64,000 bases of DNA, from assembly GCF_000271845.1 (NCBI RefSeq), contig NZ_JH719395.1:1465769-1529768 (forward strand), written 5' to 3'. The DNA comes from Rhizobium leguminosarum bv. trifolii WSM2297. GTDB taxonomy: Bacteria > Pseudomonadota > Alphaproteobacteria > Rhizobiales > Rhizobiaceae. Numbering within the stretch: position 1 is the first letter of the stretch; every line of letters starts with the position of its first letter. The notes beneath the pieces were generated by a model. It saw only the letters and a list, made by a program, of their open reading frames with translations, was not told the DNA's origin and searched no databases. Positions 1-64,000 of the stretch are shown here, piece by piece. Position numbers and translations under genes: made by a program.

Positions 1-60
1 CACGCCGACGTCGAAAACAATGCGATTATCTGAATGCTCGCCTAACCTAGCGCATATGAC

Positions 61-189
61 CCTAACCCTCTCCCCGTAAAACGGGGAGAGGGGACGTGCC
101 CCACTCAACGTTGGCGAGGAGCGGAGAGGCTGCGGCTTGTCCCCTTCGCCCCGCGCGCGGGGAGAAGGTGCCGGCAGGCGGATGAGGGG
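61..189. repeat. RIME-like mosaic palindrome, copy A
   Basis: This intergenic element has two hairpin-forming halves: CTCTCCCCG...CGGGGAGAGG near 69-93 and CCCCGCGCGCGGGG near 151-164. It ends in GGCAGGCGGATGAGGGG. The same architecture recurs at about 13273, 22183, 31556, 37172, 41528 and 44428. Resemblance to the published Rhizobium-specific intergenic mosaic elements is by recall, not search. Bases 1-306 hold no convincing complete gene. An open frame from base 1 to a TGA at 31-33 could be the tail of an upstream gene. Confidence 0.7.
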
Positions 190-306
190 CACGCAGCGAA
201 TTCCGAGCGACGATCTCTTCAGCTTGCATTTTCCAGCGATTCTCGCAAAAATAGTGCGATCCGCCCCTCACCCCGCCAGCTGCCCACTCTCGGAAAAATC
301 CAGACC

Positions 307-1044
307 ATGGCATCAACGAAATCTTCCGACACTCCGGAAAGGCAAACCGTGACCGAGAATGATTATGATGCCTTCGCGGCGGCTTATGACGCGGATAATG
401 AGGGCAATGCCTGGAATGCCTATTATGAGCGGCCGGCCATTCTTGCCCTGGTCGGCGAGGTCGCCGGGCTTTCCGTGCTCGATGCGGGATGCGGCGGCGG
501 GGCGCATGCGGCAGCGCTCGTCGAGCGCGGGGCCGTGGTCACCGGGATCGATGCAAGCGCCGGCATGCTTGATATCGCGCAACGCCGCCTGGAAGGACGC
601 GCGCGCCTGCTGCGGGCTGATCTCGGCGAAGCACTGCCGTTCGAGGATCAAGCGTTCGGGCTGATCCTCGCCTCGCTGGTCCTGCATTATCTGCCTGATT
701 GGTCGGGGCCGCTCCGGGAATTCAACCGGCTGCTGCCTCAAGGCGGCCGCCTGGTTTTCTCCACCCACCATCCCTTCATGGATCACGCCTCGAGCGGCCG
801 CGACAATTATTTCGAGACCTACAGTTTTGACGAAACCTGGCAGCGCGGCGGCAAGGACATCGCCATGCGCTTCTGGCATCGGCCGCTGCACGCCATGTTC
901 GACGCGCTCAAGACCGCCGGATTTCAGATCGAAACCGTCAGCGAGCCGCAGCCCGATCCGCGCGCCCGCACGCTTTTCCCGCAGGCCTATCAGAGCCTGA
1001 CGACGACACCGCGGTTCCTGTTTTTCTCGGTGGTGAAAACATGA
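307..1044 (+). CDS. Class I SAM-dependent methyltransferase
   Basis: A 245-residue cytosolic protein with a Rossmann-type methyltransferase fold. SAM-binding motif I is VLDAGCGGG at residues 58-66. An acidic residue follows the next strand (VTGIDAS), and LILASLVLHYLPDW matches the post-II region. This pattern fits the UbiE/Methyltransf_11 group, which methylates small molecules; the substrate cannot be read. The ATG at 307 is used, but a GTG at 349 would begin directly at the conserved TENDYDAFAAAYD. The last codons overlap the next gene by ATGA, indicating translational coupling with the APH-type kinase. Confidence 0.85.
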   Translation: MASTKSSDTPERQTVTENDYDAFAAAYDADNEGNAWNAYYERPAILALVGEVAGLSVLDAGCGGGAHAAALVERGAVVTGIDASAGMLDIAQRRLEGRARLLRADLGEALPFEDQAFGLILASLVLHYLPDWSGPLREFNRLLPQGGRLVFSTHHPFMDHASSGRDNYFETYSFDETWQRGGKDIAMRFWHRPLHAMFDALKTAGFQIETVSEPQPDPRARTLFPQAYQSLTTTPRFLFFSVVKT

Positions 1045-2099
1045 CGACCCATGGAAGGGAAGATTCCGGCAGGAACGCCAGCATAGGCTTTTTGCAAAAC
1101 TCTTACGGGACAGCGCCGATGCTCGACTTTGATCCGCTCTATTCGACCCCGCGGGTCGAGGCAGTCGAACGGTTCATCGATGCGCATTATTCGCTGGCGG
1201 GGCCGGTCTCCTGCCGCCTGCTGCAACGCGGGCTGAACGACGTCTATCTCATCGTTGGCAGCAACGCCGAGCGTTATGTCTTCCGGCTTTCGCATCGGCG
1301 GGCGCGTGGTCCAGCCGACGTCAAAACCGAAACGGCCTTTCTCACGCATCTCGCGCAATCGGGCGTTCCGGTCGCCGCGCCCATCCCGACACGCGAGGGC
1401 GCCTTGTTCCTTCGAGGATCTGCGCCGGAGGGTGCGCGCGAGGGCGTGCTCTTCCGGGCGCTCGATGGCCGCAAGCCGCAGCCAACGGATGCCGGCGATG
1501 CTTTGGCCAACGGCAAGACCCTTGCTCTGCTGCATAATGCCGCCGAGACATTTTCGCCCGATGGCGCGCTCTACCGGCTTGACCTCGAACACCTGCTGTT
1601 TCGGCCGCTGGCACGCATACGCGACAGCGGCGTCGTCGAAGACGCGGACGTCTATGGCGAGCTGGAAACCATCGCCGCGCGAACCGCAACGGCGATCGAA
1701 GCGGGCAATTTGACCCGGACCTATTGTCATGGAGACTGCCACGGCTTCAATGCGCGCATCAACGACGCCGGCGAAGCCGTATTTTTCGATTTTGACGACG
1801 GCGGTCCGGGATACCTCGCCTACGACCTCTCGGTCTTCCTGTGGGCGCAAGTCTCCTTCGGCCGGTCGTCGACCGCCATGTGGGACGCCTTCATCGACGG
1901 CTACCGCGCCATCCGGGAGATCACCCCCGACGACTTCGAAGCGGCCCAGAGATTCGTGATCGTCCGCCACATCTGGCTGATGGGCGAATACGCCAGCCGG
2001 GCACAAGAATGGGGAAGCGAGGCCGTCGGCTGGATCGCCCGGGAGGCGAATTTTCTCAGGGAGTGGGAGAGCGAGCAATTTGTCGATCGTTTGCTCTGA
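1041..2099 (+). CDS. Aminoglycoside phosphotransferase (APH)/HSK2-like kinase
   Basis: The protein has the APH fold. The Brenner-type catalytic loop HGDCHGFN lies near residue 230, followed by the metal-binding VFFDFDDGG. It most resembles the APH/choline kinase/RdoA (SrkA) group, which phosphorylates a small molecule or protein; resistance is not implied. The start overlaps the methyltransferase stop (ATGA at 1041-1044). An internal ATG at 1119 (MLDFDPLY) may be the real start, because the 26 residues before it look unconserved. Length (326-352 aa) is normal for the family. Confidence 0.8.
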   Translation: MTTHGREDSGRNASIGFLQNSYGTAPMLDFDPLYSTPRVEAVERFIDAHYSLAGPVSCRLLQRGLNDVYLIVGSNAERYVFRLSHRRARGPADVKTETAFLTHLAQSGVPVAAPIPTREGALFLRGSAPEGAREGVLFRALDGRKPQPTDAGDALANGKTLALLHNAAETFSPDGALYRLDLEHLLFRPLARIRDSGVVEDADVYGELETIAARTATAIEAGNLTRTYCHGDCHGFNARINDAGEAVFFDFDDGGPGYLAYDLSVFLWAQVSFGRSSTAMWDAFIDGYRAIREITPDDFEAAQRFVIVRHIWLMGEYASRAQEWGSEAVGWIAREANFLREWESEQFVDRLL

Positions 2100-2282
2100 A
2101 TTCGATTTTGGGCAGGAGGTCTTCACGGCAAGCACCGTGCCTGCAGCCTTTCACGAGCGCCCTCAGTGCGAGCTATCAGCCAATTCTTTAGCGCCAAAAA
2201 TTCAAGGCGAGGAAGGAGCTTTATGGAGAGGGTGGCGAATTACAGTCTGGAGGTTGAGGAGTGGTAGCCCGGATGAGATCGA

Positions 2283-2753
2283 TCAGTCGGGACCAACGTT
2301 ATAAACTGGGAATTTGTAATAGCTGCAGCTACTCATCGAAAAGAACGCCACTCCATCACCAATTTCTCGGCGTGCAAGCTCCCATTCGAAGGTGTCGTCG
2401 CTACCGAGCCCGCCGATCAACGCCATCATGCTCAGTTCCTTGAATGGCCCTGGAGGATATACGGTGCCGTAGACGATTGCATCCTTTCCAGGGTACTTTC
2501 CCTTGATGACTCTCTTAATCTCCAAATCCACCCGTATCATTCGCGTCGGAGCGCCCTCCGTCACCAGCAAACCGGAATCCCCAATCGACAGCGATTTCAC
2601 ACGTGCCTCAACCACGGTCTTCGCTTTCGCCAGCAATTCATTCTGAGGAGGGCATGGCGGCATCCCGGCGGCCGGCCTTAGACCAACAATCAATAGAGCA
2701 ACAAGTGCTTTGACGCATACTCGCATCTGCGGGTTCGGAAACGATTTCAGCAT
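2283..2753 (-). CDS. Secreted hypothetical protein with signal peptide
   Basis: A 156-residue protein with an N-terminal signal peptide (VCVKALVALLIVGL followed by a small-residue region), so it is probably periplasmic. AAGGA lies about 8 nt before the ATG and supports this start. The mature part is mixed alpha/beta, with a conserved-looking VVEARVKSLSIGDSGLL segment and a C-terminal CSYYKFPVYNVGPD. No family is recognised. It is flanked upstream by a repeat-bearing spacer and stands as a single gene. GC content is lower than its neighbours, which may mean recent acquisition (inference). Confidence 0.6.
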   Translation of the reverse strand: MLKSFPNPQMRVCVKALVALLIVGLRPAAGMPPCPPQNELLAKAKTVVEARVKSLSIGDSGLLVTEGAPTRMIRVDLEIKRVIKGKYPGKDAIVYGTVYPPGPFKELSMMALIGGLGSDDTFEWELARREIGDGVAFFSMSSCSYYKFPVYNVGPD

Positions 2754-2975
2754 CGGTCTATTCCTTATGAATAGCCCTATCTATTCCGCCTTGATTGCGT
2801 GAGGCTGAAACGGATATTCTCACTCAATCGCATGCACGCGGCCTTGATCGACCTTGCCCGAATGCGCCAATGCGTTCATTGCAAAGTCTGGACGCGCCGG
2901 CCTGGGGTCGAAGCATCCGGCTCAGCTGTTCAGCTCGATCGGCGAGGGCGTTTGTCGAAACCGCACCCCAACCTC

Positions 2976-3065
2976 CGTTATTCCAGGCCTTGAGCCTGGG
3001 ATCCATGCCGCAACGGATGGAGGCCGGTGTGGATCCTCGGGCCAAGCCCGAGGAAGACGGAGGGT
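2976..3065. repeat. Palindromic intergenic repeat
   Basis: Two hairpins are visible: CCAGGC/GCCTGG (2983-2999) and CCTCGGGC/GCCCGAGG with a CAA loop (3035-3053). A version of the first hairpin recurs near 22092-22115, so this is a dispersed element. The rest of the 2754-3170 gap shows no convincing gene. Confidence 0.55.
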
Positions 3066-3170
3066 GGGATGAGCCTGGGAGACAGATAGCGATGGCGGAC
3101 GGGATATGGGCGAATTTTGCTTCGGTCAGCAGTCATTGTCATCCCGCCAATCCGCCGCCTAACCACCAGC

Positions 3171-3776
3171 CTACCCCACCCCATCACCCACCCTCGCCGC
3201 GCGCAAGGCAATCAATCCCCGCCGCAGCCACAGCAGTTGCTGCGGCGGCATCTGGCGCAGGTGTTCGTAGTCCATCACCGTCACATTGTAGACGGTGCTG
3301 CGGACCTGCGGGCCGTCCTGGCAGCGGAGCAGGATGGCCTGCAGGGCCATCATGCGGTTGCTGGCCTTGCGGGCGCGGTCGGCGAGGGTTTCGGTCACTT
3401 CGCCCTCGTGGCCTTTAACAGTGAAGAGCGATTGGGCCCGGGGGCTCGGGGCCGGGATGCCGGTGGTCTTGTGGTAGCGGGCCATGGCCTCGGCATAGTC
3501 GTCGCCGGCCTGGCGCTGCTCTGAAGTGATCAGGCCGTCGAGGAACATGCGGCCCAGCGTATAACCGGCAACCGGGCTCTTGACCGTCTCGTCGCTGACC
3601 GTCCGGCCGAAGCCGTGGATGCGGCGGCGGGCTGATATCGCGACGCTGATATTGTCCTTCTCGGTCTCGAAGGGCTTGATCTTGCCGCAGGGAAAACGCT
3701 CGACATTTTCCTTGCGCGGCCGGCCGGCGCCCTTGTTAACCCGTTGTGTCCGTGCCTTGGCTGCTTTGCCACCCAT
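3171..3776 (-). CDS. Prophage-like hypothetical protein
   Basis: About 201 residues, starting MGGKAAKARTQRV. The first 17 residues of the longer open frame are unlikely because they overlap the upstream gene's stop region. The N-terminus is very basic (KGAGRPRKEN), typical of nucleic-acid-binding phage proteins. The rest contains RRIHGFGRTVSDE and a helical C-terminal half (LADRARKASNRMMALQAILL). It is the last gene of the leftward small-gene run in the repressor-controlled island. No family is recognised; position suggests a phage early or regulatory role (inference). Confidence 0.6.
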   Translation of the reverse strand: MGGKAAKARTQRVNKGAGRPRKENVERFPCGKIKPFETEKDNISVAISARRRIHGFGRTVSDETVKSPVAGYTLGRMFLDGLITSEQRQAGDDYAEAMARYHKTTGIPAPSPRAQSLFTVKGHEGEVTETLADRARKASNRMMALQAILLRCQDGPQVRSTVYNVTVMDYEHLRQMPPQQLLWLRRGLIALRAARVGDGVG

Positions 3777-3789
3777 GCTGATTGTCCTT

Positions 3790-4002
3790 CTATCGAATGA
3801 TGCCGTTGCGAAGCGCTGCGGCGACAAGTGCGGTATCCTTGACGACGCCGAGTCTGGCCTTGGCGTTGGCGATGTGCGTATTCACCGTGATGTGGGAGAT
3901 GCCGAGAATGGTGCCGATCTCGGCCGCCGTCTTTCCTGCCTCCATCCAGCCAATGATTTCGGTTTCCCGCGGGGTGACGTTGTTGATGACGGCCGGGCTC
4001 AT
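3790..4002 (-). CDS. Stand-alone LuxR-type HTH protein
   Basis: Only 70 residues, comprising one complete GerE/LuxR C-terminal DNA-binding domain: TPRETEIIGWMEAGKT, then EIGTILGISHITVNTHIANAKARLGV. There is no receiver or ligand domain, so it is presumably a constitutive DNA binder, as seen in phages and mobile elements. Its ATG overlaps the stop of the GcrA-like gene (ATGA at 3999-4002), giving tight translational coupling. It probably regulates the island's own genes (inference). Confidence 0.75.
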   Translation of the reverse strand: MSPAVINNVTPRETEIIGWMEAGKTAAEIGTILGISHITVNTHIANAKARLGVVKDTALVAAALRNGIIR

Positions 4003-4298
4003 GGCGCCGGCCCATCGATGAACGGCACCCGCGGCATCGTCACCTCGGCGCCCGAGAACGTCATACGCCTGACGCGGTCGGGGTGGCGGGGCGGCTCGGG
4101 CGGCGCGAGTTCGGCCTGCGGAAGCTTTTGCCGGGCGTCCTGCCGGGCCGGGAACCTGTCGCGGTTGCGGCGCGCCATCATGATGACGGTGTTCTTCTTC
4201 GAGCCGAACAGCTCGGCGATCGCTCTTGCCGACAGGCCGTCGTGCCAGAGCTTCACGGCCCTGCCGATTTTGTCTTCCGTCCAGAATTCGGCTCTCAT
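3999..4298 (-). CDS. GcrA-like cell-cycle regulator homologue
   Basis: 99 residues. The N-terminus WTEDKIGRAVKLWHDGLSARAIAELFG matches the GcrA N-terminal HTH (usually WTDERVELLKKLWAEGLSASQIAAQLG). The C-terminal part is shorter than chromosomal GcrA (about 170 aa), so this is a reduced phage-type version. GcrA binds RNA polymerase sigma70 and methylated GANTC promoters in alphaproteobacteria; whether this copy does so is unknown. It overlaps both neighbours by 4 nt (4295-4298 and 3999-4002), inside the leftward operon of the prophage-like island. Confidence 0.7.
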   Translation of the reverse strand: MRAEFWTEDKIGRAVKLWHDGLSARAIAELFGSKKNTVIMMARRNRDRFPARQDARQKLPQAELAPPEPPRHPDRVRRMTFSGAEVTMPRVPFIDGPAP

Positions 4299-4606
4299 CT
4301 CGCCTCCTGCGTCTCTCGTGCGGCCCTTGCGATGACCGGGTTGTCGGGGAACATCTGCGCCAGTTCCCGCCTGGCGCTGCGGCTGCCATTGGCCGCGTCG
4401 CGCAGCAGCTGCATCTTGTAGGCCGCGACTTTCGGCTGCGGCGTCTCGGGTTCGGGCTCGAGGCGCGGGCGGCTTTGCGCTGCCATCACCGCCTGCTGAT
4501 GTCGGCACTCCTCGGCAAAGCTGGCGCTGCTTGGGGCAAAGGCGCGGTTATGGCCCCTCGTCCTTTCCGGCGATGAAACCTCTGGCGGCCCGCCAGACCG
4601 CCTCAT
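4295..4606 (-). CDS. Small hypothetical protein of the phage-like operon
   Basis: Up to 103 residues. The C-terminal two thirds (AAYKMQLLRDAANGSRSARRELAQMFPDNPVIARAARETQ) looks like a genuine helical protein. The first about 20 residues are the antiframe of the upstream gene, and the start is uncertain; an internal ATG at 4486 gives 63 residues. The stop overlaps the GcrA-like start by ATGA. Function unknown. Confidence 0.45.
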   Translation of the reverse strand: MRRSGGPPEVSSPERTRGHNRAFAPSSASFAEECRHQQAVMAAQSRPRLEPEPETPQPKVAAYKMQLLRDAANGSRSARRELAQMFPDNPVIARAARETQEAR

Positions 4607-4733
4607 CCGAAATGCCGTCGATGGCCAAGAGATAGGCGCGGATCTGCATGTCGGGATCAGTGCCGGCGGATGCCGGGAAACCCGAAAGCATCCCCGCTAT
4701 GATCTTCACCGGAGAGGAAATCTCTTGCGGCAT
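4548..4733 (-). CDS. Small hypothetical phage-like protein
   Basis: 61 residues starting MPQEISSPVKIIAG, with GAAGGA about 9 nt upstream supporting this ATG. The C-terminal helix DMQIRAYLLAIDGISDEAVWRAARGFIAGKD resembles short phage/plasmid proteins of the replication-loader type, where a helical repeat scans 'AI...VsdeaV..A...i..G'. This resemblance is weak. It overlaps the preceding gene's 3' end by 77 nt in another frame, which is unusual, and overlaps the next gene too. Confidence 0.5.
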   Translation of the reverse strand: MPQEISSPVKIIAGMLSGFPASAGTDPDMQIRAYLLAIDGISDEAVWRAARGFIAGKDEGP

Positions 4734-5007
4734 CGACTGTCGTCCTTCTCGCGCTGCTGTTGATCGACCCGGCTTCCCTCGCCTTCTCCTTGAGGTACCA
4801 GTCGCATTTGATCGCCTGCCAGCCGCGGAAGATCTGCATCTCGGCAGCACCCGCCGGGTCGCCGGTCAGCAGATATTCCCTGGCCTGGATCCGGGCTGCG
4901 TAAGCCGTCAGCGGCCGCTTCAGCGTGCGCTTGCGATGCTCGATGACCGCTGCCGCCAGCTCCTCCCCCAGCACCGGGCTGAGGATGTCCATGATGTCCT
5001 TGCTCAT
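4657..5007 (-). CDS. Hypothetical phage-like protein
   Basis: 116 residues beginning MSKDIMDILSPVLGEEL, with AAAGGAAAC just upstream as a good ribosome-binding site. The region IEHRKRTLKRPLTAYAARIQAREYLL is basic and helical and suggests DNA association, as in phage excision or single-strand-binding accessory proteins. No named family is recognised. It lies third from the repressor side in the leftward operon; its last 77 nt overlap the following gene. Confidence 0.6.
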   Translation of the reverse strand: MSKDIMDILSPVLGEELAAAVIEHRKRTLKRPLTAYAARIQAREYLLTGDPAGAAEMQIFRGWQAIKCDWYLKEKAREAGSINSSARRTTVDAARDFLSGEDHSGDAFGFPGIRRH

Positions 5008-5043
5008 TGTTTCCTTTCCTTTCTCCGGTCGATTGAGCCACGC

Positions 5044-5274
5044 TCAAACCCACAGCCGCCGCTGCCCGCCGGCAAAATTGACCGGCGTGCCCGGCTTGAT
5101 CCGGTGGGGAAACCGGCGGATCTCCGCGCCGGCATGATCCTGCTGCGCGGTATCGCCCTTCTCGGCGCTGCGAAGCCGGTGGATCTCGATTTCCACCGAG
5201 GGCACCGACATGCCGAGGATGGCTGCGATTTCGATATAGTCCCTGCCGGTGCGGAAGAGCTCGAGCGGGTTCAT
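5044..5274 (-). CDS. Small helix-turn-helix protein
   Basis: 76 residues from MNPLELFRTGRD; AAGGA about 9 nt upstream supports this ATG over one 24 nt earlier, which lacks a site. YIEIAAILGMSVPSVEIEIHRLR is a compact helix-turn-helix with the A..LG.S...V...I spacing of sigma/LuxR-like recognition helices. It is probably a small DNA-binding regulator of the island. The C-terminus is charged and unrecognised. A tract of eight G at 5427-5434 sits in the spacer upstream of it. Confidence 0.55.
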   Translation of the reverse strand: MNPLELFRTGRDYIEIAAILGMSVPSVEIEIHRLRSAEKGDTAQQDHAGAEIRRFPHRIKPGTPVNFAGGQRRLWV

Positions 5275-5488
5275 GCCAGGGTGATCCTTGTTGTCCATTT
5301 CGAACGCGGCGCGGCGTTCCCGCCGAAGCGGCGCTGCCAGCTGCTTCCTTTGAATTCATCGACGGCGAGCGGAGCGCCGGCTCTGTTGCGGCAGCAAAGG
5401 CTCCGGTCGCCTCCGGGCCGCCGCCCGGGGGGGGAATAAGATGCCGGCGTCGCCGAGGGAGGGCAGCGACGCCGGCCACCGATAGCCG

Positions 5489-5698
5489 TCAGGGAGGAGT
5501 GAGGCTGTCGGGATCGGTCATCGGAGAACAGGCGCTCTGCCGCATTTCCTTCGGGTTCGTCTGCCGGCCGCATGTCTCGCAATGGCGCTCGATCACTTCG
5601 GCGATCGACAGCGCCTTGCCGCAGTTCGGGCAGCCGGCGTAGCGGGCGCCGCAGCGCCGGAGGCTTGGTCCGTTGTTGATGATGTTGCTGTTTGTCAT
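5489..5698 (-). CDS. Small zinc-ribbon protein
   Basis: 69 residues from MTNSNIINNG. Two CxxC pairs (CPNC and CETC, about 17 residues apart) make a probable zinc ribbon, so a nucleic-acid or protein-binding role is likely. It is the first gene leftward from the repressor and diverges from it. Its start codon lies 9 nt from the operator at 5707-5723, so the repressor very probably controls it (inference). A longer frame back to 5752 would run through the operator and is rejected. Confidence 0.6.
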   Translation of the reverse strand: MTNSNIINNGPSLRRCGARYAGCPNCGKALSIAEVIERHCETCGRQTNPKEMRQSACSPMTDPDSLTPP

Positions 5699-5705
5699 GC
5701 GTATT

Positions 5706-5771
5706 AGGGTACAATTAATACCCGACATGTCAAGCACAAAAGGGCATGACATATACCCTGAACTAGGGTAT
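5706..5771. promoter_or_regulatory. Paired operators of the S24 repressor
   Basis: Between the divergent zinc-ribbon and repressor genes are two inverted repeats. One is GGGTA-N7-TACCC at 5707-5723. The other is a perfect 7-bp-arm repeat ATACCCT-N5-AGGGTAT at 5753-5771. The half-site AGGGTAT is common to both. A related site occurs at 7217-7233 in front of the rightward genes. The second site ends 10 nt before the repressor start codon, consistent with autoregulation. Confidence 0.7.
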
Positions 5772-5781
5772 TTTTTATATC

Positions 5782-6429
5782 ATGTTGAAAGATCAGGAAC
5801 AATTTGAGCGCGAAGAACGCGCAAAGCGGCTGGTTATGGCCAGGAAAAACGCGGGCTTCGCCGGGCCGAAGGCGATCGTCGATCGGTTCGGCTGGAATGC
5901 GAATGTCTACAAGGCGCATGAGTCCGGCCGCAACGGGTTCGGCATTGCCGATGCGAAGAAATATGCCCGCGCCTTCAAGGTCAATCTCAACTGGCTGCAG
6001 TTCGGAACCGGCAACGCGCTCGATCCGGACGAGCTGCCGGTTTCCGTCGCCGACGTGCCGAAGATCTCCTGGGTCAGCGCCGGCCAGCTGAGCGAGCAGG
6101 CGCCGATCACCGACTTTTCGGAATTCCCGACGGTGGCAGCCCTTGATCTGCCGGATGGCGAATGGATCGCGCTCGAAGTCGAAGGCAATTCGATGAACAA
6201 GATCTCACCGCCGGGCTCGATCATCTTCGTCAACCTTCGCGATAAGCGCCTGGCGCCGAACGCGCTTTATGTCGTCGCCGACGAGACGGGGGCCGCCACC
6301 TACAAGCGCTATCGCCCGAACGACGACCCGCCCTTCCAGCCGGCCTCTTACGAGGACGTGCCGCCGCCGCAATTCCAGGGCGCCGTCACCATCGTCGGCC
6401 GCGTCCGCCGATCGATCATCGAGATGTAG
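5782..6429 (+). CDS. S24-family LexA/CI-like phage repressor
   Basis: 215 residues. The N-terminal half (about 10-75) is a divergent HTH domain (AIVDRFGWNANVYKAHESGRN). The C-terminal half is a peptidase S24 domain with catalytic Ser137 in EGNSM and Lys175 in AATYKRYR. Ala100-Gly101 in WVSAGQ is the likely autocleavage bond. The family represses lytic or mobile-element genes until RecA-stimulated self-cleavage after DNA damage. No ribosome-binding site precedes the ATG; 11 AT-rich bases separate it from an operator, so a leaderless or weakly translated message like lambda cI is plausible. Confidence 0.85.
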   Translation: MLKDQEQFEREERAKRLVMARKNAGFAGPKAIVDRFGWNANVYKAHESGRNGFGIADAKKYARAFKVNLNWLQFGTGNALDPDELPVSVADVPKISWVSAGQLSEQAPITDFSEFPTVAALDLPDGEWIALEVEGNSMNKISPPGSIIFVNLRDKRLAPNALYVVADETGAATYKRYRPNDDPPFQPASYEDVPPPQFQGAVTIVGRVRRSIIEM

Positions 6430-6492
6430 GGACGGCATGCCCACGCTCGGAAGAAAAACCGCAATTAAATCATATTTATCAAGGAAACCAGG

Positions 6493-6597
6493 ATGATCCG
6501 CCCTTCCTCGCGCGCCGGCAGAATTTGGTTCTATATCGTCACATTAGCGGTGTTTCTGCTGGCGTTCAGCGCCGCGCGAGAAATGTACGGCCTGTAA
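6493..6597 (+). CDS. 34-residue single-pass membrane peptide
   Basis: A short frame starting ATGATCCGCCC with AAGGA about 8 nt upstream. It encodes a basic N-terminus (MIRPSSRAGR), then one hydrophobic segment (IWFYIVTLAVFLLAFSAA) and a short polar tail REMYGL. Basic end followed by a single membrane helix is typical of real small membrane proteins. It follows the repressor by 63 nt on the same strand and could be co-transcribed. Function unknown. Confidence 0.5.
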   Translation: MIRPSSRAGRIWFYIVTLAVFLLAFSAAREMYGL

Positions 6598-7176
6598 AAT
6601 TTCGCTTCGATCTCGCCGATCTGGCGGTTGGGATCATCAGTGCGATCGGGGCGCCCCTTCGCTGAAACCACAAATTGCGGAGGCTCCGGATGCCGTTCGC
6701 GCACAGCTTCCGGATGGCTGCGAGCAACCTGTCCCTCGGCAGCGCCCCTCCCACGGATCGTAGAATTTCGATGATCGCATCCAAGTCGCCTCGACCGCTT
6801 CGCCGGCGATTTCGTTTTCGCTGCGCATGGCCGGCCCCCGTTTTTTCTCGCAGCATCAGACTCCAAGATAGGTTTTGATTCTATCTTTCTGTCTTCGATC
6901 CTGAAGGCTGGTGAGGGAGGGTTCCGGCCAAAGCTTCCCCCTACCCCATGAGCAAAGCCCATGAAGCCGGGAGAGCATTGGCCAAGTCCTGAAGGCCGGA
7001 GCCGGGATGGGACACGTGCCAGAGGGGCCATTCGCTTCGCCCTCGTCCTGATTTTCTGACAGCGCACTTAAGGACTTTCGCTTCCCGCGCCGCTGGGCTT
7101 CGTCAGCTCGGGAGTTGCACCCGGTCGCCCAATCACTAGGGCACAGACATACGCCTATGATTCGTACCTCGTCAAT
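6598..7176. other. Gap without convincing gene; possible decayed ORF
   Basis: No intact gene is seen. On the minus strand between about 6828 and 6531, three protein-like pieces lie in three different frames: MRSENEIAGEAVE, then DAIIEILRSVGGALPRDRLL, then DPNRQIGEIEAKFYRPYISRAA. This could be a gene broken by two frameshifts, or chance. The rest of the gap shows nothing. Confidence 0.25.
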
Positions 7177-7182
7177 CGTTAA

Positions 7183-7233
7183 GGTATTTTTTATATCTTT
7201 TACGGTTGACGTTATCGGGTATGATATATACCT
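7183..7233. promoter_or_regulatory. Promoter/operator of the rightward island genes
   Basis: GGGTA-N7-TACC at 7217-7233 matches the repressor operator at 5707. Just upstream, GGTATTTTTTATATC at 7183-7197 is identical over 15 bases to 5767-5781 in the repressor promoter. The shared pair argues that one regulator acts at both places. It lies 43 nt before the start codon at 7276. Confidence 0.55.
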
Positions 7234-7275
7234 TTATCTCACGAGCAGAACAGAGGCGTGTGAGAGGACAGAGCG

Positions 7276-7539
7276 ATGCAGCACATCCGCAATATCGAGA
7301 CCGTGGAGAGCAAGCGCGACGCCCGCTGGAATGGCGCGCTAGGGATGAGCGACTGCAGCGCCTATATGGCGATCGAGGCCCAGCGCATGGGCGCCCTCGG
7401 CTTTGCCTATCTCCGCCGTCCTGAACATTCGGTCCGCGGCCCGTCCTGGCTGCGGGGTGCTGTCGCCTCCGTCGAGGAGCATTACCGCTATGCCCGCGAG
7501 ATCATGGGCATGACCGATCGCGATCAGCTTTACGCCTGA
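7276..7539 (+). CDS. Small hypothetical island protein
   Basis: 87 residues starting MQHIRNIETVESKRD, with GAGGACAG about 7 nt upstream. Composition is ordinary for a soluble protein: AYMAIEAQRMGALGFAYL, then HYRYAREIMGMTDRDQL. No family recognised. It is the first gene of a two-gene rightward unit behind the operator at 7217-7233, and so probably belongs to the repressor-controlled island. Confidence 0.6.
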   Translation: MQHIRNIETVESKRDARWNGALGMSDCSAYMAIEAQRMGALGFAYLRRPEHSVRGPSWLRGAVASVEEHYRYAREIMGMTDRDQLYA

Positions 7540-7550
7540 GGGGAGCGGAG

Positions 7551-7778
7551 ATGTCTGCCGATTGCATCGTCAAGGCCTTTTGCGGCTGCGCCTGCCCGGC
7601 CCGTGAATGCGCGGAACAGCCCCTCACCCCGGCGCCCGTCACCTTCATCTCCTGGCGCAAGCAGGCCATCACCTGCCTCACCTTCGGCTTCCTCGCCGCC
7701 ATCATCACGGCCGCCTGGATGGAGGCGCAGTTCAAGAACCAGGATCTCGCCGATCAGGAGCTGATGTCATGGAAATGA
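7551..7778 (+). CDS. Small cysteine-rich membrane protein
   Basis: 75 residues with GGGGAGCGGAG directly upstream. The N-terminal part holds four cysteines (CIVKAFCGCACPARECAE). A single hydrophobic segment, AITCLTFGFLAAIITAAW, is followed by a charged tail. This looks like a phage or mobile-element inner-membrane protein, but no family can be named. It follows the preceding gene by 11 nt and is presumably co-transcribed. Confidence 0.55.
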   Translation: MSADCIVKAFCGCACPARECAEQPLTPAPVTFISWRKQAITCLTFGFLAAIITAAWMEAQFKNQDLADQELMSWK

Positions 7779-7804
7779 GCGACGGCACTGCCCGATACCA
7801 CCGA

Positions 7805-8044
7805 TCAGGAACTATATTTGATGTCGCTCGCCTTGGCCGCGGTAATGAACGCCCGCCGCACCTGCTCGGGCTCGGCGGCATCGTTGAAGACGTCGAGCAC
7901 CAGCCGCTCGGCAACCTTGGCCGCCGGCGTCTGGTCGGGCCAATCGTTCAGCAAAGTGTTGCCGGCCTGGACGACATTATATACCGTCCTCACCTTGCCA
8001 TTGATGGTGATCTTCACCGGTTTGAAGCTTCGTCGCTTGCTCAT
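7805..8044 (-). CDS. DUF982-family protein
   Basis: 79 residues from MSKRRSFKPV. The pattern VYNVVQAGNTLLNDWPDQTPAAKVAERLVLDVF, then EQVRRAFITAAKASDI, matches DUF982, a small family greatly expanded in rhizobia (typical end RRAFIAAAREAGI). Function of the family is unknown. It converges on the rightward unit and may mark the island's edge. The ATG at 8044 is preferred to one 15 nt earlier because it directly precedes the conserved region. Confidence 0.7.
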   Translation of the reverse strand: MSKRRSFKPVKITINGKVRTVYNVVQAGNTLLNDWPDQTPAAKVAERLVLDVFNDAAEPEQVRRAFITAAKASDIKYSS

Positions 8045-8255
8045 GGCCCAGTATCTCACACGGAACGCGACTCAACGAATCACTTTGGGACTCGTTCCGG
8101 TTGAGGGAGCCGTCTTGGACATATGCCCTGTGGTTGGCGCGCTCGGTTATAACGTTCCCGCAGAAAAATTCTAACCGGATAGAGGTTCGGCTTCGGCCGA
8201 AAAGCGCCGCCCTTCCAGAATTCTCGCCTTGATTCGCCGGCGCCGCCGCCTAATT

Positions 8256-8271
8256 TGACCATATATGGTCA
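8256..8271. promoter_or_regulatory. Operator palindrome of the antitoxin-toxin operon
   Basis: TGACCATATATGGTCA is a perfect 16-bp palindrome ending 19 nt before the antitoxin start. Antitoxins of this class, alone or with toxin, normally bind such sites to autoregulate. Assignment by position. Confidence 0.6.
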
Positions 8272-8290
8272 TTTAGAATCGGAGGCTGCA

Positions 8291-8542
8291 ATGTCGACAA
8301 TCAGCGTGGCAGAGGCAAAGGCCGGTTTCGCCGGTCTGGTCGATGAAGCGGCGAACGGGGAATTCGTCACGATCACGCGGCACGGAAAGCCCGCTGCCGT
8401 GCTCGTATCCGTCGAAGCGGCCGAGGCCGCGAAAAGGGCTTTGAAGAAGCCACGGCCGAATTTCGGGGATTTTCTGTTGACCTTCCCCGGCGGGGTTGAG
8501 TTGGAGCGGAACCCGTCGACAATGCGCGATATCGATCTGTGA
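8291..8542 (+). CDS. Phd/YefM-type antitoxin
   Basis: 83 residues. MSTISVAEAKAGFAGLVDEAANGEFVTITRHGKPAAVLVS is the classic Phd/YefM DNA-binding fold; the C-terminal about 30 residues would wrap the toxin. GGAGG lies 5 nt before the ATG. The protein should neutralise the PIN toxin encoded next and repress the operon through the palindrome at 8256-8271. The stop overlaps the toxin's GTG start (GTGA at 8539-8542), a standard coupling in such modules. Confidence 0.85.
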   Translation: MSTISVAEAKAGFAGLVDEAANGEFVTITRHGKPAAVLVSVEAAEAAKRALKKPRPNFGDFLLTFPGGVELERNPSTMRDIDL

Positions 8543-8988
8543 CCGCCTACCTTCTCGACACCAACATCATTTCGAAATTCGCGCCGGGCAAGATGCCGCC
8601 GTCCGATCCAATAGGGGCATGGTTTCATGAGCAAGGCGAAGCCGATAGCCTGTTTCTGTCGGCTCTATCGGTCGCGGAGATCGAGAAGGGAATGCGGAGC
8701 CTTCACCGTCCCGGCGGGATCGAGCGGGCAAAGCGCCTTTCGACATGGCTGGACTTAATCACCGACAGTTTCGGCGATCGGATCTTGCCGATGGATATCG
8801 TTGTCGCGCGCATCGTCGGCGCTCTGGAAGATGAAGCCGAGAGCCGAGGGCGTCATCCGGGTCTCGGCGACCTCATCATCGCGGCGACCGCGCGGGCCTA
8901 CGACCTCACCGTCGTTACGGAAAACCTGCGGCATTTCCAGCCGCTTGATCTCGCTGTCGATCTTCCCGCCGCGTTCCGGTCGGAATGA
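8539..8988 (+). CDS. vapC: VapC-family PIN-domain toxin
   Basis: 149 residues from a GTG start overlapping the antitoxin stop. PIN-domain acidic residues are in place: Asp7 (LLDTN), Glu47 (VAEIEKG) and Asp111 (GDLIIAATA), with VVTENLRHF at the C-terminus. VapC toxins are Mg-dependent RNases that cut tRNA or rRNA. Pairing with a Phd-type antitoxin places it among the FitB-like VapCs. The module sits between the prophage-like island and the 3' end of tRNA-Pro. Confidence 0.85.
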   Translation: MTAYLLDTNIISKFAPGKMPPSDPIGAWFHEQGEADSLFLSALSVAEIEKGMRSLHRPGGIERAKRLSTWLDLITDSFGDRILPMDIVVARIVGALEDEAESRGRHPGLGDLIIAATARAYDLTVVTENLRHFQPLDLAVDLPAAFRSE

Positions 8989-9073
8989 TCGTTGCCGTCA
9001 TTTTTAGTCAGTCGAGGATTTCGGGAAACATTAGCAACCCTGCTTTCCGGCAATAATGACCGAGGGTTACGAC

Positions 9074-9150
9074 TGGTCGGAGTGGAGTGATTCGAACACT
9101 CGACCCCCACGTCCCGAACGTGGTGCGCTACCAGACTGCGCTACACTCCG
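9074..9150 (-). tRNA. tRNA-Pro (anticodon CGG)
   Basis: 77 nt including an encoded CCA. The acceptor stem CGGAGTG pairs with CACTCCG. The anticodon stem CCACG/CGTGG encloses TTCGGGA, giving anticodon CGG. T-arm GTTCGAATC is present. Its 3' end faces the VapBC module and the prophage-like island, the usual geometry for an integration site, but no second copy of the tRNA end was found. Confidence 0.95.
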
Positions 9151-9414
9151 TGACCAGCGGCGCTTCTATAGAACAGCCTATCTGGTTGCACAAGCACCAA
9201 ATTCCAAAAAGCCGGTGGAATTTTTGACGGGTTGATGACAGGGCGGGCGATGCACTGCTGCTGCAAAAAGACACACTCGGAGCAAATCGTCTGGAAGTGC
9301 CAAAGGGGCAATTTTCTTTTGCCGGGTTCCGCGCTAAAGGGCTCGACGGGACAGGCGAAACCGCGCGTAAACAGCGGATTCGCAGCCACTGCGCTAGAGA
9401 CCAGGGACAACACG

Positions 9415-9822
9415 ATGAAACTCCGCACCATCACCGCGGCCGGGCTTGCAATTGGGCTTGCCGGATGCACGACCATTCCTTCCGCCGGCAATCCGATCGA
9501 GGCCCGCTGGGTCGGCAAATCGGCCGGCATCTTCTTTGCCGCCTACGGGCCGCCGATCAGCGACCGCGAAGAAGGCGCCACCACCGTCTATACCTGGCGC
9601 GGCGGCTACAAGACCGTGCGCAGTCCGGCAAAATATGCCGAAGGCGCCGACGGCAAGCGCGGCAAGCAGATCGCGTCGGCCCGCACCGCCTATCTGCGCT
9701 GCCAGGCCGAAATCACCACCAGCTCGGATTACACGATCCGCGACATCCGCACCGTCGCCGACATTCCCGGCGTCAACGGCCCGTCCTATTGCGCCGAGTT
9801 CCTAGCGCCCGAACAGAAGTAA
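9415..9822 (+). CDS. Small lipoprotein
   Basis: 135 residues. MKLRTITAAGLAIGLAGC is a lipoprotein signal with lipobox LAGC, so the mature protein is anchored through Cys18. The body contains VYTWRGGYKT and a Lys/Arg-rich stretch, and two further cysteines (RCQAEI, YCAEF) may form a disulfide. Similar lipoproteins are common in rhizobia without known role. The longer upstream frame is rejected because the signal begins here. A hairpin terminator follows at 9846. Confidence 0.75.
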   Translation: MKLRTITAAGLAIGLAGCTTIPSAGNPIEARWVGKSAGIFFAAYGPPISDREEGATTVYTWRGGYKTVRSPAKYAEGADGKRGKQIASARTAYLRCQAEITTSSDYTIRDIRTVADIPGVNGPSYCAEFLAPEQK

Positions 9823-9845
9823 CGGGCAACCCGAAGACACCGAAG

Positions 9846-9871
9846 CAGGCGGCCGATGTGCCGCCTGTTTT
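9846..9871 (+). terminator. Rho-independent terminator of the lipoprotein gene
   Basis: An 8-bp stem CAGGCGGC/GCCGCCTG with a 6-nt loop is followed by TTTT, 24 nt after the lipoprotein stop. Confidence 0.8.
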
Positions 9872-9964
9872 GCGTTGGGAGCCGGCCTTAGAGGTGCGGA
9901 TCGAGGCGGGCGATGAGGTTGAGCGCATAAGCGGCGCGCAGGAGATGATCGGCGCGTTGGCAGC

Positions 9965-10145
9965 AAGACCCCTCCCCAACCCCCTCCACACAAGGGGGAG
10001 GGGCTAGGCTGCGGTGTCCGGCGGTAGCCGGAAGGCGAGGTCTTGCTGGCTGTTATCGTTTCGCAGATGGTTACGGTGAGGGTTACGTGAAGCGGTGCGA
10101 CACGTTAGCCCCCCCCTTGTGGGGAGGGGTTGGGGCGGGGTCTTG
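9965..10145. repeat. CCTCCCC-type palindromic repeat, copy 1
   Basis: Ends in inverted arms GACCCCTCCCCAACCC and its near-complement GGTTGGGGCGGGGTC. Related arms delimit the two elements between the DNA ligase and exonuclease genes (52311-52450 and 52687-52850). The interior is unlike those copies. It fills most of the 9872-10171 gap; no gene is seen there. Confidence 0.6.
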
Positions 10146-10171
10146 GGCCGATCCGAGACCGCCGCTAAAGC

Positions 10172-13147
10172 TCAGCCCTCCGCCGGCCCGTAGAGGCCGA
10201 GCTGATCGAGAAGCGCGCGCTGCCGGTCGGCATTTTCGACCAGGAGGCCGGTGTAGCGCTCGACGATGCGGCCGCGGTGATCCGGATCGGAGACGGCGGA
10301 CAGCGCGCCTGTTATGGCGGCGATCTTTTCCGAGGCCTGGCGCAGCTCTTCCAGCAGCTTGGCCTTGCCGCCGGCTTCCGCGACGACCTGCTTCGTCACC
10401 TTGCCGATGCCGGCCGGCGTGCGGCTGCCGCCGGAGACGTATCCCTCCGGCAGATCGCCCTTGAGATTGACGACGGATTTGAAGCGGATGACGTCGAAGA
10501 TCTGGTCGACCGCCTGCTTGGCGCCGGTTACCCGCGAGGGGTGGTCGGTGTCGGCGGCGGCATGCGGCAGCAGTTCGAGCTTGCCCTTGTGGCGCTCCTC
10601 GAGCGGCAGGTAGGGCAGCATCGGGCCGCTGAGCGCGCCGGTCGCAGCATCCCTGAAAAGGTCGGCGTCGATGGCCGCATGGGCGATCTTGCCGGAGGCA
10701 AGGGCTGCGTCGAGCGCGCCGGCGTCGACAACTTCGCCGCGGTCGTAATTGACCAGCACGGCGCCGTCCTTCATGGCGCCGAGCACCTTGGCATCGACGG
10801 TGCCGGCATTGGAATAGACGCCGGTCGCTGCGTCCAGGCGGCCGAGGCCGATATGGACGGAGAGCACGTCGGCGCCGCTGGCCGCTTCGACCGGGCTTGC
10901 GGCATAGTCAAAGCCCTCCGCCTCGATCCAGCGCCGGTGATGCTCGCGGGCATAGATCGCCACCTGCATGCCGAAGGCCTTGGCGAGCTTGGCGACTTCA
11001 CGGCCGATATTGCCATAGCCGAGCACGGCAAGCTTGCGGCCCTCGAGCTTTGCCGTCGGAAAATCCTTGAGCTGGCGGCCGGTATCGAAATCGCCGCCAG
11101 AGACCATCCGGTGCAGCCTGTCGACCGGCAGGTCGGGCACGACCTTGAGGATCGCCTTCACAGCCATCTGGGCGGTCGCCCGGCTGTTGATGCCGGGTGT
11201 GTTCATCAGCGCCGCATTGCCGCCCTCGCCGTTGCCGCCGCCCCAGGAGGCCGAACCCATATTGCCGGTGCCGGCGCCGATGCGCACGCCGCCGAGCGAA
11301 AACACCGAGGCCTTCGGGATGAAGGTCGCAGCCGCGATCAGCGCGTCATATTGGCCCTTGTCGGTCTGCGGCAGGATCTCCGCCTCGGTGCTGAGGTTCG
11401 GCTGATAGAAGAAATGGATGCGGCCCTTTTCAAGCCCGGCTCGATCACCGAGCGGGCCGAGATGAAAGGCGCCGCCCTTCTCCTCGATATAGGCCTTGAC
11501 CTCGCTATAGTCGGGCTCGCCGTCAGCGCCGAAGCGCAAGCCGACCAGATCGGCAATCAGCACCGTATAGGCGTGGTTCGGATCGTCCTTGCGCACGGCG
11601 CCATCGGCCTTGACAGGCGCCTCGAAGGTCACGCCGTTCTTTGCCAGTTCCTCTTCGAGAACGACGATCTTGGCTCTGAGATAGGCGTATTGCAGGTTTT
11701 CCAGGAGTGCCACGACATCTTCGGGCTCGCGGATGCCGCCGACCCAGGCGCGGTAATCGCCTGGAGTGCCGGGGAAGGCATTGACGTAGCGGGCGGCATC
11801 GAGGCCGGGCTCGTATGCGCCGTTCGGATGGGTGATGCCCTCATAACCGAGCAGTTGTTTGGAACGAGCGATGATGCGGGCGTGAATGCCGAGATCGGTG
11901 ATGCCGTCGTCCTCGACCTTCAACAGCGTCACTGCCGCACCACGCCGGTCGGCATCGGTGACGGTCAGCGACAGCAGCGGATGCGACTTGACCCACTCGT
12001 CAATCACGGCGCGATTAGCGGCGGAGCGGCGGTTGAACTCGACGACGGAGCCGACCCGGGCTTCCGACTGCAGCAGGCCGAAGGTGGTCTCGGCAAAGGC
12101 GAGCGCGCTGTAGGTGTTGATGACGCCGCCGAGCATGCGGTCTTCGGCCGGATCGTAGAACGGGCCGGCATCGACGGAGCGCTTGGCCGAAAACGGCTGC
12201 CGCGGATCGATCGGCGGGGCGATCTTCAGCTGCCGCGGGATCGCCCAGGCCGGATCCTGCTGATTCTTCTCGATCAGCGCCAGGGCATGCGGCGTGAAGG
12301 AGGCGACGAAATAGCCTGAAATGCCGCCGATCGCCTTCTGCAACGGCATGAACAGGCAGCATTTCGCCATCACCGCGCTGACCAGTTCAGGCTCCCAGGG
12401 CATGGCGCCGAGCATCGAGGTGGCGTCGAACACCGCATGGCGGTTAGCCGGATCGCCGTCGAGCCAGTTCAACAGCTCGTGGATCTCGCCGCTGGTGTAG
12501 GCATTGGCGCCGGTGGTTTCGTGGCCGACGCCGACGAAGATCGAAACGCCGAGCGCCGAAAGTTCGGCCGCCGTCGGGATCACGCCTTCCGAGGCGGCGA
12601 AATGAATGCGGCTCTCGCAGCCCTTTTCGGCAAAGCGCTGCATCTCGATCAGCTGCGTCGCCCAGGACTGGCGGAAGAAGCCGGCCGCCTTGGACGGATC
12701 GCTCTCCGGCTGCGGCGTATCGACATAGACGCGCTGGGCGGCATCGTTGGCATTCATCAGATGCTGGATGCAGACGGTGAAACCGCTATGGCCGCCGCCG
12801 AGCCCGACCGCCATGCGGTTGGTCTTGGGAAAACCGAAATAACGATGGATCGCCCGCATCATGTCGGTCAGGATCTTGTCGGCCGGATAGCCGCGATGCA
12901 TGCTGCGGGAAATCTCGGCCGTGGTGAAGCCGCCGATGTCGTTGCCGCGGTCGTCGTACTTGCGATAGGTCTTTTCGATCCAGGCGTCGAAGGCGATGCG
13001 CCGCAGGCGGCTATCCACTTCGTCGGTCGTCGCATCGGTGATCGGCCCGACGCCGAAGAACGGGTTGGACGGCAGTCTCGGCGCACCCGACGCGGTCTGT
13101 CGAAGGGCGCTCAATCGCTGTTCCTGCATCTGCGCGATATCTGTCAT
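10172..13147 (-). CDS. Fused class V aminotransferase-like / 2-hydroxyacid dehydrogenase
   Basis: 991 residues from MTDIAQMQEQRL. The N-terminal about 480 residues resemble phosphoserine aminotransferase-like PLP enzymes, with probable PLP lysine K271 in PLQKAIGG. The C-terminal half resembles phosphoglycerate dehydrogenase, with the NAD motif GYGNIGREVA near 702 and the catalytic-type Arg in NYDRGEVVD. His of LLPHAAAD may be the catalytic base. The usual Glu of the family (DVFxxEP) is not evident and there is no ACT domain. A fused SerC/SerA-like enzyme of serine synthesis is plausible, but a different substrate is possible. The 120 residues upstream of this ATG belong to repeat DNA. Confidence 0.8.
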   Translation of the reverse strand: MTDIAQMQEQRLSALRQTASGAPRLPSNPFFGVGPITDATTDEVDSRLRRIAFDAWIEKTYRKYDDRGNDIGGFTTAEISRSMHRGYPADKILTDMMRAIHRYFGFPKTNRMAVGLGGGHSGFTVCIQHLMNANDAAQRVYVDTPQPESDPSKAAGFFRQSWATQLIEMQRFAEKGCESRIHFAASEGVIPTAAELSALGVSIFVGVGHETTGANAYTSGEIHELLNWLDGDPANRHAVFDATSMLGAMPWEPELVSAVMAKCCLFMPLQKAIGGISGYFVASFTPHALALIEKNQQDPAWAIPRQLKIAPPIDPRQPFSAKRSVDAGPFYDPAEDRMLGGVINTYSALAFAETTFGLLQSEARVGSVVEFNRRSAANRAVIDEWVKSHPLLSLTVTDADRRGAAVTLLKVEDDGITDLGIHARIIARSKQLLGYEGITHPNGAYEPGLDAARYVNAFPGTPGDYRAWVGGIREPEDVVALLENLQYAYLRAKIVVLEEELAKNGVTFEAPVKADGAVRKDDPNHAYTVLIADLVGLRFGADGEPDYSEVKAYIEEKGGAFHLGPLGDRAGLEKGRIHFFYQPNLSTEAEILPQTDKGQYDALIAAATFIPKASVFSLGGVRIGAGTGNMGSASWGGGNGEGGNAALMNTPGINSRATAQMAVKAILKVVPDLPVDRLHRMVSGGDFDTGRQLKDFPTAKLEGRKLAVLGYGNIGREVAKLAKAFGMQVAIYAREHHRRWIEAEGFDYAASPVEAASGADVLSVHIGLGRLDAATGVYSNAGTVDAKVLGAMKDGAVLVNYDRGEVVDAGALDAALASGKIAHAAIDADLFRDAATGALSGPMLPYLPLEERHKGKLELLPHAAADTDHPSRVTGAKQAVDQIFDVIRFKSVVNLKGDLPEGYVSGGSRTPAGIGKVTKQVVAEAGGKAKLLEELRQASEKIAAITGALSAVSDPDHRGRIVERYTGLLVENADRQRALLDQLGLYGPAEG

Positions 13148-13272
13148 TGCCTGCCTGTCTCTGTCCGGAGCTGAAGTTACCTTCATGGTGAAGCGACTGC
13201 CCCGGCAAGACAACCTCATATGCGCCGAACGACAGGCGAAACGCGCCATGGGTGAGGAGATCGGCGAAAGTG

Positions 13273-13446
13273 GCCCCTCATCCGGCTGCCGCCACCGACC
13301 GGGGTCGAGCCACGGGTCTCGACCCGTCCTTCGGACCCCCGTAAACGGGGCGAAGGGGGAGAGCCGCAGCCTATCCGATCCTGTCTGACCTCTCGCAGGG
13401 CACGTCCCCTCGCCCCGTTTTACGGGGAGAGGGTTAGGGTGAGGGG
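13273..13446. repeat. RIME-like mosaic palindrome, copy B (long form)
   Basis: Runs from CCCCTCATCCGGCTGCCG to GGGTTAGGGTGAGGGGC, with the CCCCGTTTTACGGGG hairpin at the right. It carries an additional hairpin module (GGGTCGAG...CTCGACCC) shared only with copies at 31556 and 37172. The rest of the 13148-13889 gap shows no convincing gene. Confidence 0.75.
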
Positions 13447-13718
13447 CAGGCTTCGGATGGACCCCACCATCCGCCCCACACAAAAGGGGCTTGCCGCCCC
13501 CAGCCATCCGGCGTATGTCTTGCCCGTCGCGAAAAGCGACTGCTTCCCTTGATCCGCTCAGTGGCGGAGTAAACAGGTGGACGAATGGTCGTCCAGGCGG
13601 TCGAATACACGCCAGCCATGCGCTTCAGCCATGGTTCGGCCAGCACCTCCCAGAAACCAAACGCCTGACCCAGCGTCAGGCTTCATCGTGAGCCTTCGGC
13701 GTCTCGATCCGTTCCGGC

Positions 13719-13781
13719 AAAACTGCGTCCCGCGTTTTGCCCGGGAAAACTGCGTCCCGCGTTTTGCCCGGGAAAACTGCG
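13719..13781. repeat. 27-bp tandem repeat, about 2.3 copies
   Basis: Two exact 27-bp copies (13719-13745, 13746-13772) starting AAAACTGCGTCCCGCG and ending GCCCGGG, plus a partial third AAAACTGCG. It lies about 110 nt before the TetA-like pump gene. The period is nine codons, but no credible gene covers it. Confidence 0.85.
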
Positions 13782-13889
13782 AAGCGGCTTTCCCAGGAAT
13801 GGCTTGAAAGCGGCAGAGCTTTTCCGTGATTCAAAGGAACCGGAAAGGCGCTGCCGGCGCTGCACGCCTGCGTCGACCGGAAACGCGCC

Positions 13890-15080
13890 ATGACCAGATC
13901 CCTCATCGTCATCTTCACTGCCATTGTCCTCGATGCCGTCGGCATCGGGCTGATTTTTCCGATCCTGCCGTCGCTGCTGCAGGAGATTACCCATGCCGAA
14001 AACGTCGCCCCCACGATCGGCACGATGACCGCGCTCTATGCGGTCATGCAGTTCATCTTCGCGCCGGTGCTCGGGGCGCTGAGCGATCGGCTCGGCCGCC
14101 GGCCGGTGCTGTTGATTTCGCTGGCGGGGGCGGCCGTCAACTACCTGTTCCTCGCCTTTGCGCCCAATCTCGCCCTGCTGTTCATCGGCCGGGCGATCGC
14201 CGGGCTGACCAGCGCCAATATCGCGGTGGCGACAGCCTATATCACCGACATTTCGCCGGAGGAGAAACGCGCCCGCCGCTTCGGCCTGTTTAACGCCATG
14301 TTCGGCCTCGGCTTCATCATCGGCCCGGTGCTCGGCGGCGTGCTCGGCGATTATTGGCTGCGGTTGCCTTTCATCGCGGCCGCCATCCTCAATGGCGCCA
14401 ACCTGCTGCTCGCCTTGTTCATCCTGCCGGAATCGCGCCCCGGCAGCCGCGAGAGGATCGAGCTTTCGACGCTCAATCCGCTGCGGCCGCTGCGCGCGGT
14501 GCTGGAGGTCAAAAGCCTGCTGCCTGTCATCATCCTGTTCTTCATCTTCAGCGCCACCGGCGAGGCCTACGGCACCTGCTGGGCGCTCTGGGGCAGCGAC
14601 GCCTTCCACTGGAACGGGCTGTCGATCGGCCTTTCGCTCGGCGCCTTCGGCATCTGCCAGGCGCTCGCCCAGGCCTTCCTGCCCGGGCCTGCCGTCAAAC
14701 TGCTCGGCGAACGCGGGGCGATCCTGACCGGTGTCGGGGGCGTCTGCATCGCCCTCACCGTCATGGCCTTTGCCGATAAGAGCTGGATGATCTTTGCGAT
14801 CATGCCGGTGTTCACGCTCGGCGGCATCGGCGTGCCGGCGCTGCAGTCGCTGGCGACCCGGCAGGTCGATGAAACCAGCCAAGGCCAGTTCCAGGGCGTG
14901 CTGGCCTCAGTCGTCAGCCTCGCCTCGATCATCGCGCCGCTTGCCTTCTCGAGCTTCTATTTCGTCGTCCGCCGGGAGTGGCCGGGCGCCATCTGGCTCT
15001 CGGTCGTCGCCGTCTATGCGGTCAGCGTGCCGCTGGTTCTCGACCTCAGGCTGAAGAGGCCGGAGCGGGCTGCGGGCTAG
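13890..15080 (+). CDS. TetA-type MFS drug efflux transporter
   Basis: 396 residues with 12 predicted membrane helices. The motif GALSDRLGRRPVLL between helices 2 and 3 is the MFS/TetA signature, and AVMQFIFAPVLGALSDR and FGLGFIIGPVLGG fit the TCR/Tet subfamily of proton-driven tetracycline/drug exporters. Substrate cannot be told from sequence; chromosomal homologues in rhizobia are usually housekeeping multidrug pumps. The gene stands alone between repeats, without an adjacent TetR. Confidence 0.85.
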   Translation: MTRSLIVIFTAIVLDAVGIGLIFPILPSLLQEITHAENVAPTIGTMTALYAVMQFIFAPVLGALSDRLGRRPVLLISLAGAAVNYLFLAFAPNLALLFIGRAIAGLTSANIAVATAYITDISPEEKRARRFGLFNAMFGLGFIIGPVLGGVLGDYWLRLPFIAAAILNGANLLLALFILPESRPGSRERIELSTLNPLRPLRAVLEVKSLLPVIILFFIFSATGEAYGTCWALWGSDAFHWNGLSIGLSLGAFGICQALAQAFLPGPAVKLLGERGAILTGVGGVCIALTVMAFADKSWMIFAIMPVFTLGGIGVPALQSLATRQVDETSQGQFQGVLASVVSLASIIAPLAFSSFYFVVRREWPGAIWLSVVAVYAVSVPLVLDLRLKRPERAAG

Positions 15081-15157
15081 CATGGGTTTCGCTCCGTCCG
15101 GGTCAACGCCCGAAGAGGTAGAGGGTGATGCCTTTTAGCCAGCGTGGCGGCGGGGCG

Positions 15158-15336
15158 CACCCCCCTCTGTCCTGCCGGACATCTCCCCCACAAGGGGGGA
15201 GATCGGCAAGAGGCGAACACTTCGTCCCTCTCGATTGATCGACGGATGCAAGCCGTCATTGTTTGGGGAAGCCCGTGCCCCCAGCCGATCTCCCTCCTTG
15301 TGGGGGAGATGCCCGGCAGGGCAGAGGGGGGTGGCC
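15158..15336. repeat. CATCTCCCCC-type repeat, left copy
   Basis: Long palindromic element bounded by CACCCCCCTCTG and CAGAGGGGGGTG, with inner arms CATCTCCCCCACAAGG and CTTGTGGGGGAGATG. Its right half is present in inverted orientation at 16569-16645, on the far side of the dipeptidase gene. It fills most of the 15081-15393 gap. Confidence 0.8.
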
Positions 15337-15393
15337 ACACGACGGCGCTCTCCGAACCCTACGCCGCCTGCGCCGCATTTTTCGAAATCGTCT

Positions 15394-16458
15394 TCAGGCG
15401 GACGTGCTGTTCTTCCAGGTCAGCCCGAACACACGCAGCCAGTTGTCGAAGGCGAATTTCGACAGGGTCTGCCGGTCGAACCCGCTTTTCCGCATCGCTT
15501 CGAACAGATGCGGCAAGCCGCTGGCGTCCTTGATCCCGCGGGGGATGACCGCGCCGTCGAAATCCGAGCCGAGGGCGACCCTGTCTTCGCCGACGCGGTT
15601 GATGAGATAGTCGATATGGCGAACGACGGTATCGAGCGGGGTGTCGTCAATCAGGTGGCCGTCGGCGCGGATGTCGTTGACGGAAAGGTTGAAGCCGATC
15701 ACGCCGTCGGTGTCGCGGATGGCGTCGAGCTGCCGGTCGGTGAGATTGCGGGTGGAGGGGCAGATGGCATGGGCGCAGGCGTGGGTGGCCACCAGTGGGG
15801 CGTCACTCAAGGCCGCCACATCCCAGAAACCCTTTTCGTTCAGATGCGCAAGGTCGATCATGATCCCGAGCCCATTGCAGGTCCTGACCAATTGCTTGCC
15901 GAGATCGGTCAGCCCGGGCCCGGTATCCGGCGACCTCGGAAAGGCGAAGGGAACGCCGTAGCCGAATATATTCGGGCGGCTCCAGACCGGCCCCAGCGAT
16001 CGGAGGCCGGCCGCATGCAGCGCATGGAGATAGTCGAATTCCCGATCAACCGCCTCGGCCCCTTCCATATGCAGCACGGCGGCAAAGGCGCCTTCGGCCC
16101 GCGCCGCCCTGATCTCATCGACATCAATCGCCATGCGCATCTGCCCGCCGGAACGCCGGATCAGACTTTCCAGCGCCAGGCGCTCGGCCTCGATCTGCTG
16201 GCGGGCATAAAGCGGATCGACGGTTTCGGCATACATGACCTCATAGCCATCGGCGGTGATGATCAGGTCATTTTCCGGCGGACGCTCCGGTGCTGCATGC
16301 AGCGCAAACAACCCGCCGATCAGGCCGCCCTCGCGGGCCCGCGACAGATCGAGATGACCGGTTTCCGACCGCAGCAGAAAGTCGCGGCCGGAGGGCGAGT
16401 ATTCGGCAATGAATTGAACCGCGTCATTGTGCCCGTCGAAGACATCGATGTCGGCCAT
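15394..16458 (-). CDS. Membrane dipeptidase, peptidase family M19
   Basis: 354 residues. DGHNDAV near the N-terminus supplies the first metal ligands (His-x-Asp). A Glu in VLHMEGAEAV, His in IDLAHLN and His in VATHACAHA are the other expected binuclear zinc ligands. Late GSDFDGAVIPRGI is the M19 substrate-binding signature. The family hydrolyses dipeptides, often with D-residues at the C-terminus, or related amides. No signal peptide is seen, so it is probably cytosolic. It stands alone, flanked by inverted repeats at 15158 and 16569. Confidence 0.88.
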   Translation of the reverse strand: MADIDVFDGHNDAVQFIAEYSPSGRDFLLRSETGHLDLSRAREGGLIGGLFALHAAPERPPENDLIITADGYEVMYAETVDPLYARQQIEAERLALESLIRRSGGQMRMAIDVDEIRAARAEGAFAAVLHMEGAEAVDREFDYLHALHAAGLRSLGPVWSRPNIFGYGVPFAFPRSPDTGPGLTDLGKQLVRTCNGLGIMIDLAHLNEKGFWDVAALSDAPLVATHACAHAICPSTRNLTDRQLDAIRDTDGVIGFNLSVNDIRADGHLIDDTPLDTVVRHIDYLINRVGEDRVALGSDFDGAVIPRGIKDASGLPHLFEAMRKSGFDRQTLSKFAFDNWLRVFGLTWKNSTSA

Positions 16459-16568
16459 GTCGGTCTCCTCCGGGATCGCGAGAGATCAACGTTGCATGGT
16501 TGGGGTCGCTTATGCGCGGGCAACATGCGGTAGTTTGCAGGAATAGTCACTGCTGGGGCGTGGAGAGA

Positions 16569-16744
16569 TACCCCCCTCTGCCCTGCCGGGCATCTCCCCC
16601 ACAAGGAGGGAGATTGGCTGGGCGCACGGGCTTCCCCAAACAATGGCTGCTCGCATTCATATATCACTAGAGAAGGACAAAGCGCGCGCCTCTTGCCGAT
16701 CTCCCCCCTTGTGGGGGAGATGCCCGGCAGGGCAGAGGGGGGTG
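16569..16744. repeat. CATCTCCCCC-type repeat, right inverted copy
   Basis: The same element as at 15158-15336 but inverted: its left part (from CACGGGCTTCCCCAAACAATG back to CCCCCCTCTG) is the reverse complement of the right part of the other copy. The central bases differ. Most of the 16459-16773 gap is this repeat. Confidence 0.8.
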
Positions 16745-16773
16745 CCACACGCCGGCTCCGAACCTATGTTCGC

Positions 16774-19700
16774 CTACGCCGCCTCCCCCGCCTGCACCGC
16801 ACTCTCGGCCAACTTGCGCGCCGCCACGAAATCCACCTTGCCGGATCCCAGCACCGGCACCTTGCCGATGTTGACCTCGGCCGGCACCATCATGTCCATG
16901 GCGCCCTTGGATTTGGCGTAGGCGAGGAATTCGGCGCGGGTGGCGGTGGGGGCGTCGGTCAGGAGCACCAGGCGTTCGCCCTTCTTGGCGTCGGGCAGCG
17001 ACGAGACGACCGAGAGCGCGCCGGGCCAGAGTTCGGCGGCCAGCGTCTCGACGGCGGCAAGCGAGATCATTTCGCCGCCGATCTTGGCGAAGCGCTTGGC
17101 GCGGCCGCGGATCTTGACGAAACCGTCCTCGTCGATGGTGACGATGTCGCCGGTGTCGTGCCAGCCGTCGGCGAGCGGTTCGAGCACGCCGGGTTTTTCG
17201 GCGCGGAGATAACCGGCCATGACATTGGCGCCGCGCACATGCAGGCGGCCGCCTTCATCGATGCCGGGCACCGGTTCGAGCTTCCAGTCCATGCCCGGCA
17301 GGATTTTGCCGACAGTGCCCGATTTATTGTACATCGGCGTGTTGATCGAAATGACCGGCGCGGTCTCGGTGACGCCGTAACCTTCGAGAATGCGCAGGCC
17401 GAATTTTTCCATATAGGTCTGGCGGGTTGCGGCCTTCACCGGCTCGGCGCCGGAGAAGATGTAGCGGATCGAGCGGAAGTCGTAAGGGTGCGCCGTCCGG
17501 GCATAACCGTTGAGGAAGGTGTCGGTGCCGAAGATGATCGTGGCGTTGGAGACATAGATCAGCTCCGGCACGATGCGGTAATGCAGCGGCGACGGATAGA
17601 AATAGACCGGCACGCCCGAGATCAGCGGCAGCACGGTGCCGGCGGTCAGCCCGAAGGAATGGAAAACGGGTAAGATGTTGAACACCTTGTCGCCGCTGTG
17701 GAAATCGATGCGGGCGGCGGCCTGGGCGGCGTTCGACAGAATGTTGCGGTGGGTCAGCACCACGCCCTTCGGCGTGCCCTCGGAGCCCGAGGTGAAGAGG
17801 ATGACGGCCGGATCGTCAGCCTGCCGTTTGACCAGCGGCCGCGCCTTCCTGAGAAGCCCGATGAGCTTGTCCTTGAAGGAGACTTCGGCCCTGAGATCAT
17901 CGAGCCAGACGATCGTCAGCTGCTTCTCCATCTCTGCGATAACTGGGCCGAGCTTGGCCTGGGTGACGAAGGCGCGCGAGGTCAGCACGTGCTTGACCTC
18001 GGCGGCCTTGCAGGCGGAGAGGATATTGGCCGCACCGGCGGTGAAGTTCAGCATCGCCGGCACCTTGCCTGATGTCATGACGCCGAGCAGCGTGGCGGCG
18101 GCGCCATTGGCATTCGGCAGCATGACGCCGAGGTTCTGCTCGGGAAAGCGGGCGCGGAATTTTGCGCCGAGCACGGCAGCGCCGGTCAACAGCTTGCCAT
18201 AGGTGAGACTGCCGGTGACCGGATCTTCGACGGCGAGCTTCTTCATGCCGAATTCGTGGCCGGCCTGAATGACCCGGTCGAGAACGGTCGACGAAGTATC
18301 GGCGGTCTGGAACAGCAGGTTCGACATCACCTGATAAAGTGCGGCCCCCGCCGCCGTGCGGCGCTTGCGGCCTTTCAGCTCGGCCGGCACTTCGAGCTTC
18401 ACCGGTTCGAGAATGGTGACCTTGACCTTGGGAAACAGCCGGCGGCGGATCTTGCCGTTATCGAGATAGGAGAGATAGCTCTTCTCCAGCCCGTCGATCT
18501 TCACCGGCACCACCATCGAGCCTGTCTTGTCGGCGACCATGGCGGCGCCGTCATAGACCTTCATCAAGGTGCCGGTCACCGTCAGGCGGCCCTCGGGGAA
18601 GATGCCGATCGGGTTGCCCTCCTGCACCACCTTGATCAGCGAACGTGTCGCCATAGGCTTGGTCGGGTCGAGCGGCAGGAACTTGCACATTTTCAGGAAC
18701 GGCCGCACCCACCAGGCCTGGGCGATCTTGTAATCGCCGGCAAAGGTCGGTTCTTCCTCGGTGATGGCAAGCGCCAGGGCGCCATCGAGCAGGCTGACAT
18801 GGTTCAGCGCAATGATCGGCGCACGGCCGGCCTTCTTGATATTCTCCAGCCCCTCGACCTCGAGCCGCATGAAGGCGCGGAACAGGATCGAGATGAAATC
18901 GCGGAAGGGATTGGTCGGCAGCGTCTTCAGCATCAGCCAGGCGACGCCGAAGTTGATGATCCCAAGCCCGATCAGGATTTGCGGAATGGAGGCGCCGAGC
19001 GCCTGGACGACGGCGACGATGCCGAGGCCGACAGTGATGAAGAGGGCCGACAGCACGTTGGCGGCACCGATGACGCGGGCGCGGCGGTCCTCATGCGCCC
19101 AGGTCTGCAGGGCGGCGAAGGTGGGAACGGCGATGAAGGCGCCCGATATTGCCATGCCGGCGAGATCGATGGCGACGCGGATGGTATTTTCGCCGGCGAA
19201 GAAGCCGGTGATCGTCGTCGCATGGCCTGTTGAGGCCAAGCCCCAGAGGTTCCAGGCGAGATCGAGGCTGAAGAGACCGAGCAGCGCCGTGCCGACGGGG
19301 GCCGGCAGCAGCACGATGCGGCCGGAGGACATCCAGGCGGCAATCGCCGACCCGACCGCGACGGCGATGGCAAAGACGGTGAGATAGGCGGGAACGACGA
19401 GTTCGGAGCCGCCGAGCAGCTCCGTCACCATGGTCGGCAGGATGGAGAGCACGAAGGCGCCGACCAGCCAGAACCAGCAGTTCATCAGCGCCGAGCGCCA
19501 CAGCCGTTTATCCCTACGGATTTCCATGACCAGCGTGTAGCTGGAGCGGATGACGTTGCGGTCGATCTGCAGATCCGGGGCCTTGGAGCCGGTCGCCGGG
19601 ATCATCCGGCTGGCAAGCCAGCAGAGCACCGACAGCCCCATCATCATCGAGCCGAACAGCAAGACATTGTCGCCGCTGGAGAAGGCGAGGGCGGCGATGA

Positions 19701-20175
19701 TCGTGCCGGCGAGGATGGCGATGAAGGTGCCGCCCTCGATCCAGGCATTGGCCTTCGGCAGGTCGCGGCGGTCGAGATGATCGGGCAGGATGCCGTATTT
19801 GATCGGCCCGAACAGCGCCGAGACGACGCCGAAGCCGAAGAGTGCCGCCATCAGCACGAAGATCGAGGAGAAGGCGAGACCAACGACGGCAAGTGCGGCA
19901 ATGCCGATCTCGCAGCGTTTCAACAGCTCGGCGATTTTGGCCTTGTCGTGTTTGTCGGCCAGTTCGCCGCCGAGCGCCGAAAGCAGCAGGAAGGGCACGA
20001 TGAGGATGACGCCGGCAAGCGTCACCAGGGCAGCCCCTTCGCTGGCCGACATCTTGAAGAGAATGAGGAACACCAAAGTGTTCTTCAGAAAATTGTCGTT
20101 GAAGGCCGTGAGGAACTGGGTCCAGAACAGCGGCGCGAATTTCCTTGACGTCATCAGCTTGTGTTGCACGGGCAC
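16774..20175 (-). CDS. LplT-Aas fusion: lysophospholipid flippase, acyltransferase and acyl-ACP synthetase
   Basis: 1,133 residues in three parts. Residues about 10-410 form an MFS-type membrane domain like LplT (FWTQFLTAFNDNFLKNTLVFLILF). About 430-620 is a PlsC acyltransferase domain with NHVSLLDG (HX4D) and FPEGRLT. About 650-1120 is an AMP-forming synthetase with ILFTSGSEGTPKGVVLTHRN and GYGVTETAP. The enzyme should import lysophospholipids and re-acylate them with acyl-ACP for membrane repair. E. coli has LplT and Aas as separate neighbouring genes. The start is GTG with AGAGGGA upstream. Confidence 0.9.
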   Translation of the reverse strand: MPVQHKLMTSRKFAPLFWTQFLTAFNDNFLKNTLVFLILFKMSASEGAALVTLAGVILIVPFLLLSALGGELADKHDKAKIAELLKRCEIGIAALAVVGLAFSSIFVLMAALFGFGVVSALFGPIKYGILPDHLDRRDLPKANAWIEGGTFIAILAGTIIAALAFSSGDNVLLFGSMMMGLSVLCWLASRMIPATGSKAPDLQIDRNVIRSSYTLVMEIRRDKRLWRSALMNCWFWLVGAFVLSILPTMVTELLGGSELVVPAYLTVFAIAVAVGSAIAAWMSSGRIVLLPAPVGTALLGLFSLDLAWNLWGLASTGHATTITGFFAGENTIRVAIDLAGMAISGAFIAVPTFAALQTWAHEDRRARVIGAANVLSALFITVGLGIVAVVQALGASIPQILIGLGIINFGVAWLMLKTLPTNPFRDFISILFRAFMRLEVEGLENIKKAGRAPIIALNHVSLLDGALALAITEEEPTFAGDYKIAQAWWVRPFLKMCKFLPLDPTKPMATRSLIKVVQEGNPIGIFPEGRLTVTGTLMKVYDGAAMVADKTGSMVVPVKIDGLEKSYLSYLDNGKIRRRLFPKVKVTILEPVKLEVPAELKGRKRRTAAGAALYQVMSNLLFQTADTSSTVLDRVIQAGHEFGMKKLAVEDPVTGSLTYGKLLTGAAVLGAKFRARFPEQNLGVMLPNANGAAATLLGVMTSGKVPAMLNFTAGAANILSACKAAEVKHVLTSRAFVTQAKLGPVIAEMEKQLTIVWLDDLRAEVSFKDKLIGLLRKARPLVKRQADDPAVILFTSGSEGTPKGVVLTHRNILSNAAQAAARIDFHSGDKVFNILPVFHSFGLTAGTVLPLISGVPVYFYPSPLHYRIVPELIYVSNATIIFGTDTFLNGYARTAHPYDFRSIRYIFSGAEPVKAATRQTYMEKFGLRILEGYGVTETAPVISINTPMYNKSGTVGKILPGMDWKLEPVPGIDEGGRLHVRGANVMAGYLRAEKPGVLEPLADGWHDTGDIVTIDEDGFVKIRGRAKRFAKIGGEMISLAAVETLAAELWPGALSVVSSLPDAKKGERLVLLTDAPTATRAEFLAYAKSKGAMDMMVPAEVNIGKVPVLGSGKVDFVAARKLAESAVQAGEAA

Positions 20176-20206
20176 ATTCCCTCTTTTCGGCAGGCAGAGA
20201 AGGCCA

Positions 20207-20246
20207 CAGAGTTGTTACGCATTGGTTGAATGCCTTAACAACTCTG
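20207..20246. promoter_or_regulatory. 11-bp inverted repeat between yiaA-like gene and LplT-Aas
   Basis: CAGAGTTGTTA (20207-20217) and TAACAACTCTG (20236-20246) are perfect complements with an 18-nt loop; CCACAG/CTGTGG lie just outside. It starts 31 nt before the LplT-Aas start and could be that gene's operator or a terminator for the YiaA-like gene. No T-tract follows, so an operator is slightly preferred. Confidence 0.5.
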
Positions 20247-20264
20247 CGCTGTGGTTAACGAAGA

Positions 20265-20546
20265 TCAATCTTCATCGCTACGATTGAATTTGACCAGCAG
20301 CTTTTCGGTGCGGGCATCCTCGACCTTGCGGATCAGCTTCTCGGATTCGGCATTGTCGCGCAGCGTCTTGGTGATGTTCACCGTCGTCTGCACCAGCATC
20401 AATATGCCCATGGCGAGATAACCTTTGCCCCAGAGATCGAGCGGCATCATGTAGAGGCCGAGCGCCAGCATGAAGGCGGCCGAGCCGAAGGAGATGTAGG
20501 AGAAGCTGACCCAGCTGGCGGAATGTTTCTGGAAACTGTCGTTCAT
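20265..20546 (-). CDS. YiaA/YiaB two-helix inner membrane protein
   Basis: 93 residues with two hydrophobic helices (FSYISFGSAAFMLALGLYMM and KGYLAMGILMLVQTTVNITKTLRD) typical of the YiaAB two-helix domain. The C-terminus is charged and cytosolic. Role unknown, often linked to envelope stress. It lies 49 nt downstream of the PspA-like gene on the same strand, which suggests a common operon for membrane stress (inference). Confidence 0.85.
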   Translation of the reverse strand: MNDSFQKHSASWVSFSYISFGSAAFMLALGLYMMPLDLWGKGYLAMGILMLVQTTVNITKTLRDNAESEKLIRKVEDARTEKLLVKFNRSDED

Positions 20547-20595
20547 TTGAGTGGTCCCTATGGTTCGATGGATGGATGGTTCGGTGGAAAAGATA

Positions 20596-21282
20596 TCAGG
20601 CGGCGGAATTGATGCGGCTCTTCAGCCGGGCGAGCACATCATCGGCCGATGAGGTGAGCGGCGCGCCGCAGCCGGCATTGGCAAGCTTTTCGATGATGCC
20701 GGCCGGCCGGGTGGCGCTTTCCATGTCCTTCAGCGCCGCGGCCGTCAGCTCGTTCTGGCCCTGGCGCAGACGCAGGCGCGCCAGCGTCTCCTCGGCATCG
20801 TCGAGTGTGGCCAGGCCGGGGCCGGCCACCGTGATATCGAGCTTCTGCGCCTCCTGCGTGGCGCGCGCCAGCCGCTCGCCGCGCTGCAGCTCCTGCAGCC
20901 GCACTTCTGCAGCCCGGACGATGCCCTTCAGCTTGTCGATCGCCTGGGTGAACTGAGCTTGCGCCTTGACCGAGGCATCACGCTCGGCTTCGAGAAAGGC
21001 GATCGCTTCGGCCGCTTCCCGCGCCAGGCCTTCATTGCCCTTGGTGAGCGCCGCGATGGCGCGGACCTCGAGATCGGCGATGCGGGCAACGATCGTTGCA
21101 TGCTGCCCCTTCTCCTGCTCGTTCTGGGCGATGGCGACGGCGACGCTGCGGCGCGCCGACTGGATCTGTTGGGCGGCATCGCGGATCTGCTGGGCAAGCA
21201 GCGGCACGGCGTTGCGATCGGCAAAGGCCTGCTCGGCGTCACGCGCCCTGCCCCGCAATAATGTCGAAATCAATTTGAACAT
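20596..21282 (-). CDS. PspA/IM30 family membrane-stress protein
   Basis: 228 residues, almost wholly helical coiled coil (residues about 25-190), typical of PspA/Vipp1 proteins that form ESCRT-III-like membrane-binding assemblies. The N-terminus MFKLISTLLRGRARDAEQAF is the expected amphipathic membrane-binding helix. A GGAGGAACAAA ribosome-binding site is clear. It is divergent from a TetR regulator, with three TGAAC/GTTCA palindromes between them, so regulation is probably TetR-based rather than by PspF/sigma54. Confidence 0.85.
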   Translation of the reverse strand: MFKLISTLLRGRARDAEQAFADRNAVPLLAQQIRDAAQQIQSARRSVAVAIAQNEQEKGQHATIVARIADLEVRAIAALTKGNEGLAREAAEAIAFLEAERDASVKAQAQFTQAIDKLKGIVRAAEVRLQELQRGERLARATQEAQKLDITVAGPGLATLDDAEETLARLRLRQGQNELTAAALKDMESATRPAGIIEKLANAGCGAPLTSSADDVLARLKSRINSAA

Positions 21283-21299
21283 TTTGTTCCTCCGGTTTA

Positions 21300-21371
21300 T
21301 GAACGTTGTTCACGAGATGAGTTATGGCAGAATCGTGAACGTTGTTCAAGAATAATTTTGAACGACGTTCA
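21300..21371. promoter_or_regulatory. Three TetR-type operators between pspA-like and tetR genes
   Basis: TGAAC-N3-GTTCA occurs three times: 21300-21312, 21336-21348 (both with GTT in the centre) and 21359-21371 (GAC; a perfect TTGAACG/CGTTCAA-type palindrome). They fill the divergent intergenic region. The last overlaps the ATG at 21358, which argues for the tetR start at 21394. Confidence 0.8.
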
Positions 21372-21393
21372 AAAAATCGAAGGGAAATGGTTA

Positions 21394-22008
21394 ATGGCCG
21401 GTCGACGCGAAGAAAAACGCGAGGATCTGAAGGCCCGGTTGATCGAGGCGGCGCGCGAACGCATCGCCCGCGACGGGCTGACCAATCTGCGCGCCCGCGA
21501 CATCACCCAGGACGCCGGCTGCGCGCTCGGCGGCCTCTACACCGTCTTTTCAGACCTCGCCGAACTGATCATCCACGTCAACTCGGCGACGCTGAAGGCG
21601 CTGGAGACCAAGCTGACCCTGCCCGAGGCCAGGGATAAAAGCCCGACCGACCGCCTGCGCAACCTCGCCCAGGGCTACCTCGCCTTCGCCGTCGAACACC
21701 GCAATCTCTGGAAAGCGCTGTTCGACCACTTCCCCCCCGACACCAGCCCGACGCCGCAATGGCACCTCGACGAACACCTCTTCCTGATGGACGTGATCGC
21801 CGAGCCGCTGGCCGAACTGCAACCCGACATGCCCGCAGAAGACCGCGCCATCCGCGCCCGCACCCTGTTCGGCGCCGTCCACGGGGTGGTCAGCATCAGC
21901 CTCGAAGGCCGCTTCGTCGGCCTGCCGCTGGAGCGGCTGGCACGCGAGGTGGACGAGCTGGTGCAGACGATTGCGGCTGGGGCGGAGCGGCGGCGGCAGG
22001 GCATGTGA
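21394..22008 (+). CDS. TetR/AcrR-family repressor
   Basis: 204 residues from MAGRREEKREDL. The N-terminal HTH (IEAARERIARDGLTNLRARDITQDAGCALGGLYTVFSDLAELI) is standard TetR. The C-terminal ligand domain resembles the TetR_C_33-type (LFDHFPPDTSPTPQWHLDEHLFL). It should bind the three operators just upstream, controlling itself and the divergent PspA-YiaA genes. An ATG at 21358 would place the start inside an operator and is rejected. Effector unknown. Confidence 0.85.
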   Translation: MAGRREEKREDLKARLIEAARERIARDGLTNLRARDITQDAGCALGGLYTVFSDLAELIIHVNSATLKALETKLTLPEARDKSPTDRLRNLAQGYLAFAVEHRNLWKALFDHFPPDTSPTPQWHLDEHLFLMDVIAEPLAELQPDMPAEDRAIRARTLFGAVHGVVSISLEGRFVGLPLERLAREVDELVQTIAAGAERRRQGM

Positions 22009-22089
22009 GGTGGCGGCGGTGAAATGGCGAGGTGGAGCGGCGCAGCCTGACGACGTTGCCGTTTTAGGCGCACCGCCATCACACACTCC

Positions 22090-22317
22090 GTCATCCTAGG
22101 CCTTGAGCCTAGGATCCATTCCCGCTGCCAATGGATACGGCGTGGATCTCACTCAAACCATTGAAATTACCCCCCAAAAGCCCCTCATCCGCCTGCCGGC
22201 ACCTTCTCCCCGCGCGCGGGGCGAAGGGATATGCCGCGCCCTCGCAGTTCCTCGCCAACGTCCCGCATGGCACGTCCCCTCGCCCCGCGAGCGGGGAGAG
22301 GGTTAGGGTGAGGGGCA
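22090..22317. repeat. Short hairpin repeat plus RIME-like copy C
   Basis: TCATCCTAGGCCTTGAGCC at 22092 is the same hairpin family as at 2976. It is followed at 22183-22317 by a RIME-like element (CCCCTCATCCGCCTGCCGGC to GGTTAGGGTGAGGGGC) of the short form without the extra hairpin. The 22009-22502 gap holds these repeats and the HipBA operators only. Confidence 0.75.
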
Positions 22318-22380
22318 AGCATCCGCACAATGGACAACCGTAAATTCCTCCCGACGACAGACCTGCGAAGCGCACCAACC

Positions 22381-22499
22381 ATTTTACCGAACGGGAAATT
22401 TCACGTCCTCACCCCCTTCCAACCCTCCCGATAATCCCGATCGGTAAATTTCCTTGGACGAAAGCCGGAAATCGACTATATTTTCCCGATCGGGAAAAT
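22381..22499. promoter_or_regulatory. hipO: Three regularly spaced HipB operators
   Basis: A perfect 20-bp palindrome ATTTTCCCGATCGGGAAAAT lies at 22480-22499, 3 nt before the hipB start. Two imperfect versions are ATTTTACCGAACGGGAAATT (22381-22400) and ATAATCCCGATCGGTAAATT (22431-22450). Their centres are 50 and 49 bp apart, so all lie on nearly the same DNA face. HipB autoregulation is known in E. coli; assignment here is by position and symmetry. Confidence 0.85.
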
Positions 22500-22502
22500 C
22501 AC

Positions 22503-22733
22503 ATGCCAGAACATATCAAAACTCCAGCCGATATCGGCGCCCTGGTTCGAAGCACCCGCAAGGAGCAAAACCTGCGGCAGGATGAGCTTGCCGGCGTTGC
22601 CGGGGTCGGGCTTCGTTTTATCGTCGACCTCGAAGCCGGCAAGCCCACGGCCCAGATCGGTAAAGTCCTGCAGGTTCTGCAAACGCTCGGCTGCTCCATC
22701 GACATTCTGGCTCCCGGCGAGCGCAGGCCATGA
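22503..22733 (+). CDS. hipB: HipB-type antitoxin, XRE-family regulator
   Basis: 76 residues consisting of one Cro/CI-type HTH: IGALVRSTRKEQNLRQDELAGVAGVGLRFIVDLEAGKPTAQIGKVLQVLQTLG. This is the HipB/y4mF pattern. It should neutralise HipA and repress the operon through the operators ending 3 nt before its start. The hipB and hipA frames overlap by 4 nt (ATGA at 22730-22733). With the operator so close, the transcript leader must be very short. Confidence 0.9.
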   Translation: MPEHIKTPADIGALVRSTRKEQNLRQDELAGVAGVGLRFIVDLEAGKPTAQIGKVLQVLQTLGCSIDILAPGERRP

Positions 22734-23998
22734 CAGCAAGGCTTCTCAACGTCTGGTGGGACGGCCGTATCGCCGGTCAATTCATGCAGGACAGACACGG
22801 CGATATCGGCTTTGTCTATGCGCGAGCCTGGCTTGACGATGACAAAACGCTGCCGCTCTCCGCCTCTCTGCCGAAACGAGCGGAGCGATTTTCCCGCCGG
22901 GAATGCCGGCCGTTTTTCGCCGGCCTGTTGCCTGAGGAAAACCAACGGATAGCCGCCGCGCAGGCCCTGGGCGTTTCTCCGGCCAATGACTTTGCGCTTC
23001 TCGATCACCTGGGCGGTGATGTCGCCGGTGCGCTGCAGTTGCTTGCCGAAGGCCAACTCCCCGCGCAGACAGGGCCGATTGCCAATCGCCAGCCGGCGCC
23101 CTTGGACGAAGCCGGTATCGTCCGCGTGTTGGAGGCACTGCCCATGCGGCCACTCCTTGCCGGCGAGGAAGGCCTGAGACTGTCGCTTGCCGGCGCGCAA
23201 TCCAAACTGCCGGTTGTGCTGGTCGATGGCCGGATCGAGCTTCCGCTGCCCGGCCAGGCCACAACCCATATTCTGAAGCCGCCGATCGCCCGCTTCAAGG
23301 CGACGACGGAGAACGAAGCTTTCGTGATGAGGCTTGCGGCCGCCATCGATCTCGATGTCGCAGCCGTCGAACCGCGCTATGTGCAGGAGCGCCCGTTTCT
23401 TCTGGTCGAACGATATGACCGCCTTCGCGATGCCGTCGGCCTGGTTCGCCGCATTCATCAGGAAGATTTCTGCCAGGCGCTCGGCGTGCCGCCGGAAACG
23501 AAATATGCGAGCGAAGGCGGGCCGACCTTCAAGGATTGTTTCGAATTGCTGAGACGGATTTCGGCAAGACCGGCCGTCGATGTGCTGAAGCTGCTGGACG
23601 CCGCGATCTTCAACCTGATCGCCGGAAATGCCGATGCCCACGGCAAGAATTTCTCCATCCTTTACGATAGCCAAGGGCCACGGCTGGCAAAACTCTATGA
23701 CCTGCTCTCCACCGTGATCTATCCGGAGCTATCGCTAAAGCTGGCAATGCGGATCGGTAAACGCGCTACGCTCGCCGAGATGGATGCCGAGGGCTGGCAG
23801 GCTTTTGCGGGAGAAGCCGGCATCGGCACTCCACTGCTGCGCCGCCGCGTGAACGAAGTTTGCGACAAGGTGATAACGCTGACCGGCAAGGTCGCGGACG
23901 AGCTTGCCGACGGATCGCCCGATCGAGACCCAATCGATGAGATTGCCGGTTTGATAACAGGCCGGGCCGCGGCCGCCGGTTTGACTCTCAAAGCCTAG
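22730..23998 (+). CDS. hipA: HipA-type serine/threonine kinase toxin
   Basis: 422 residues, normal for HipA. The N-terminal couple_HipA domain is followed by SLAGAQSKLPVVL, the kinase core, catalytic NADAHGKNFS near residue 300, and the metal-binding KLYDLLST. In E. coli HipA phosphorylates glutamyl-tRNA synthetase and induces persistence; related HipA-like kinases have other targets. All core motifs are present, so the kinase looks active. Translationally coupled to hipB. Confidence 0.9.
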   Translation: MTARLLNVWWDGRIAGQFMQDRHGDIGFVYARAWLDDDKTLPLSASLPKRAERFSRRECRPFFAGLLPEENQRIAAAQALGVSPANDFALLDHLGGDVAGALQLLAEGQLPAQTGPIANRQPAPLDEAGIVRVLEALPMRPLLAGEEGLRLSLAGAQSKLPVVLVDGRIELPLPGQATTHILKPPIARFKATTENEAFVMRLAAAIDLDVAAVEPRYVQERPFLLVERYDRLRDAVGLVRRIHQEDFCQALGVPPETKYASEGGPTFKDCFELLRRISARPAVDVLKLLDAAIFNLIAGNADAHGKNFSILYDSQGPRLAKLYDLLSTVIYPELSLKLAMRIGKRATLAEMDAEGWQAFAGEAGIGTPLLRRRVNEVCDKVITLTGKVADELADGSPDRDPIDEIAGLITGRAAAAGLTLKA

Positions 23999-24182
23999 AC
24001 CATTGCGGCGCGCAGGCCGACTATGGGATGACGGAGCGGGCGGCCGCGCACTCCGGCGGGACTTGCTCCAGCATCTCGCCTCAGCCAATCGCGCCTCCCC
24101 ACTCTCCGTCCTCCCAGGGCTTGACCCGAGCACCCCTAGCCAAGCACTCTGTGGCAACCACGCCCCCGCGAAAGGAACCACC

Positions 24183-24962
24183 ATGAGCCGCATCTTCATC
24201 ACCGGTTCCACCGATGGCCTCGGCCTCGCCGCCGCCCGCACCCTTATCAGCGAAGGCCACGAGGTCGTGCTGCACGCCCGCTCCCGCGAACGCGCCACCG
24301 CCCTATCAGAGATTTCACCCACCGCCCTCGGCATCGTCATCGGCGATCTCGCCAGCGCCACCGAGGTTCACTCGATCGCCGAGCAGGTCAACGCCATCGG
24401 CCGCATGGACGCCGTCATCCACAATGCCGGCATCTACCTCGAGCGCAGCCGCGGCGAAACGCCTGAAGGCCACGCCAAGACGCTGGCCGTCAACACGCTC
24501 GCCCCCTATCTCCTCACCGCCTGGATCACCCGGCCCGACCGCCGGATCTATCTCACCAGCGGCATGCACCGCAGCGGCAGCAGCGCCCTTGACGATATCG
24601 ACTGGAAGAAGCGGCCATGGCGCGCCAGCCAGGCCTATTCGGAAAGCAAGCTCTACATCGCCACCCTCGCCGCCGCCATCGCCCGCCACTGGCCGGATGT
24701 GCTGAGCAATTCAGTCGACCCCGGCTGGGTGCCGACCAAAATGGGCGGCGCCGGCGCGCCCGATGACCTGGAGATGGGGCATCTGACGCAGACGTGGCTG
24801 GCGACGAGTGAGGACGAAGCCGCCAAGGTCAGCGGCGGGTATTGGTACCATCGGCAGCAGCGGGAGGCGGCGGCGGAGGTTGGCGATCCCGGGTTTCAGG
24901 ATGTGCTGTTGGAGAAGCTGGCGGAGTTGACGGGCGTTCGGTTGTTTGCAGCGCGCCGTTGA
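24183..24962 (+). CDS. Short-chain dehydrogenase/reductase
   Basis: 259 residues. The cofactor motif TGSTDGLG lies near the N-terminus, with NNAG-like HNAGIY, and catalytic Ser (YLTSGMH) and YSESK are present. This is an atypical classical SDR close to the human WWOX/retinol-dehydrogenase-like group; substrate unknown. A diverged fragment of its 3' coding sequence (KVSGGYxYHRQQREAA) is found 2.1 kb downstream at 26916-26987. Stand-alone gene ending at the border of an accessory patch. Confidence 0.85.
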   Translation: MSRIFITGSTDGLGLAAARTLISEGHEVVLHARSRERATALSEISPTALGIVIGDLASATEVHSIAEQVNAIGRMDAVIHNAGIYLERSRGETPEGHAKTLAVNTLAPYLLTAWITRPDRRIYLTSGMHRSGSSALDDIDWKKRPWRASQAYSESKLYIATLAAAIARHWPDVLSNSVDPGWVPTKMGGAGAPDDLEMGHLTQTWLATSEDEAAKVSGGYWYHRQQREAAAEVGDPGFQDVLLEKLAELTGVRLFAARR

Positions 24963-25029
24963 GGCGCGTTCTCACAACGAGCCGTCCACCCAGGCTCAGC
25001 GGGAGTGGCCGGTGCGTACCAGCAACGCA

Positions 25030-25860
25030 CTATCTAATCGGCACATCCCTTTTCCTTGCAGCGGTGACTAGCCGCTCATGGATGCCGTTTATCGCCGGGG
25101 CGATCATGTAGCCATTGTCCAGGTCGCCAATCATGACAGATTGCTCGCGCGGTGCCACCAGCCAATGCAAGCCAATGAGGCCACAGATCATTGCGTCAAT
25201 CTTGTCCTGGTCGGCTTTCCTCGGCGTCATGTTAGCCGACACATCCGAACACCAGAGTTCTAGCTGCTCTAAAGTTCTGAGCGATCCGAATGTCCGGATT
25301 GTCTCCGCCACGGAATGCCAATGCTCCAATCTAAACATTCTATGGTTGGCCGGATTGTATTTTGGAGCCCCAAGACGCTGGCAGTAAGCGCTCTCGATAG
25401 CAACCAGTGCTAGAGCGGGAAATACCTCAATCAGAAAGAGCCCGGCCGATGCGGTCCGTGCGGCTTCTGGATCCTCAGTGGCTCCGAGTGACTGCTTGAA
25501 GCTCCAGATCGGTGCGGCATCATCGAACATGCCAAGCTTCGATCTGTTGGCTGGCTGAACACCACCGCCCACCCAGGAGATGAGCGCCCCTGCAACCTTG
25601 TCGACCGGGCGCGAGCCACTGAGGTTCGGAACGATTGTTGGCTGATCAAGCGCGACGAGACATTTGCTCACCTCAAGCCTTTCGGCTCGAATAAGTGCTG
25701 CGGCTTCACTGAATGAGGCCAACCTCGGCTCCACGTGCAATCGCGCACCGTGCGAATCAAGTCGGACGACACAGATAGCACCTGGCGCCTTAGGATTGTC
25801 CGTCCACGCTGAGTCGAAACCAACAACAGATATAGTTGCGGCGCTCCCTTGGTCACCCAC
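25030..25860 (-). CDS. DUF429 protein (RNase H-fold nuclease-like)
   Basis: 276 residues from a GTG start. VVGFDSAWTDNPKAPGA near residue 12 supplies the first acidic residue of the RNase H-like fold assigned to DUF429. ALDQPTIVPNLSGSRPVDKVAG and late KADQDKIDAMICGLIGLHWL are typical family signatures and hold the other acidic residues. Function is not established. It overlaps the upstream nuclease-like gene by 8 nt, so the two are coupled and probably cooperate. GC is lower than neighbouring genes. Confidence 0.8.
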   Translation of the reverse strand: MGDQGSAATISVVGFDSAWTDNPKAPGAICVVRLDSHGARLHVEPRLASFSEAAALIRAERLEVSKCLVALDQPTIVPNLSGSRPVDKVAGALISWVGGGVQPANRSKLGMFDDAAPIWSFKQSLGATEDPEAARTASAGLFLIEVFPALALVAIESAYCQRLGAPKYNPANHRMFRLEHWHSVAETIRTFGSLRTLEQLELWCSDVSANMTPRKADQDKIDAMICGLIGLHWLVAPREQSVMIGDLDNGYMIAPAINGIHERLVTAARKRDVPIR

Positions 25861-26824
25861 CCTCGTAAGCCCGAACCAGTAGTGGCTGTGCCCTCTCGAA
25901 ATCCGCCATCGACTTCAGCGTTACCTGCAGATCACCAGTGCCAAAGTGGCCGACATTGCTGACGTCGCGCGTAAAGCCGCTTTCAAGCGCCAAGGTGGTT
26001 GGATCGAGCTTAAGGAAAAGCATCACAGTCCGCGCCTGGGGATAGATCTCCATGCAGACGAAGTTCTTCAGCCGCTTAAATGCTGTGTAGAGCTTCAATT
26101 CCTTTACCTGCACATCATCCCCCAACCCGATCAGGAACTGGTAAACAGCGTCATAGATATCTCGAAGGTCTGCCGACGACTGCGATAGGCGGTAGCTCAT
26201 CCTTTGGCTGAGATAGGGGTCGTTTTCCTGACTGGTGTCGGCTGTGGGTTGCAGGGAACTTGGACTTTTCACCTCGACTACCACCTTAGGACCATTGAGT
26301 TTACTGGTCTTCGGCACGTGCACTAGTTCCAGCATCAACAGATCCTCACCGAACCGCCGGTAGCGGATCAGCTCGATGTTTCGGGCGATCTGCTTGACGG
26401 CGTGCTCGTCATAGCGCGTGAAGTCCCCGGCGATGCAGAGCAGTCGCGGAGCAGACCAATCGACGGAATTGGCCACGTCCTGGCCAAGGCGCTCCATCAC
26501 CATCCATTGGAATTCCTTGCGGTGATCCAGCAGCCAGTCGAGATAGAACAGGCCCTGGTTGATGACGTTCTCGTTTATCGATCGCTTGTATTCGATAATG
26601 ACCGGCGAGTTGTCCTCGTCCAGGCCGAGCGTGTCGATCCTTCCGCCGTGCACGGGGCCGGTCGAGTGCTCGGTCGCCAGGAAGCGGATGCCGAGCAGCG
26701 CCTCGAGATTGGCCTCGAACAGAACCTGCAGGGATTTCTCGACCTGCATGGCGCTGCCCGGCAGCTCGCTCACCTGCGCGCCGCCGAAATGAAAGAGTTT
26801 GATATCGCTCAATATTCGCCCCAA
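25853..26824 (-). CDS. PD-(D/E)XK nuclease-like protein with DUF5655-type C-terminus
   Basis: About 323 residues. The N-terminal part has GGRIDTLGLDEDNSPVIIEY followed by KR, giving D64 and E78-x-K80, the PD-(D/E)XK metal site seen in NucS/DUF91-type endonucleases. The C-terminal about 130 residues (YQFLIGLGDDVQVKELKLYTAFKRLKNF) match the DUF5655 pattern. The start is non-ATG (TTG at 26824 or, better spaced from GGGGCGA, TTG at 26812). With the DUF429 gene it forms a two-gene unit; a DNA-processing or defence role is inference. Confidence 0.7.
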   Translation of the reverse strand: MGRILSDIKLFHFGGAQVSELPGSAMQVEKSLQVLFEANLEALLGIRFLATEHSTGPVHGGRIDTLGLDEDNSPVIIEYKRSINENVINQGLFYLDWLLDHRKEFQWMVMERLGQDVANSVDWSAPRLLCIAGDFTRYDEHAVKQIARNIELIRYRRFGEDLLMLELVHVPKTSKLNGPKVVVEVKSPSSLQPTADTSQENDPYLSQRMSYRLSQSSADLRDIYDAVYQFLIGLGDDVQVKELKLYTAFKRLKNFVCMEIYPQARTVMLFLKLDPTTLALESGFTRDVSNVGHFGTGDLQVTLKSMADFERAQPLLVRAYEGG

Positions 26825-26915
26825 GCGTGACCGCAGATTGTGCTGAAATTTCTATTCGCTTTATCGCCCTTGTCCAGATAATTTGCCGGCGAGCGCCGAT
26901 TTGCGAGGATCGGCC

Positions 26916-26987
26916 GGCGACGAGCGATGATGGCCCCCAAGGTCAGCGGCGGTTATCGGTACCATCGGCAGCAGCGGGAGGCGGCGG
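26916..26987 (+). pseudogene. Remnant of an SDR gene 3' region
   Basis: About 70 bases align with the SDR gene at 24801-24875: GGCGACGAG, then CCAAGGTCAGCGGCGG, then GGTACCATCGGCAGCAGCGG and GAGGCGGCGG, with a few mismatches and a 3-base gap. It encodes KVSGGYRYHRQQREAAE. It marks the far side of the DUF429/nuclease unit. Homology stops at 26987. Confidence 0.75.
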
Positions 26988-27033
26988 AAGTGAATGATAC
27001 ATTTCCCTGCAAAGAGACGCTGAACACTGTTCG

Positions 27034-27180
27034 TCAGGGCGCCACTATCACGGTTGCCCCTATAGCAGCGAGCGCTAGCACAGCCGCAACTATTCCGGCC
27101 CAGGCTGCGACCTTCGCCCACCTAAGCATGACCTTTCCGAACTCCGTGTTGCGTCGTGCGATCTCGCCCCGCGCTTTCAT
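27034..27180 (-). CDS. Small single-pass membrane protein
   Basis: 48 residues from MKARGEIARRNTEFGKV, ending in one strong hydrophobic segment (KVAAWAGIVAAVLALAAIGATVIV) at the very C-terminus, as in tail-anchored small proteins. A longer version from a TTG at 27267 is possible. Function unknown. It lies in the decayed patch between the SDR remnant and the Rap1a-like gene, so it could itself be a fragment. Confidence 0.4.
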   Translation of the reverse strand: MKARGEIARRNTEFGKVMLRWAKVAAWAGIVAAVLALAAIGATVIVAP

Positions 27181-27367
27181 CGCTTCCGGCTTACTGACAG
27201 TGCAAAGGCTTTCGTTGAGGACGCACGGCTTGCTGTAAGCGGCGACAGTTCCAGCCTGGACGATCAAGAGCGGATCTTCTTAAGCAGCGCAAATGAGTTT
27301 TGGCGCATGGCATTGCTCGGCGAGCGCTACGACGAATGGGAAATGACCAATTGACCGGGAGGGCGAC

Positions 27368-27703
27368 TTGCGGAGGCTACTATTCCTTGTCGTGACGGGG
27401 CTGGCTCTGTGTGTGGGGAAGGTGCAAGCTCAACAGGAAATGCACCCCTCGGCGCTCTATCTGCTTGGACTTTGCGAGGGTAAGGAAGACGTTGCCCTTG
27501 CTTACATCATAGGTTGGACCGATAGGCAGCAACATGATGCCGACAGCGGTGACATCTGCTTTCCGAACGGCATGCGGCCGCAATGGGCGCGCGACATTCT
27601 TTGCGAATACATGACCGCCCACGCGAAAAACCTGACACTGAACATGGACGCGGACAAGGCTATGTGGTCTGCGATGCATGAGACTTGGCCGTGCAATAAG
27701 TGA
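27368..27703 (+). CDS. Rap1a/Tai-family immunity-like secreted protein
   Basis: 111 residues from a TTG start with GGGAGG upstream. The signal peptide MRRLLFLVVTGLALCVGKVQA directs it to the periplasm. The mature part has the Rap1a/Tai layout: LLGLCEG, a helix around AYIIGW, ICFPNGMRPQWARDILCEYM, and a C-terminal METWPC-like end (METWPC written here as HETWPC), with four cysteines. Family members are periplasmic immunity proteins against type VI effectors (Serratia Rap1a, Tai4). No T6SS effector is nearby, so it may be an orphan. Confidence 0.7.
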   Translation: MRRLLFLVVTGLALCVGKVQAQQEMHPSALYLLGLCEGKEDVALAYIIGWTDRQQHDADSGDICFPNGMRPQWARDILCEYMTAHAKNLTLNMDADKAMWSAMHETWPCNK

Positions 27704-27849
27704 TAGCGAAAGGTTATTGATTTGGCAGAAAGCGAGAACAAAATAGGAGCAAATTCAAGATCGCTGGAATGAAATCCTATTCCTCTGGAGTTCCATGAAT
27801 CACCGTCGCGACACCGATTTACGCGCACCTTTCACGCCGGCGGGCTTTT

Positions 27850-28111
27850 ATGAGCGTGGCGGAAACCAAATGCACCCCCGTGAGGGCGCTAAGTGAATGG
27901 GAGGTGCTTGGCGCGAGATGCTGTGCATGTGGCCGTCTTACGTGAGTCGACAAGAGCGCGATCTTACGGGAATGCGGAGATAGCTATCTCTTAAATCTTC
28001 GCAGGGCTCCGTTGCCGATCCTGCAACCGGGAAGGCAACAGGGTGCTTATAGGATTATGCCGCCTCGATACGGAATATGCACCGGAAACTGTTACGGCTA
28101 GCTTTTTCTAA
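27850..28111 (+). pseudogene. Decayed small zinc-ribbon-like gene
   Basis: Reading from ATG 27850: MSVAETKCTPVRALSEWEVL, then GARCCACGRLT, TGA stop (27943-27945), VDKSAILRECGDSYLLNLRR. After one extra base near 28003-28006 the frame continues LRCRSCNREGNRVLIGLCRL to TAA at 28111. The two halves make one coherent protein with two CxxC pairs. The stop probably replaced a Trp codon (TGG to TGA), as small rhizobial proteins with 'CG...W.DKR..L...G..Y..NLR..LRC' are familiar to me. Two independent lesions indicate a pseudogene. The flanks at 27704-27849 show nothing. Confidence 0.65.
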
Positions 28112-28148
28112 CATCCTAAGCGGTTGATTTAACTAATAAAACAAGAAA

Positions 28149-28222
28149 TGGCTGGGGCGCCTGGATTCGAACCAGGGATGACGGTACCAAAAACCGTTGC
28201 CTTACCGCTTGGCGACGCCCCA
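28149..28222 (-). tRNA. tRNA-Gln (anticodon UUG)
   Basis: 74 nt including encoded CCA. Acceptor arms TGGGGCG/CGCCCCA, anticodon arm ACGGT/ACCGT with loop TTTTGGT giving anticodon TTG, and T-arm GGTTCGAATCC. Its 3' end points into the accessory patch 24963-28148. Confidence 0.95.
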
Positions 28223-28386
28223 ACAGAGCTTTCGGCGGAAACCGCCTGCTCAAATCGACGCCTGATTAGCAAAGCTCTTCGCCTGTCACAATGACTAAGT
28301 TTAACCGCGAGCAGATTTATGCGCTGCAGAGCGCGGTGGGCCGTGCTAGGAATTGGCGGTGTCATCGGCCCGAGATCATCGCCTCC

Positions 28387-29310
28387 ATGGACAGTCCCGC
28401 ATTCGACCTTGCTTTCGAGCCGGCCTATGGGCGGGCCGTGCCGGTGGCGCCGGGTGTCCAGCGGCTCACCGCGAACAATCCCGGGCCTTTCACCTTTTTC
28501 GGCACCAACAGCTATATTGTCGGCTCTTCCTCGGTCGCCGTCATCGATCCCGGGCCGGAGGACGAGGCGCATTATCAGGCGCTGATGGCCGCACTTGCCG
28601 GCCGCGAGCTGACGCATATCTTCGTCAGCCACACGCATCGCGACCACTCGCCGCTTGCCCGCCGGCTGCAGGCGGCAACCGGGGCGGCGACGGTGGGGCA
28701 AGGGCCGCATCGGCCGGCAAGGCCGCTGAGGGCCGGCGAGATCAATCCGTTTTCCGAAAGCTCGGATCTGTCCTTCGTGCCGGATCTCGCGATCGGCGAC
28801 GGCGAGACGATTGCCGGCGACGGCTGGGCGCTGACCTCGGTGCTGACACCGGGGCACACGGCCAATCATGCCGCCTTCGCGCTTGACGGCGGCGATACTC
28901 TCTTCTCCGGCGATCATGTCATGGCCTGGTCGACCTCGATCGTCGCGCCGCCGGATGGTTCGATGGCCGATTACATGGCCTCGCTCGAGCGGCTGATAAC
29001 GCGTGAGGATCGACTGCTGCTGCCCGGCCATGGCGGGCCGGTGACGGAGCCCGGCTCCTTCCTCCGGGCGCTGAAGGCGCACCGGCTGGGGCGCGAGCAG
29101 GCGGTGCTTTCGCGCATCCGGGCCGGCGACCGTCGGATATCGGAGATGGTGAAGGCGATTTATCGCGATACCGATCCGAAGCTGCATGGGGCGGCGGCGC
29201 TTTCCGTGCTCGCCCATATCGAGGATCTGATGGAGCGCGGCGAGATTGCCGCGGATGGGCCGCCTTCGCTGGCCGCCGCCTATCGGCTGGCCCCCGGGGG
29301 ACGAGACTGA
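28387..29310 (+). CDS. Metallo-beta-lactamase-fold hydrolase
   Basis: 307 residues from MDSPAFDLAFEPAYG. Metal motif SHTHRDHS (HxHxDH) is followed by TPGHTANH, LFSGDHVM and PGHGGP, the standard MBL dinuclear site order. The C-terminal winged-helix-like tail (ALKAHRLGREQAVLSRI...AALSVLAHIEDLMERGEI) is that of the LACTB2/glyoxalase-like subgroup, which includes hydroxyacylglutathione hydrolase-like and RNA endonuclease members. The 32 residues of the longer frame upstream lack homology-like pattern. First gene of a three-gene operon. Confidence 0.85.
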   Translation: MDSPAFDLAFEPAYGRAVPVAPGVQRLTANNPGPFTFFGTNSYIVGSSSVAVIDPGPEDEAHYQALMAALAGRELTHIFVSHTHRDHSPLARRLQAATGAATVGQGPHRPARPLRAGEINPFSESSDLSFVPDLAIGDGETIAGDGWALTSVLTPGHTANHAAFALDGGDTLFSGDHVMAWSTSIVAPPDGSMADYMASLERLITREDRLLLPGHGGPVTEPGSFLRALKAHRLGREQAVLSRIRAGDRRISEMVKAIYRDTDPKLHGAAALSVLAHIEDLMERGEIAADGPPSLAAAYRLAPGGRD

Positions 29311-29323
29311 GGTGAGACAGGAG

Positions 29324-29782
29324 ATGAGCATGGGCTCCCGAGCCGCTTACAGCTATCGCGACGATGCCGATGTGCCGGATTTTGCCGATGACCGGCCGCT
29401 GATCCTCTTCGATGGCGAATGCGTGTTCTGCTCCGGCTGGGTGAAGTTCGCGCTGAAACACGACAGGGAGCGGCGATATCGCTTCCTTGCGGCGCAGACG
29501 CCGCTCGGCGCAGCGCTCTACCGGCATTACGGGCTGCAGTCGCGCGACTATGAGACCAATATCCTGATCGAAGAGGGCCGCGCCTTCTTCAAATCAGACG
29601 GCTCGATCCGCATGGTGGCGGGCCTCGGCTTTCCCTATTCGCTGGTCAAGCTCTTCCGGCTGCTGCCGCGCCGCATCGCCGATGCGCTCTATGAATTCAT
29701 CGCCCGCAACCGGCTGAAGATCGCCGGGCGGCAGAGCTGCATGGTGCCGACGCCGGAGCAACGCAGCCGTTTCATCGCATGA
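29324..29782 (+). CDS. DCC-family (DUF393) thiol-disulfide oxidoreductase-like protein
   Basis: 152 residues. LILFDGECVFCSGWVKFAL carries the DxxC/CxxC signature that names the DCC family, with thioredoxin-like fold prediction. The C-terminus RLPRRIADALYEFIARNR-like region is also typical. It is thought to act as a thiol oxidoreductase, unproven. GGAGATGAGC gives a GGAG site near the ATG. Sits 13 nt after the MBL gene and overlaps the next gene by 4 nt (29779-29782). Confidence 0.85.
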   Translation: MSMGSRAAYSYRDDADVPDFADDRPLILFDGECVFCSGWVKFALKHDRERRYRFLAAQTPLGAALYRHYGLQSRDYETNILIEEGRAFFKSDGSIRMVAGLGFPYSLVKLFRLLPRRIADALYEFIARNRLKIAGRQSCMVPTPEQRSRFIA

Positions 29783-31512
29783 GCGGCGACCGGTTTTCCC
29801 TGCTGATCATCGGCGGCTACGGCACTTTCGGCGGCCGGCTTGCCCAGCTGCTCGGCGATGAGCCGCGGCTGCGGCTGCTGGTCGCGGGCCGCTCGCTTGC
29901 AAAGGCCGATGATTTCCTTGCCGATCTCAGATCGCCGAAAGCCGGAGCCGGACGCCTGGGCAGCAACGATCTCGGGGCGTGGCTGCAGGCGGTGGCCTTC
30001 GATCGCGACGGCGATCTCGTGGAACAGCTGACGCGGCTGAAACCGGATCTCGTCGTCGATGCCTCGGGGCCGTTCCAGACCTTCGGCGACGATGCCTACA
30101 AGGTGGTGCAGGCCTGCATCGGCCTCGGCATCGATTATGCCGATATCGCCGACAGCACCGGCTTCGTCGCCGGCATCGGCGGGCTGGATGCGGCAGCCAA
30201 GGTCAGGGGCACTTTCGCGCTTTCCGGGCTCAGCAGTCTTCCGGCGCTTTCCTTCGCGGCGATCGAGGCGATGGCGCCGGAGTTTTCCAGGGTCGATGCG
30301 GTGGCGGCCGGCATTGCCCCCTCCTCGCATGTGAAGATCGGCCTCAACGTCGTCAGGGCGATCGCCACCTATGCCGGCAAGCCGGTGGCGGTGTGGCGCG
30401 ATGGGCGGAAGGCGAGCGGGCGCGGGCTGATCGATGACATGCGGGTGGTGATCGCGCCGCCGGGGGCTGCACCGCTGCGAAGCCGGAATTTCCTGCTGGT
30501 GGATGCGCCGGATCTGGCGCTGCTGCCGCAGCGTTTTGCCGGCCTGCAATCGAGCTTCACCGGGGTCGGCACCGAGCCGCAGGCGCTGCAGCGGCTGCTT
30601 GCCCTTTCGGCACGGCTGGTGCGGCTGAAGCTGTTGCCGTCGCTCATGCCGTTTTCGCCGCTGCTGCAGCGCGCCAGTCACCGCTTTGCCGTCGGCGACC
30701 ATCGCGGCGGCATGTTCGTGCGCCTCGACGGCCTCGATGCCGCCGGAAAAAGCCTTACCTGGGGCTGGCATCTGATTGCCGAGGGTGATGACGGGCCGTT
30801 CATTCCGATCACCGGCGTCGCGGCGCTGGTGCGCCGGCTGCTCCAGGGCATCCGGCCGGAGGCTGGCGCGCGGCCGGCGACGGAGGAATTGCAGCTGGCG
30901 GATTTCGAAGCGGAATTCCGGCGTTTCCAGATTGCGACGGGGATCCGGAGGGAAAACGAGGCCGCCTGCCCGCCGCTCTACCAGCGGGTTCTCGGCAGCG
31001 CTTTCGAACGGCTGCCGCCGGCGATCGCCGAATTGCACTCGGTCGGCCAAGCGGGCGGCGCCCGCCTCGCCTCCGGCCGGGCGCGGACCGAACGCGGCGG
31101 CGGCCTGCTCGCCCGGCTCATCGCCGGCATCATCGGCTTTCCCCCGGCGGGCGAGGATGTGCCGGTCGCGGTGCGTTTTGCCGCCGACGGCGAGACGGAG
31201 ATCTGGACCCGCAATTTCGGCGGCAAGACCTTCCGCAGCCTGCAGCTCGAGGGAAAAGGCCGCGACCGCCACCTGCTCGCCGAAGTCTTCGGACCGTTCC
31301 GGGTGCTGCTGGCGCTGGTGCCGGATGGGGAGAAGCTGCGGCTCAAGGTGCGCGGCTGGCGCTTCTGCGGCCTGCCGCTGCCGCTGTTTTTGGCGCCGGG
31401 CGGCGATACCTATGAGGAGGAGCGTGATGGGCGGTTCCATTTCCACGTGGAGATCGGCGGGCGGCTGACCGGGCTGGTGGTGCGGTATACGGGGTGGTTG
31501 GTGGTGGAGTGA
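29779..31512 (+). CDS. Saccharopine dehydrogenase-like protein with DUF4166 domain
   Basis: 577 residues. The N-terminus LLIIGGYGTFGGRLAQLL is a dinucleotide-binding Rossmann motif, and VVDASGPFQTFGDDAYKVVQACI fits the saccharopine dehydrogenase/trans-acting enoyl reductase group. From about residue 390 (YQRVLGSAFERLPPAIAELHSVG) the sequence matches DUF4166. The two-domain arrangement is known in proteobacteria but its reaction is not. It is the last gene of the MBL-DCC operon. Confidence 0.8.
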   Translation: MSGDRFSLLIIGGYGTFGGRLAQLLGDEPRLRLLVAGRSLAKADDFLADLRSPKAGAGRLGSNDLGAWLQAVAFDRDGDLVEQLTRLKPDLVVDASGPFQTFGDDAYKVVQACIGLGIDYADIADSTGFVAGIGGLDAAAKVRGTFALSGLSSLPALSFAAIEAMAPEFSRVDAVAAGIAPSSHVKIGLNVVRAIATYAGKPVAVWRDGRKASGRGLIDDMRVVIAPPGAAPLRSRNFLLVDAPDLALLPQRFAGLQSSFTGVGTEPQALQRLLALSARLVRLKLLPSLMPFSPLLQRASHRFAVGDHRGGMFVRLDGLDAAGKSLTWGWHLIAEGDDGPFIPITGVAALVRRLLQGIRPEAGARPATEELQLADFEAEFRRFQIATGIRRENEAACPPLYQRVLGSAFERLPPAIAELHSVGQAGGARLASGRARTERGGGLLARLIAGIIGFPPAGEDVPVAVRFAADGETEIWTRNFGGKTFRSLQLEGKGRDRHLLAEVFGPFRVLLALVPDGEKLRLKVRGWRFCGLPLPLFLAPGGDTYEEERDGRFHFHVEIGGRLTGLVVRYTGWLVVE

Positions 31513-31555
31513 GGTGGCTTTGCGCGGATGGCTGTCCACGCCTTCGCGCCAATGG

Positions 31556-31726
31556 CTGCCCCTCACCCTAACCCTCTCCCCGTAAAAACGGGGCGAGGGG
31601 ACGTGCCCTACGAGACGTGGAGGGGAACGGAGAGGTTGCGGCACGCCCCCTTCGCCCCGCAAGCGGGGGTCCGAAGGACGGATCGAGACCCGTGGCTCGA
31701 CCCCGGTCGGTGCCGGCAGGCGGATG
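31556..31726. repeat. RIME-like mosaic palindrome, copy D (long form, truncated by IS)
   Basis: Inverted relative to copy B. Runs from GCCCCTCACCCTAACCCTCT to GGCAGGCGGATGAG, where the expected final GGGC is missing because the IS110 element begins. Contains the extra hairpin module. Confidence 0.75.
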
Positions 31727-32740
31727 AGAATCTGTGTTGGTTGTCAAGGCGGATTTGGGGTCCAGAGTCGGTCCTGAGCTAAGAGGCAGTTAGCGAGAAC
31801 GAGAAGTTTGCGCATGACGGCGACTAGGATCACCTTGGGTGGTTTTCCTGTGGCTTTGAGTGTGTCTGCGAAACGAGCAAGAGCGGGATTGTAGCGACAA
31901 GCCGACAAGGCGGCCATGTAGAGTGCACGCCGGGGTGCGGGCCTGCCGGCGCGAATGGAACGACGCCCGGTTCGCGCGCCGCTGTCGTTAGCGATTGGAG
32001 CAAGCCCTGCCAGCATGGCGGCCTGCTTGCCCGAACAACTGCCCAACTCGTCCATTCCCGCCATCAAGGCCAGGGCCGTGATGCGGCCGACGCCGGGAAT
32101 GGAGGTGAGGATCTCAGCCTTGCGGCAGAGCTGCGGATCCTCGCGGACACGGCGCTCGATCTCTTTGTTGAGACGTTCGACATGCTGTTCCAGCTGGCGT
32201 GTGAGGCGGTTGAGTTCTCCGCGCAGAAAGGCGGTGGTGGTCGTCTTGCTGCGATTTTGCAGGGCGGTGATGTCGCCTATGGTTGCCGATCGTGCATTGA
32301 CCAGCTCCTGCAAGGCCTCAATGTGAGGAGTTGGCGGCGCGTCGGCCGGCGGGCGCAGGCTCTCGGCCAAGAGCGCCAGGAAACGGGCATCGAGCCGGTC
32401 GGTCTTGGCGAGATAGCCGCAAGCGCGGGCAAACATGCGCGCACGCAGCGGATCGATCACAGCCACGGCAAAGCCAGCGAGCCAAAGCGAGCGATGGGCG
32501 GCGCGATGGAACTTGCCGGTTGCCTCCATCACGATGCTTTTGGGCCGATGCTTGGCCAGCAGCCGTTTCAGCTGCCGGATGCCCATCTTGTCATTACTGA
32601 ACCGCCGGCTTTCGCCCAGCGGATGCAGATGAACATCAAGCCACTCTTTACTCACGTCCACACCGGCATAAACTACCGGCATCGCGTCTTCTTGGAACGA
32701 AACCTTGCCTTGCATGCGGGACTTGCTCCCCATCATCTGT
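31727..32740 (-). mobile_element. IS110-family insertion sequence
   Basis: About 1 kb containing one transposase gene. The left boundary is set by the interruption of a RIME copy after GGATGAG; the right boundary is uncertain, as this family usually lacks terminal inverted repeats. Weak resemblance of GGATGAGAAT at the left and GATTGGTCC-flanked GGATGAGATT (minus strand, near 32767-32777) could mark ends. The element lies between the saccharopine dehydrogenase-like gene and zwf. Confidence 0.7.
31744..32682 (-). CDS. IS110-family DEDD transposase
   Basis: 312 residues from MPVVYAGVDVSKEWLDVHLH. The N-terminal DEDD RuvC-like domain has GVDVSKE (first Asp), IVMEATGKFHR (Glu), and KTDRLDARFLA (two Asp). 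The C-terminal Transposase_20 domain has LTSIPGVGRITALALMAGM and a Ser-containing AGLAPIANDSGARTGRRSI, where the catalytic Ser lies. All parts are present, so it looks intact. A longer frame to 32736 is possible. Recent work shows IS110 members use a bridge RNA encoded in the noncoding ends. Confidence 0.9.
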   Translation of the reverse strand: MPVVYAGVDVSKEWLDVHLHPLGESRRFSNDKMGIRQLKRLLAKHRPKSIVMEATGKFHRAAHRSLWLAGFAVAVIDPLRARMFARACGYLAKTDRLDARFLALLAESLRPPADAPPTPHIEALQELVNARSATIGDITALQNRSKTTTTAFLRGELNRLTRQLEQHVERLNKEIERRVREDPQLCRKAEILTSIPGVGRITALALMAGMDELGSCSGKQAAMLAGLAPIANDSGARTGRRSIRAGRPAPRRALYMAALSACRYNPALARFADTLKATGKPPKVILVAVMRKLLVLANCLLAQDRLWTPNPP

Positions 32741-32816
32741 TCAGGACAAACGCGAGGACGGCCGGACCAATCTCATCCCCGGTTCTAGCCAAGGGGCTTG
32801 CGGTCCCGGCCGTCCG

Positions 32817-32846
32817 CGCTCCGGCGGATGGCCATCCGCCGGAGCG
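32817..32846. repeat. 30-bp perfect palindrome
   Basis: CGCTCCGGCGGATGG followed immediately by its exact reverse complement, 15 bp per arm with no loop. It lies 80 bp outside the transposase frame and 147 bp before zwf. It could be part of the IS end, a cruciform or a regulatory site. Confidence 0.85.
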
Positions 32847-32993
32847 CACACCAATCATCCAACAATTAGTGCGAATTGAACATGCAAGGGGCTCCCCCGA
32901 TGCTGTCAAATGCCTGTTATCCCTCGCCGCATATGTTGCGGCAAAACCGGCGCGCATTATAGTCGGCCGGAAAATCTCAGGAGATGACAACAC

Positions 32994-34511
32994 ATGGACG
33001 CTGCCCCTACCCCGCCGGTCACCCTCGTCATCTTCGGCGCCACCGGCGATCTGACACGCCGCCTGCTGGTGCCGGCGATCATCAACCTGACGCGCAGCCG
33101 CCTGGTCGGCGGCGATCTTCACATTCTCGGCGTCGGCATCGAACCGGGCGACGACGAATTCCTGCGCAAGCGGCTCGACGAATTCCTCAGCCATCTGAGC
33201 GGTGAGGAAGCGACGGCGAAGGACGAGGCCTGGGAGAGCCTGCGGCAGCGGATTTCCTACATGGGAGGCGATTTCACCAAGGACGATATTTTCGTCGAGA
33301 TCGGCAAGCGGCTGGGGCCGGACGCCAATGCCGCCTTCTATCTCGCGGTGCCGCCATCCTTCTTCGGCTCGATCGTCGAGAAGCTTGCCGCTCATGGCCT
33401 CACCGATGAAAAGGACGGCACCTTCCGCCGGGTCGCCATCGAGAAGCCGTTCGGCACCGATCTCGCTTCGGCACGGGCGCTGAATGCGCAGATCCTCGCC
33501 CAGATCGACGAAAGCCAAGTCTACCGGCTCGATCATTTCCTTGGCAAGGAGACGGTGCAGAACCTGATGACGGCGCGTTTCGCCAATATGATCATCGAGT
33601 CCTTGTGGAACAGCCGCTACATCGACCATGTGCAGATCACCGCCGCCGAGATCGTCGATGTCGGCAGCCGCGGCAAATTCTACGATGCGACAGGTGCGTT
33701 GCGCGACATGGTGCCGAACCATCTCTTCCAGCTGCTGGCGATGATCGCCATGGAACCGCCGAACAGCTTCGATGCCGAAGCGATCCGCAACGAGAAGAGC
33801 AAGGTGCTGAAGGCGCTGCGCATCTACACGCCCGAGGAGGCAAAGACGCATGGGGTACGCGGCGCCTATACGGCAGGCCCGCTGAACGGTGTCGATCTTC
33901 CGGCCTATCGCGACAGCAAGGACGTCTCGCCCGACAGCCGGACCGAGACTTATGTGGCGCTGAAGCTCTATGCCGATACCTGGCGCTGGGCCGGTGTGCC
34001 CTTCTACCTCAGGACCGGCAAGGCGCTGACGGCGCGCGACACCGAGATCGTCATCACCTTTCAGCCGGTGCCCTTCGCACAGTTTCGCGAAACCGAGGCC
34101 AACCGCCGCCTGCCGCCGAACCGGCTGGTGATCCAGGTGCAGCCGGACGAGGGCATGAGCATGGAAATCTCGATCAAGTCGCCGGGGCTTTCGGTCGATA
34201 CCACACCGGTCTCTCTCGATTTCCGTTATGCCGACAAATTCGATATCGGCAAAACCACCGGTTATGAATCGCTGCTTTACGATCTCTTCATCGGCGACCA
34301 GACGCTGTTCCAGCGCGCCGACGGCATCGAAGCAGGCTGGGCGGCGGTGCAGCCCTTCCTCGATATCTGGGGCAAGGACCAGAGCGTGCCCGATGCTTAC
34401 GCGCCGGGTAGCATGGGGCCGGCATGCGCCGACGCGCTCATCCAACGCGACGGACGCACATGGCATGAACTCGGCGTCCTGTTGCACGGCGACGGTAAGA
34501 ACGGCAAATAG
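32994..34511 (+). CDS. zwf: Glucose-6-phosphate 1-dehydrogenase
   Basis: 505 residues. FGATGDLTRRLL at the N-terminus binds NAD(P). The active-site signature RLDHFLGKETVQN near residue 180 includes the catalytic His and Lys. EKPFGTD and GYESLLYDLFIGD are further G6PDH markers. It oxidises glucose-6-phosphate to 6-phosphogluconolactone, the entry to the Entner-Doudoroff and pentose phosphate routes. It is isolated rather than in the usual rhizobial zwf-pgl-edd operon, so it is probably a second copy. Confidence 0.9.
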   Translation: MDAAPTPPVTLVIFGATGDLTRRLLVPAIINLTRSRLVGGDLHILGVGIEPGDDEFLRKRLDEFLSHLSGEEATAKDEAWESLRQRISYMGGDFTKDDIFVEIGKRLGPDANAAFYLAVPPSFFGSIVEKLAAHGLTDEKDGTFRRVAIEKPFGTDLASARALNAQILAQIDESQVYRLDHFLGKETVQNLMTARFANMIIESLWNSRYIDHVQITAAEIVDVGSRGKFYDATGALRDMVPNHLFQLLAMIAMEPPNSFDAEAIRNEKSKVLKALRIYTPEEAKTHGVRGAYTAGPLNGVDLPAYRDSKDVSPDSRTETYVALKLYADTWRWAGVPFYLRTGKALTARDTEIVITFQPVPFAQFRETEANRRLPPNRLVIQVQPDEGMSMEISIKSPGLSVDTTPVSLDFRYADKFDIGKTTGYESLLYDLFIGDQTLFQRADGIEAGWAAVQPFLDIWGKDQSVPDAYAPGSMGPACADALIQRDGRTWHELGVLLHGDGKNGK

Positions 34512-34523
34512 GCTTGCCCGAGC

Positions 34524-34847
34524 TTACTGGTTGCCGCGGTCACGGCATGCGGGGCTGACGGAAGCGCCGCTGTTGCCGCCTTCGGTGGCACGCGCGCCGC
34601 GGGCCTTGCGTGGCGGGCAGCGCGCCCAGTCGACGCGACCGCTCGCCGGACCGTTGTCGACGCTGCCGGTTTCGATCGAGTCAAGCGGGATGACCAGCCC
34701 GCTTTGCGTCTCGACGCCCGGCGCCGTGCCGAGCGGCGGCGTACCGTCGAACCGGCCGCTGGCATCCATGCCCATATTCGACTGGGCAAGGACCGGAGCG
34801 GAGAGGCTAAGGAGAGCGATCGAGGCTGCTGCAATAAACCTGCGCAT
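34524..34847 (-). CDS. Secreted hypothetical protein
   Basis: 107 residues. MRRFIAAASIALLSLSAPVLAQ is a clear signal peptide with an AQ cleavage site. The mature protein is low complexity, Gly/Ser/Pro-rich, with one late Cys pair (RCPPRK, SPACRD). Small periplasmic proteins like this are frequent in rhizobia without known role. It converges on zwf, 12 nt from its stop. Confidence 0.6.
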   Translation of the reverse strand: MRRFIAAASIALLSLSAPVLAQSNMGMDASGRFDGTPPLGTAPGVETQSGLVIPLDSIETGSVDNGPASGRVDWARCPPRKARGARATEGGNSGASVSPACRDRGNQ

Positions 34848-34950
34848 GATGCTGTTCCTTCTGATTTCAGCAATGCGACAGAAACAGGCGATACGCGCTC
34901 ATTGTTCCCCGTGGAGCGGGTGTAGATGATCAAAGTTTGGCGAGCGGTAT

Positions 34951-34979
34951 AGAGCCCCGCAGGGACACCGCGGGGCTCT
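34951..34979 (-). terminator. Strong hairpin terminator
   Basis: AGAGCCCCGC and GCGGGGCTCT pair over 10 bp with a 9-nt loop, 18 nt after the stop of the DUF2267/937-like gene on the minus strand. On the plus strand it is followed by TTCTATTC. Confidence 0.65.
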
Positions 34980-34996
34980 TCTATTCGGCCGTCGTC

Positions 34997-35389
34997 TCAG
35001 ACGAACTGGCTAAGCCCAGGCACCGAAGCGACGACTTCGTCGACGACCTCTTCGCCGGCATATTGCTTGGCGATGGCGATGGTCTCTTTGGCGAGCGAAG
35101 TGATCTCGCCCATGCCGAGGCCCTCGCCCATCAGTTGCTGGCCGAGGCCCATGATGCCGCCGCCGCCGAGCGAGCTCATCAGGCCGCCGAGCAGACCGCC
35201 GCCGCCGGCGCTTTCGCCATTGAACTGGGCGACGAGATCGGCGCCGCCGGGGATCGCCTCGATCATCCGGGCGACCGGGCCGTCAGCCGCCTCGCGCTGC
35301 AGGAAGCCGAGCATCATGCCGAGCGCCTTTTCGGCCAAATCAGGCGCGATGCCCACACGATCGGCGATCTGGGTCACAATTTCATTCAT
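34997..35389 (-). CDS. Small glycine-rich hypothetical protein
   Basis: 130 residues. The N-terminal half is a helical repeat (VTQIADRVGIAPDLAEKALGMMLGFLQREAADGPVARMIEAI) like DUF2267/DUF2780-type small proteins. A glycine-rich segment (ESAGGGGLLGGLMSSLGGGGIMG) follows, and then two C-terminal helices. The precise family is not certain. No signal peptide. A 16-bp palindrome lies in its upstream region at 35408-35423. Confidence 0.6.
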   Translation of the reverse strand: MNEIVTQIADRVGIAPDLAEKALGMMLGFLQREAADGPVARMIEAIPGGADLVAQFNGESAGGGGLLGGLMSSLGGGGIMGLGQQLMGEGLGMGEITSLAKETIAIAKQYAGEEVVDEVVASVPGLSQFV

Positions 35390-35407
35390 CGTTAGCCTCC
35401 TTGTGTT

Positions 35408-35423
35408 TTGACGTTAACGTCAA
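35408..35423. promoter_or_regulatory. TTGACGTTAACGTCAA palindrome
   Basis: Perfect 16-bp palindrome 19 nt upstream of the glycine-rich protein gene, with a further AACGTTAA directly next to it. Such sites bind MerR- or TetR-type regulators in proteobacteria; which regulator acts here is unknown. It lies in the divergent spacer and could also serve the HerA-like gene at 35586. Confidence 0.55.
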
Positions 35424-35585
35424 CGTTAATCGAGATTCGAGCGCAACTCAATGTCCGGTTTTGCTTTCAATGCAAACAGTTGTCCGCATCCGCCTGCCTG
35501 CTTATAACAGAGAAACGATGGTTCGATGAAGGCGGCGGAAGCCGTCTTCCGACAAAGAACGGCTGAGCCGAAGGGAGAATTGCGG

Positions 35586-37148
35586 ATGATCGAGGATGGC
35601 AAGATTTTCATCGGCGCGAGCCGCAATCCCGACGACAGCATCAACAAGCCGGAATATCTCGACCTGAAATTCGGCAACCGCCACGGCCTCGTCACCGGCG
35701 CCACCGGCACCGGCAAGACGGTGACGCTGCAGGTGCTGGCCGAAGGCTTCTCCCGGGCCGGCGTCCCGGTCTTTGCGGCCGATATCAAGGGCGATCTTTC
35801 CGGCATTGCCGCCAAGGGCGAGGCCAAGGACTTCCTCACCAAGCGGGCCGAGCAGATCGGCTTTACCGATTATGAATTCGACCAGTTTCCGGTGATCTTC
35901 TGGGATCTGTTCGGCGAGAAGGGCCACCGGGTGCGCACCACCGTCGCCGAGATGGGGCCGCTGCTGCTTGCCCGGCTGATGGATGCCTCCGAACCGCAGG
36001 AAGGCGTCATCAACATTGCCTTCAAGCTCGCCGACCAGGCCGGGCTGCCGCTGCTCGACCTCAAGGATTTCACCTCGCTGCTCAACTATATGGGCGAGAA
36101 CGCCACCGAGCTTTCCAACCAGTATGGCCTGATCTCCAAGTCTTCGGTCGGCTCGATTCAGCGGGCACTGCTCGTTCTCGAACAGCAGGGTGCGGAACAC
36201 TTCTTCGGCGAGCCGGCGCTGAAGATTTCCGACATCATGCGAACCAGCAATAGTGGCTACGGCCAGATCTCGGTGCTTGCCGCCGACAAGCTGATGATGA
36301 ACCCGCGGCTTTACGCCACCTTCCTGCTCTGGCTGCTGTCGGAGCTGTTCGAGGAACTGCCCGAGGTCGGCGACCCGGACAAGCCGAAGCTGGTCTTCTT
36401 CTTCGACGAGGCGCACCTGCTCTTCAACGACGCGCCGAAGGTGCTGACCGAACGGGTCGAGCAGGTGGTGCGGCTGATCCGCTCCAAGGGCGTCGGCGTC
36501 TATTTCGTGACGCAGAACCCGCTCGACGTGCCGGAAACGGTGCTCGCCCAGCTCGGCAACCGCGCCCAGCATGCCTTGCGCGCCTATTCGCCGCGCGAGC
36601 AGAAGGCGGTGAGGACGGCCGCCGATACGTTCCGCCCGAACCCCGCCTTCGACTGCGCCACCGTCATCACCAATCTTGGCACCGGCGAGGCTTTGGTTTC
36701 GACGCTGGAGGCCAAAGGCGCGCCGTCGATCGTCGAGCGCACGCTGATCCGCCCGCCCTCCGGCCGCGTCGGCCCGCTGACGGATGGCGAGCGCCAACAG
36801 ATCATGGACCGAAGCCCGGTTCTCGGCGTCTATGACGAGGATGTCGATCGCGAATCCGCCTTCGAGATCCTGGCGGCGCGCGCCAAGAAGGCGGCGGACG
36901 CCGATGCCGCCAAACGGGCGCAGGAGGAAGCGGCACAGCAGGGCAACACCACCTCAGGCTGGTCGCTGCCCGGCTTCGGCGGCAGCCACGACGACAACCA
37001 GCAAGGCCGCGGCCAATCGCGTGGCCGGTCCTCCGGCTACCAGCGCGAAACGGTGGTGGAAGCGGCGATGAAGAGCGTGGCGCGCACGGTGGCCACCCAA
37101 GTCGGCCGGGCACTGGTGCGCGGGATCTTGGGGAGCTTGAAGCGGTAG
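35586..37148 (+). CDS. HerA-like (DUF853) ATPase
   Basis: 520 residues from MIEDGKIFIGASRNPDDS. Walker A GATGTGKTVTL near residue 40 and Walker B KLVFFFDEAHLLF near 270 define an FtsK/HerA P-loop ATPase; the DUF853 helicase-like family. Its cellular role is unproven, although related HerA proteins move DNA. The C-terminal 60 residues are low complexity (Gln/Gly/Arg-rich) followed by an amphipathic helix. The ATG at 35586 has GAAGGGAG upstream; 20 residues upstream in frame are less likely. Confidence 0.85.
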   Translation: MIEDGKIFIGASRNPDDSINKPEYLDLKFGNRHGLVTGATGTGKTVTLQVLAEGFSRAGVPVFAADIKGDLSGIAAKGEAKDFLTKRAEQIGFTDYEFDQFPVIFWDLFGEKGHRVRTTVAEMGPLLLARLMDASEPQEGVINIAFKLADQAGLPLLDLKDFTSLLNYMGENATELSNQYGLISKSSVGSIQRALLVLEQQGAEHFFGEPALKISDIMRTSNSGYGQISVLAADKLMMNPRLYATFLLWLLSELFEELPEVGDPDKPKLVFFFDEAHLLFNDAPKVLTERVEQVVRLIRSKGVGVYFVTQNPLDVPETVLAQLGNRAQHALRAYSPREQKAVRTAADTFRPNPAFDCATVITNLGTGEALVSTLEAKGAPSIVERTLIRPPSGRVGPLTDGERQQIMDRSPVLGVYDEDVDRESAFEILAARAKKAADADAAKRAQEEAAQQGNTTSGWSLPGFGGSHDDNQQGRGQSRGRSSGYQRETVVEAAMKSVARTVATQVGRALVRGILGSLKR

Positions 37149-37171
37149 CCGTTTCGCGCCAGCGTGCCGCG

Positions 37172-37351
37172 AGCCCCTCATCCGCCTGCCGGCACCGACC
37201 GGGGTCGAGCCACGGGTCTCGACCCGTCCTTCGGACCCCCGCTTGCGGGGCGAAGGGAATGTGCGGCACCCTCTCCGTCCCTCGCCAGCATCTCGCAGGG
37301 CACGTCCCCTCTCCCCGTCAGAACGGGGAGAGGGTTAGGGTGAGGGGCAGC
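37172..37351. repeat. RIME-like mosaic palindrome, copy E (long form)
   Basis: CCCCTCATCCGCCTGCCGGC to GGGTTAGGGTGAGGGGC, with the extra GTCGAG/CTCGAC hairpin module. The rest of the 37149-37505 gap shows no gene. Confidence 0.8.
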
Positions 37352-37505
37352 CATGGAAAACTGCGCAAATCGCTCCCCGCCTTGAACCCGACGCCTTAAT
37401 CCCCTAAATTCCCTGCCATCGACCGTTCCAACAGGATGTGTGCCGCAATGGATTTCGACCCGATCGCAATGCCAGCTCGCCTTGCCAATGGGGAAATCCG
37501 TATCC

Positions 37506-39089
37506 ATGCCTGCATCCATCACTCTCACGCAAATTTCATGGGCCACGCCTGACGGGCGGCCGCTTTTTTCCGATCTCGATCTGAGTTTCGGGGCGGACCG
37601 CACCGGTCTGGTCGGCCGCAACGGCGTCGGCAAGACGACGCTGCTCAGGCTCGTCTCCGGTGACACCAAGCCGCAATCGGGGACGATCTCCGTCAGCGGC
37701 AGCCTCGGCATCCTCCGGCAGAGCGTTCAGGTCGCGCCGGATGAAACCGTCGCCGACCTCTTCGGCGTGGCCGATGCGCTTGCCGTCCTTCATCGGGCCG
37801 AACGCGGCGAGGCAACGGCCGACGAGCTTTTATCGGCGGACTGGACGCTGGAGGCGCGGATCGCCGCTGCACTTCATCGCACCGGGCTCGACGCAGAGCC
37901 GCAGACGCTGCTGGCCGCGCTTTCCGGCGGGCAGCGCACCCGGGCCGGGCTTGCCGCACTGGTTTTCACCGAACCGGATTTCCTGCTGCTCGACGAACCG
38001 ACAAACAATCTCCACCGCGACGGCCGAAAGGCGGTGATCGCATTGATATCAGGCTGGCGGGCCGGCGCGATCATCGTCAGCCATGACCGGGAATTGCTGG
38101 AAAGCATGGATGCGATCGTCGAACTGACGTCGCTCGGCGTCACCCGCTACGGCGGCAACTGGAGCCATTATCGCGAGCGCAAGGCGCTGGAGCTTGCGGC
38201 CGCACGGCATGATCTTGCCGATGCCGAAAAGCGCATCGCCGAGGTGGCTGCGAAGGCGCAGGCGACGGTGGAGCGCCAGGCGCACCGGGACAGCGCCGGG
38301 CGCAAGATGGCTGCCAAGGGCGGCATTCCACGCATCATGCTCGGCGGCATGAAGGAGCGGAGCGAAACGACCGGCGGCGACAATGCCCGCCTCGCCGAAC
38401 GCCGGCGCACTCAGGCACAGGACGAAGCAAGGGCGGCGCGCGAGAAAATCGAGATCCTCCAGCCCTTGTCGGTCACCTTGCCGCCGACCGGGCTCCCCGC
38501 CAGCAGGATCGTGCTGAAGATGGATAGGGTGACGGCGGGCTATCAACCGGGCGATCCCGTCATCCGAAATCTCTCCTTCGACGTGACGGGGCCGGAGCGG
38601 ATTGCCATCACCGGCGGCAACGGCTCGGGCAAGACGACGCTGCTTTCGCTCGTTATCGGCGAACTCGAGCCCTGGGCCGGCACGGTCGGCGTCCTGACCG
38701 GTTTCGCCATGCTCGATCAGAAGGTCGGCCTTCTCGACCCGTTGGCCTCGATCCGCGACAATTTTCGCCGGATCAATCCGCATTCCGATGAAAACACCTG
38801 CCGGGCGGTGCTAGCCCGCTTCATGTTCAGGGCTGATGCGGCGCTGCAGGCCGTTTCGACGCTCAGCGGCGGACAATTGCTGCGCGCCGGCCTTGCCTGT
38901 GTTCTCGGCTCCGCACCGCCGCCGCTGCTGATCCTCGATGAGCCGACCAACCATCTCGACATCGACTCGATTTCAGCCGTCGAGGCCGGGCTGCGGGCCT
39001 ATGACGGCGCACTGCTCGTCGTCAGCCACGACGAGGCGTTCCTCGAAAGCATTGGCATAGGGCGGCGGCTGGAATTGCCTGCCCAGTAA
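37506..39089 (+). CDS. ABC-F family ATPase
   Basis: 527 residues from MPASITLTQISW. Two ABC domains in one chain: Walker A GRNGVGKTT and GGNGSGKTT, signature LSGGQRTRAGLAAL and LSGGQLLRAGLAC, Walker B LLLDEPTNNL and LILDEPTNHL. No membrane segments. The linker between is highly charged. ABC-F proteins act on the ribosome, either rescuing stalled translation or protecting it from antibiotics. The arm and linker lengths do not tell which. It is convergent with the metal-dependent hydrolase gene. Confidence 0.88.
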   Translation: MPASITLTQISWATPDGRPLFSDLDLSFGADRTGLVGRNGVGKTTLLRLVSGDTKPQSGTISVSGSLGILRQSVQVAPDETVADLFGVADALAVLHRAERGEATADELLSADWTLEARIAAALHRTGLDAEPQTLLAALSGGQRTRAGLAALVFTEPDFLLLDEPTNNLHRDGRKAVIALISGWRAGAIIVSHDRELLESMDAIVELTSLGVTRYGGNWSHYRERKALELAAARHDLADAEKRIAEVAAKAQATVERQAHRDSAGRKMAAKGGIPRIMLGGMKERSETTGGDNARLAERRRTQAQDEARAAREKIEILQPLSVTLPPTGLPASRIVLKMDRVTAGYQPGDPVIRNLSFDVTGPERIAITGGNGSGKTTLLSLVIGELEPWAGTVGVLTGFAMLDQKVGLLDPLASIRDNFRRINPHSDENTCRAVLARFMFRADAALQAVSTLSGGQLLRAGLACVLGSAPPPLLILDEPTNHLDIDSISAVEAGLRAYDGALLVVSHDEAFLESIGIGRRLELPAQ

Positions 39090-39097
39090 TTTGAGCC

Positions 39098-39592
39098 TCA
39101 GGCTTGCTGCATGCCTCGACCGCGGCGGTTTCCGCGGACCGCGACGAACACCGCCGCCGCGCAGATCAGGAGTTCCAAGCCGAAAGTCCAGTGCAACATG
39201 AAACTGACAACCCAGTTGCTGTGGGTTGCCGGCACCGTCGCCAGTTCGATTTTCGTCCAATCGAAGGGCGCCAGCCAGAGCACCGGCGCGGCGACGGTAT
39301 CCATGACCATATGGAGCATGACGGCCGCGAAAAAGACGACGGCGGTGGGAAACCAGCGCGGCGCAAGCGGTCGGATCGCCGGCAGAACTGCGCCGGCGAG
39401 AGCCAGCCAGAAAAGCGGCCAATGGGAGATATAGTCGTGGTGGTGAACCTTGCCGCCGGTCATGCAGAAATAGACCATGTCGAAATCCGGCAGCACGCTG
39501 CCGATCAGGGCTGCGGCCATGCCGGGCGCTGCGAATCGCTGCCTCGCGACCCTCGCCAGAAGGTAACCCGCAGGCAAATGTGCAATGAGCAT
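39098..39592 (-). CDS. YdjM/YbcI-like membrane-bound metal-dependent hydrolase
   Basis: 164 residues with four hydrophobic segments. His and Asp residues in MLIAHLPAGYLL, GSVLPDFDMVYF and GKVHHHDYISHWPLF and LHMVMDTV match the DUF457/YdjM family of membrane-embedded metal-dependent hydrolases (the phospholipase C-like HxxxH arrangement). Substrate unknown. It is divergent from the ABC-F leader region. Confidence 0.8.
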   Translation of the reverse strand: MLIAHLPAGYLLARVARQRFAAPGMAAALIGSVLPDFDMVYFCMTGGKVHHHDYISHWPLFWLALAGAVLPAIRPLAPRWFPTAVVFFAAVMLHMVMDTVAAPVLWLAPFDWTKIELATVPATHSNWVVSFMLHWTFGLELLICAAAVFVAVRGNRRGRGMQQA

Positions 39593-39734
39593 GCGTCTGA
39601 TCTCCCACTCGGCTCCGAGAAATCATCTATGGGCGATTTATGGCTGGAAATCGGCGCGGCTGGGGTTCTCTTGCCTCTTTCTGCGGGCAATGTTATTTCA
39701 ATCCCGCAAGCTTTCGAGAAAGGAGGATCACGCC

Positions 39735-39806
39735 ATGCAGTATTATTTCCGGTTTCACCGCCAGCGTGGTCCCGTCAACGCCCTGCAAATGCGTTTGCAG
39801 GGCTGA
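39735..39806 (+). CDS. 23-residue leader peptide upstream of the ABC-F gene
   Basis: An AAAGGAGG ribosome-binding site lies 9-10 nt before ATG 39735. The short frame encodes MQYYFRFHRQRGPVNALQ... and ends TGA at 39804-39806, 171 nt before the ABC-F start. It contains RQR, the +X+ motif known to arrest ribosomes in the presence of macrolides (as in ErmDL-type leaders). Its last codons lie in a 9-bp hairpin. It is very probably a translated regulatory leader; the trigger is inference. Confidence 0.7.
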   Translation: MQYYFRFHRQRGPVNALQMRLQG

Positions 39807-39977
39807 CCCAGAGACCGTTTACCGACATCTCTTCCTGGTCTGCCCTTCGTGGCCAATGCGGCGCCGTATCCCAAGATTCGCTCCCGCATTCCTATATTTT
39901 CCCGGGCCCGATGCGCAATCCCGTGATGGCTGAACGCCCCGGATCACGCTCGTCCCGGTCAAGACCAGAGACCGATC
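39781..39977 (+). promoter_or_regulatory. Attenuator-like leader region of the ABC-F gene
   Basis: CCCTGCAAA (39781-39789) pairs with TTTGCAGGG (39794-39802) around a TGCG loop. It overlaps the end of the leader ORF. CTGGTCT (39835-39841) can pair with AGACCAG (39962-39968), which lies just before the weak AGAG ribosome-binding site of the ABC-F gene. Two alternative structures are thus possible, of the attenuation type. No T-tract follows the first hairpin. Confidence 0.55.
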
Positions 39978-41498
<1,521 letters not shown>

Positions 41499-41527
41499 TG
41501 GATGGTGGGTTGGTCTCCGCAAGGGGC

Positions 41528-41669
41528 TGCCCCTCACCCTAACCCTCTCCCCGTAAAACGGGGAGAGGGGACGTGCCCTGCGTGAGGGCTGCGTGGGACG
41601 GAGAGGTCGCGGCCTGTCCCCTTCGCCCCGTTTACGGGGAGAAGGTGGCGGCAGCCGGATGAGGGGCCG
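41528..41669. repeat. RIME-like mosaic palindrome, copy F (short form)
   Basis: From TGCCCCTCACCCTAACCCTC to GGATGAGGGGC, between the convergent ABC-F and VOC genes; CCGTAAAACGG and CCGTTTACGG hairpins inside. Confidence 0.8.
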
Positions 41670-41692
41670 GCCGGACGCGACGCATCCAAAAC

Positions 41693-42472
41693 CTACCGCT
41701 TCGGTGCGACCAGGCAGAAGAAGGCGCCCTGGGGGTCCATGGCCTGGACGATCCAGCTGCCGCCGGGGACTTCCATCGGGCCGTGGACGATCTTGCCGCC
41801 GCCTGAGGTGAGGCGTTCGATCGCGGCATCGAGGGCGGGCACGATGAAATAATAGCTCCAGCACGGCATCGGAATATTTTCCGGCTTGGTCATCATGCCG
41901 CCGATCTGCCGGCCATTATGGGAGAAAAGGTAGTAGACGCCCATCGGACCCATGTCCATTTCGCTGTCCTTCGTCCAACCGAACAGCTTGGAATAGAAGG
42001 AGACGGCGTCCTTGCCGTTGCCGGCATAGAGTTCGTGCCAGCCGATATTGCCGGGGGCATCGGGGGCCAGTTCCGGCCAGGTTTTGTCCATCGGCGCCGG
42101 AGTCATGATGCAGAGCACCGCCCCATGCGGATCGGCGACGACGGCGAAGCGGCCGATCCCCGGGATGTCGTCCGGCGGACGGCGGACCGCACCGCCATTG
42201 GCGGCAAAATCCTTGGCCGACTGGTCGACGTCGTCGACACCGACATAACCCGTCCAGTTCGGCGGAATTCCCTGCCCTTCGAGTTCGGCCGGAAATTCCA
42301 TCAAGCCGGCGACGCCGATGCCGTTCGCCTCGAAGATCGTATAGGTCGGCATGCCCTCCACTTTCATCTCTGAGGTGGTCCAGCCGACGACCGAGCTGTA
42401 AAATTTCGCGGCAGCCGATGTGTCGGGGGTCATCAACTCGCACCAGATGAACTTTCCATGCGTCTCAGACAT
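41693..42472 (-). CDS. Two-domain VOC (glyoxalase-like) protein
   Basis: 259 residues with two vicinal-oxygen-chelate modules: HGKFIWCELMTPDTSAAAKFYSSVVGW near the N-terminus and GWHELYAGNGKDAVSFYSKLFGW near residue 140. The pattern matches CFP32/Rv0577-like VOC proteins. Individual function is unknown. It is the third gene of the minus-strand VOC-DUF1579-DUF899 group that diverges from a MarR regulator. Confidence 0.85.
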   Translation of the reverse strand: MSETHGKFIWCELMTPDTSAAAKFYSSVVGWTTSEMKVEGMPTYTIFEANGIGVAGLMEFPAELEGQGIPPNWTGYVGVDDVDQSAKDFAANGGAVRRPPDDIPGIGRFAVVADPHGAVLCIMTPAPMDKTWPELAPDAPGNIGWHELYAGNGKDAVSFYSKLFGWTKDSEMDMGPMGVYYLFSHNGRQIGGMMTKPENIPMPCWSYYFIVPALDAAIERLTSGGGKIVHGPMEVPGGSWIVQAMDPQGAFFCLVAPKR

Positions 42473-42524
42473 CGTACTCTCCCTTTAGAGGCGCCCCTTT
42501 TCCGAGGTTCGAGCGCCGTGATTG

Positions 42525-42992
42525 TCAGATCTGCCGGGCGTAATGTGCTTCCATGAACTGTTTCCAGGCGCCATCGGGCTGCCTGGCGCTGGAGATGAAG
42601 GTGCGGTGATCGGCATCGACGAAGGCGATCTGCTCGCGGTAGTCGGCAAGACCTTCGCCGTTGAAGTCGGGCCCTGTCGTGTAGAGGTCGAGCACATTGC
42701 CGGACGCGTCGAGCTCGCCCTCGTAGACCCACATAAAGTCCATCATGCTGCCGATCCAGCTGCCGACATACTTGGCCTTTGCGGCGTTATAGCCGAGCGT
42801 CAGGATGCTGGTGGCCTGCTTGCCATCCGGCATGCGGCCGGTGCCTTCGGCGACGAACCAGATGCCGTGCAGCGAGCGGACCGTCTCCGTCCAGGGCTCG
42901 CCGCCGGACATTTCAGGTGCGGCGACTGTCCAGTCGCCGACCAGTCTTTCCAGGAAGGAATGTTCCTTCAGCACTTCTGCGGTCTTCATCAT
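42525..42992 (-). CDS. DUF1579-family protein
   Basis: 155 residues. LERLVGDWTVAAPEMSGGEPW and a beta-rich remainder (WIGSMMDFMWVYEGELDASGNVLDLYTTG) are characteristic of DUF1579, a lipocalin-like ligand-binding fold. Function unknown. A second Met follows immediately (42989). It lies 52 nt upstream of the VOC gene and 88 nt downstream of the DUF899 gene, all on one strand, suggesting an operon under the MarR regulator. Confidence 0.8.
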   Translation of the reverse strand: MMKTAEVLKEHSFLERLVGDWTVAAPEMSGGEPWTETVRSLHGIWFVAEGTGRMPDGKQATSILTLGYNAAKAKYVGSWIGSMMDFMWVYEGELDASGNVLDLYTTGPDFNGEGLADYREQIAFVDADHRTFISSARQPDGAWKQFMEAHYARQI

Positions 42993-43080
42993 TCTCTTCT
43001 CCCGTGAGTGATGGTGGCGTTAGTTTCCCGCAATTCCGGACGCAAAACCGCTATGCACTTTTGCTGGAATTTGCTCCATC

Positions 43081-43809
43081 TCAATGACAGCAGGATGGCG
43101 CCTTCGGGGCCTCCTCATATTCGTCATGGCGGCGCACGAAATTCATCGTGCTGTCCTCGTTGCGGCCCTTTGGCGCCCGGTCGAGGATCATCAGGGTGCC
43201 GATCAGCTCCTCCGGCCCGCGGGCATAACTGGAATAGGTATGGAAGACCTCGCCCTTGTCGTTGCGGTAGAAGGCGCTGATGCCCGGCAGTTCGTCATTG
43301 GCCTCAGCCGGCGGCATGGGGGTGAAATTGTAAAAGACCTTGTCTTTGGCAAGATCCTCGGGACTGAAAGAAACGTGATAATCGAAATTGAAATCGCTGC
43401 CGAAGGACGAGACCCAGGGAAATTGCCAGCCCATGCGGCTTTTATAGGCGGCGATCTTGTCGAGCGGCGCGCGCGAGACGGCGACCCAGGTGACGTCGTG
43501 ATGGTTGAGGTGCGGCAGGGCGCCATCGACATGATCGCACAGGAAGGAGCAGCCGGGGCAGCCGGCATCCCAATCCGGGCCGAGCATGAAATGGTAGATC
43601 AGCAGCTGGCTGCGGCCGTCGAAGAGATCGGCGAGCGACTTGCTGCCTTCCGGCGTTTCGAAGAGATAATCCTTGTCGACCTGCACCCAGGGCAGCGCCA
43701 GGCGCTGGGCATTGACGCTGTCGCGCAGCCGCGTCGCCTCTTTCTCTTTCAGCAGCAGGGCGCGGCGGGCTTCCAGCCATTCTTCACGGGACACAACTTC
43801 ATTCTGCAT
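43081..43809 (-). CDS. DUF899-family thioredoxin-like protein
   Basis: About 242 residues from MQNEVVSREEWLEARRALLLKEKE. The family core LPWVQVDKDYLFETPEGSKSLADLF, then YHFMLGPDWDAGCPGCSFLCDHVDGALPHLN, carries a CxxC motif in a thioredoxin-like fold. Family members are often annotated as dithiol-disulfide isomerase-like. GGAGGAGG lies 8 nt before this ATG; another start with AAGGAG exists at 43851. It is the first gene of the operon, next to the MarR operator. Confidence 0.85.
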   Translation of the reverse strand: MQNEVVSREEWLEARRALLLKEKEATRLRDSVNAQRLALPWVQVDKDYLFETPEGSKSLADLFDGRSQLLIYHFMLGPDWDAGCPGCSFLCDHVDGALPHLNHHDVTWVAVSRAPLDKIAAYKSRMGWQFPWVSSFGSDFNFDYHVSFSPEDLAKDKVFYNFTPMPPAEANDELPGISAFYRNDKGEVFHTYSSYARGPEELIGTLMILDRAPKGRNEDSTMNFVRRHDEYEEAPKAPSCCH

Positions 43810-43873
43810 GGATGCGCCCTCCTCCGGCGCCTGCCGGTGAAGCCGGCTCATCTCCTTCTCCTTGACTAATTGC

Positions 43874-43885
43874 ATTGATATCAAT
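43874..43885. promoter_or_regulatory. Palindrome between divergent DUF899 and marR genes
   Basis: ATTGATATCAAT is a perfect 12-bp palindrome lying 11 nt before the marR ATG and 64 nt before the DUF899 start used here. MarR regulators typically bind such AT-rich dyads; assignment by position. Confidence 0.65.
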
Positions 43886-43896
43886 AGAAATGGAGC

Positions 43897-44418
43897 ATGT
43901 CAAATTCGATCGAGATTCCCTTTTCCACGACGCTTCTGGTGCGCGACACCTGTCTCTGCCTGCATGTGCAGCGGGCGGCGCGGGCGCTGGCCCGGCTGTT
44001 CGACGATGCGCTGCGGCCGGCCGGCCTGACCAACGGGCAGTTTTCGCTGATGATGTCGCTGAACCGGCCGGAGCCGCCACCGATGGGACCGGTCGCCGCC
44101 CTGCTCGCCATGGACCAGACGACGCTGACGGCGGCGCTGAAGCCGCTGCAGCGCAAGGGCTGGGTGATGGTGATGGAGAACCCGAGGGATAGGCGCGGCC
44201 GGCTGCTCAGCCTTACGGGCGAAGGCAAGGCTGTGCTGGCACAGGCGCTGCCGATCTGGATAGAGACGCACGCGGCCCTCGACGACACGCTGCCTGACGG
44301 CGACGCCGTGCGGCTGCGGCAGGATCTGCAGGCGCTGTCAGGGATGACGGGTGAAACGCCGAAATCAGCTGGGGCGTCGCGCCGGCCGCGTCAAAGTGCA
44401 CGGGCAATGGGCGAATAG
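43897..44418 (+). CDS. MarR-family regulator
   Basis: 173 residues. The winged-helix core (PVAALLAMDQTTLTAALKPLQRKGWVMVMENPRDRRGRLLSLTGEGKAVL) is standard MarR, with the DRR wing. Two Cys in DTCLCLH near residue 18 could sense thiol reactants, as in some MarR repressors. It diverges from the DUF899-DUF1579-VOC operon and likely controls it and itself through the dyad at 43874. The last about 25 residues run into Arg/Ser-rich tail typical of read-out into repeat DNA. Confidence 0.85.
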   Translation: MSNSIEIPFSTTLLVRDTCLCLHVQRAARALARLFDDALRPAGLTNGQFSLMMSLNRPEPPPMGPVAALLAMDQTTLTAALKPLQRKGWVMVMENPRDRRGRLLSLTGEGKAVLAQALPIWIETHAALDDTLPDGDAVRLRQDLQALSGMTGETPKSAGASRRPRQSARAMGE

Positions 44419-44427
44419 GGCGAACTG

Positions 44428-44565
44428 CCCCTCATCCGCCTGCCGGCACCTTCTCCCCGTAAACGGGGCGAAGGGATATGCCGCAACCTCTCCGTTCCTC
44501 GCTGACCTTTCGCAGGGCACGTCCCCTCGCCCCGTTTTTACGGGGAGAGGGTTAGGGTGAGGGGC
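44428..44565. repeat. RIME-like mosaic palindrome, copy G (short form)
   Basis: CCCCTCATCCGCCTGCCGGC to GGTTAGGGTGAGGGGC between convergent marR and ohr. Confidence 0.8.
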
Positions 44566-44590
44566 AGCCAAGTTCGCTGAATCGCGCCGA

Positions 44591-45013
44591 TCAGGCGACC
44601 GTGACCGGAACTTCGGTCGAGGTGCGCATGGCGTGGCTGTAGGGGCAGACGATGTGGGCGGCGGCGGCGAGCTTTTCGGCGGTTTCGCGGTCGAGGCCGG
44701 GGATGTTGACCGTCAGGGCGACTTCGATGCCGAAGCCGGTGCCATCTTCACGCGGGCCGATGCCGACCTTGGCGGAGACCGTCGTGTCTTCCGGAATCTT
44801 GACCTTCTGCTGGCCCGCGACAAATTTCAAAGCACCGAGGAAGCAGGCGGAGTAGCCGGCAGCGAAGAGCTGTTCGGGATTGGTGCCGGTTGCGCCGTCG
44901 CCGCCGAGTTCCTTCGGAACGGTCAGCGTCACGTCCAGAACGCCGTTTTCGGAAACGGCACGGCCGGCGCGGCCGCCGGTGGCAGAGGCCTTGGTCGTGT
45001 AGAGAATAGGCAT
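44591..45013 (-). CDS. ohr: Organic hydroperoxide resistance protein Ohr
   Basis: 140 residues, OsmC/Ohr fold. Catalytic Cys57 in AAGYSACFLGALKF and resolving Cys in HIVCPYSHAMR are both present, with the partner GTNPEQLFAAGY. It reduces organic and fatty-acid hydroperoxides using lipoyl dithiols. It diverges from an OhrR gene and should be induced through it. The C-terminus STEVPVTV is family-typical. Confidence 0.93.
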   Translation of the reverse strand: MPILYTTKASATGGRAGRAVSENGVLDVTLTVPKELGGDGATGTNPEQLFAAGYSACFLGALKFVAGQQKVKIPEDTTVSAKVGIGPREDGTGFGIEVALTVNIPGLDRETAEKLAAAAHIVCPYSHAMRTSTEVPVTVA

Positions 45014-45060
45014 AACGATCTCCTTTGTTGGCCCTTCGATCGGGTTGGCATTTTAATATC

Positions 45061-45101
45061 GCACAATTAAATTGTACGAAAGTGAATTTTGCAAATTGCA
45101 A
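45061..45101. promoter_or_regulatory. OhrR boxes
   Basis: ACAATTAAATTGT at 45063-45075 closely resembles the known OhrR box (TACAATT-AATTGTA). A second dyad TTGCAAATTGCAA at 45089-45101 follows. They lie 7-50 nt before the ohrR start at 45108 and 50-90 nt before ohr. Confidence 0.75.
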
Positions 45102-45107
45102 TTCGGC

Positions 45108-45626
45108 ATGGAAAAGAAGACAATCGCAGCCGCAGGGATGATGGATATGAAAGCGCAGACGACAAAAACGATGGAGATACCGCAGGAGGAGAAACGGCTG
45201 GAAAAGCAGCTGTGTTTCGCGGTCTACGCGACGGCGCATGCTTTCACCCGCGCCTACAAGCCGATCCTCGACCGGGTCGGCCTGACCTATCCGCAATATC
45301 TGGTGATGCTGGTGCTGTGGGAACGCGGCGAGTTGCCGGTGAAGACGATCGGCGAGCAGCTCGATCTCGATTCCGGCACGCTGTCGCCGCTTTTGAAACG
45401 GCTGGAACAGAGCGGGCTGATCAAGCGCCTGCGCGACGTGCGCGACGAACGCCAGGTGATCGTGTCACTGACGCCGAGAGGTGAAGCGATGAAAGGGGAG
45501 ATCGATACGATCATGACGGCGATCGGCCAGGCCGCAGGCTGCACGCTCGAGGAAATGGCCGATATGCGCGACATGCTGCATCGGCTGCGGGGCAATCTCG
45601 GCCGGGCCGGCGCGGGCGGCGACTGA
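45108..45626 (+). CDS. ohrR: MarR-family peroxide sensor OhrR
   Basis: About 172 residues. LCFAVYATAHAFTRAYKPILDRVGLTYPQYLVMLVLWERGELPVKTIG matches OhrR closely; Cys36 in LCFAVY is the peroxide-sensing cysteine. Wing RDVRDERQVIVSLTPRGE is present. It represses ohr until the Cys is oxidised. Starts at 45072 would overlap the operator; ATGs at 45108, 45138 and 45147 are possible. The gene diverges from ohr. Confidence 0.9.
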   Translation: MEKKTIAAAGMMDMKAQTTKTMEIPQEEKRLEKQLCFAVYATAHAFTRAYKPILDRVGLTYPQYLVMLVLWERGELPVKTIGEQLDLDSGTLSPLLKRLEQSGLIKRLRDVRDERQVIVSLTPRGEAMKGEIDTIMTAIGQAAGCTLEEMADMRDMLHRLRGNLGRAGAGGD

Positions 45627-45668
45627 CCGCATCCGCCTGGTTCACCTAAAACGGTGTACGCCCGAGGC

Positions 45669-45902
45669 TCAGGGCCGCTTGACAGCCGCTTTGGCCGGCG
45701 ACCGGCGTTTCTTTGCAGGCGCCGCTTCAGGTGCTGCCTCGGCCTCCTGCTGCAGACGCAACGCCTTCAGCTTCTCCGTCTTCTTGTCACGGGCCGACGC
45801 CTCGGCCGCGATGATGGCGCGCGCCGTGTGATCGGTCGCTTCCGCCTTGTCGCGAGAGGAAAGCTTTGCGGGATTGAAGAATTCTCCCTTGGTGGCGGTC
45901 AT
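45669..45902 (-). CDS. Small basic hypothetical protein
   Basis: 77 residues, MTATKGEFFNPAKLSSRDKAEATDHTARAIIAAEASARDKKTEKL, ending in a Lys/Arg/Ala-rich tail (KKRRSPAKAAVKRP) like a nucleic-acid-binding tail. AAAGGGGC upstream gives a ribosome-binding site. This small protein is familiar from rhizobial genomes near the S21 gene, by recall. Function unknown. It lies 80 nt downstream of the S21 gene on the same strand. Confidence 0.65.
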   Translation of the reverse strand: MTATKGEFFNPAKLSSRDKAEATDHTARAIIAAEASARDKKTEKLKALRLQQEAEAAPEAAPAKKRRSPAKAAVKRP

Positions 45903-45982
45903 GTGCCCCTTTCTCAGGTGATGGTGGCGCGAGCGGCTGCCCACGCCTTTGCGCGTCTCAAAAGACGCGCGGCGCTGCAATA

Positions 45983-46219
45983 TCAGCGGGCGCGGAGAAC
46001 CTTCTTCGGCGCCGGCAGCAGGCCTTCGCGCTGCAGCTTCTTGCGGGCGAGCTTGCGCTGGCGGCGAATGGCCTCGGCCTTTTCGCGGGCGCGCTTCTCG
46101 GACGGCTTTTCAAAGGCGCTGCGTGCCTTCATTTCCCGGAACAAGCCTTCGCGCTGCATCTTCTTCTTGAGCACGCGGAGCGCCTGATCGACGTTGTTAT
46201 CCCTGACGAGAACCTGCAA
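45983..46219 (-). CDS. rpsU: 30S ribosomal protein S21
   Basis: 78 residues: [53 protein letters not shown], the S21 signature, with the basic tail extended as in alphaproteobacteria. The start codon is TTG, with AAGGA about 8 nt upstream. S21 helps the 30S subunit bind mRNA. Rhizobial genomes often have more than one rpsU; whether this is the main copy cannot be told. Confidence 0.92.
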
Positions 46220-46277
46220 AACGATATCCTTCCTGTCGGCGGCAAGGCCGCGCTGTCAATGATAGAAAACGGCGGGA

Positions 46278-46562
46278 CTACTTGCCCGTCCGGATGCTCG
46301 AAAACTTCAGCCAAGGCTCGGCGCCGCCGGACTTGGCCACCGCCTCGGGAGACGCCCTGGAGGGCGATTCCCCGGTATCGATGTCGGCCTCGGTGATGCG
46401 GCGCTCGAAATTCTCCGCATCGAACTGGACGCGATATTGCACATGCCCGTGGTCATTGGGCAAGATGCTGGAAATCCGGCACCGCTTATCGGCTTTCGCC
46501 GTGCGGGTGAGGCCCGATTTCAGCACGATCATGTCGCCGATCTGGTAGTTTGGTCTGCCCAT
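46278..46562 (-). CDS. Hypothetical protein, beta-rich N-terminus
   Basis: 94 residues from MGRPNYQIGDMIVLKSGLTRTAKADKRCRISSILPNDHGHVQYRVQFDAENFERRI, with GAAGGGACG upstream. The pattern (VGD.V.LK...GxxRI...LP...G..QYRI...xE..ER.V.E.DL) recalls short alphaproteobacterial proteins with an SH3-like barrel. Function unknown. Between S21 and the cold-shock gene. Confidence 0.65.
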   Translation of the reverse strand: MGRPNYQIGDMIVLKSGLTRTAKADKRCRISSILPNDHGHVQYRVQFDAENFERRITEADIDTGESPSRASPEAVAKSGGAEPWLKFSSIRTGK

Positions 46563-46625
46563 TTCAGCGTCCCTTCAACTCTTCGGCTGCTCAACCGGTC
46601 ATTCGAAGCGACCGGCGATCAAAGC

Positions 46626-46650
46626 AAAAAGGCCGGGCTGGTACCCGACC
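46626..46650 (-). terminator. Rho-independent terminator of the cold-shock gene
   Basis: On the minus strand, GGTCGGG and CCCGGCC form a 7-bp stem with one G-T pair, followed by TTTTT. It lies about 105 nt after the cold-shock gene stop. Confidence 0.6.
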
Positions 46651-46754
46651 TCTTCCAGTCACTCAGCCACTTCACTGCCAGTAGGTCAGCTCGCTGCCAG
46701 TACATCCGTGGTCAGCGCGCTGCCGGCATCTGGACAGCATAGGCGAATGACAAA

Positions 46755-46964
46755 TCATGCGGCCTGAAGATTGTCGGCCGAATTCTTGCCCGACTTCTTG
46801 TCGCGGACGAGATCGTAGCGGATCTTCTGACCTTCAACGAGCTCGCGCATGCCGGCGCGTTCGACCGCTGAAATGTGGACAAAAACGTCCGTAGAACCAT
46901 CATCGGGCTGAATAAAGCCAAAACCCTTGGTGCCATTGAACCACTTGACGACGCCTGAATTCAT
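46755..46964 (-). CDS. Cold-shock domain protein
   Basis: 69 residues. [31 protein letters not shown] contains RNP1 (KGFGFI) and RNP2 (VFVHI). It binds single-stranded RNA/DNA as a chaperone. AAGGAG precedes the ATG at 46964. More than 200 nt separate it from the next upstream gene (47221), leaving room for the long 5' leader typical of cold-shock genes; promoter position not determined. Confidence 0.93.
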
Positions 46965-47186
46965 AACGATCTCCTTTTCAACCGTTTCTGTTCGCTTGCG
47001 GAAGAATGTCCGACAAGCCGTATCGATGTTGAGAGGATATCTGACGGAGCGCTTCAGCGCGTGGACAAAGGTCGCAAGCAATTCGATACGCACCATGTAG
47101 GATATTTATCGAATTAAGCAATGGTTTTCTGAAAAATAAATCTCTCGCGGGCGCAAAATGGGCCACTCCCGGGGAAAAGCATTGGT

Positions 47187-47215
47187 CCGAGGCGGCCGGG
47201 TGACGGCCGCCTCGG
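47187..47215 (-). terminator. 12-bp-stem terminator of the L,D-transpeptidase gene
   Basis: CCGAGGCGGCCG/CGGCCGCCTCGG with a GGTGA loop, 6 nt downstream of the L,D-transpeptidase stop; TTTT appears 7 nt beyond it on the minus strand. Confidence 0.65.
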
Positions 47216-47220
47216 CAACA

Positions 47221-47955
47221 TTACTGCAAGACGACGATCGGCGCCTTTGTCGGAACGCGGTCGTAGAGATCGATGATATCCTGGTTCATCAGCCTGACGC
47301 AGCCCGATGAAACGGCCTTGCCGATCGAGCGCCAGTCGGGATTGCCGTGCAGGCGGTAGAGCGTATCCTCGCCATTCGAGAAGATATAGAGCGCGCGGGC
47401 GCCGAGCGGATTCTTCAGGCCCGGCTCCATGCCGCCGTTGTCGATCGAATATTTGACCAGTTCCGGCTGGCGGGCGACCATCTCGTTCGGCGGCTTCCAG
47501 CGCGGCCATTTCTGACGCCACTGGATGACGCCCGAACCCTGCCAGGCGAAACCCTCGCGACCGATGCCGACGCCGTAACGCATCGCCATGCCGTCACCCT
47601 GGACGAGATAGAGAAAGCGCGAGGGCGTATCGACAACGATGGTGCCGGGCGGCTGGCCGGTGGGATCGAGGACGCGCTGGCGATAATAGCGCGGGTCGAT
47701 CTGTTCGTAGGGAACGGCAGGGATGAGGAAGCCGCCATCTTCGACGGGGCCGTACATGACGGCAAGCTCGGCGCCGCTCGGCACGCTCGACGCTTCCGGG
47801 GATTGGAACAGGCGCATGGGCGAACGGTAGATGATCGTGGTATCGCCCGATGTGACCGTATTGGCCGAAGAGGCGCAGCCGGTAAGCGCAGACGCTGCGG
47901 TCAATGCCGAATAGGAAAGAAAGCTGCGGCGGGAAAGATGTCTATCGAAGCTCAT
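47221..47955 (-). CDS. L,D-transpeptidase (YkuD), lipoprotein or Tat-type
   Basis: 244 residues. The N-terminus has twin arginine RRSFLSYSALTAASALTGC, both Tat-like and lipobox-like. The YkuD catalytic motif HGNPDWRSIGKAVSSGCVRLMNQD ends in SGCVR with the active Cys. The enzyme makes 3-3 peptidoglycan crosslinks or attaches proteins to peptidoglycan in the periplasm. The next gene upstream (48128-48934) is a paralogue with about half identical residues. Start ATG 47955 chosen at the signal. Confidence 0.88.
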   Translation of the reverse strand: MSFDRHLSRRSFLSYSALTAASALTGCASSANTVTSGDTTIIYRSPMRLFQSPEASSVPSGAELAVMYGPVEDGGFLIPAVPYEQIDPRYYRQRVLDPTGQPPGTIVVDTPSRFLYLVQGDGMAMRYGVGIGREGFAWQGSGVIQWRQKWPRWKPPNEMVARQPELVKYSIDNGGMEPGLKNPLGARALYIFSNGEDTLYRLHGNPDWRSIGKAVSSGCVRLMNQDIIDLYDRVPTKAPIVVLQ

Positions 47956-48127
47956 GACGCGGGACTGATTTCCTCTGGTGCGGGACGGACGAGACCGCGC
48001 GTGAGCGGCGATTCGTCCGATGCCGAGAACAACATCAGAAGATCTATCGGCTTGCGCCAAATAAACCATAGCTTCACGCAGACGTGTCCGGCCTTGAACG
48101 GACGATATCAGCAGCGCTGTTGCAGCG

Positions 48128-48934
48128 CTACATCACAACGATCTCCGCCTTGGCAGGAAGACGGTCATAGAGATCGACGACATCCTGGTTCAGCATGCGC
48201 ACGCAGCCGGACGAGGTGGCCTTGCCGATCGACTGCCAGTCGGGCGTGCCGTGGATTCGATAGAGCGTATCCTGGCCGTCCTGGAAAATATACATGGCGC
48301 GGGCGCCGAGCGGATTCTGGAGCCCCGGATTCATGCCGCCGTTTTCCGCCGAAAAGGCGCGAACCTCCGGCTGGCGCGAGACCATCTCGACCGGCGGCGT
48401 CCAGCGCGGCCATTTCTGCTTCCATTGAATGACCCCACGGCCCGACCAGGCGTAACCATCGCGGCCGAGGCCGACGCCGTAACGCATTGCCTTGCCGTTC
48501 CCCTCGACGAAATAGAGGAAATGGGCCTTGGTATCGACGATGACCGTGCCGGGGCGCTCGGCCGTCTGGTAATCGACTTCCTGGCGCAGGAACTGCGGCT
48601 GCACGCGGCTGACCGGGATCGCCGGCAGAGTGAAATCCTCGTCACGCACCGCGCCATACATCGCCATATGCACGGGATTGCTGACCGGCAGGCCGTAGGT
48701 CTGATGGAACTGGGTCTTGTAGAGTTCACGCGTCTGCGGCACCGGCTGATCGGGGATCGGCCGCACCCGGCGAGGATCGACACCGGGCGGCTGGTAGAAG
48801 ACCGGCGAGGTTTCCTGGACGAAGCGGGCGGGCGAATCGGCGGCGACATCGGGAATGAGGATGTTGCAGCCGCTCAGCGACGCGGCTGCAATGACGAGCC
48901 CGGCAATCGGGAAGACCCGGCGCAGAAAATTCAT
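48128..48934 (-). CDS. L,D-transpeptidase (YkuD) lipoprotein, paralogue
   Basis: 268 residues from MNFLRRVFPIAGLVIAAASLSGC, a lipoprotein signal with lipobox LSGC. The YkuD domain has HGTPDWQSIGKATSSGCVRMLNQDVVDLYDRL with catalytic Cys in SSGCVR. The region DEDFTLPAIPVSR to PRW and MVSRQPE parallels the neighbouring gene. This suggests a tandem duplication. They likely act in peptidoglycan L,D-crosslinking, prominent in rhizobiales during polar growth. Confidence 0.88.
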   Translation of the reverse strand: MNFLRRVFPIAGLVIAAASLSGCNILIPDVAADSPARFVQETSPVFYQPPGVDPRRVRPIPDQPVPQTRELYKTQFHQTYGLPVSNPVHMAMYGAVRDEDFTLPAIPVSRVQPQFLRQEVDYQTAERPGTVIVDTKAHFLYFVEGNGKAMRYGVGLGRDGYAWSGRGVIQWKQKWPRWTPPVEMVSRQPEVRAFSAENGGMNPGLQNPLGARAMYIFQDGQDTLYRIHGTPDWQSIGKATSSGCVRMLNQDVVDLYDRLPAKAEIVVM

Positions 48935-49064
48935 GGAACCACCCTTATCAACGATCGGCGAGACAGCGATATCTGCCGCGACGATGGCATCCGCGGCTGG
49001 CGCGAGGCTGGTGTCGGGATGGGAAGCCGAGAACTGGTGGATGTTGCCCGAAGCGCGCAGCCAC

Positions 49065-49271
49065 TCAGGGCCATCCCCACTGCCCTGCCAAACTTCCTGC
49101 AATGGCGAACGCGGCAAACAAGAGCATCAGCGGAAAAACCCGCTTTGCATACCAGCCGTGCTCGGCAGGCGTCATCTTCGCCAAGTCGCGACGCGCGATG
49201 AGCGGAAGCATTAGCCAGACGACAGCTGCTAAAATAACGGCAGCGGCGGCGAAGAGTATGTTGCCAGTCAT
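49065..49271 (-). CDS. Small two-helix membrane protein
   Basis: 68 residues. Two hydrophobic segments, ILFAAAAVILAAVVWLMLPLIA and FPLMLLFAAFAIAGSLAG, with a short charged loop RRDLAKMTPAEHGWYAK. Inner-membrane hypothetical protein. It starts at ATG 49271, with the preceding in-frame stretch lacking a pattern. Function unknown. Confidence 0.6.
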   Translation of the reverse strand: MTGNILFAAAAVILAAVVWLMLPLIARRDLAKMTPAEHGWYAKRVFPLMLLFAAFAIAGSLAGQWGWP

Positions 49272-49321
49272 GACGAGAGACGACCACCTGTGGGGACGGG
49301 ATAAGCCACGATAACCGGGAA

Positions 49322-49546
49322 TCAGGAGACGAGCGGAACACCGTTGCCATAGGTGGCGGCGAGATCGCGGATTAGTCGCATCTCCCGCTCGGTCAGCCTG
49401 CCGGTATCGACGAAACGCCAATTGCGCTCATAGAGCGCGAAAGCCTCGCAGGCAGGCATGGCGCGCGCGGGATCGCGATTCCAGACGAGCGATTTCAGCT
49501 CGGGAAAGTCGTTCGGCACGATCATGGTCTCTGCGTCCGTCTTCAT
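49322..49546 (-). CDS. Small conserved-looking hypothetical protein
   Basis: 74 residues: MKTDAETMIVPNDFPELKSL, then WNRDPARAMPACEAFALYERNWRFVD, then LTEREMRLIRDLAATYGNGV. The compact hydrophilic sequence with aromatic-rich centre looks genuine; similar short proteins occur in rhizobia by recall. No function is known. It lies 50 nt downstream of the alpha/beta hydrolase gene on the same strand and may be co-transcribed with it. Confidence 0.6.
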   Translation of the reverse strand: MKTDAETMIVPNDFPELKSLVWNRDPARAMPACEAFALYERNWRFVDTGRLTEREMRLIRDLAATYGNGVPLVS

Positions 49547-49595
49547 GCCGGGAATATAGGCCCAATGGGGCTGTATTTGAAGCGGCGACGAAAAA

Positions 49596-50516
49596 TCAGG
49601 CTGCCACCCCGTGGAAGAAGCGGATGCTCTGTTCGATCTCGGCCGGCAGCGCCGAAGTGTGATTGCCGGCGACGGTGTCGGTTTCGATGTGGATGCCGGC
49701 GGCGCGGGCGCGGCGGGCGAGCAGATCGGCGCGGTCGTTGAAATGGGCCTCTTCTGTACCGTGGACAACACGGACCGGGCATTTGAAGCTGTGGGCGTAA
49801 CACAGCGCCGACCGTACCTCGAACTCATGCGCATTGCTGTCGTCGAAGCGGATATCCTGGGGATAACGACTGAAGAAGCGGAAAGCGTTGGGATTGCCTG
49901 ATATCGGCGCGGCGGCGCGGAACTTGTGGCTGCTCATCGCCGTCAGCATGGTCAGCGTGCCACCGATGCTGTGACCGGCGATGAACAGGCGTTGCGGATC
50001 GACACCCGGCAAATGCGCCAGGCGCTCGGTGGCGGCAAGCACGTCGTCGACCTCGTCGTAGAAGCCGGAGAAATTGCCCATCTGGCCGTTTTCACCACGC
50101 AGCGACGGCATCATCACGACATAACCGGCATCCATATAAGGCTTCATCAGCTGCCAATGGCCGGTGCCCATGGCGTTGCCGCCGTGCAGAAAGAGCACGG
50201 CGGGCTTGGGCGCGCGCTCTCGCTTGTATTTCGACACCCAGGCGGCCAGTTCCAGCTCGCCGTAGCCGGAGCGATAGAAGATCTTGTCGGCGTCGGCAGG
50301 TGCCGTCAGCGGCTCGTATTTGTCGGGCGCCGGGCCCTTCTGCAACAGCTTCGTGCGGAAATGGCTGCGAACCTTGGCGTAGTCGTGCTTGGCAAGGCGC
50401 GGCTCGTCGGGAACATCGAAAGCCGCCGCCATGCGCGGCAGGACGAGTGCACCGGCAAGACCCGCCAGCACGGCACGGCGTCGGCGGAAAAAGGAATTCT
50501 GTTCATGCGAGCTCAT
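49596..50516 (-). CDS. Tat-exported alpha/beta hydrolase
   Basis: 306 residues. The N-terminus FFRRRRAVLAGLAGALVLPRMAAAF is a twin-arginine-type signal. The hydrolase core has oxyanion loop LFLHGGNAMG, nucleophile GHSIGG near residue 180, an acid in VVHGTEEAHF and His in VAGNHTSAL. It belongs to the dienelactone-hydrolase/prolyl-oligopeptidase-like superfamily; substrate unknown. It should act in the periplasm. Confidence 0.8.
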   Translation of the reverse strand: MSSHEQNSFFRRRRAVLAGLAGALVLPRMAAAFDVPDEPRLAKHDYAKVRSHFRTKLLQKGPAPDKYEPLTAPADADKIFYRSGYGELELAAWVSKYKRERAPKPAVLFLHGGNAMGTGHWQLMKPYMDAGYVVMMPSLRGENGQMGNFSGFYDEVDDVLAATERLAHLPGVDPQRLFIAGHSIGGTLTMLTAMSSHKFRAAAPISGNPNAFRFFSRYPQDIRFDDSNAHEFEVRSALCYAHSFKCPVRVVHGTEEAHFNDRADLLARRARAAGIHIETDTVAGNHTSALPAEIEQSIRFFHGVAA

Positions 50517-50635
50517 AACGCAGCACCCAAATCATTTCCCCGGCACACCAGATTTGCACCGGAAGATCGTTGCCGCCAATACACATCCTGTTGAAATTTT
50601 GGGACTGCGTCATTGTTGCGCAGGGAGATCGCAGA

Positions 50636-52261
50636 TTACTCCGGCTTGGCGTCGATCATGGCGATCAGCGTCCGCAGCCGGTCGGCCTCGTAGGTGGGTT
50701 TGTCGGGGCGAAGGCGGGCGATGCGGGGAAAGCGCATGGCGACGCCTGATTTGTGCCGGGTCGAGCGGTTGATGCCTTCAAACGCCACTTCGACGACGAA
50801 GCCGAAATCCTTGTCGGCGCGCACGGCGCGCACCGGCCCGAAACGCTCGGTGGTATTGTTGCGTACGAACTTGTCGAGCACTTCGAGCTCGGCATCGGTG
50901 AAGCCGAAATAGGCCTTTCCCACCGGCACCAATTGTTCGCCGTCCTCGTCGTCAGCCCAGACGCCGAAGGTGAAATCGGAATAGTAGCTGGAGCGCTTGC
51001 CGTGGCCGCGCTGGGCATACATCAGCACCGCATCGACATTATAGGGGTTGCGCTTCCACTTGAACCACGGGCCCTTCATGCGGCCGGCCTGATAGATGCT
51101 GTCGCGCCGCTTGATCATCACACCTTCGATGACCGGATCAGGCGGGGCGGCGCGCAGATCGTCGAGCTCATGCCAGGACGAGAATGGCACGAGCGGCGAC
51201 AGGTCGAAACGGTCGTGCGGCGCCCGGTCGATAATCTCGGTCAGCCGGTCGCGTCGATCGACATAGCTGCGGCCGCGAACATCCTCCTCATCGTCGAACA
51301 GCAGGTCATAGGTGCGGATGAAGGCGGGGTAGTCGGAAAGCATCTTTGCCGTCACCGTCTTGCGGTTCAGGCGCTGCTGCAGGTCGGAGAAAGTGCGGGT
51401 CGGGCTGTTGGAGCGGGCAGTGCCGCCGACCAGCAACTCGCCATCGACGACGCCGGAAAAATTGATGGCGTCGAGGACATCGGGAAAGGCGCCCGAAATA
51501 TCGTCGCCGGAGCGGGAATAGATCTTGCGCCGGTCACCGGAGCGCGAGAGTTGGACGCGGATGCCGTCCCATTTCCATTCGGCGGCGTAATTGGCCGGAT
51601 CGAGACCGTTAAGGTCCCCCTCCTCCACCGCATTGGCGAGCATGACCGAATGGAAGATCGCCGGTGTGGCCAGCACCGGCTTTTCGCCACCGCCCGCCAG
51701 CCACTCGAACAGCGTCTCATAAGGCGGCTGCAGGCCGTGCCAGAGCGTTTCGATTTCGGTGACGTCCTTATCGCCGAGATCGGCCAGCGCCTGCTTGGCA
51801 AGACGGGCGGAAACGCCGATGCGCATGGCGCCGGTCGCCAGCTTGATGAAGGCAAACCGGCCCGATGCATCCAGCCGGTCGAGCAGGTCGCGGACGTAGC
51901 TGCGCACCTCGGTGCGGCCGAGCGCATTCATGCCGGTGACGACCTCGCCGAGGCGCGGCTGGGAAAGGGCCGAGCGGTCGATATCCCGCTCATTGTCCCA
52001 GACGAGCGAGATGGTTTCGGCGAGATCGCCGACATAGTCGTAGGAATAGCGGAACAACACCTCGTCCATGCGCTCCAGCACCAGTTCGCGCAGCATGGCC
52101 GGCTTGACGTTGCGCACCTCCAGCGTGCCGGCGATGGCGGCAAGGCCGTAGCCGCGGTCGGGATCCGGCGTGTCGCGGAAATAATCGGTGAGCAGCTTCA
52201 GCTTGCCGTTGCGGCTGGGGGTGAGGACGAGGCGGTCAAGGAGGTCGGCGAAGGCTTTCAT
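50636..52261 (-). CDS. ATP-dependent DNA ligase
   Basis: 541 residues from MKAFADLLDRL. The adenylation motif AAEWKWDGIRVQL contains the AMP-binding lysine of KWDGIR. VDGELL and EGVMIKRRDSIY are motifs III and IV, and PWFKWKR is motif V. The N-terminal DNA-binding region resembles the 'cis ATP-dependent' LigB/LigC-type ligases that accompany an MBL exonuclease and an Lhr helicase in DNA-repair operons. No Lhr is seen here. 606 bp of repeats separate it from the exonuclease. Confidence 0.9.
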   Translation of the reverse strand: MKAFADLLDRLVLTPSRNGKLKLLTDYFRDTPDPDRGYGLAAIAGTLEVRNVKPAMLRELVLERMDEVLFRYSYDYVGDLAETISLVWDNERDIDRSALSQPRLGEVVTGMNALGRTEVRSYVRDLLDRLDASGRFAFIKLATGAMRIGVSARLAKQALADLGDKDVTEIETLWHGLQPPYETLFEWLAGGGEKPVLATPAIFHSVMLANAVEEGDLNGLDPANYAAEWKWDGIRVQLSRSGDRRKIYSRSGDDISGAFPDVLDAINFSGVVDGELLVGGTARSNSPTRTFSDLQQRLNRKTVTAKMLSDYPAFIRTYDLLFDDEEDVRGRSYVDRRDRLTEIIDRAPHDRFDLSPLVPFSSWHELDDLRAAPPDPVIEGVMIKRRDSIYQAGRMKGPWFKWKRNPYNVDAVLMYAQRGHGKRSSYYSDFTFGVWADDEDGEQLVPVGKAYFGFTDAELEVLDKFVRNNTTERFGPVRAVRADKDFGFVVEVAFEGINRSTRHKSGVAMRFPRIARLRPDKPTYEADRLRTLIAMIDAKPE

Positions 52262-52867
52262 GTTAGCCTCCGGGCTTGGGGGGAAGGCCCCTCCCCAACC
52301 TTGCGGGAAGAAGACCCCTCCCCAACCCCTCCCCACAGGTGGGAGGGGCTAATCTCCTTCGACCACAGCGTTCTCGGCGATGATTTTCTACGGAGGCGGC
52401 GCGGCAGGTTAAGCCCCTCCCCCTTGTGGGGGGTTGGGGTGGGGTTTTGAACCTCTCCATCCTCATTCCTGTGGCCTCGGGGCTTTGCCCGAGGGATGTC
52501 ACAGGAATCCAGTGCGCCCAAGTCCTTGGGCGCGAGAGGCTCTTTGACGTTGCATGAGTCATTCACCGCGCCGACACGCGGTGGCTGGATTCCTGTGACA
52601 AGCACAGGAATGAGGGAGATTGGGGCCGAAGTAGGTGCCTCCTCCGACGTACTGCCGATGGTGGCAAGGCCAATCCCGTATGAAGCAGAAGGCCCCTCCC
52701 CAACCCCTCCCCACAGGTGGGAGGGGCTCATGTGCGGCACCGATTTCGCCTCCTTCGACCTCAGCGTTCTCGGCGGTGATTTTGCGGTGGGACGGTTCGG
52801 CAAGTTAAGCCCCTCCCCCCTGTGGGGAGGGGTTGGGGCGGGGTTTTGGACTAGCGCATAGCTCATC
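52262..52867. repeat. Cluster of palindromic repeats between ligase and exonuclease
   Basis: Two copies of a 140-165-bp element (52311-52450, 52687-52850) have arms CCCCTCCCCAACCCCTCCCC and GGGGAGGGGTTGGGG and matching interiors (CTCCTTCGACC, CAGCGTTCTCGGCG). A third family element (52467-52620) has ATTCCTGTG/CACAGGAAT arms. A truncated copy starts at 52283. No gene is seen. Confidence 0.85.
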
Positions 52868-53878
52868 TCAATCCGCCTCATCCTCATACCCCACCAGATG
52901 CAGCGGTTTTGCCTTGATGCCCTGCAGCTGGCACCAGCGCACCAGGGCTTCTTCGCGGCCATGGGTCACCCAGACTTCGGCCGGGTGCAGTTCGCGGATG
53001 GTTTCCGTCAGTTCCGGCCAGTCGCAATGATCGGAGATGACCAGCGGCAGTTCGACGCCCAGCTGTTTGGCGCGCTGGCGCACCATCATCCAGCCGGAGG
53101 CGAAGGCCGGCAGCGGCTCGTTGAAGCGGCGGGCCCAGCGGTCGGCGAAGGCCGAGGACGGGCCGATGACGACGGCGCCCTTGAAAGCGGATTTGTCGCG
53201 GCTTTCGATCGTGGCCGGCAGCAGCTCGCCGAGATCGATGCCCTGACCGACATAATAGTCGCAGAGCCTTTCCATGGCGCCGTGGATATAGATCGGCTCG
53301 CCGTAACCGGCATCACGCAGCAGCCTTATGACGCGCTGCGCCTTTCCCAGCGCATAGGCGCCGACGAGATGGGTGCGCTCGGGAAATTGCCTGAGCGAGG
53401 CCAGCAGCTTGCCAATCTCATCCATCGGATCGGGATGATGAAAGACCGGCAGGCCGAAGGTCGCCTCGGTGATGAAGACATCGCAGGCAACCGGCACATA
53501 GGCGGCACAGGTCGGATCCGGGCGGCGCTTGTAATCACCGGAGACGACGATGCGGGTGCCGTTTTTCTCGATGGCGATCTGGGCCGAGCCGAGCACATGG
53601 CCGGCCGGATGAAAGCTCACCTTGACGCCGTTGATCAGCAGTTCCTCGCCGAAGGCGGCAGCCTGCTCGCTGACGCAGAAGCCCTCGCCGTATCGCAGGC
53701 ACATGATGTCGAGCGTCTGGCGGGTGGCAAGCACGTTCACATGGCCCGGCCGGGCGTGATCGGAATGGCCGTGGGTGACGAGCGCCCGCTCTACCGGCCG
53801 CACAGGATCGACATAGAAGCCGCCTTCGGGGCAATAGAGCCCTTCGGGGGCGGGATAGAGCAGCGCATCAGGTCTCAT
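52868..53878 (-). CDS. Ligase-associated MBL-fold DNA exonuclease
   Basis: 336 residues. THGHSDHARPG supplies HxHxDH and the family continues GHVLGSAQI, VVSGDYK, and a beta-CASP region. It matches the 'ligase-associated DNA exonuclease' group that is encoded next to ATP-dependent ligases and processes ends for repair. It is upstream of the ligase on the same strand. The C-terminal VWVTHGREEALVRWCQLQGI is a family marker. Confidence 0.9.
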   Translation of the reverse strand: MRPDALLYPAPEGLYCPEGGFYVDPVRPVERALVTHGHSDHARPGHVNVLATRQTLDIMCLRYGEGFCVSEQAAAFGEELLINGVKVSFHPAGHVLGSAQIAIEKNGTRIVVSGDYKRRPDPTCAAYVPVACDVFITEATFGLPVFHHPDPMDEIGKLLASLRQFPERTHLVGAYALGKAQRVIRLLRDAGYGEPIYIHGAMERLCDYYVGQGIDLGELLPATIESRDKSAFKGAVVIGPSSAFADRWARRFNEPLPAFASGWMMVRQRAKQLGVELPLVISDHCDWPELTETIRELHPAEVWVTHGREEALVRWCQLQGIKAKPLHLVGYEDEAD

Positions 53879-53926
53879 GAACGAAGAGATAGCGGCAAAT
53901 GCACGCGAGGCCAGAGGCAGCGATCA

Positions 53927-54730
53927 TCAAGGGAGCCTGTCGAGGAAGGACAGCGCCGCGGCATTGAATTCGGCCGGCCGCTGCAGCGGCGCAAAATGGC
54001 TGACGCCTCTGAGATAAATCATCTCGGCGTCCGGAATGCTGCGGGCAAGATATTCGGCATGCTCCGGCTTGATGAACTCGTCGTGCTCGCCGAGCACGAT
54101 GGCGACCGGCACGGGGATGCGGCCGAGGTCGGCGGCCTGATAGTTCGGCTCCGTGCGCATCATCAGACTGACCGCCTCGACGAAGGAATTGAAATCGTCA
54201 GGCGTGGCGGACAGTGCCGCATAGTCCTTGGCGTGGCGGCTGAAACAGCGGTCGATGACCGGCGTCGGAACAAATTCCAGCGTGCCGCTCGGATCCATGT
54301 TGCAAGCAAAGAAGAAGACGCCCTCGACACGTGACGGCGCCGTCGCGGCGAGGATCAGCGCGATGCAAGCGCCGTCGCTCCAGCCGATGAAGGCTGCCTT
54401 TTCCAGATGCAATTCGTCCATGACCGCAAGCACGTCGGCGGCCATCAGCTCATAGCTATAGGGATTGATATCGCGGGTGCTGCGGCCATGGCCGCGGCTG
54501 TCAATCAGCACGACGCGGCGGCCGCTGTCGAGCAGCGCCTGGAGCTGATAGCCCCAGTTGCCGCTATGGCCGAGGCCGCCATGCAGCAGGATGACGGCAG
54601 GGCCGGTCCCGTAGCTCGCATACCAGATGCGGGCGCCGTCGCGTCCGACATGGCCTTCAACAGAAGCCGGCGGCAAGGCGGCCGCGCCGTGTTCTTCGAA
54701 ACGGATGAGCTCGTCGTCGTGTGTTTCCAT
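53927..54730 (-). CDS. Alpha/beta hydrolase
   Basis: 267 residues from METHDDEL. Core: VILLHGGLGHSGNW oxyanion loop, nucleophile in GWSDGACIALILA (Gly-Trp-Ser-Asp-Gly), acid in VLGEHDEFI and His in GVSHFAPLQ. It is an esterase/haloperoxidase-type hydrolase of unknown substrate. It is 48 nt upstream of nothing shared; the next minus gene (exonuclease) starts 49 nt below its stop. No signal peptide, so cytosolic. Confidence 0.85.
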   Translation of the reverse strand: METHDDELIRFEEHGAAALPPASVEGHVGRDGARIWYASYGTGPAVILLHGGLGHSGNWGYQLQALLDSGRRVVLIDSRGHGRSTRDINPYSYELMAADVLAVMDELHLEKAAFIGWSDGACIALILAATAPSRVEGVFFFACNMDPSGTLEFVPTPVIDRCFSRHAKDYAALSATPDDFNSFVEAVSLMMRTEPNYQAADLGRIPVPVAIVLGEHDEFIKPEHAEYLARSIPDAEMIYLRGVSHFAPLQRPAEFNAAALSFLDRLP

Positions 54731-54846
54731 AGCGGCAATTCTCTCCGGGAATAAACTACGGCATAGAAAAGCCCGAAAACAGCCCAAGAACAACCAGAAT
54801 CGCTTTCTAGCTGTTACGTCCTTCTATGCAATCAGGAGGGGCAAAA

Positions 54847-55419
54847 TTGGGCAGGAGGCTTTTCTATTGCGGCGGGGCAATCGCGCTCGCTGCGGCGGGC
54901 ATCTATCTCAACAACACCAGCCTGCTCGCCGAGCATCGTCCAGGAAAGCCTGTGCTGCTTGCCCATCGCGGCATCGCCCAGCGGTTCGACGAGACCGATC
55001 TGAAGAACGACACCTGCACGGCCGCTCGCATGCTGCCGCCGAAGCATGATTATCTCGAGAATACCATCCGCTCGATGCAGGCAGGCTTTGCAGCGGGCGC
55101 CGATATTGTCGAGATCGACGTGCATCCGACGACCGACGGCGCATTCGCCGTCTTTCACGACTGGACGCTGCCGGATGCCTGCAAGCAGGCGATGATGCTG
55201 GTGCCGATCAATATCGCGCCATGGCTCTGGGGCTGGCCGGACCGTTTTCTCAACCGGATGCAGGATGCCGGAACCGAGGTCTTCGTGCTCGGCCCCTATC
55301 GCGGCAGTGATTTTTCCACCGGCATCGACGATCGCGCGCTATTGGCGCGGCTGCCGGCGAATTATGCGGCGGGCCTATGGACGAACGAGATCGAGACGAT
55401 CGGCAAATCCCTGAAATGA
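54847..55419 (+). CDS. Glycerophosphodiester phosphodiesterase with large internal deletion
   Basis: 190 residues from TTG 54847, where AGGAGGG lies 6 nt upstream. A signal/membrane anchor (LFYCGGAIALAAAGIYL) is followed by GDPD motif LLAHRGIAQRF...ENTIRSMQAGFAAGADIVEIDVHPTTDGAFAVFHDWTL, which holds the catalytic His/Glu/Asp. The sequence then jumps to PINIAPWLWGWPDRFLNRMQDAGTEVFVLGPY, the end of the domain. About 100-150 residues of the barrel expected in a full-length enzyme are missing, in frame. Enzyme activity is therefore doubtful. Confidence 0.75.
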   Translation: MGRRLFYCGGAIALAAAGIYLNNTSLLAEHRPGKPVLLAHRGIAQRFDETDLKNDTCTAARMLPPKHDYLENTIRSMQAGFAAGADIVEIDVHPTTDGAFAVFHDWTLPDACKQAMMLVPINIAPWLWGWPDRFLNRMQDAGTEVFVLGPYRGSDFSTGIDDRALLARLPANYAAGLWTNEIETIGKSLK

Positions 55420-55438
55420 GGTTTAGCCGCCGCGTGCC

Positions 55439-57226
55439 TCAGAACTCCTCCCAGTCGCCGCCGGCAACGGCCGCATTGCCATGGAAGGCGGCGCTCACCT
55501 TCGCAGCCATGGCCCGCGGTGCCGAGGCGACGGGCCTGGACGCGGCGGTAGCCACGGCGGGGCGCGATTGACGTGAGGCGACGCCGCCGATGTGGAATTG
55601 CCCCAGCAGCTGGAATAGTGCGTCAGCCTCCTTGGCGAGACTATGGGCGGCGGCCGTCGATTCCTCGACCATGGCTGCATTCTGCTGCGTACCCTGGTCC
55701 ATGGTGTTTACGGCGGTGTTGATTTCCTTCAATCCCGTCGCCTGCTCCTTCGAACTTTCGACGATCGCCAGAACATTGCCGTTGACCTGCTGGACCTGGC
55801 CGACGATTTCTTCCAGGGCCTTGCCGGTTTCGCCAACCAGGGTCACCCCGCTCTTCACATGCTCGTTCGAGGCGCTGATGAGTTCCTTGATCTCCTTTGC
55901 CGCCTTGGCCGATCTCTGGGCAAGCTCGCGGACTTCTTGCGCGACGACCGCAAAACCTTTGCCGGCATCGCCCGCACGTGCCGCCTCGACACCGGCGTTG
56001 AGCGCCAACAGATTGGTCTGAAAGGCGATTTCGTCGATCACCCCGATAATATTGCTGATTTCTGCAGACGATGTCTCGATCTTCCCCATCGCATCGACGG
56101 CGCTGCGGACCACCGCCCCGGAGCGCTCGGCATTCTCCCGGGTCCTTCGCACCAGCTGGCCAGCCTCCTGGGCGCGGTTGCTGGAATCGGAGACCGTCGT
56201 GGTGATCTCTTCAAGCGCGGCTGCGGTCTGCTCGACGGAGGCCGCCTGCTGCTCCGTGCGCTTCGACAAATCGTCCGAAGCGGAACGAACCTGCTGGGCT
56301 CCGGCCGCGATGCCGGTTGCGTTTTGGGCCACCACCTGCATCGCCGTGCGCAGCTTGCTGACCGCGGCGTTGAAGTCGGTCCGGAGTTTTTCCAGTGTCG
56401 GAATGAAGGGTGTGGCGACTTCCTGGGTCAAATCGCCGCCGGAGAGCGCCGTCAGCGATGCCGCCAGCTGATCGACATTGTTGACGCGGGCGGTGACGTC
56501 GGTCGCGAACTTGACGACCTTGAACACCTTGCCGTTCATGTCGAAGATCGGATTGTAGGAGGCTTGGATATAAATCTTTTTGCCGCCCTTGCCGATGCGC
56601 AGGAACTCGTCAGCGACGAATTCGCCAGCCGACAGACTCGCCCAGAACCGTCGATAATCGTCACTGTTTGCGTATGCGCTGTCGCAGAACATCGAATGGT
56701 GGCGACCCTGGATCTCGGCAATCTGATAGCCGAGCGCAGACAGGAAATTCTCGTTCGCCGTCAGAATCTCGCCTTTCGGTGTGAACTCGATAACGGCCTG
56801 GGCGCGCGACAGGGCGCTCAATTTGCCGGCATCTTCGGCGGCTTGCAGCTTCTGCTTGGTGATATCGGTCGCGAACTTCACCACTTTATACGGTTTTCCG
56901 CCGCTGAAGACCGGATTATAGGAGGCTTCGATCCAGATTTCCTTGCCGCCCTTGCCGATGCGCTTGTACTGGCGCTGATCGAACTCGCGGCCGAGCCTCG
57001 CCCAGAATTCGCGATAATCGGCGGACGAGGCTTCTGCCGGCTCGACAAACATCCGGTGGTGCTGGCCGACAATTTCGGATAGCTGATAACCGAGCGCGGC
57101 GCAGAAATTGGCATTGGCCGTGAGAATCTTGCCGGCGAGGTCGAATTCGATGATGGCCTGCGACCTGCTCATCGCGGCCAGTACCGCCTTGGCGTCGGAT
57201 CCGAATCCCAATGCTATCTTTTTCAC
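55439..57226 (-). CDS. Cytosolic methyl-accepting chemotaxis protein with two PAS domains
   Basis: 595 residues without a membrane segment. Two PAS domains (about 15-125 and 137-248) share ILTANxNFxxALGYQ; they are followed by a HAMP-like piece (about 250-300) and a methyl-accepting signalling domain whose hairpin tip reads EIAFQTNLLALNAGVEAARAGDAGKGFAVVA. The C-terminus DWEEF is the tethering pentapeptide for CheR/CheB. PAS domains often bind haem or flavin, here suggesting cytosolic redox or oxygen sensing. No che genes are near. Confidence 0.9.
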   Translation of the reverse strand: MKKIALGFGSDAKAVLAAMSRSQAIIEFDLAGKILTANANFCAALGYQLSEIVGQHHRMFVEPAEASSADYREFWARLGREFDQRQYKRIGKGGKEIWIEASYNPVFSGGKPYKVVKFATDITKQKLQAAEDAGKLSALSRAQAVIEFTPKGEILTANENFLSALGYQIAEIQGRHHSMFCDSAYANSDDYRRFWASLSAGEFVADEFLRIGKGGKKIYIQASYNPIFDMNGKVFKVVKFATDVTARVNNVDQLAASLTALSGGDLTQEVATPFIPTLEKLRTDFNAAVSKLRTAMQVVAQNATGIAAGAQQVRSASDDLSKRTEQQAASVEQTAAALEEITTTVSDSSNRAQEAGQLVRRTRENAERSGAVVRSAVDAMGKIETSSAEISNIIGVIDEIAFQTNLLALNAGVEAARAGDAGKGFAVVAQEVRELAQRSAKAAKEIKELISASNEHVKSGVTLVGETGKALEEIVGQVQQVNGNVLAIVESSKEQATGLKEINTAVNTMDQGTQQNAAMVEESTAAAHSLAKEADALFQLLGQFHIGGVASRQSRPAVATAASRPVASAPRAMAAKVSAAFHGNAAVAGGDWEEF

Positions 57227-57695
57227 GCTTTTCCCCTACCTCTGACCCACGCGATTGCCGCGACCCATGACGGGATTCGCTGGACAAGCACCCCGAAAAT
57301 AGAATCCGCTAAATTCTTTAAGCTTCCTTTAACCGAGCTGCCGCGGAATAGGGTGTCTGAAGTCCGGTGCCGCTGAGAAAAATAAGGAAGCAGAAACAGG
57401 CGCTTGAATTAAGGCTTCGCCTCGGCAGCAGGATCTTCCGGGTGGGATTTCGAACATGAAGCAGCTTTTTTCTGATTTTTTTCTCATCGGCTCGTCCCTA
57501 AAGTTCGAAGATCGCTTTACTTTTTGTTAAGCAACCGCCGCCCGCCTGTTTCCCGCGTTCAAAAGATCTTTCTGTTTTTCCGCTGCAGGTGCATATTTCA
57601 CCGTCCTTCGAGCGTGCAGAATCAACTTCCGAAACGAGCGGCTAAGTGGACATCATCCGCCAGGCGCCGAACGCGATTGGCGACCGGAGAAAGAC
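57227..57695. other. AT-rich divergent spacer of mcp and luxR-type genes
   Basis: 469 bp without a gene. AT-rich compared with the rest of the window, with T-runs (CTTTTTTCTGATTTTTTTCT near 57465-57485). Both promoters should lie here, but no clear operator palindrome is seen. GGAGAAAGAC at 57686-57695 is the ribosome-binding site of the luxR-type gene. Confidence 0.5.
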
Positions 57696-58418
57696 ATGAC
57701 GCTCGAGGCCGAGTTCAATCGAATTGAAGAAGTCGCCACAGGCTTCAACACGCATTACGAAGTCTTCAAATATATGAAGGGCCTCACCCAGTATCTGGGA
57801 ATGACTGCTTTCCTGATCATGACATTGCCCAACGTCGACGTCGTCGAAATAGGTGCGACAAAGATCATCACCAACTGGCCGGCGGAGATGGTCGATTATT
57901 ACGACGCCCATAACTTGATGGTCGACAGTCCGGTCATCCGCCGGATGCTGAAATCGACCAGCCCATTCAACTATGATGTCGCAGCAATCAATACCGATCG
58001 CGGAGAAGGAAAAAAGTCCACGGTCATCGAATTATTCAACCGATATGGCATGGAAAAAGGAGCCTATTTCCCCGTCCATGATGCCGCCGGTGGGCGCGGT
58101 GCGATGTCGATTTCGGGGTCGCGGAATTTCAGCGTGCTCGAAATGGCGAAACTCCTGTATATCGCCACGCTGATCTATGATCGGCTCTCGCAGCTGACGT
58201 TGAACGAGAAACACAAGCCGATCGCCTTTACCTCGAGCGAGCTGGACTGCCTGCGGCTGACGGCCGGCGGCCGCAAGAGCAGCGAAATTGCCAAGCTTCT
58301 CGATCTGTCGGAACATGCGGTCAACAATCACATCGGCAGCGCGATCAAGAAGCTCGGATGCACGACAAGAACACAGGCAGTCGTCAGCGCGTTGCGTCTC
58401 AACATCATTCGGGTTTAG
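57696..58418 (+). CDS. LuxR-family solo with altered ligand-binding residues
   Basis: 240 residues, autoinducer-binding domain (1-160) plus GerE HTH (about 172-235, FTSSELDCLRLTAGGRKSSEIAKLLDLSEHAVNNHI). Aligned with LasR/TraR, the ligand-site Trp is Met65, Tyr is kept (Tyr69), the Asp is Ser78 (DSP), and the distal Trp is Tyr (FNYD). Only Tyr, Pro and the late Gly of the six classic residues remain. No luxI is near, so it is a solo that may bind a non-AHL or plant-derived ligand. A long AT-rich region precedes it. Confidence 0.85.
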   Translation: MTLEAEFNRIEEVATGFNTHYEVFKYMKGLTQYLGMTAFLIMTLPNVDVVEIGATKIITNWPAEMVDYYDAHNLMVDSPVIRRMLKSTSPFNYDVAAINTDRGEGKKSTVIELFNRYGMEKGAYFPVHDAAGGRGAMSISGSRNFSVLEMAKLLYIATLIYDRLSQLTLNEKHKPIAFTSSELDCLRLTAGGRKSSEIAKLLDLSEHAVNNHIGSAIKKLGCTTRTQAVVSALRLNIIRV

Positions 58419-58462
58419 GCGCCTGTCGGCAAACGATCCGCTCGCCATCGGCAAGCCGAAGG

Positions 58463-60760
58463 TCAGAGATGCGGCGCCTGCAGCAATGCCGGGATTTCCT
58501 CCGGCGAGACCGGCTTGGAGAAGCGGAAACCTTGCGCCTCCTCGCAATGCGCCTGCCGCAGGAAATCCATCTGGGCGTCGGTTTCCACGCCTTCGGCGAG
58601 GACCGAAAGCTTCAGCGTCTGCGCCAGCGAAATGACCGCAGAGGCGATGGCGACGGCGGTTTTGTCGCCTGGCAGAGCCTCGACCAGCGAACGGTCCATC
58701 TTCAACCGGTCGAAGGGGAAGGTCTTGAGCGCCGCCAGGCTTGAATAGCCGGAGCCGAAATCGTCGATCGACAGGCGAACGCCGAGCGCCCGCAGCGATT
58801 CCATCATGGCGAGCGCCCGTTCGGCATCCTGCATCACCACGCTTTCGGTGACCTCGAGCTCCAGCCAGCGCGACTGCAGGCGGTGGCGCTCCAGCGCCTC
58901 GGCGACATGGCTTGCAAAATCCGGATCGGCAAACTGCTTGGCCGAGACGTTGACGGCGATGGTCAGCGGCGGCAGACCCATATCCTGCCAGTGGCGCGCC
59001 TGCCGGCAGGCTTCGTTCAGCACCCAGAGGCCAAGGGGAACGATGAGGCCGGTCTCTTCGGCGAGCGGAATGAAATTGATAGGCGGCACCCTGCCCTTGG
59101 CCGGATGGTTCCAGCGCACCAGCGCCTCGAGCCCGGTGATGCGACCGTTGGCGACATCGACCTGCGGCTGATATTGCAGGAACAGCTGGTCGCCGGTAAT
59201 CGCCTGGTGCAGCTCCTCCTGCTCGCCGAGCGGCATTCCCACAGGCGTGCCACCGCCATCGTGATGCTGCAGGGTGTTGCGGCCGAGTTCCTTGGCGCGG
59301 TACATGGCGCGGTCGGCATTGGCGAGAAGTTCTTCCGAGGTCGAACCGTCGAAGGGGAAGGCGGCGACGCCGATGCTCGAGGTGACGGCGATCTCGCCGC
59401 CATCACGGGGGATCGGCCGGTTGATCGCCTTCTGCAGCTCGCGCAGCCGACGCGTGATGCCGGCATCGTGGCTCGACTGGTGAACGAGCACCACGAGGAA
59501 TTCGTCGCCGCCGAGACGCACCACCATATCCGAGGCCCGGACGCTGTTGGCCATGCGGGCGGCGGTTTCCTTCAGCACCTCGTCGCCGGCGGCGTGGCCG
59601 CGGCCGTCATTGATGTCCTTGAAATTATCGAGATCGATATAGGCGACGGTGACCTTGCGGGTGTGGCGCCGGGCCTGGTCGAGGATATTGGCCAGCCGCT
59701 CCTTCAGGAAGGCGCGGTTCGGCAGGCCGGTGAGATCGTCGTGATGGGCCATGAAATGGATGCGATCGTCGACACGCTTGCGCTCGATGGCGATGCCGGC
59801 GATGTGGGTGGCGAGCGCCACCAGCTTCGTCTCGTGCTCGGTGGGACGGCGGACCTCCCTGGAATAGAGGGCGAAGGTGCCGAGCACATTATTCTGCGAG
59901 GTGGCGATCGGGGTCGACCAGCAGGAGCGGAAGCCGAACGGCGCGACCAGCGCGCGAAAATCCTCCCACAGCGGATCGCTCATCACGTCCTCGACGATCA
60001 CCGTCTGGCCGCGCCAGGCGGCGGTGCCGCAGGAGCCGACCTTGGGACCGATGGTGACGCCGTCGATCAGCCGGCTGTAGCCGCCGGGCAGATTTGGGGC
60101 GGCGCCGTGATAGAGCCTGGTGCCCTCGCCGTTCAGCAGCAGCACCGATCCGTCGATGCCGGTCAGCTGCGCCTCGATCATCAGCACCAGCGCCTCGAGG
60201 ATCATCGGCAACGGCTCGTTGCGGGCGATCATTTCGAGCAGATTCGCCTGCTCGCGATGGAGATCCTCCTGGCGCTTGCGTTCGGTGATATCACGGGAAA
60301 CGCCGATCAGGCCGACGACCTCGCCGCGATCGTTGCGCAGCGGTATCTTCGAGGTCAGCCGGCATATCGGCCTTTTGCCGCCGGGCAGGACGTAGCTTTC
60401 CTCCATATCGACGCAGGCTTGCCCCGTCGCCATGATCTGCTGCTCGATATCGAAATGGTGGCGCGCCGTCTCGAAATCGAACAGGTCGAAATCACGTTTG
60501 CCGGTAATCAGGTCAGCGCTCTCCAGGCCGAGGCTGCTGGCGGTGACGGCGTTGGCGAAGACGAAGCGGCTGTCACGATCCTTGACGTAGAGGAAATCCG
60601 GTAGTTCGTGAACGATTGCCTTGAGGCGGAGGTTCTCGATGCCGTCGGAGAGGTGATGGGCGGTCGAGGCCATCATCGCCTCCGTCGCGGCGACGATGCG
60701 CCGCGTTTCGGCCGACAGGGCATCGGTCGATTCCCATCGCCTGGCACTCGGTTCGTACAT
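58463..60760 (-). CDS. PAS-GAF-GGDEF-EAL cyclic-di-GMP enzyme
   Basis: 765 residues from MYEPSARRW. PAS (about 50-165), GAF (about 180-320), GGDEF (about 335-485) with intact RLGGDEFLV, and EAL (about 505-755) with LEALVRW and DDFGSGYSSL. Both catalytic motifs are complete, so synthesis and breakdown of c-di-GMP are both possible, gated by sensory domains. No membrane segment. It runs convergent to the LuxR solo (44 nt apart); GGGGAGAA lies before the ATG. Confidence 0.9.
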   Translation of the reverse strand: MYEPSARRWESTDALSAETRRIVAATEAMMASTAHHLSDGIENLRLKAIVHELPDFLYVKDRDSRFVFANAVTASSLGLESADLITGKRDFDLFDFETARHHFDIEQQIMATGQACVDMEESYVLPGGKRPICRLTSKIPLRNDRGEVVGLIGVSRDITERKRQEDLHREQANLLEMIARNEPLPMILEALVLMIEAQLTGIDGSVLLLNGEGTRLYHGAAPNLPGGYSRLIDGVTIGPKVGSCGTAAWRGQTVIVEDVMSDPLWEDFRALVAPFGFRSCWSTPIATSQNNVLGTFALYSREVRRPTEHETKLVALATHIAGIAIERKRVDDRIHFMAHHDDLTGLPNRAFLKERLANILDQARRHTRKVTVAYIDLDNFKDINDGRGHAAGDEVLKETAARMANSVRASDMVVRLGGDEFLVVLVHQSSHDAGITRRLRELQKAINRPIPRDGGEIAVTSSIGVAAFPFDGSTSEELLANADRAMYRAKELGRNTLQHHDGGGTPVGMPLGEQEELHQAITGDQLFLQYQPQVDVANGRITGLEALVRWNHPAKGRVPPINFIPLAEETGLIVPLGLWVLNEACRQARHWQDMGLPPLTIAVNVSAKQFADPDFASHVAEALERHRLQSRWLELEVTESVVMQDAERALAMMESLRALGVRLSIDDFGSGYSSLAALKTFPFDRLKMDRSLVEALPGDKTAVAIASAVISLAQTLKLSVLAEGVETDAQMDFLRQAHCEEAQGFRFSKPVSPEEIPALLQAPHL

Positions 60761-61006
60761 GCCGCCATTCTCCCCGGCGGGCCGAAGGCCCACACCCCGC
60801 ATAACCACCGCATGATATTCCCTTCAAAGTAGTCCCCATTCCCTTCGGCTTGCTTAAATGAAAGGGTGAACAAGACGACAAAATCGGCGGCGATATCCTG
60901 CCCTTGGCCGGGGCTACAACCGCAATTTCGGCCGCCTGTGCCAGAAAGAGGCAGGCGCGTCTGGCACGTTTCGTGCTATCGGGGCCCTATGACTGGAGAA
61001 TCCGGA

Positions 61007-62377
61007 ATGCCCTCACGCCGCGACCTGCTTTTCTTTCTCGCCGCCGCGGCGGTTGTGGGAGGTTCAGCGCCGCGCGCGCTTGCCGCACCGCTTGCGGCTG
61101 CCGGGCAACCCGATCTGCGCGGCGCGATCGACGCGGTGGAATATCGCGCCATCCCCGAAAGCGGCGACCGCAAGACCCGCAACCTTCAGCAGATGATCGA
61201 ACGGGCAGCGCGCGAGAACGCGCCGGTCTTCCTGCCGCCAGGCACCTACAAGGTCTCCAACCTCACCTTGCCCGACAATACCCGCATCACTGGCGTGCCC
61301 GGCGCCTCGCGGATCGTCTATACCGGCGAAGGACATCTCTTTGCGGCGGCAAATGTGCGCCGCATCGAGCTTTCCAACCTCGTCATCGACGGCGGCAACC
61401 GCTGGCTCGGCGACGATGCCGGCGGGCTCTTGCAGTTTACCGGGGTGGACGAGGTGCTGATCGACAATTGCCAGATCGGCGGCAGCCGCAAACACGGGTT
61501 GCAGCTGGAGCGCTGCGGCGGGCGGATCGAGCGCAGCCGCATTTCGGGTGCAGCCCAAGCCGGGCTTTATGCGGTCGATTCCGCCAATCTTTCGGTCACC
61601 GGAAACACGATCGCCGATTGCGGCAATGGCGGCATCCTGGTGCATCGCTGGAACAAGGCGGAGGACGGCACGGTGGTTTCCGGTAACCGCATCTCCAACA
61701 TCCGCGCCAATGACGGCGGCACCGGCCAGAACGGCAACGGCATCAACATCTTCCGCGCCGACGGCGTGATGGTGGTGAACAACCAGATTTCCGACTGCGC
61801 CTTCACGGCGATCCGCGCCAATTCTGCCTCGGACATCCAGATCAGCAACAACCAGTGCCGGCGCTCCGGCGAGACGGCGATCTATGTCGAATTCGCCTTC
61901 GAAGGCGCCGTGGTTTCCGCCAACATCATCGACGGGGCAGCGAACGGCATTTCGATCGCCAATTTCGACGAGGGCGGCAGGCTAGCGAGCGTCACCGGCA
62001 ACGTCGTACGAAACCTGACACTGAAAGGCCCCTACAAGCACGAGGTCGGCTTCGGCATCGGCATTGCCGCGGAGGCCGATACACTGATTTCGGGCAATGT
62101 GATCGAAGGCGCGCCGCGCTGGGGCATGCAGATCGGCTGGGGTCCATATCTCCGCAATGTCGTCGTCAGCGGCAACGTGGTGCGCCAGGCGCCTGTGGGA
62201 TGCGCCGTCTCGGTCGCCGACGGCGCGGGCACTGCCGTCATCACCGACAACGTCTTCCAGGAGATCGCTGAAGGCGCGGTTTTAGGTTTCCAATGGGAGA
62301 AGAAAGTGTCGGACGAGATGGCCGGCGGTGGCGCGCCCTACAAACAGCTGACCATCGAGCGAAACCGCGTCTCCTGA
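61007..62377 (+). CDS. TIGR03808-type Tat-exported repetitive protein
   Basis: 456 residues from [19 protein letters not shown], a Tat signal with [14 protein letters not shown] about 7 nt upstream supports this start over one at 60989. The body is a right-handed parallel beta-helix of NxI/V.GN. repeats ([37 protein letters not shown]). This matches TIGR03808, a Rhizobiales family of Tat-translocated repeat proteins of unknown role; a carbohydrate-binding or lyase-like fold is usual. Single gene. Confidence 0.85.
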
Positions 62378-62477
62378 AGCGCATCAAAAGCTTTCATCGT
62401 CCCATCAGCGGCAGGGACTTTTCCGCAGCCACTGCGGCCTCTACCCTCTGGTGCAGCTACACTCGGGGGATAAGATC

Positions 62478-63143
62478 ATGCTGACAATTTACGGAGTCTA
62501 TCGATCGCGGGCATCGCGCGTCTACTGGATGGCGGAGGAGCTCGGGCTCGAATTCCAGTCTGTGCCGGTGCTGCAGGCAAGGCGGCTCGCAGACCCGCTG
62601 GCAGCAGAAGCGCCGCTCAACACGCAATCGTCCGATTTTGCTGCCGTCAACCCGATGGCGCAGATCCCCAGCATCACGGACGGCGCGTTCGTCATGCACG
62701 AGTCGCTGGCGATCAATCTCTACCTCGCCCGCAAACATGGCGGGCCGCTTGCCGGAGAAACCGTCGAAGAAGACGGATTGCTGACGATGTGGACCGTCTG
62801 GGCCGCCTCTCAGGTCGAGCCGGAGACGGTCAAAATCGTTCTGACCTATGATAATGGCCTCGAAAATAGCGACGAGGGCAAGCAGGTGATCGCCGTTGCC
62901 TGCCGTGCGCTGCGCCGACCGTTTGCGGCGCTCGAAAGCCAGCTTGCCGGCCGGCAGTGGATCGTCGGCGACCGCTTCACCGTCGCCGATCTCAACATCG
63001 CCGAGGTGCTGCGTTACGCCCAGAGTGAGGAGGCGTTGTTCGATTCGCATCCGAACATCAAGGCCTGGATCGAACGCTGCCAGTCGCGCGCCGGCTACAA
63101 GGCGATGCAGACAAGCCGCGCCAAGGAACCAATCGAGGTGTGA
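62478..63143 (+). CDS. Glutathione S-transferase
   Basis: 221 residues. N-terminal thioredoxin-like domain with [22 protein letters not shown] and [28 protein letters not shown], including the conserved cis-Pro and glutathione-binding ESLAI. C-terminal helical domain ends [14 protein letters not shown] with the N-capping box. The catalytic Ser/Cys position lies in YRSRASR. It conjugates or reduces substrates with glutathione; substrate unknown. Adjacent, convergent with a LysR regulator that may control another gene. Confidence 0.87.
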
Positions 63144-63144
63144 G

Positions 63145-64000
63145 TTACCGGAACAGCGCCAGCGTGCCGGCCATTTCCTCACGGATCCAGGCCTTGAAAT
63201 CCTTGACCTTCTTCGGCTCGCGCGTGCCTTCGGCGGTGACGAAATAGTGACCGAAGCCGGTGCGCGCTCGAATGCCGAAGGGCGCCGCCAGCCGGCCTTC
63301 GGCAAGCGCGAAGGCGGCAAGGGTCTGCCAGGCAAGCATGACGCCTTGGCCGGCGATCGCCGCATCGAGGCAGAGCGAGGCATCGTTGAAGACGTGGCGC
63401 GTCGCCGGTGTGGCGCCTGACAGGCCCGCCTCGCGCATCCAGACCTCCCAGTTGAACATGGCGCGGCCGTCGACGACGGCAGGCAGCGCCAGGATATCGG
63501 CGGGTTCTTGCAATTTCGCCGCCATCTCCGGTGAGCAGACGGGAAAGACCTCCTGCTCCAGCAACAGTTCGGCCTTCACGTCAGGCCACTTGCCGGTACC
63601 GACACGGATGCCGATATCGACGTCGCAAAGGGCGGGATTGACGAGATTGGTCGTCGCATCGAGCCGCAGCTTGATATCGGGGTGATGCTCAGCGAAACGA
63701 TCGAGCCGGCAGACGAGCCAGCGGGCGGCAAAAACCGGCGCCACCGAGATCGTCAGGATCGTGTCGTCCTTGCGGCTTGCGATCGACACCGCCTGGGAAA
63801 GACGGGCAAAACCCTCGTCGAGCGCCAAGAGCACCGGCCGGCCGGCTTCGGTGGCGATCATTCCCCTCGCGGTGCGCTCGAACATCACCTGGCCGAGTTG
63901 CGCTTCGGCCTTGATCACCTGCTGGCTGACGGCGCCGACCGAGACGCCGAGTTCGTCGGCGGCTGCCTGCAGCGAGCCGAGACGACCGACGGCCTCCAGC
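63145..64000 (-). CDS. LysR-family regulator, 5' end beyond window
   Basis: The frame is open to the window end, so the N-terminus is cut. Visible HTH: LEAVGRLGSLQAAADELGVSVGAVSQQVIKAEAQLG, then LFxR-like VMFERTARGM. The effector domain VFAARWLVCRLDRFAEHHPDIKLRLD resembles the GcvA/TrpI-like group with VDIGIRVGTGKW. Regulated genes unknown; possibly a divergent gene outside the window. It is convergent with the GST, one base apart. Confidence 0.88.
   Translation of the reverse strand, partial: LEAVGRLGSLQAAADELGVSVGAVSQQVIKAEAQLGQVMFERTARGMIATEAGRPVLLALDEGFARLSQAVSIASRKDDTILTISVAPVFAARWLVCRLDRFAEHHPDIKLRLDATTNLVNPALCDVDIGIRVGTGKWPDVKAELLLEQEVFPVCSPEMAAKLQEPADILALPAVVDGRAMFNWEVWMREAGLSGATPATRHVFNDASLCLDAAIAGQGVMLAWQTLAAFALAEGRLAAPFGIRARTGFGHYFVTAEGTREPKKVKDFKAWIREEMAGTLALFR

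Follow-up and report, generated by a model that had tools for sequence, protein, structure and literature searches.

We describe a short leader open reading frame (ORF) that, together with the RNA around it, is likely to form a stall-sensing translational attenuator of an ABC-F ATPase gene, following the logic of ermC. It lies in the window (the whole 64,000-nucleotide stretch of DNA analysed here), and the leader occurs in Rhizobium, Bradyrhizobium, Ensifer, Phyllobacterium, Aminobacter, and many of their relatives, tied to one uncharacterised ABC-F. The attenuator is probably triggered by ribosome arrest at an invariant Gly-Pro pair in the leader peptide; the arrest is probably drug-induced and may be relieved by the ABC-F itself. 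Such a family bears on two questions: which events on their own ribosomes Gram-negative soil bacteria sense, and what roles unassigned ABC-F proteins have. Among the matches listed in the open-licence PMC literature, none gives an account of this leader. Articles are cited by PMC number.

Results

All features of the leader and its target are on the plus strand. A perfect Shine-Dalgarno sequence, AAAGGAGG (39719-39726), kept in alignments A2 and A3, precedes a 23-amino-acid ORF (39735-39806; MQYYFRFHRQRGPVNALQMRLQG and a stop codon) that is defined by its sequence and its conservation in relatives. The ORF ends 171 nt before the ATG, at 39978, of a gene for a 506-amino-acid ATPase with two ABC domains (39978-41498). 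A first-pass annotation of this DNA had described the perfect Shine-Dalgarno sequence, the 23-codon ORF, and the gap of this length, and all three are present. A longer in-frame ORF runs from 39585; conservation in relatives begins only at the Shine-Dalgarno sequence, after which many of their leaders start with GTG. At the leader, no Rfam 15 family matched at gathering score, the only such matches in the window being two tRNAs elsewhere; one subthreshold match lies nearby on the opposite strand (39604-39674). The predicted fold of 39700-39990 is just modestly more stable than those of shuffled sequences (z -1.90, with 6 of 200 shuffles equal or better), so the case made here rests on conservation and not on folding energy. 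Divergent from the leader is an ORF of 164 amino acids on the minus strand (39098-39592), which has no NCBIfam match. Elsewhere in the window, a dispersed repeat, CCCTCACCCTAACCCTCTCC, is present in six exact copies, at 13426, 22295, 31560, 37327, 41531, and 44544, where none would be expected.

The leader accompanies the ABC-F gene closely. Of 80 rhizobial loci fetched for their ABC-F relative, 79 have a Gly-Pro leader ahead of the same hairpin (best ABC-F segment 76 to 96% identical, many of the loci close to R. leguminosarum). These loci come from Rhizobium, Pararhizobium, Aminobacter, Bradyrhizobium, Phyllobacterium, Ensifer, and other Rhizobiales. The exception, L050 from Rhizobium sp. 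Root1220, has lost the leader ORF and its Shine-Dalgarno sequence and has kept the hairpin and the RNA segment called segment 2 below; judging from its sequence, it is expected to be an uninducible natural variant. In L027 and L057, insertions seemed to separate the leader from the ABC-F, but the sequences showed these to be an artefact of joined tblastn pieces. Six plasmid records matched the leader, two of them Sinorhizobium meliloti pSymA; in all six, the sequence shortly after the leader shows an ABC-F-like start, which three of the records annotate as ABC-F. This tally leaves out matches at <60% identity (14 Aeromonas and 1 Enterobacter). A match on a Shinella plasmid (E 6, no ABC-F seen) was dropped as a leader.

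Covariance models extended the survey to samples of larger groups at the order, class, and phylum levels. With model R1, each of eight genomes showed a single strong copy and, beyond it, only weak matches (E 0.003 or worse); the model matched 7 of 385 genomes of the class, in each of which reading placed a leader before an ABC-F. Model R2, built from 22 sequences, matched 39 of 297 genomes in the order of R. johnstonii 3841 and, in other orders, 2 of 4, 1 of 16, and 29 of 148; its 24 matches among 398 genomes of the phylum comprise 19 already found and five new ones with Gly-Pro leaders by reading. An ABC-F start is in place downstream of the leader in 71 of 72 further loci tested. In the remaining one, L126 (genome G542, C1:1475976-1477624), the leader is about 1.5 kb from the ABC-F, possibly owing to an insertion at the gene start.

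Co-occurrence was also counted from the side of the gene. In the 148-genome order, the 29 genomes with an ABC-F match at E 1e-60 or better are identical to the 29 leader-bearing ones. The 297-genome order has 46 such ABC-F matches, five of which, 34 to 35% identical and without a leader match, were taken for another family. Among the other 41 (at least 52% identical), 39 have a leader by the model and two by reading, both diverged (FGPRFAL and RTRGPVLAP). Thus, all 70 genomes with an orthologous ABC-F in the two orders carry the leader (68 by model and 2 by reading), whereas in the 375 genomes without an ortholog (119 and 256) the model found no leader at E 1e-4, a cut-off at which it overlooked 2 of the 41 true ones. 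One genome, G730 (C1:2672211-2673419), has an interrupted ABC-F, in two matched pieces with one internal stop; its leader still matches the model.

Conservation of the peptide was read from alignment A5, which holds 87 leaders: that of the window, 21 of the 86 other loci in L001-L087 (L084 not being counted among these), and 65 of the 72 further genome loci. Other rows were dropped to thin near-duplicates, and most leaders were picked by covariance model, which biases the set toward conserved ones. Counted in codons back from the hairpin, Gly at position -4 and Pro at -3 are present in 87 of 87 leaders; in the window, they are codons 12 and 13 (39768-39773), the proposed arrest site. The first and second bases of both codons have an entropy of 0.00 bits, whereas the third bases reach 1.24 and 1.56 bits (Gly as GGC in 53 leaders, GGT in 29, GGA in 4, and GGG in 1; Pro as CCC in 50, CCT in 22, CCG in 10, and CCA in 5). 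Since the third bases vary freely, Gly-Pro appears to be selected as peptide. The first-pass annotation had named a lack of conservation of the leader codons as one result that would refute its proposal; the leader amino acids turn out to be conserved. Before Gly-Pro come Arg (58) or Leu (29), then Gln (64), Thr (20), or one of three singly occurring residues, and then Arg (54), His (23), Tyr (7), Cys (2), or Phe (1), so that [R/H]-G-P is found in 77 of 87 leaders and Y, C, or F precedes G-P in 10.

Downstream of Pro, the constraint fades within two codons. Position -2 is Val in 57 leaders, Arg in 23, Ile in 6, and Phe in 1, and position -1 is unrestricted. The leader stop codon falls inside the hairpin in 22 of 87 leaders and at the hairpin end or one codon beyond in 65, and the C terminus would be dispensable, given those 22. 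Selection thus appears, from the alignment, to act on a peptide that ends at or just after Pro. The same 22 leaders led us to reject, as the main reading, a small protein that works in trans and for which the RNA fold would be incidental. We regard such a protein as very improbable: the residues from -7 to -2 are indeed restricted, and in S. meliloti the leader peptide peTrpL works in trans (PMC7298713), but invariance is limited to Gly-Pro, the spacing to the hairpin is fixed, and the linkage to ABC-F is strict.

The RQR seen by the first-pass annotation is present in the window peptide, and the close set retains R-X-R in 77 of its 79 leaders (RQRGP in 76, RQPGP in 2, and RRRGP in 1). That annotation had taken it for the +X+ motif at which macrolide-bound ribosomes halt, the motif of MefAL and ErmDL (PMC10314930). 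As a general determinant, the motif fails: only 54 of the 87 leaders have R-X-R, the other 33 carrying LQH, LTY, RQF, RQC, RTC, and the like, and RQP (L032 and L049) or RQL (L086) appears in nearer relatives, so we rejected +X+ as the determinant of the family. Moreover, arrest at R-X-R would leave the invariant Gly-Pro unexplained, and ribosomes modelled on its codons (c-3 and c-2) leave the RNA unflipped. A macrolide sensor working through RQR is, in our judgment, unlikely, and we retain Gly-Pro as the candidate arrest site.

The leader hairpin pairs segment 0, GCCCTGCAAA (39780-39789), with the 3' arm TTTGCAGGGC (39794-39803). It covers the last leader codons, as first annotated, over 10 bp and not 9. 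The same hairpin recurs upstream of the orthologous ABC-F genes: 98.7% of cells are paired, with 31 double-changed cells against 5.6 in shuffles. Within the window, its 22-base core, with up to three mismatches, matches its own site alone, on both strands because the core is a palindrome; shuffles predict no match. Counted from the first base of the Pro codon, segment 0 begins exactly 9 nt downstream, and the distance from Gly-Pro to the hairpin is fixed.

A further helix, P0, was found by consensus folding and covariation, between GGATCACGC (39725-39733), which covers the end of the leader Shine-Dalgarno sequence, and GCGTGGTCC (39764-39772), in the codons of R11-G12-P13. In 34 closer sequences, 99.3% of its cells are paired, with a covariation of 0.325 against at most 0.111 when the helix is slid; in all 87 sequences, the values are 84.1% and 0.278 against at most 0.156. 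Its double-changed pair counts and pair-type counts are not above those of shuffles in either set, and in the broad set a slide of -3 has 33 double-changed cells against 27 for P0 itself. Covariation contributes just -1.83 of -42.59 kcal/mol to the consensus folding of the 34 sequences. As P0 pairs through the R-G-P codons, the nucleotide conservation there may be partly structural. With the covariation mixed in this way, it may be noted that a ribosome stalled on the Arg-Gly-Pro codons would release the leader start site for the next ribosome.

The central element of the proposed switch is segment 2, CTGGTCTGCCC (39835-39845), which can pair either with AGACCAG at the ABC-F ribosome-binding site (segment 3, 39962-39968) or with GGGCTGACC(C)AG, where the leader hairpin ends. 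This latter partner lies in segment 1, GGGCTGACCCAG (39800-39811), made up of the hairpin end, the stop codon, and 5 nt. The pairing of CTGGTCT (39835-39841) with AGACCAG, pointed out in the first-pass annotation, therefore stands as one helix and is incomplete, being only half of a switch whose other half is the alternative with segment 1. When segment 3 is paired with its native middle region, which separates the leader from the ABC-F, 85 sequences give -16.77 kcal/mol, against -15.0 (sd 0.26) when middles are swapped among loci (z -6.7, none of 5,000 permutations as low). For segment 1 and the middle, the figures are -17.99 against -17.25 (sd 0.20; z -3.7, p 0.0002). No such native excess is present in three control regions, coding, leader, and upstream (z +1.5 to +4.5). 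Swaps matched for length and GC between dissimilar sequences keep the sign, with means of -1.32 (segment 3) and -0.62 (segment 1) kcal/mol and the native pairing stronger in 67% and 64% of 75. A slight native excess (p 0.013) is seen as well for segments 1 and 3, which the model leaves unpaired, so part of the swap signal may reflect relatedness or composition, and the p-values overstate significance because the sequences are related. These tests, like the ribosome walk below, used 85 of the 87 A5 sequences, leaving out L126 (no placed ABC-F start) and L033, with the ABC-F start of L060 placed 12 nt too early. By reading, segments 1, 2, and 3 of the distant loci L097, L099, and L100 all shift, in a compensatory manner, from GACC/GGTC/GACC to GATC/GATC/GATC; in some loci, such as L140, L156, and L158, a matching segment 3 is not visible by eye. 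From pairing and folding models, the two helices of segment 2 are predicted to be mutually exclusive, one of them covering the ABC-F ribosome-binding site.

A switch of this type might instead act on transcription, by exposing or hiding, in the RNA that separates leader and ABC-F, a region where Rho loads. The middle region is long and mostly unconserved in the rhizobial loci, which would suit such a role, and ABC-F resistance genes tend toward transcription attenuation (PMC10314930, PMC12421871). However, a pattern search of the window found no intrinsic terminator between leader and ABC-F, its three patterns all lying upstream of the leader; the gap from the hairpin to the ABC-F ATG is as short as 60 nt in some loci; and the strongest swap signal is that of the helix at the ribosome-binding site. 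We consider transcriptional attenuation quite unlikely, although the same RNA switch could work through Rho or mRNA decay, and we proceed with control of translation.

To follow the RNA during leader translation, only the part downstream of the ribosome was folded, codon by codon, with a footprint reaching to +12. For the window, the model moves from 2.8 pairs in the 1:2 helix with Gly in the P site to 8.9 with Pro there and 11.2 at the next codon. Over the same three positions, the 2:3 pairs drop (11.3, 6.4, and 4.2) and the binding-site core becomes more open (0.26, 0.42, and 0.51). The predicted flip stays at Pro or the adjacent codon with footprints of 11, 13, or 14 nt. Across the 85 sequences, one codon past Pro compared with Arg11, modelled 1:2 pairing is up by more than 1 in 55 and down in 3, 2:3 is down in 45 and up in 5, and the binding site gains more than 0.05 in openness in 31 sequences, against 7 in which it closes. 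Melting of the hairpin at Pro is a consequence of the geometry, whereas pairing of the released arm with segment 2 and the freeing of the binding site are not. Native middles do better than shuffled ones in mean change of 1:2 (+3.9 against +2.7, Wilcoxon p 0.002), of 2:3 (-2.2 against -0.4, p 0.00008), and of opening (+0.065 against +0.005, p 0.006), the opening being small on average and all three p-values rough owing to kinship. The native sequence beats its own shuffled mean in 55 (1:2), 56 (2:3), and 44 (opening) of 85. A coarser first measure was weaker, with a mean gain of 0.03 and a gain above 0.05 in 32% of the 85.

The target has two ABC domains and an interdomain helical linker, features common to all ABC-F proteins. 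Its best relatives by sequence in the structural database are VmlR2 (8buu; 28% identical, 176 bits) and YheS (168 bits). An AlphaFold2 model of middling confidence (pLDDT 78.4) places linker helices at 207-249 and 252-272, and Foldseek ranks VmlR2 (8buu) first and YbiT next for this model. To our knowledge, YbiT is not a resistance factor. Among the best 25 of 186 NCBIfam families, no curated resistance family is matched above its cut-off (NF000355, ribosomal protection, 287.8 against 380; Sal, 212.4 against 725; Vga, 198.7 against 725). Resistance ABC-Fs are recognised by patchy presence and variation within genera (PMC6723617); the present ABC-F is patchy when whole orders, and not genera, are counted: one order has it in 29 of 148 genomes and the other in 41 of 297. 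We treat it as an unassigned ABC-F. Upstream of the leader-controlled gene, and on its strand, lies another ABC-F gene (37440-39089), which ends about 0.9 kb before it; its score (329.3 of 380) likewise falls short of the cut-off for ribosomal protection, and reading revealed no comparable leader directly upstream of it.

Discussion

We propose the following sequence of events. In the resting state, the RNA would fold into the leader hairpin (0:1) and the 2:3 helix, the latter hiding the ABC-F ribosome-binding site. A ribosome translating the leader would arrest with Gly-Pro at the peptidyl transferase centre, most likely with Pro in the P site, and its leading edge would melt the base of the hairpin. 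The freed GGGC-UGACC would then pair with segment 2 (1:2), the ribosome-binding site would open, and ABC-F would be made. What the first-pass annotation had offered, an ABC-F under a leader like those of stall-inducible erm and ABC-F genes, thus keeps its conserved ORF and gains alternative helices at the ribosome-binding site, while its +X+ determinant is given up.

As for the trigger, a ribosome-binding antibiotic is the one we favour, if by a modest degree, with ABC-F clearing the arrest as feedback. A drug sensor with such feedback fits the patchy distribution of the gene and the short peptide, and MsrD, when ectopically expressed, suppresses induction through its own leader (PMC10314930).

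The MsrD result would also suit a self-monitoring loop, to which we give tentative and clearly lesser credence. In it, an intrinsic SecM/RAPP-like arrest at [R/H/Y]-Gly-Pro, joined to an erm-type switch, might monitor ABC-F ribosome-rescue capacity in a widespread alphaproteobacterial leader family; in the papers cited here, arrest of this kind comes mainly from the monitoring of protein export. ABC-F would clear the stall on its own leader; its shortage, or drugs and hard-to-translate chains that occupy or exceed it, might raise its synthesis, antibiotics acting only indirectly. The [R/H]-G-P of 77 leaders resembles the motifs RGPP, HGPP, RAPV, RGPS, and RAGP used in searches for sec/yidC leaders, for some of which arrest is demonstrated (PMC10987492), and the arrested state of ApdA and ApdP has peptidyl-RAP in the P site (PMC10951233). 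In none of the 87 leaders, however, is Pro followed by Pro or Gly; the next residue is V, R, I, or F. Pro is residue 11 to 14 from the first in-frame start after the Shine-Dalgarno sequence in 83 of 85 leaders (two more have no start), whereas export-monitoring arrest peptides are far longer than this. The patchy presence of the ABC-F also suits a resistance factor more than a housekeeping one. We thus return to the drug-triggered attenuator as the preferred reading in setting the family beside known systems.

In ermC, four segments pair as 1:2 and 3:4 or, alternatively, as 2:3. The present leader is like ermC (ErmCL) in its short ORF with a Shine-Dalgarno sequence, its conservation of amino acids, and a predicted structure change that would expose the Shine-Dalgarno sequence of the target. 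It differs in its ABC-F target, its alphaproteobacterial hosts, the invariant Gly-Pro, and the extra helix between the leader Shine-Dalgarno sequence and the Arg-Gly-Pro codons. For ermC itself, a stall on the short leader refolds the mRNA and exposes the target's Shine-Dalgarno sequence (PMC10219788).

Leader ORFs also precede the ABC-F genes msrD, vmlR, vgaA, lmrC, tiaA, and are5sc, where induction is by stalling (PMC10314930, PMC12421871); the vmlR leader combines transcription and translation attenuation (PMC9226507). In the papers cited, stall-sensing ABC-F leaders come mainly from Gram-positive genes. Unlike the family described here, in which no intrinsic terminator was seen in the window, those leaders encode other peptides (e.g., MYLIFM) and are mostly terminator based. 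A Gram-negative parallel is the uORF of E. coli topAI-yjhQ, which is reported to sense several classes of ribosome-targeting antibiotics (PMC12121999), although its target is a toxin-antitoxin system. ErmDL and MefAL have the +X+ motif, to which the RQR of the window peptide corresponds; R-X-R is absent from 33 of 87 members of the family.

Finally, the leader partly resembles the RAPP-like (RQH family) peptides SecM, ApdA, ApdP, and ApcA in having [R/H]-[A/G]-P at the proposed arrest site; the pattern of those peptides is [R/Q/H]-[A/G]-P with a following P or, in ApcA-like motifs, another residue. In the RAPP-like motifs of SecM and ApdP, peptidyl-RAP occupies the P site (PMC10987492, PMC10951233, PMC12992588), and uORFs of the ApdP type are present in Rhizobiales (PMC10987492). 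Unlike those peptides, the leader has no room for an N-terminal export signal, usually has V or R after Pro, and precedes an ABC-F (71 of 72 loci) instead of secA, secDF, or yidC. As a naturally occurring sequence, it may offer a link between the stalls that sense drugs and those that sense export.
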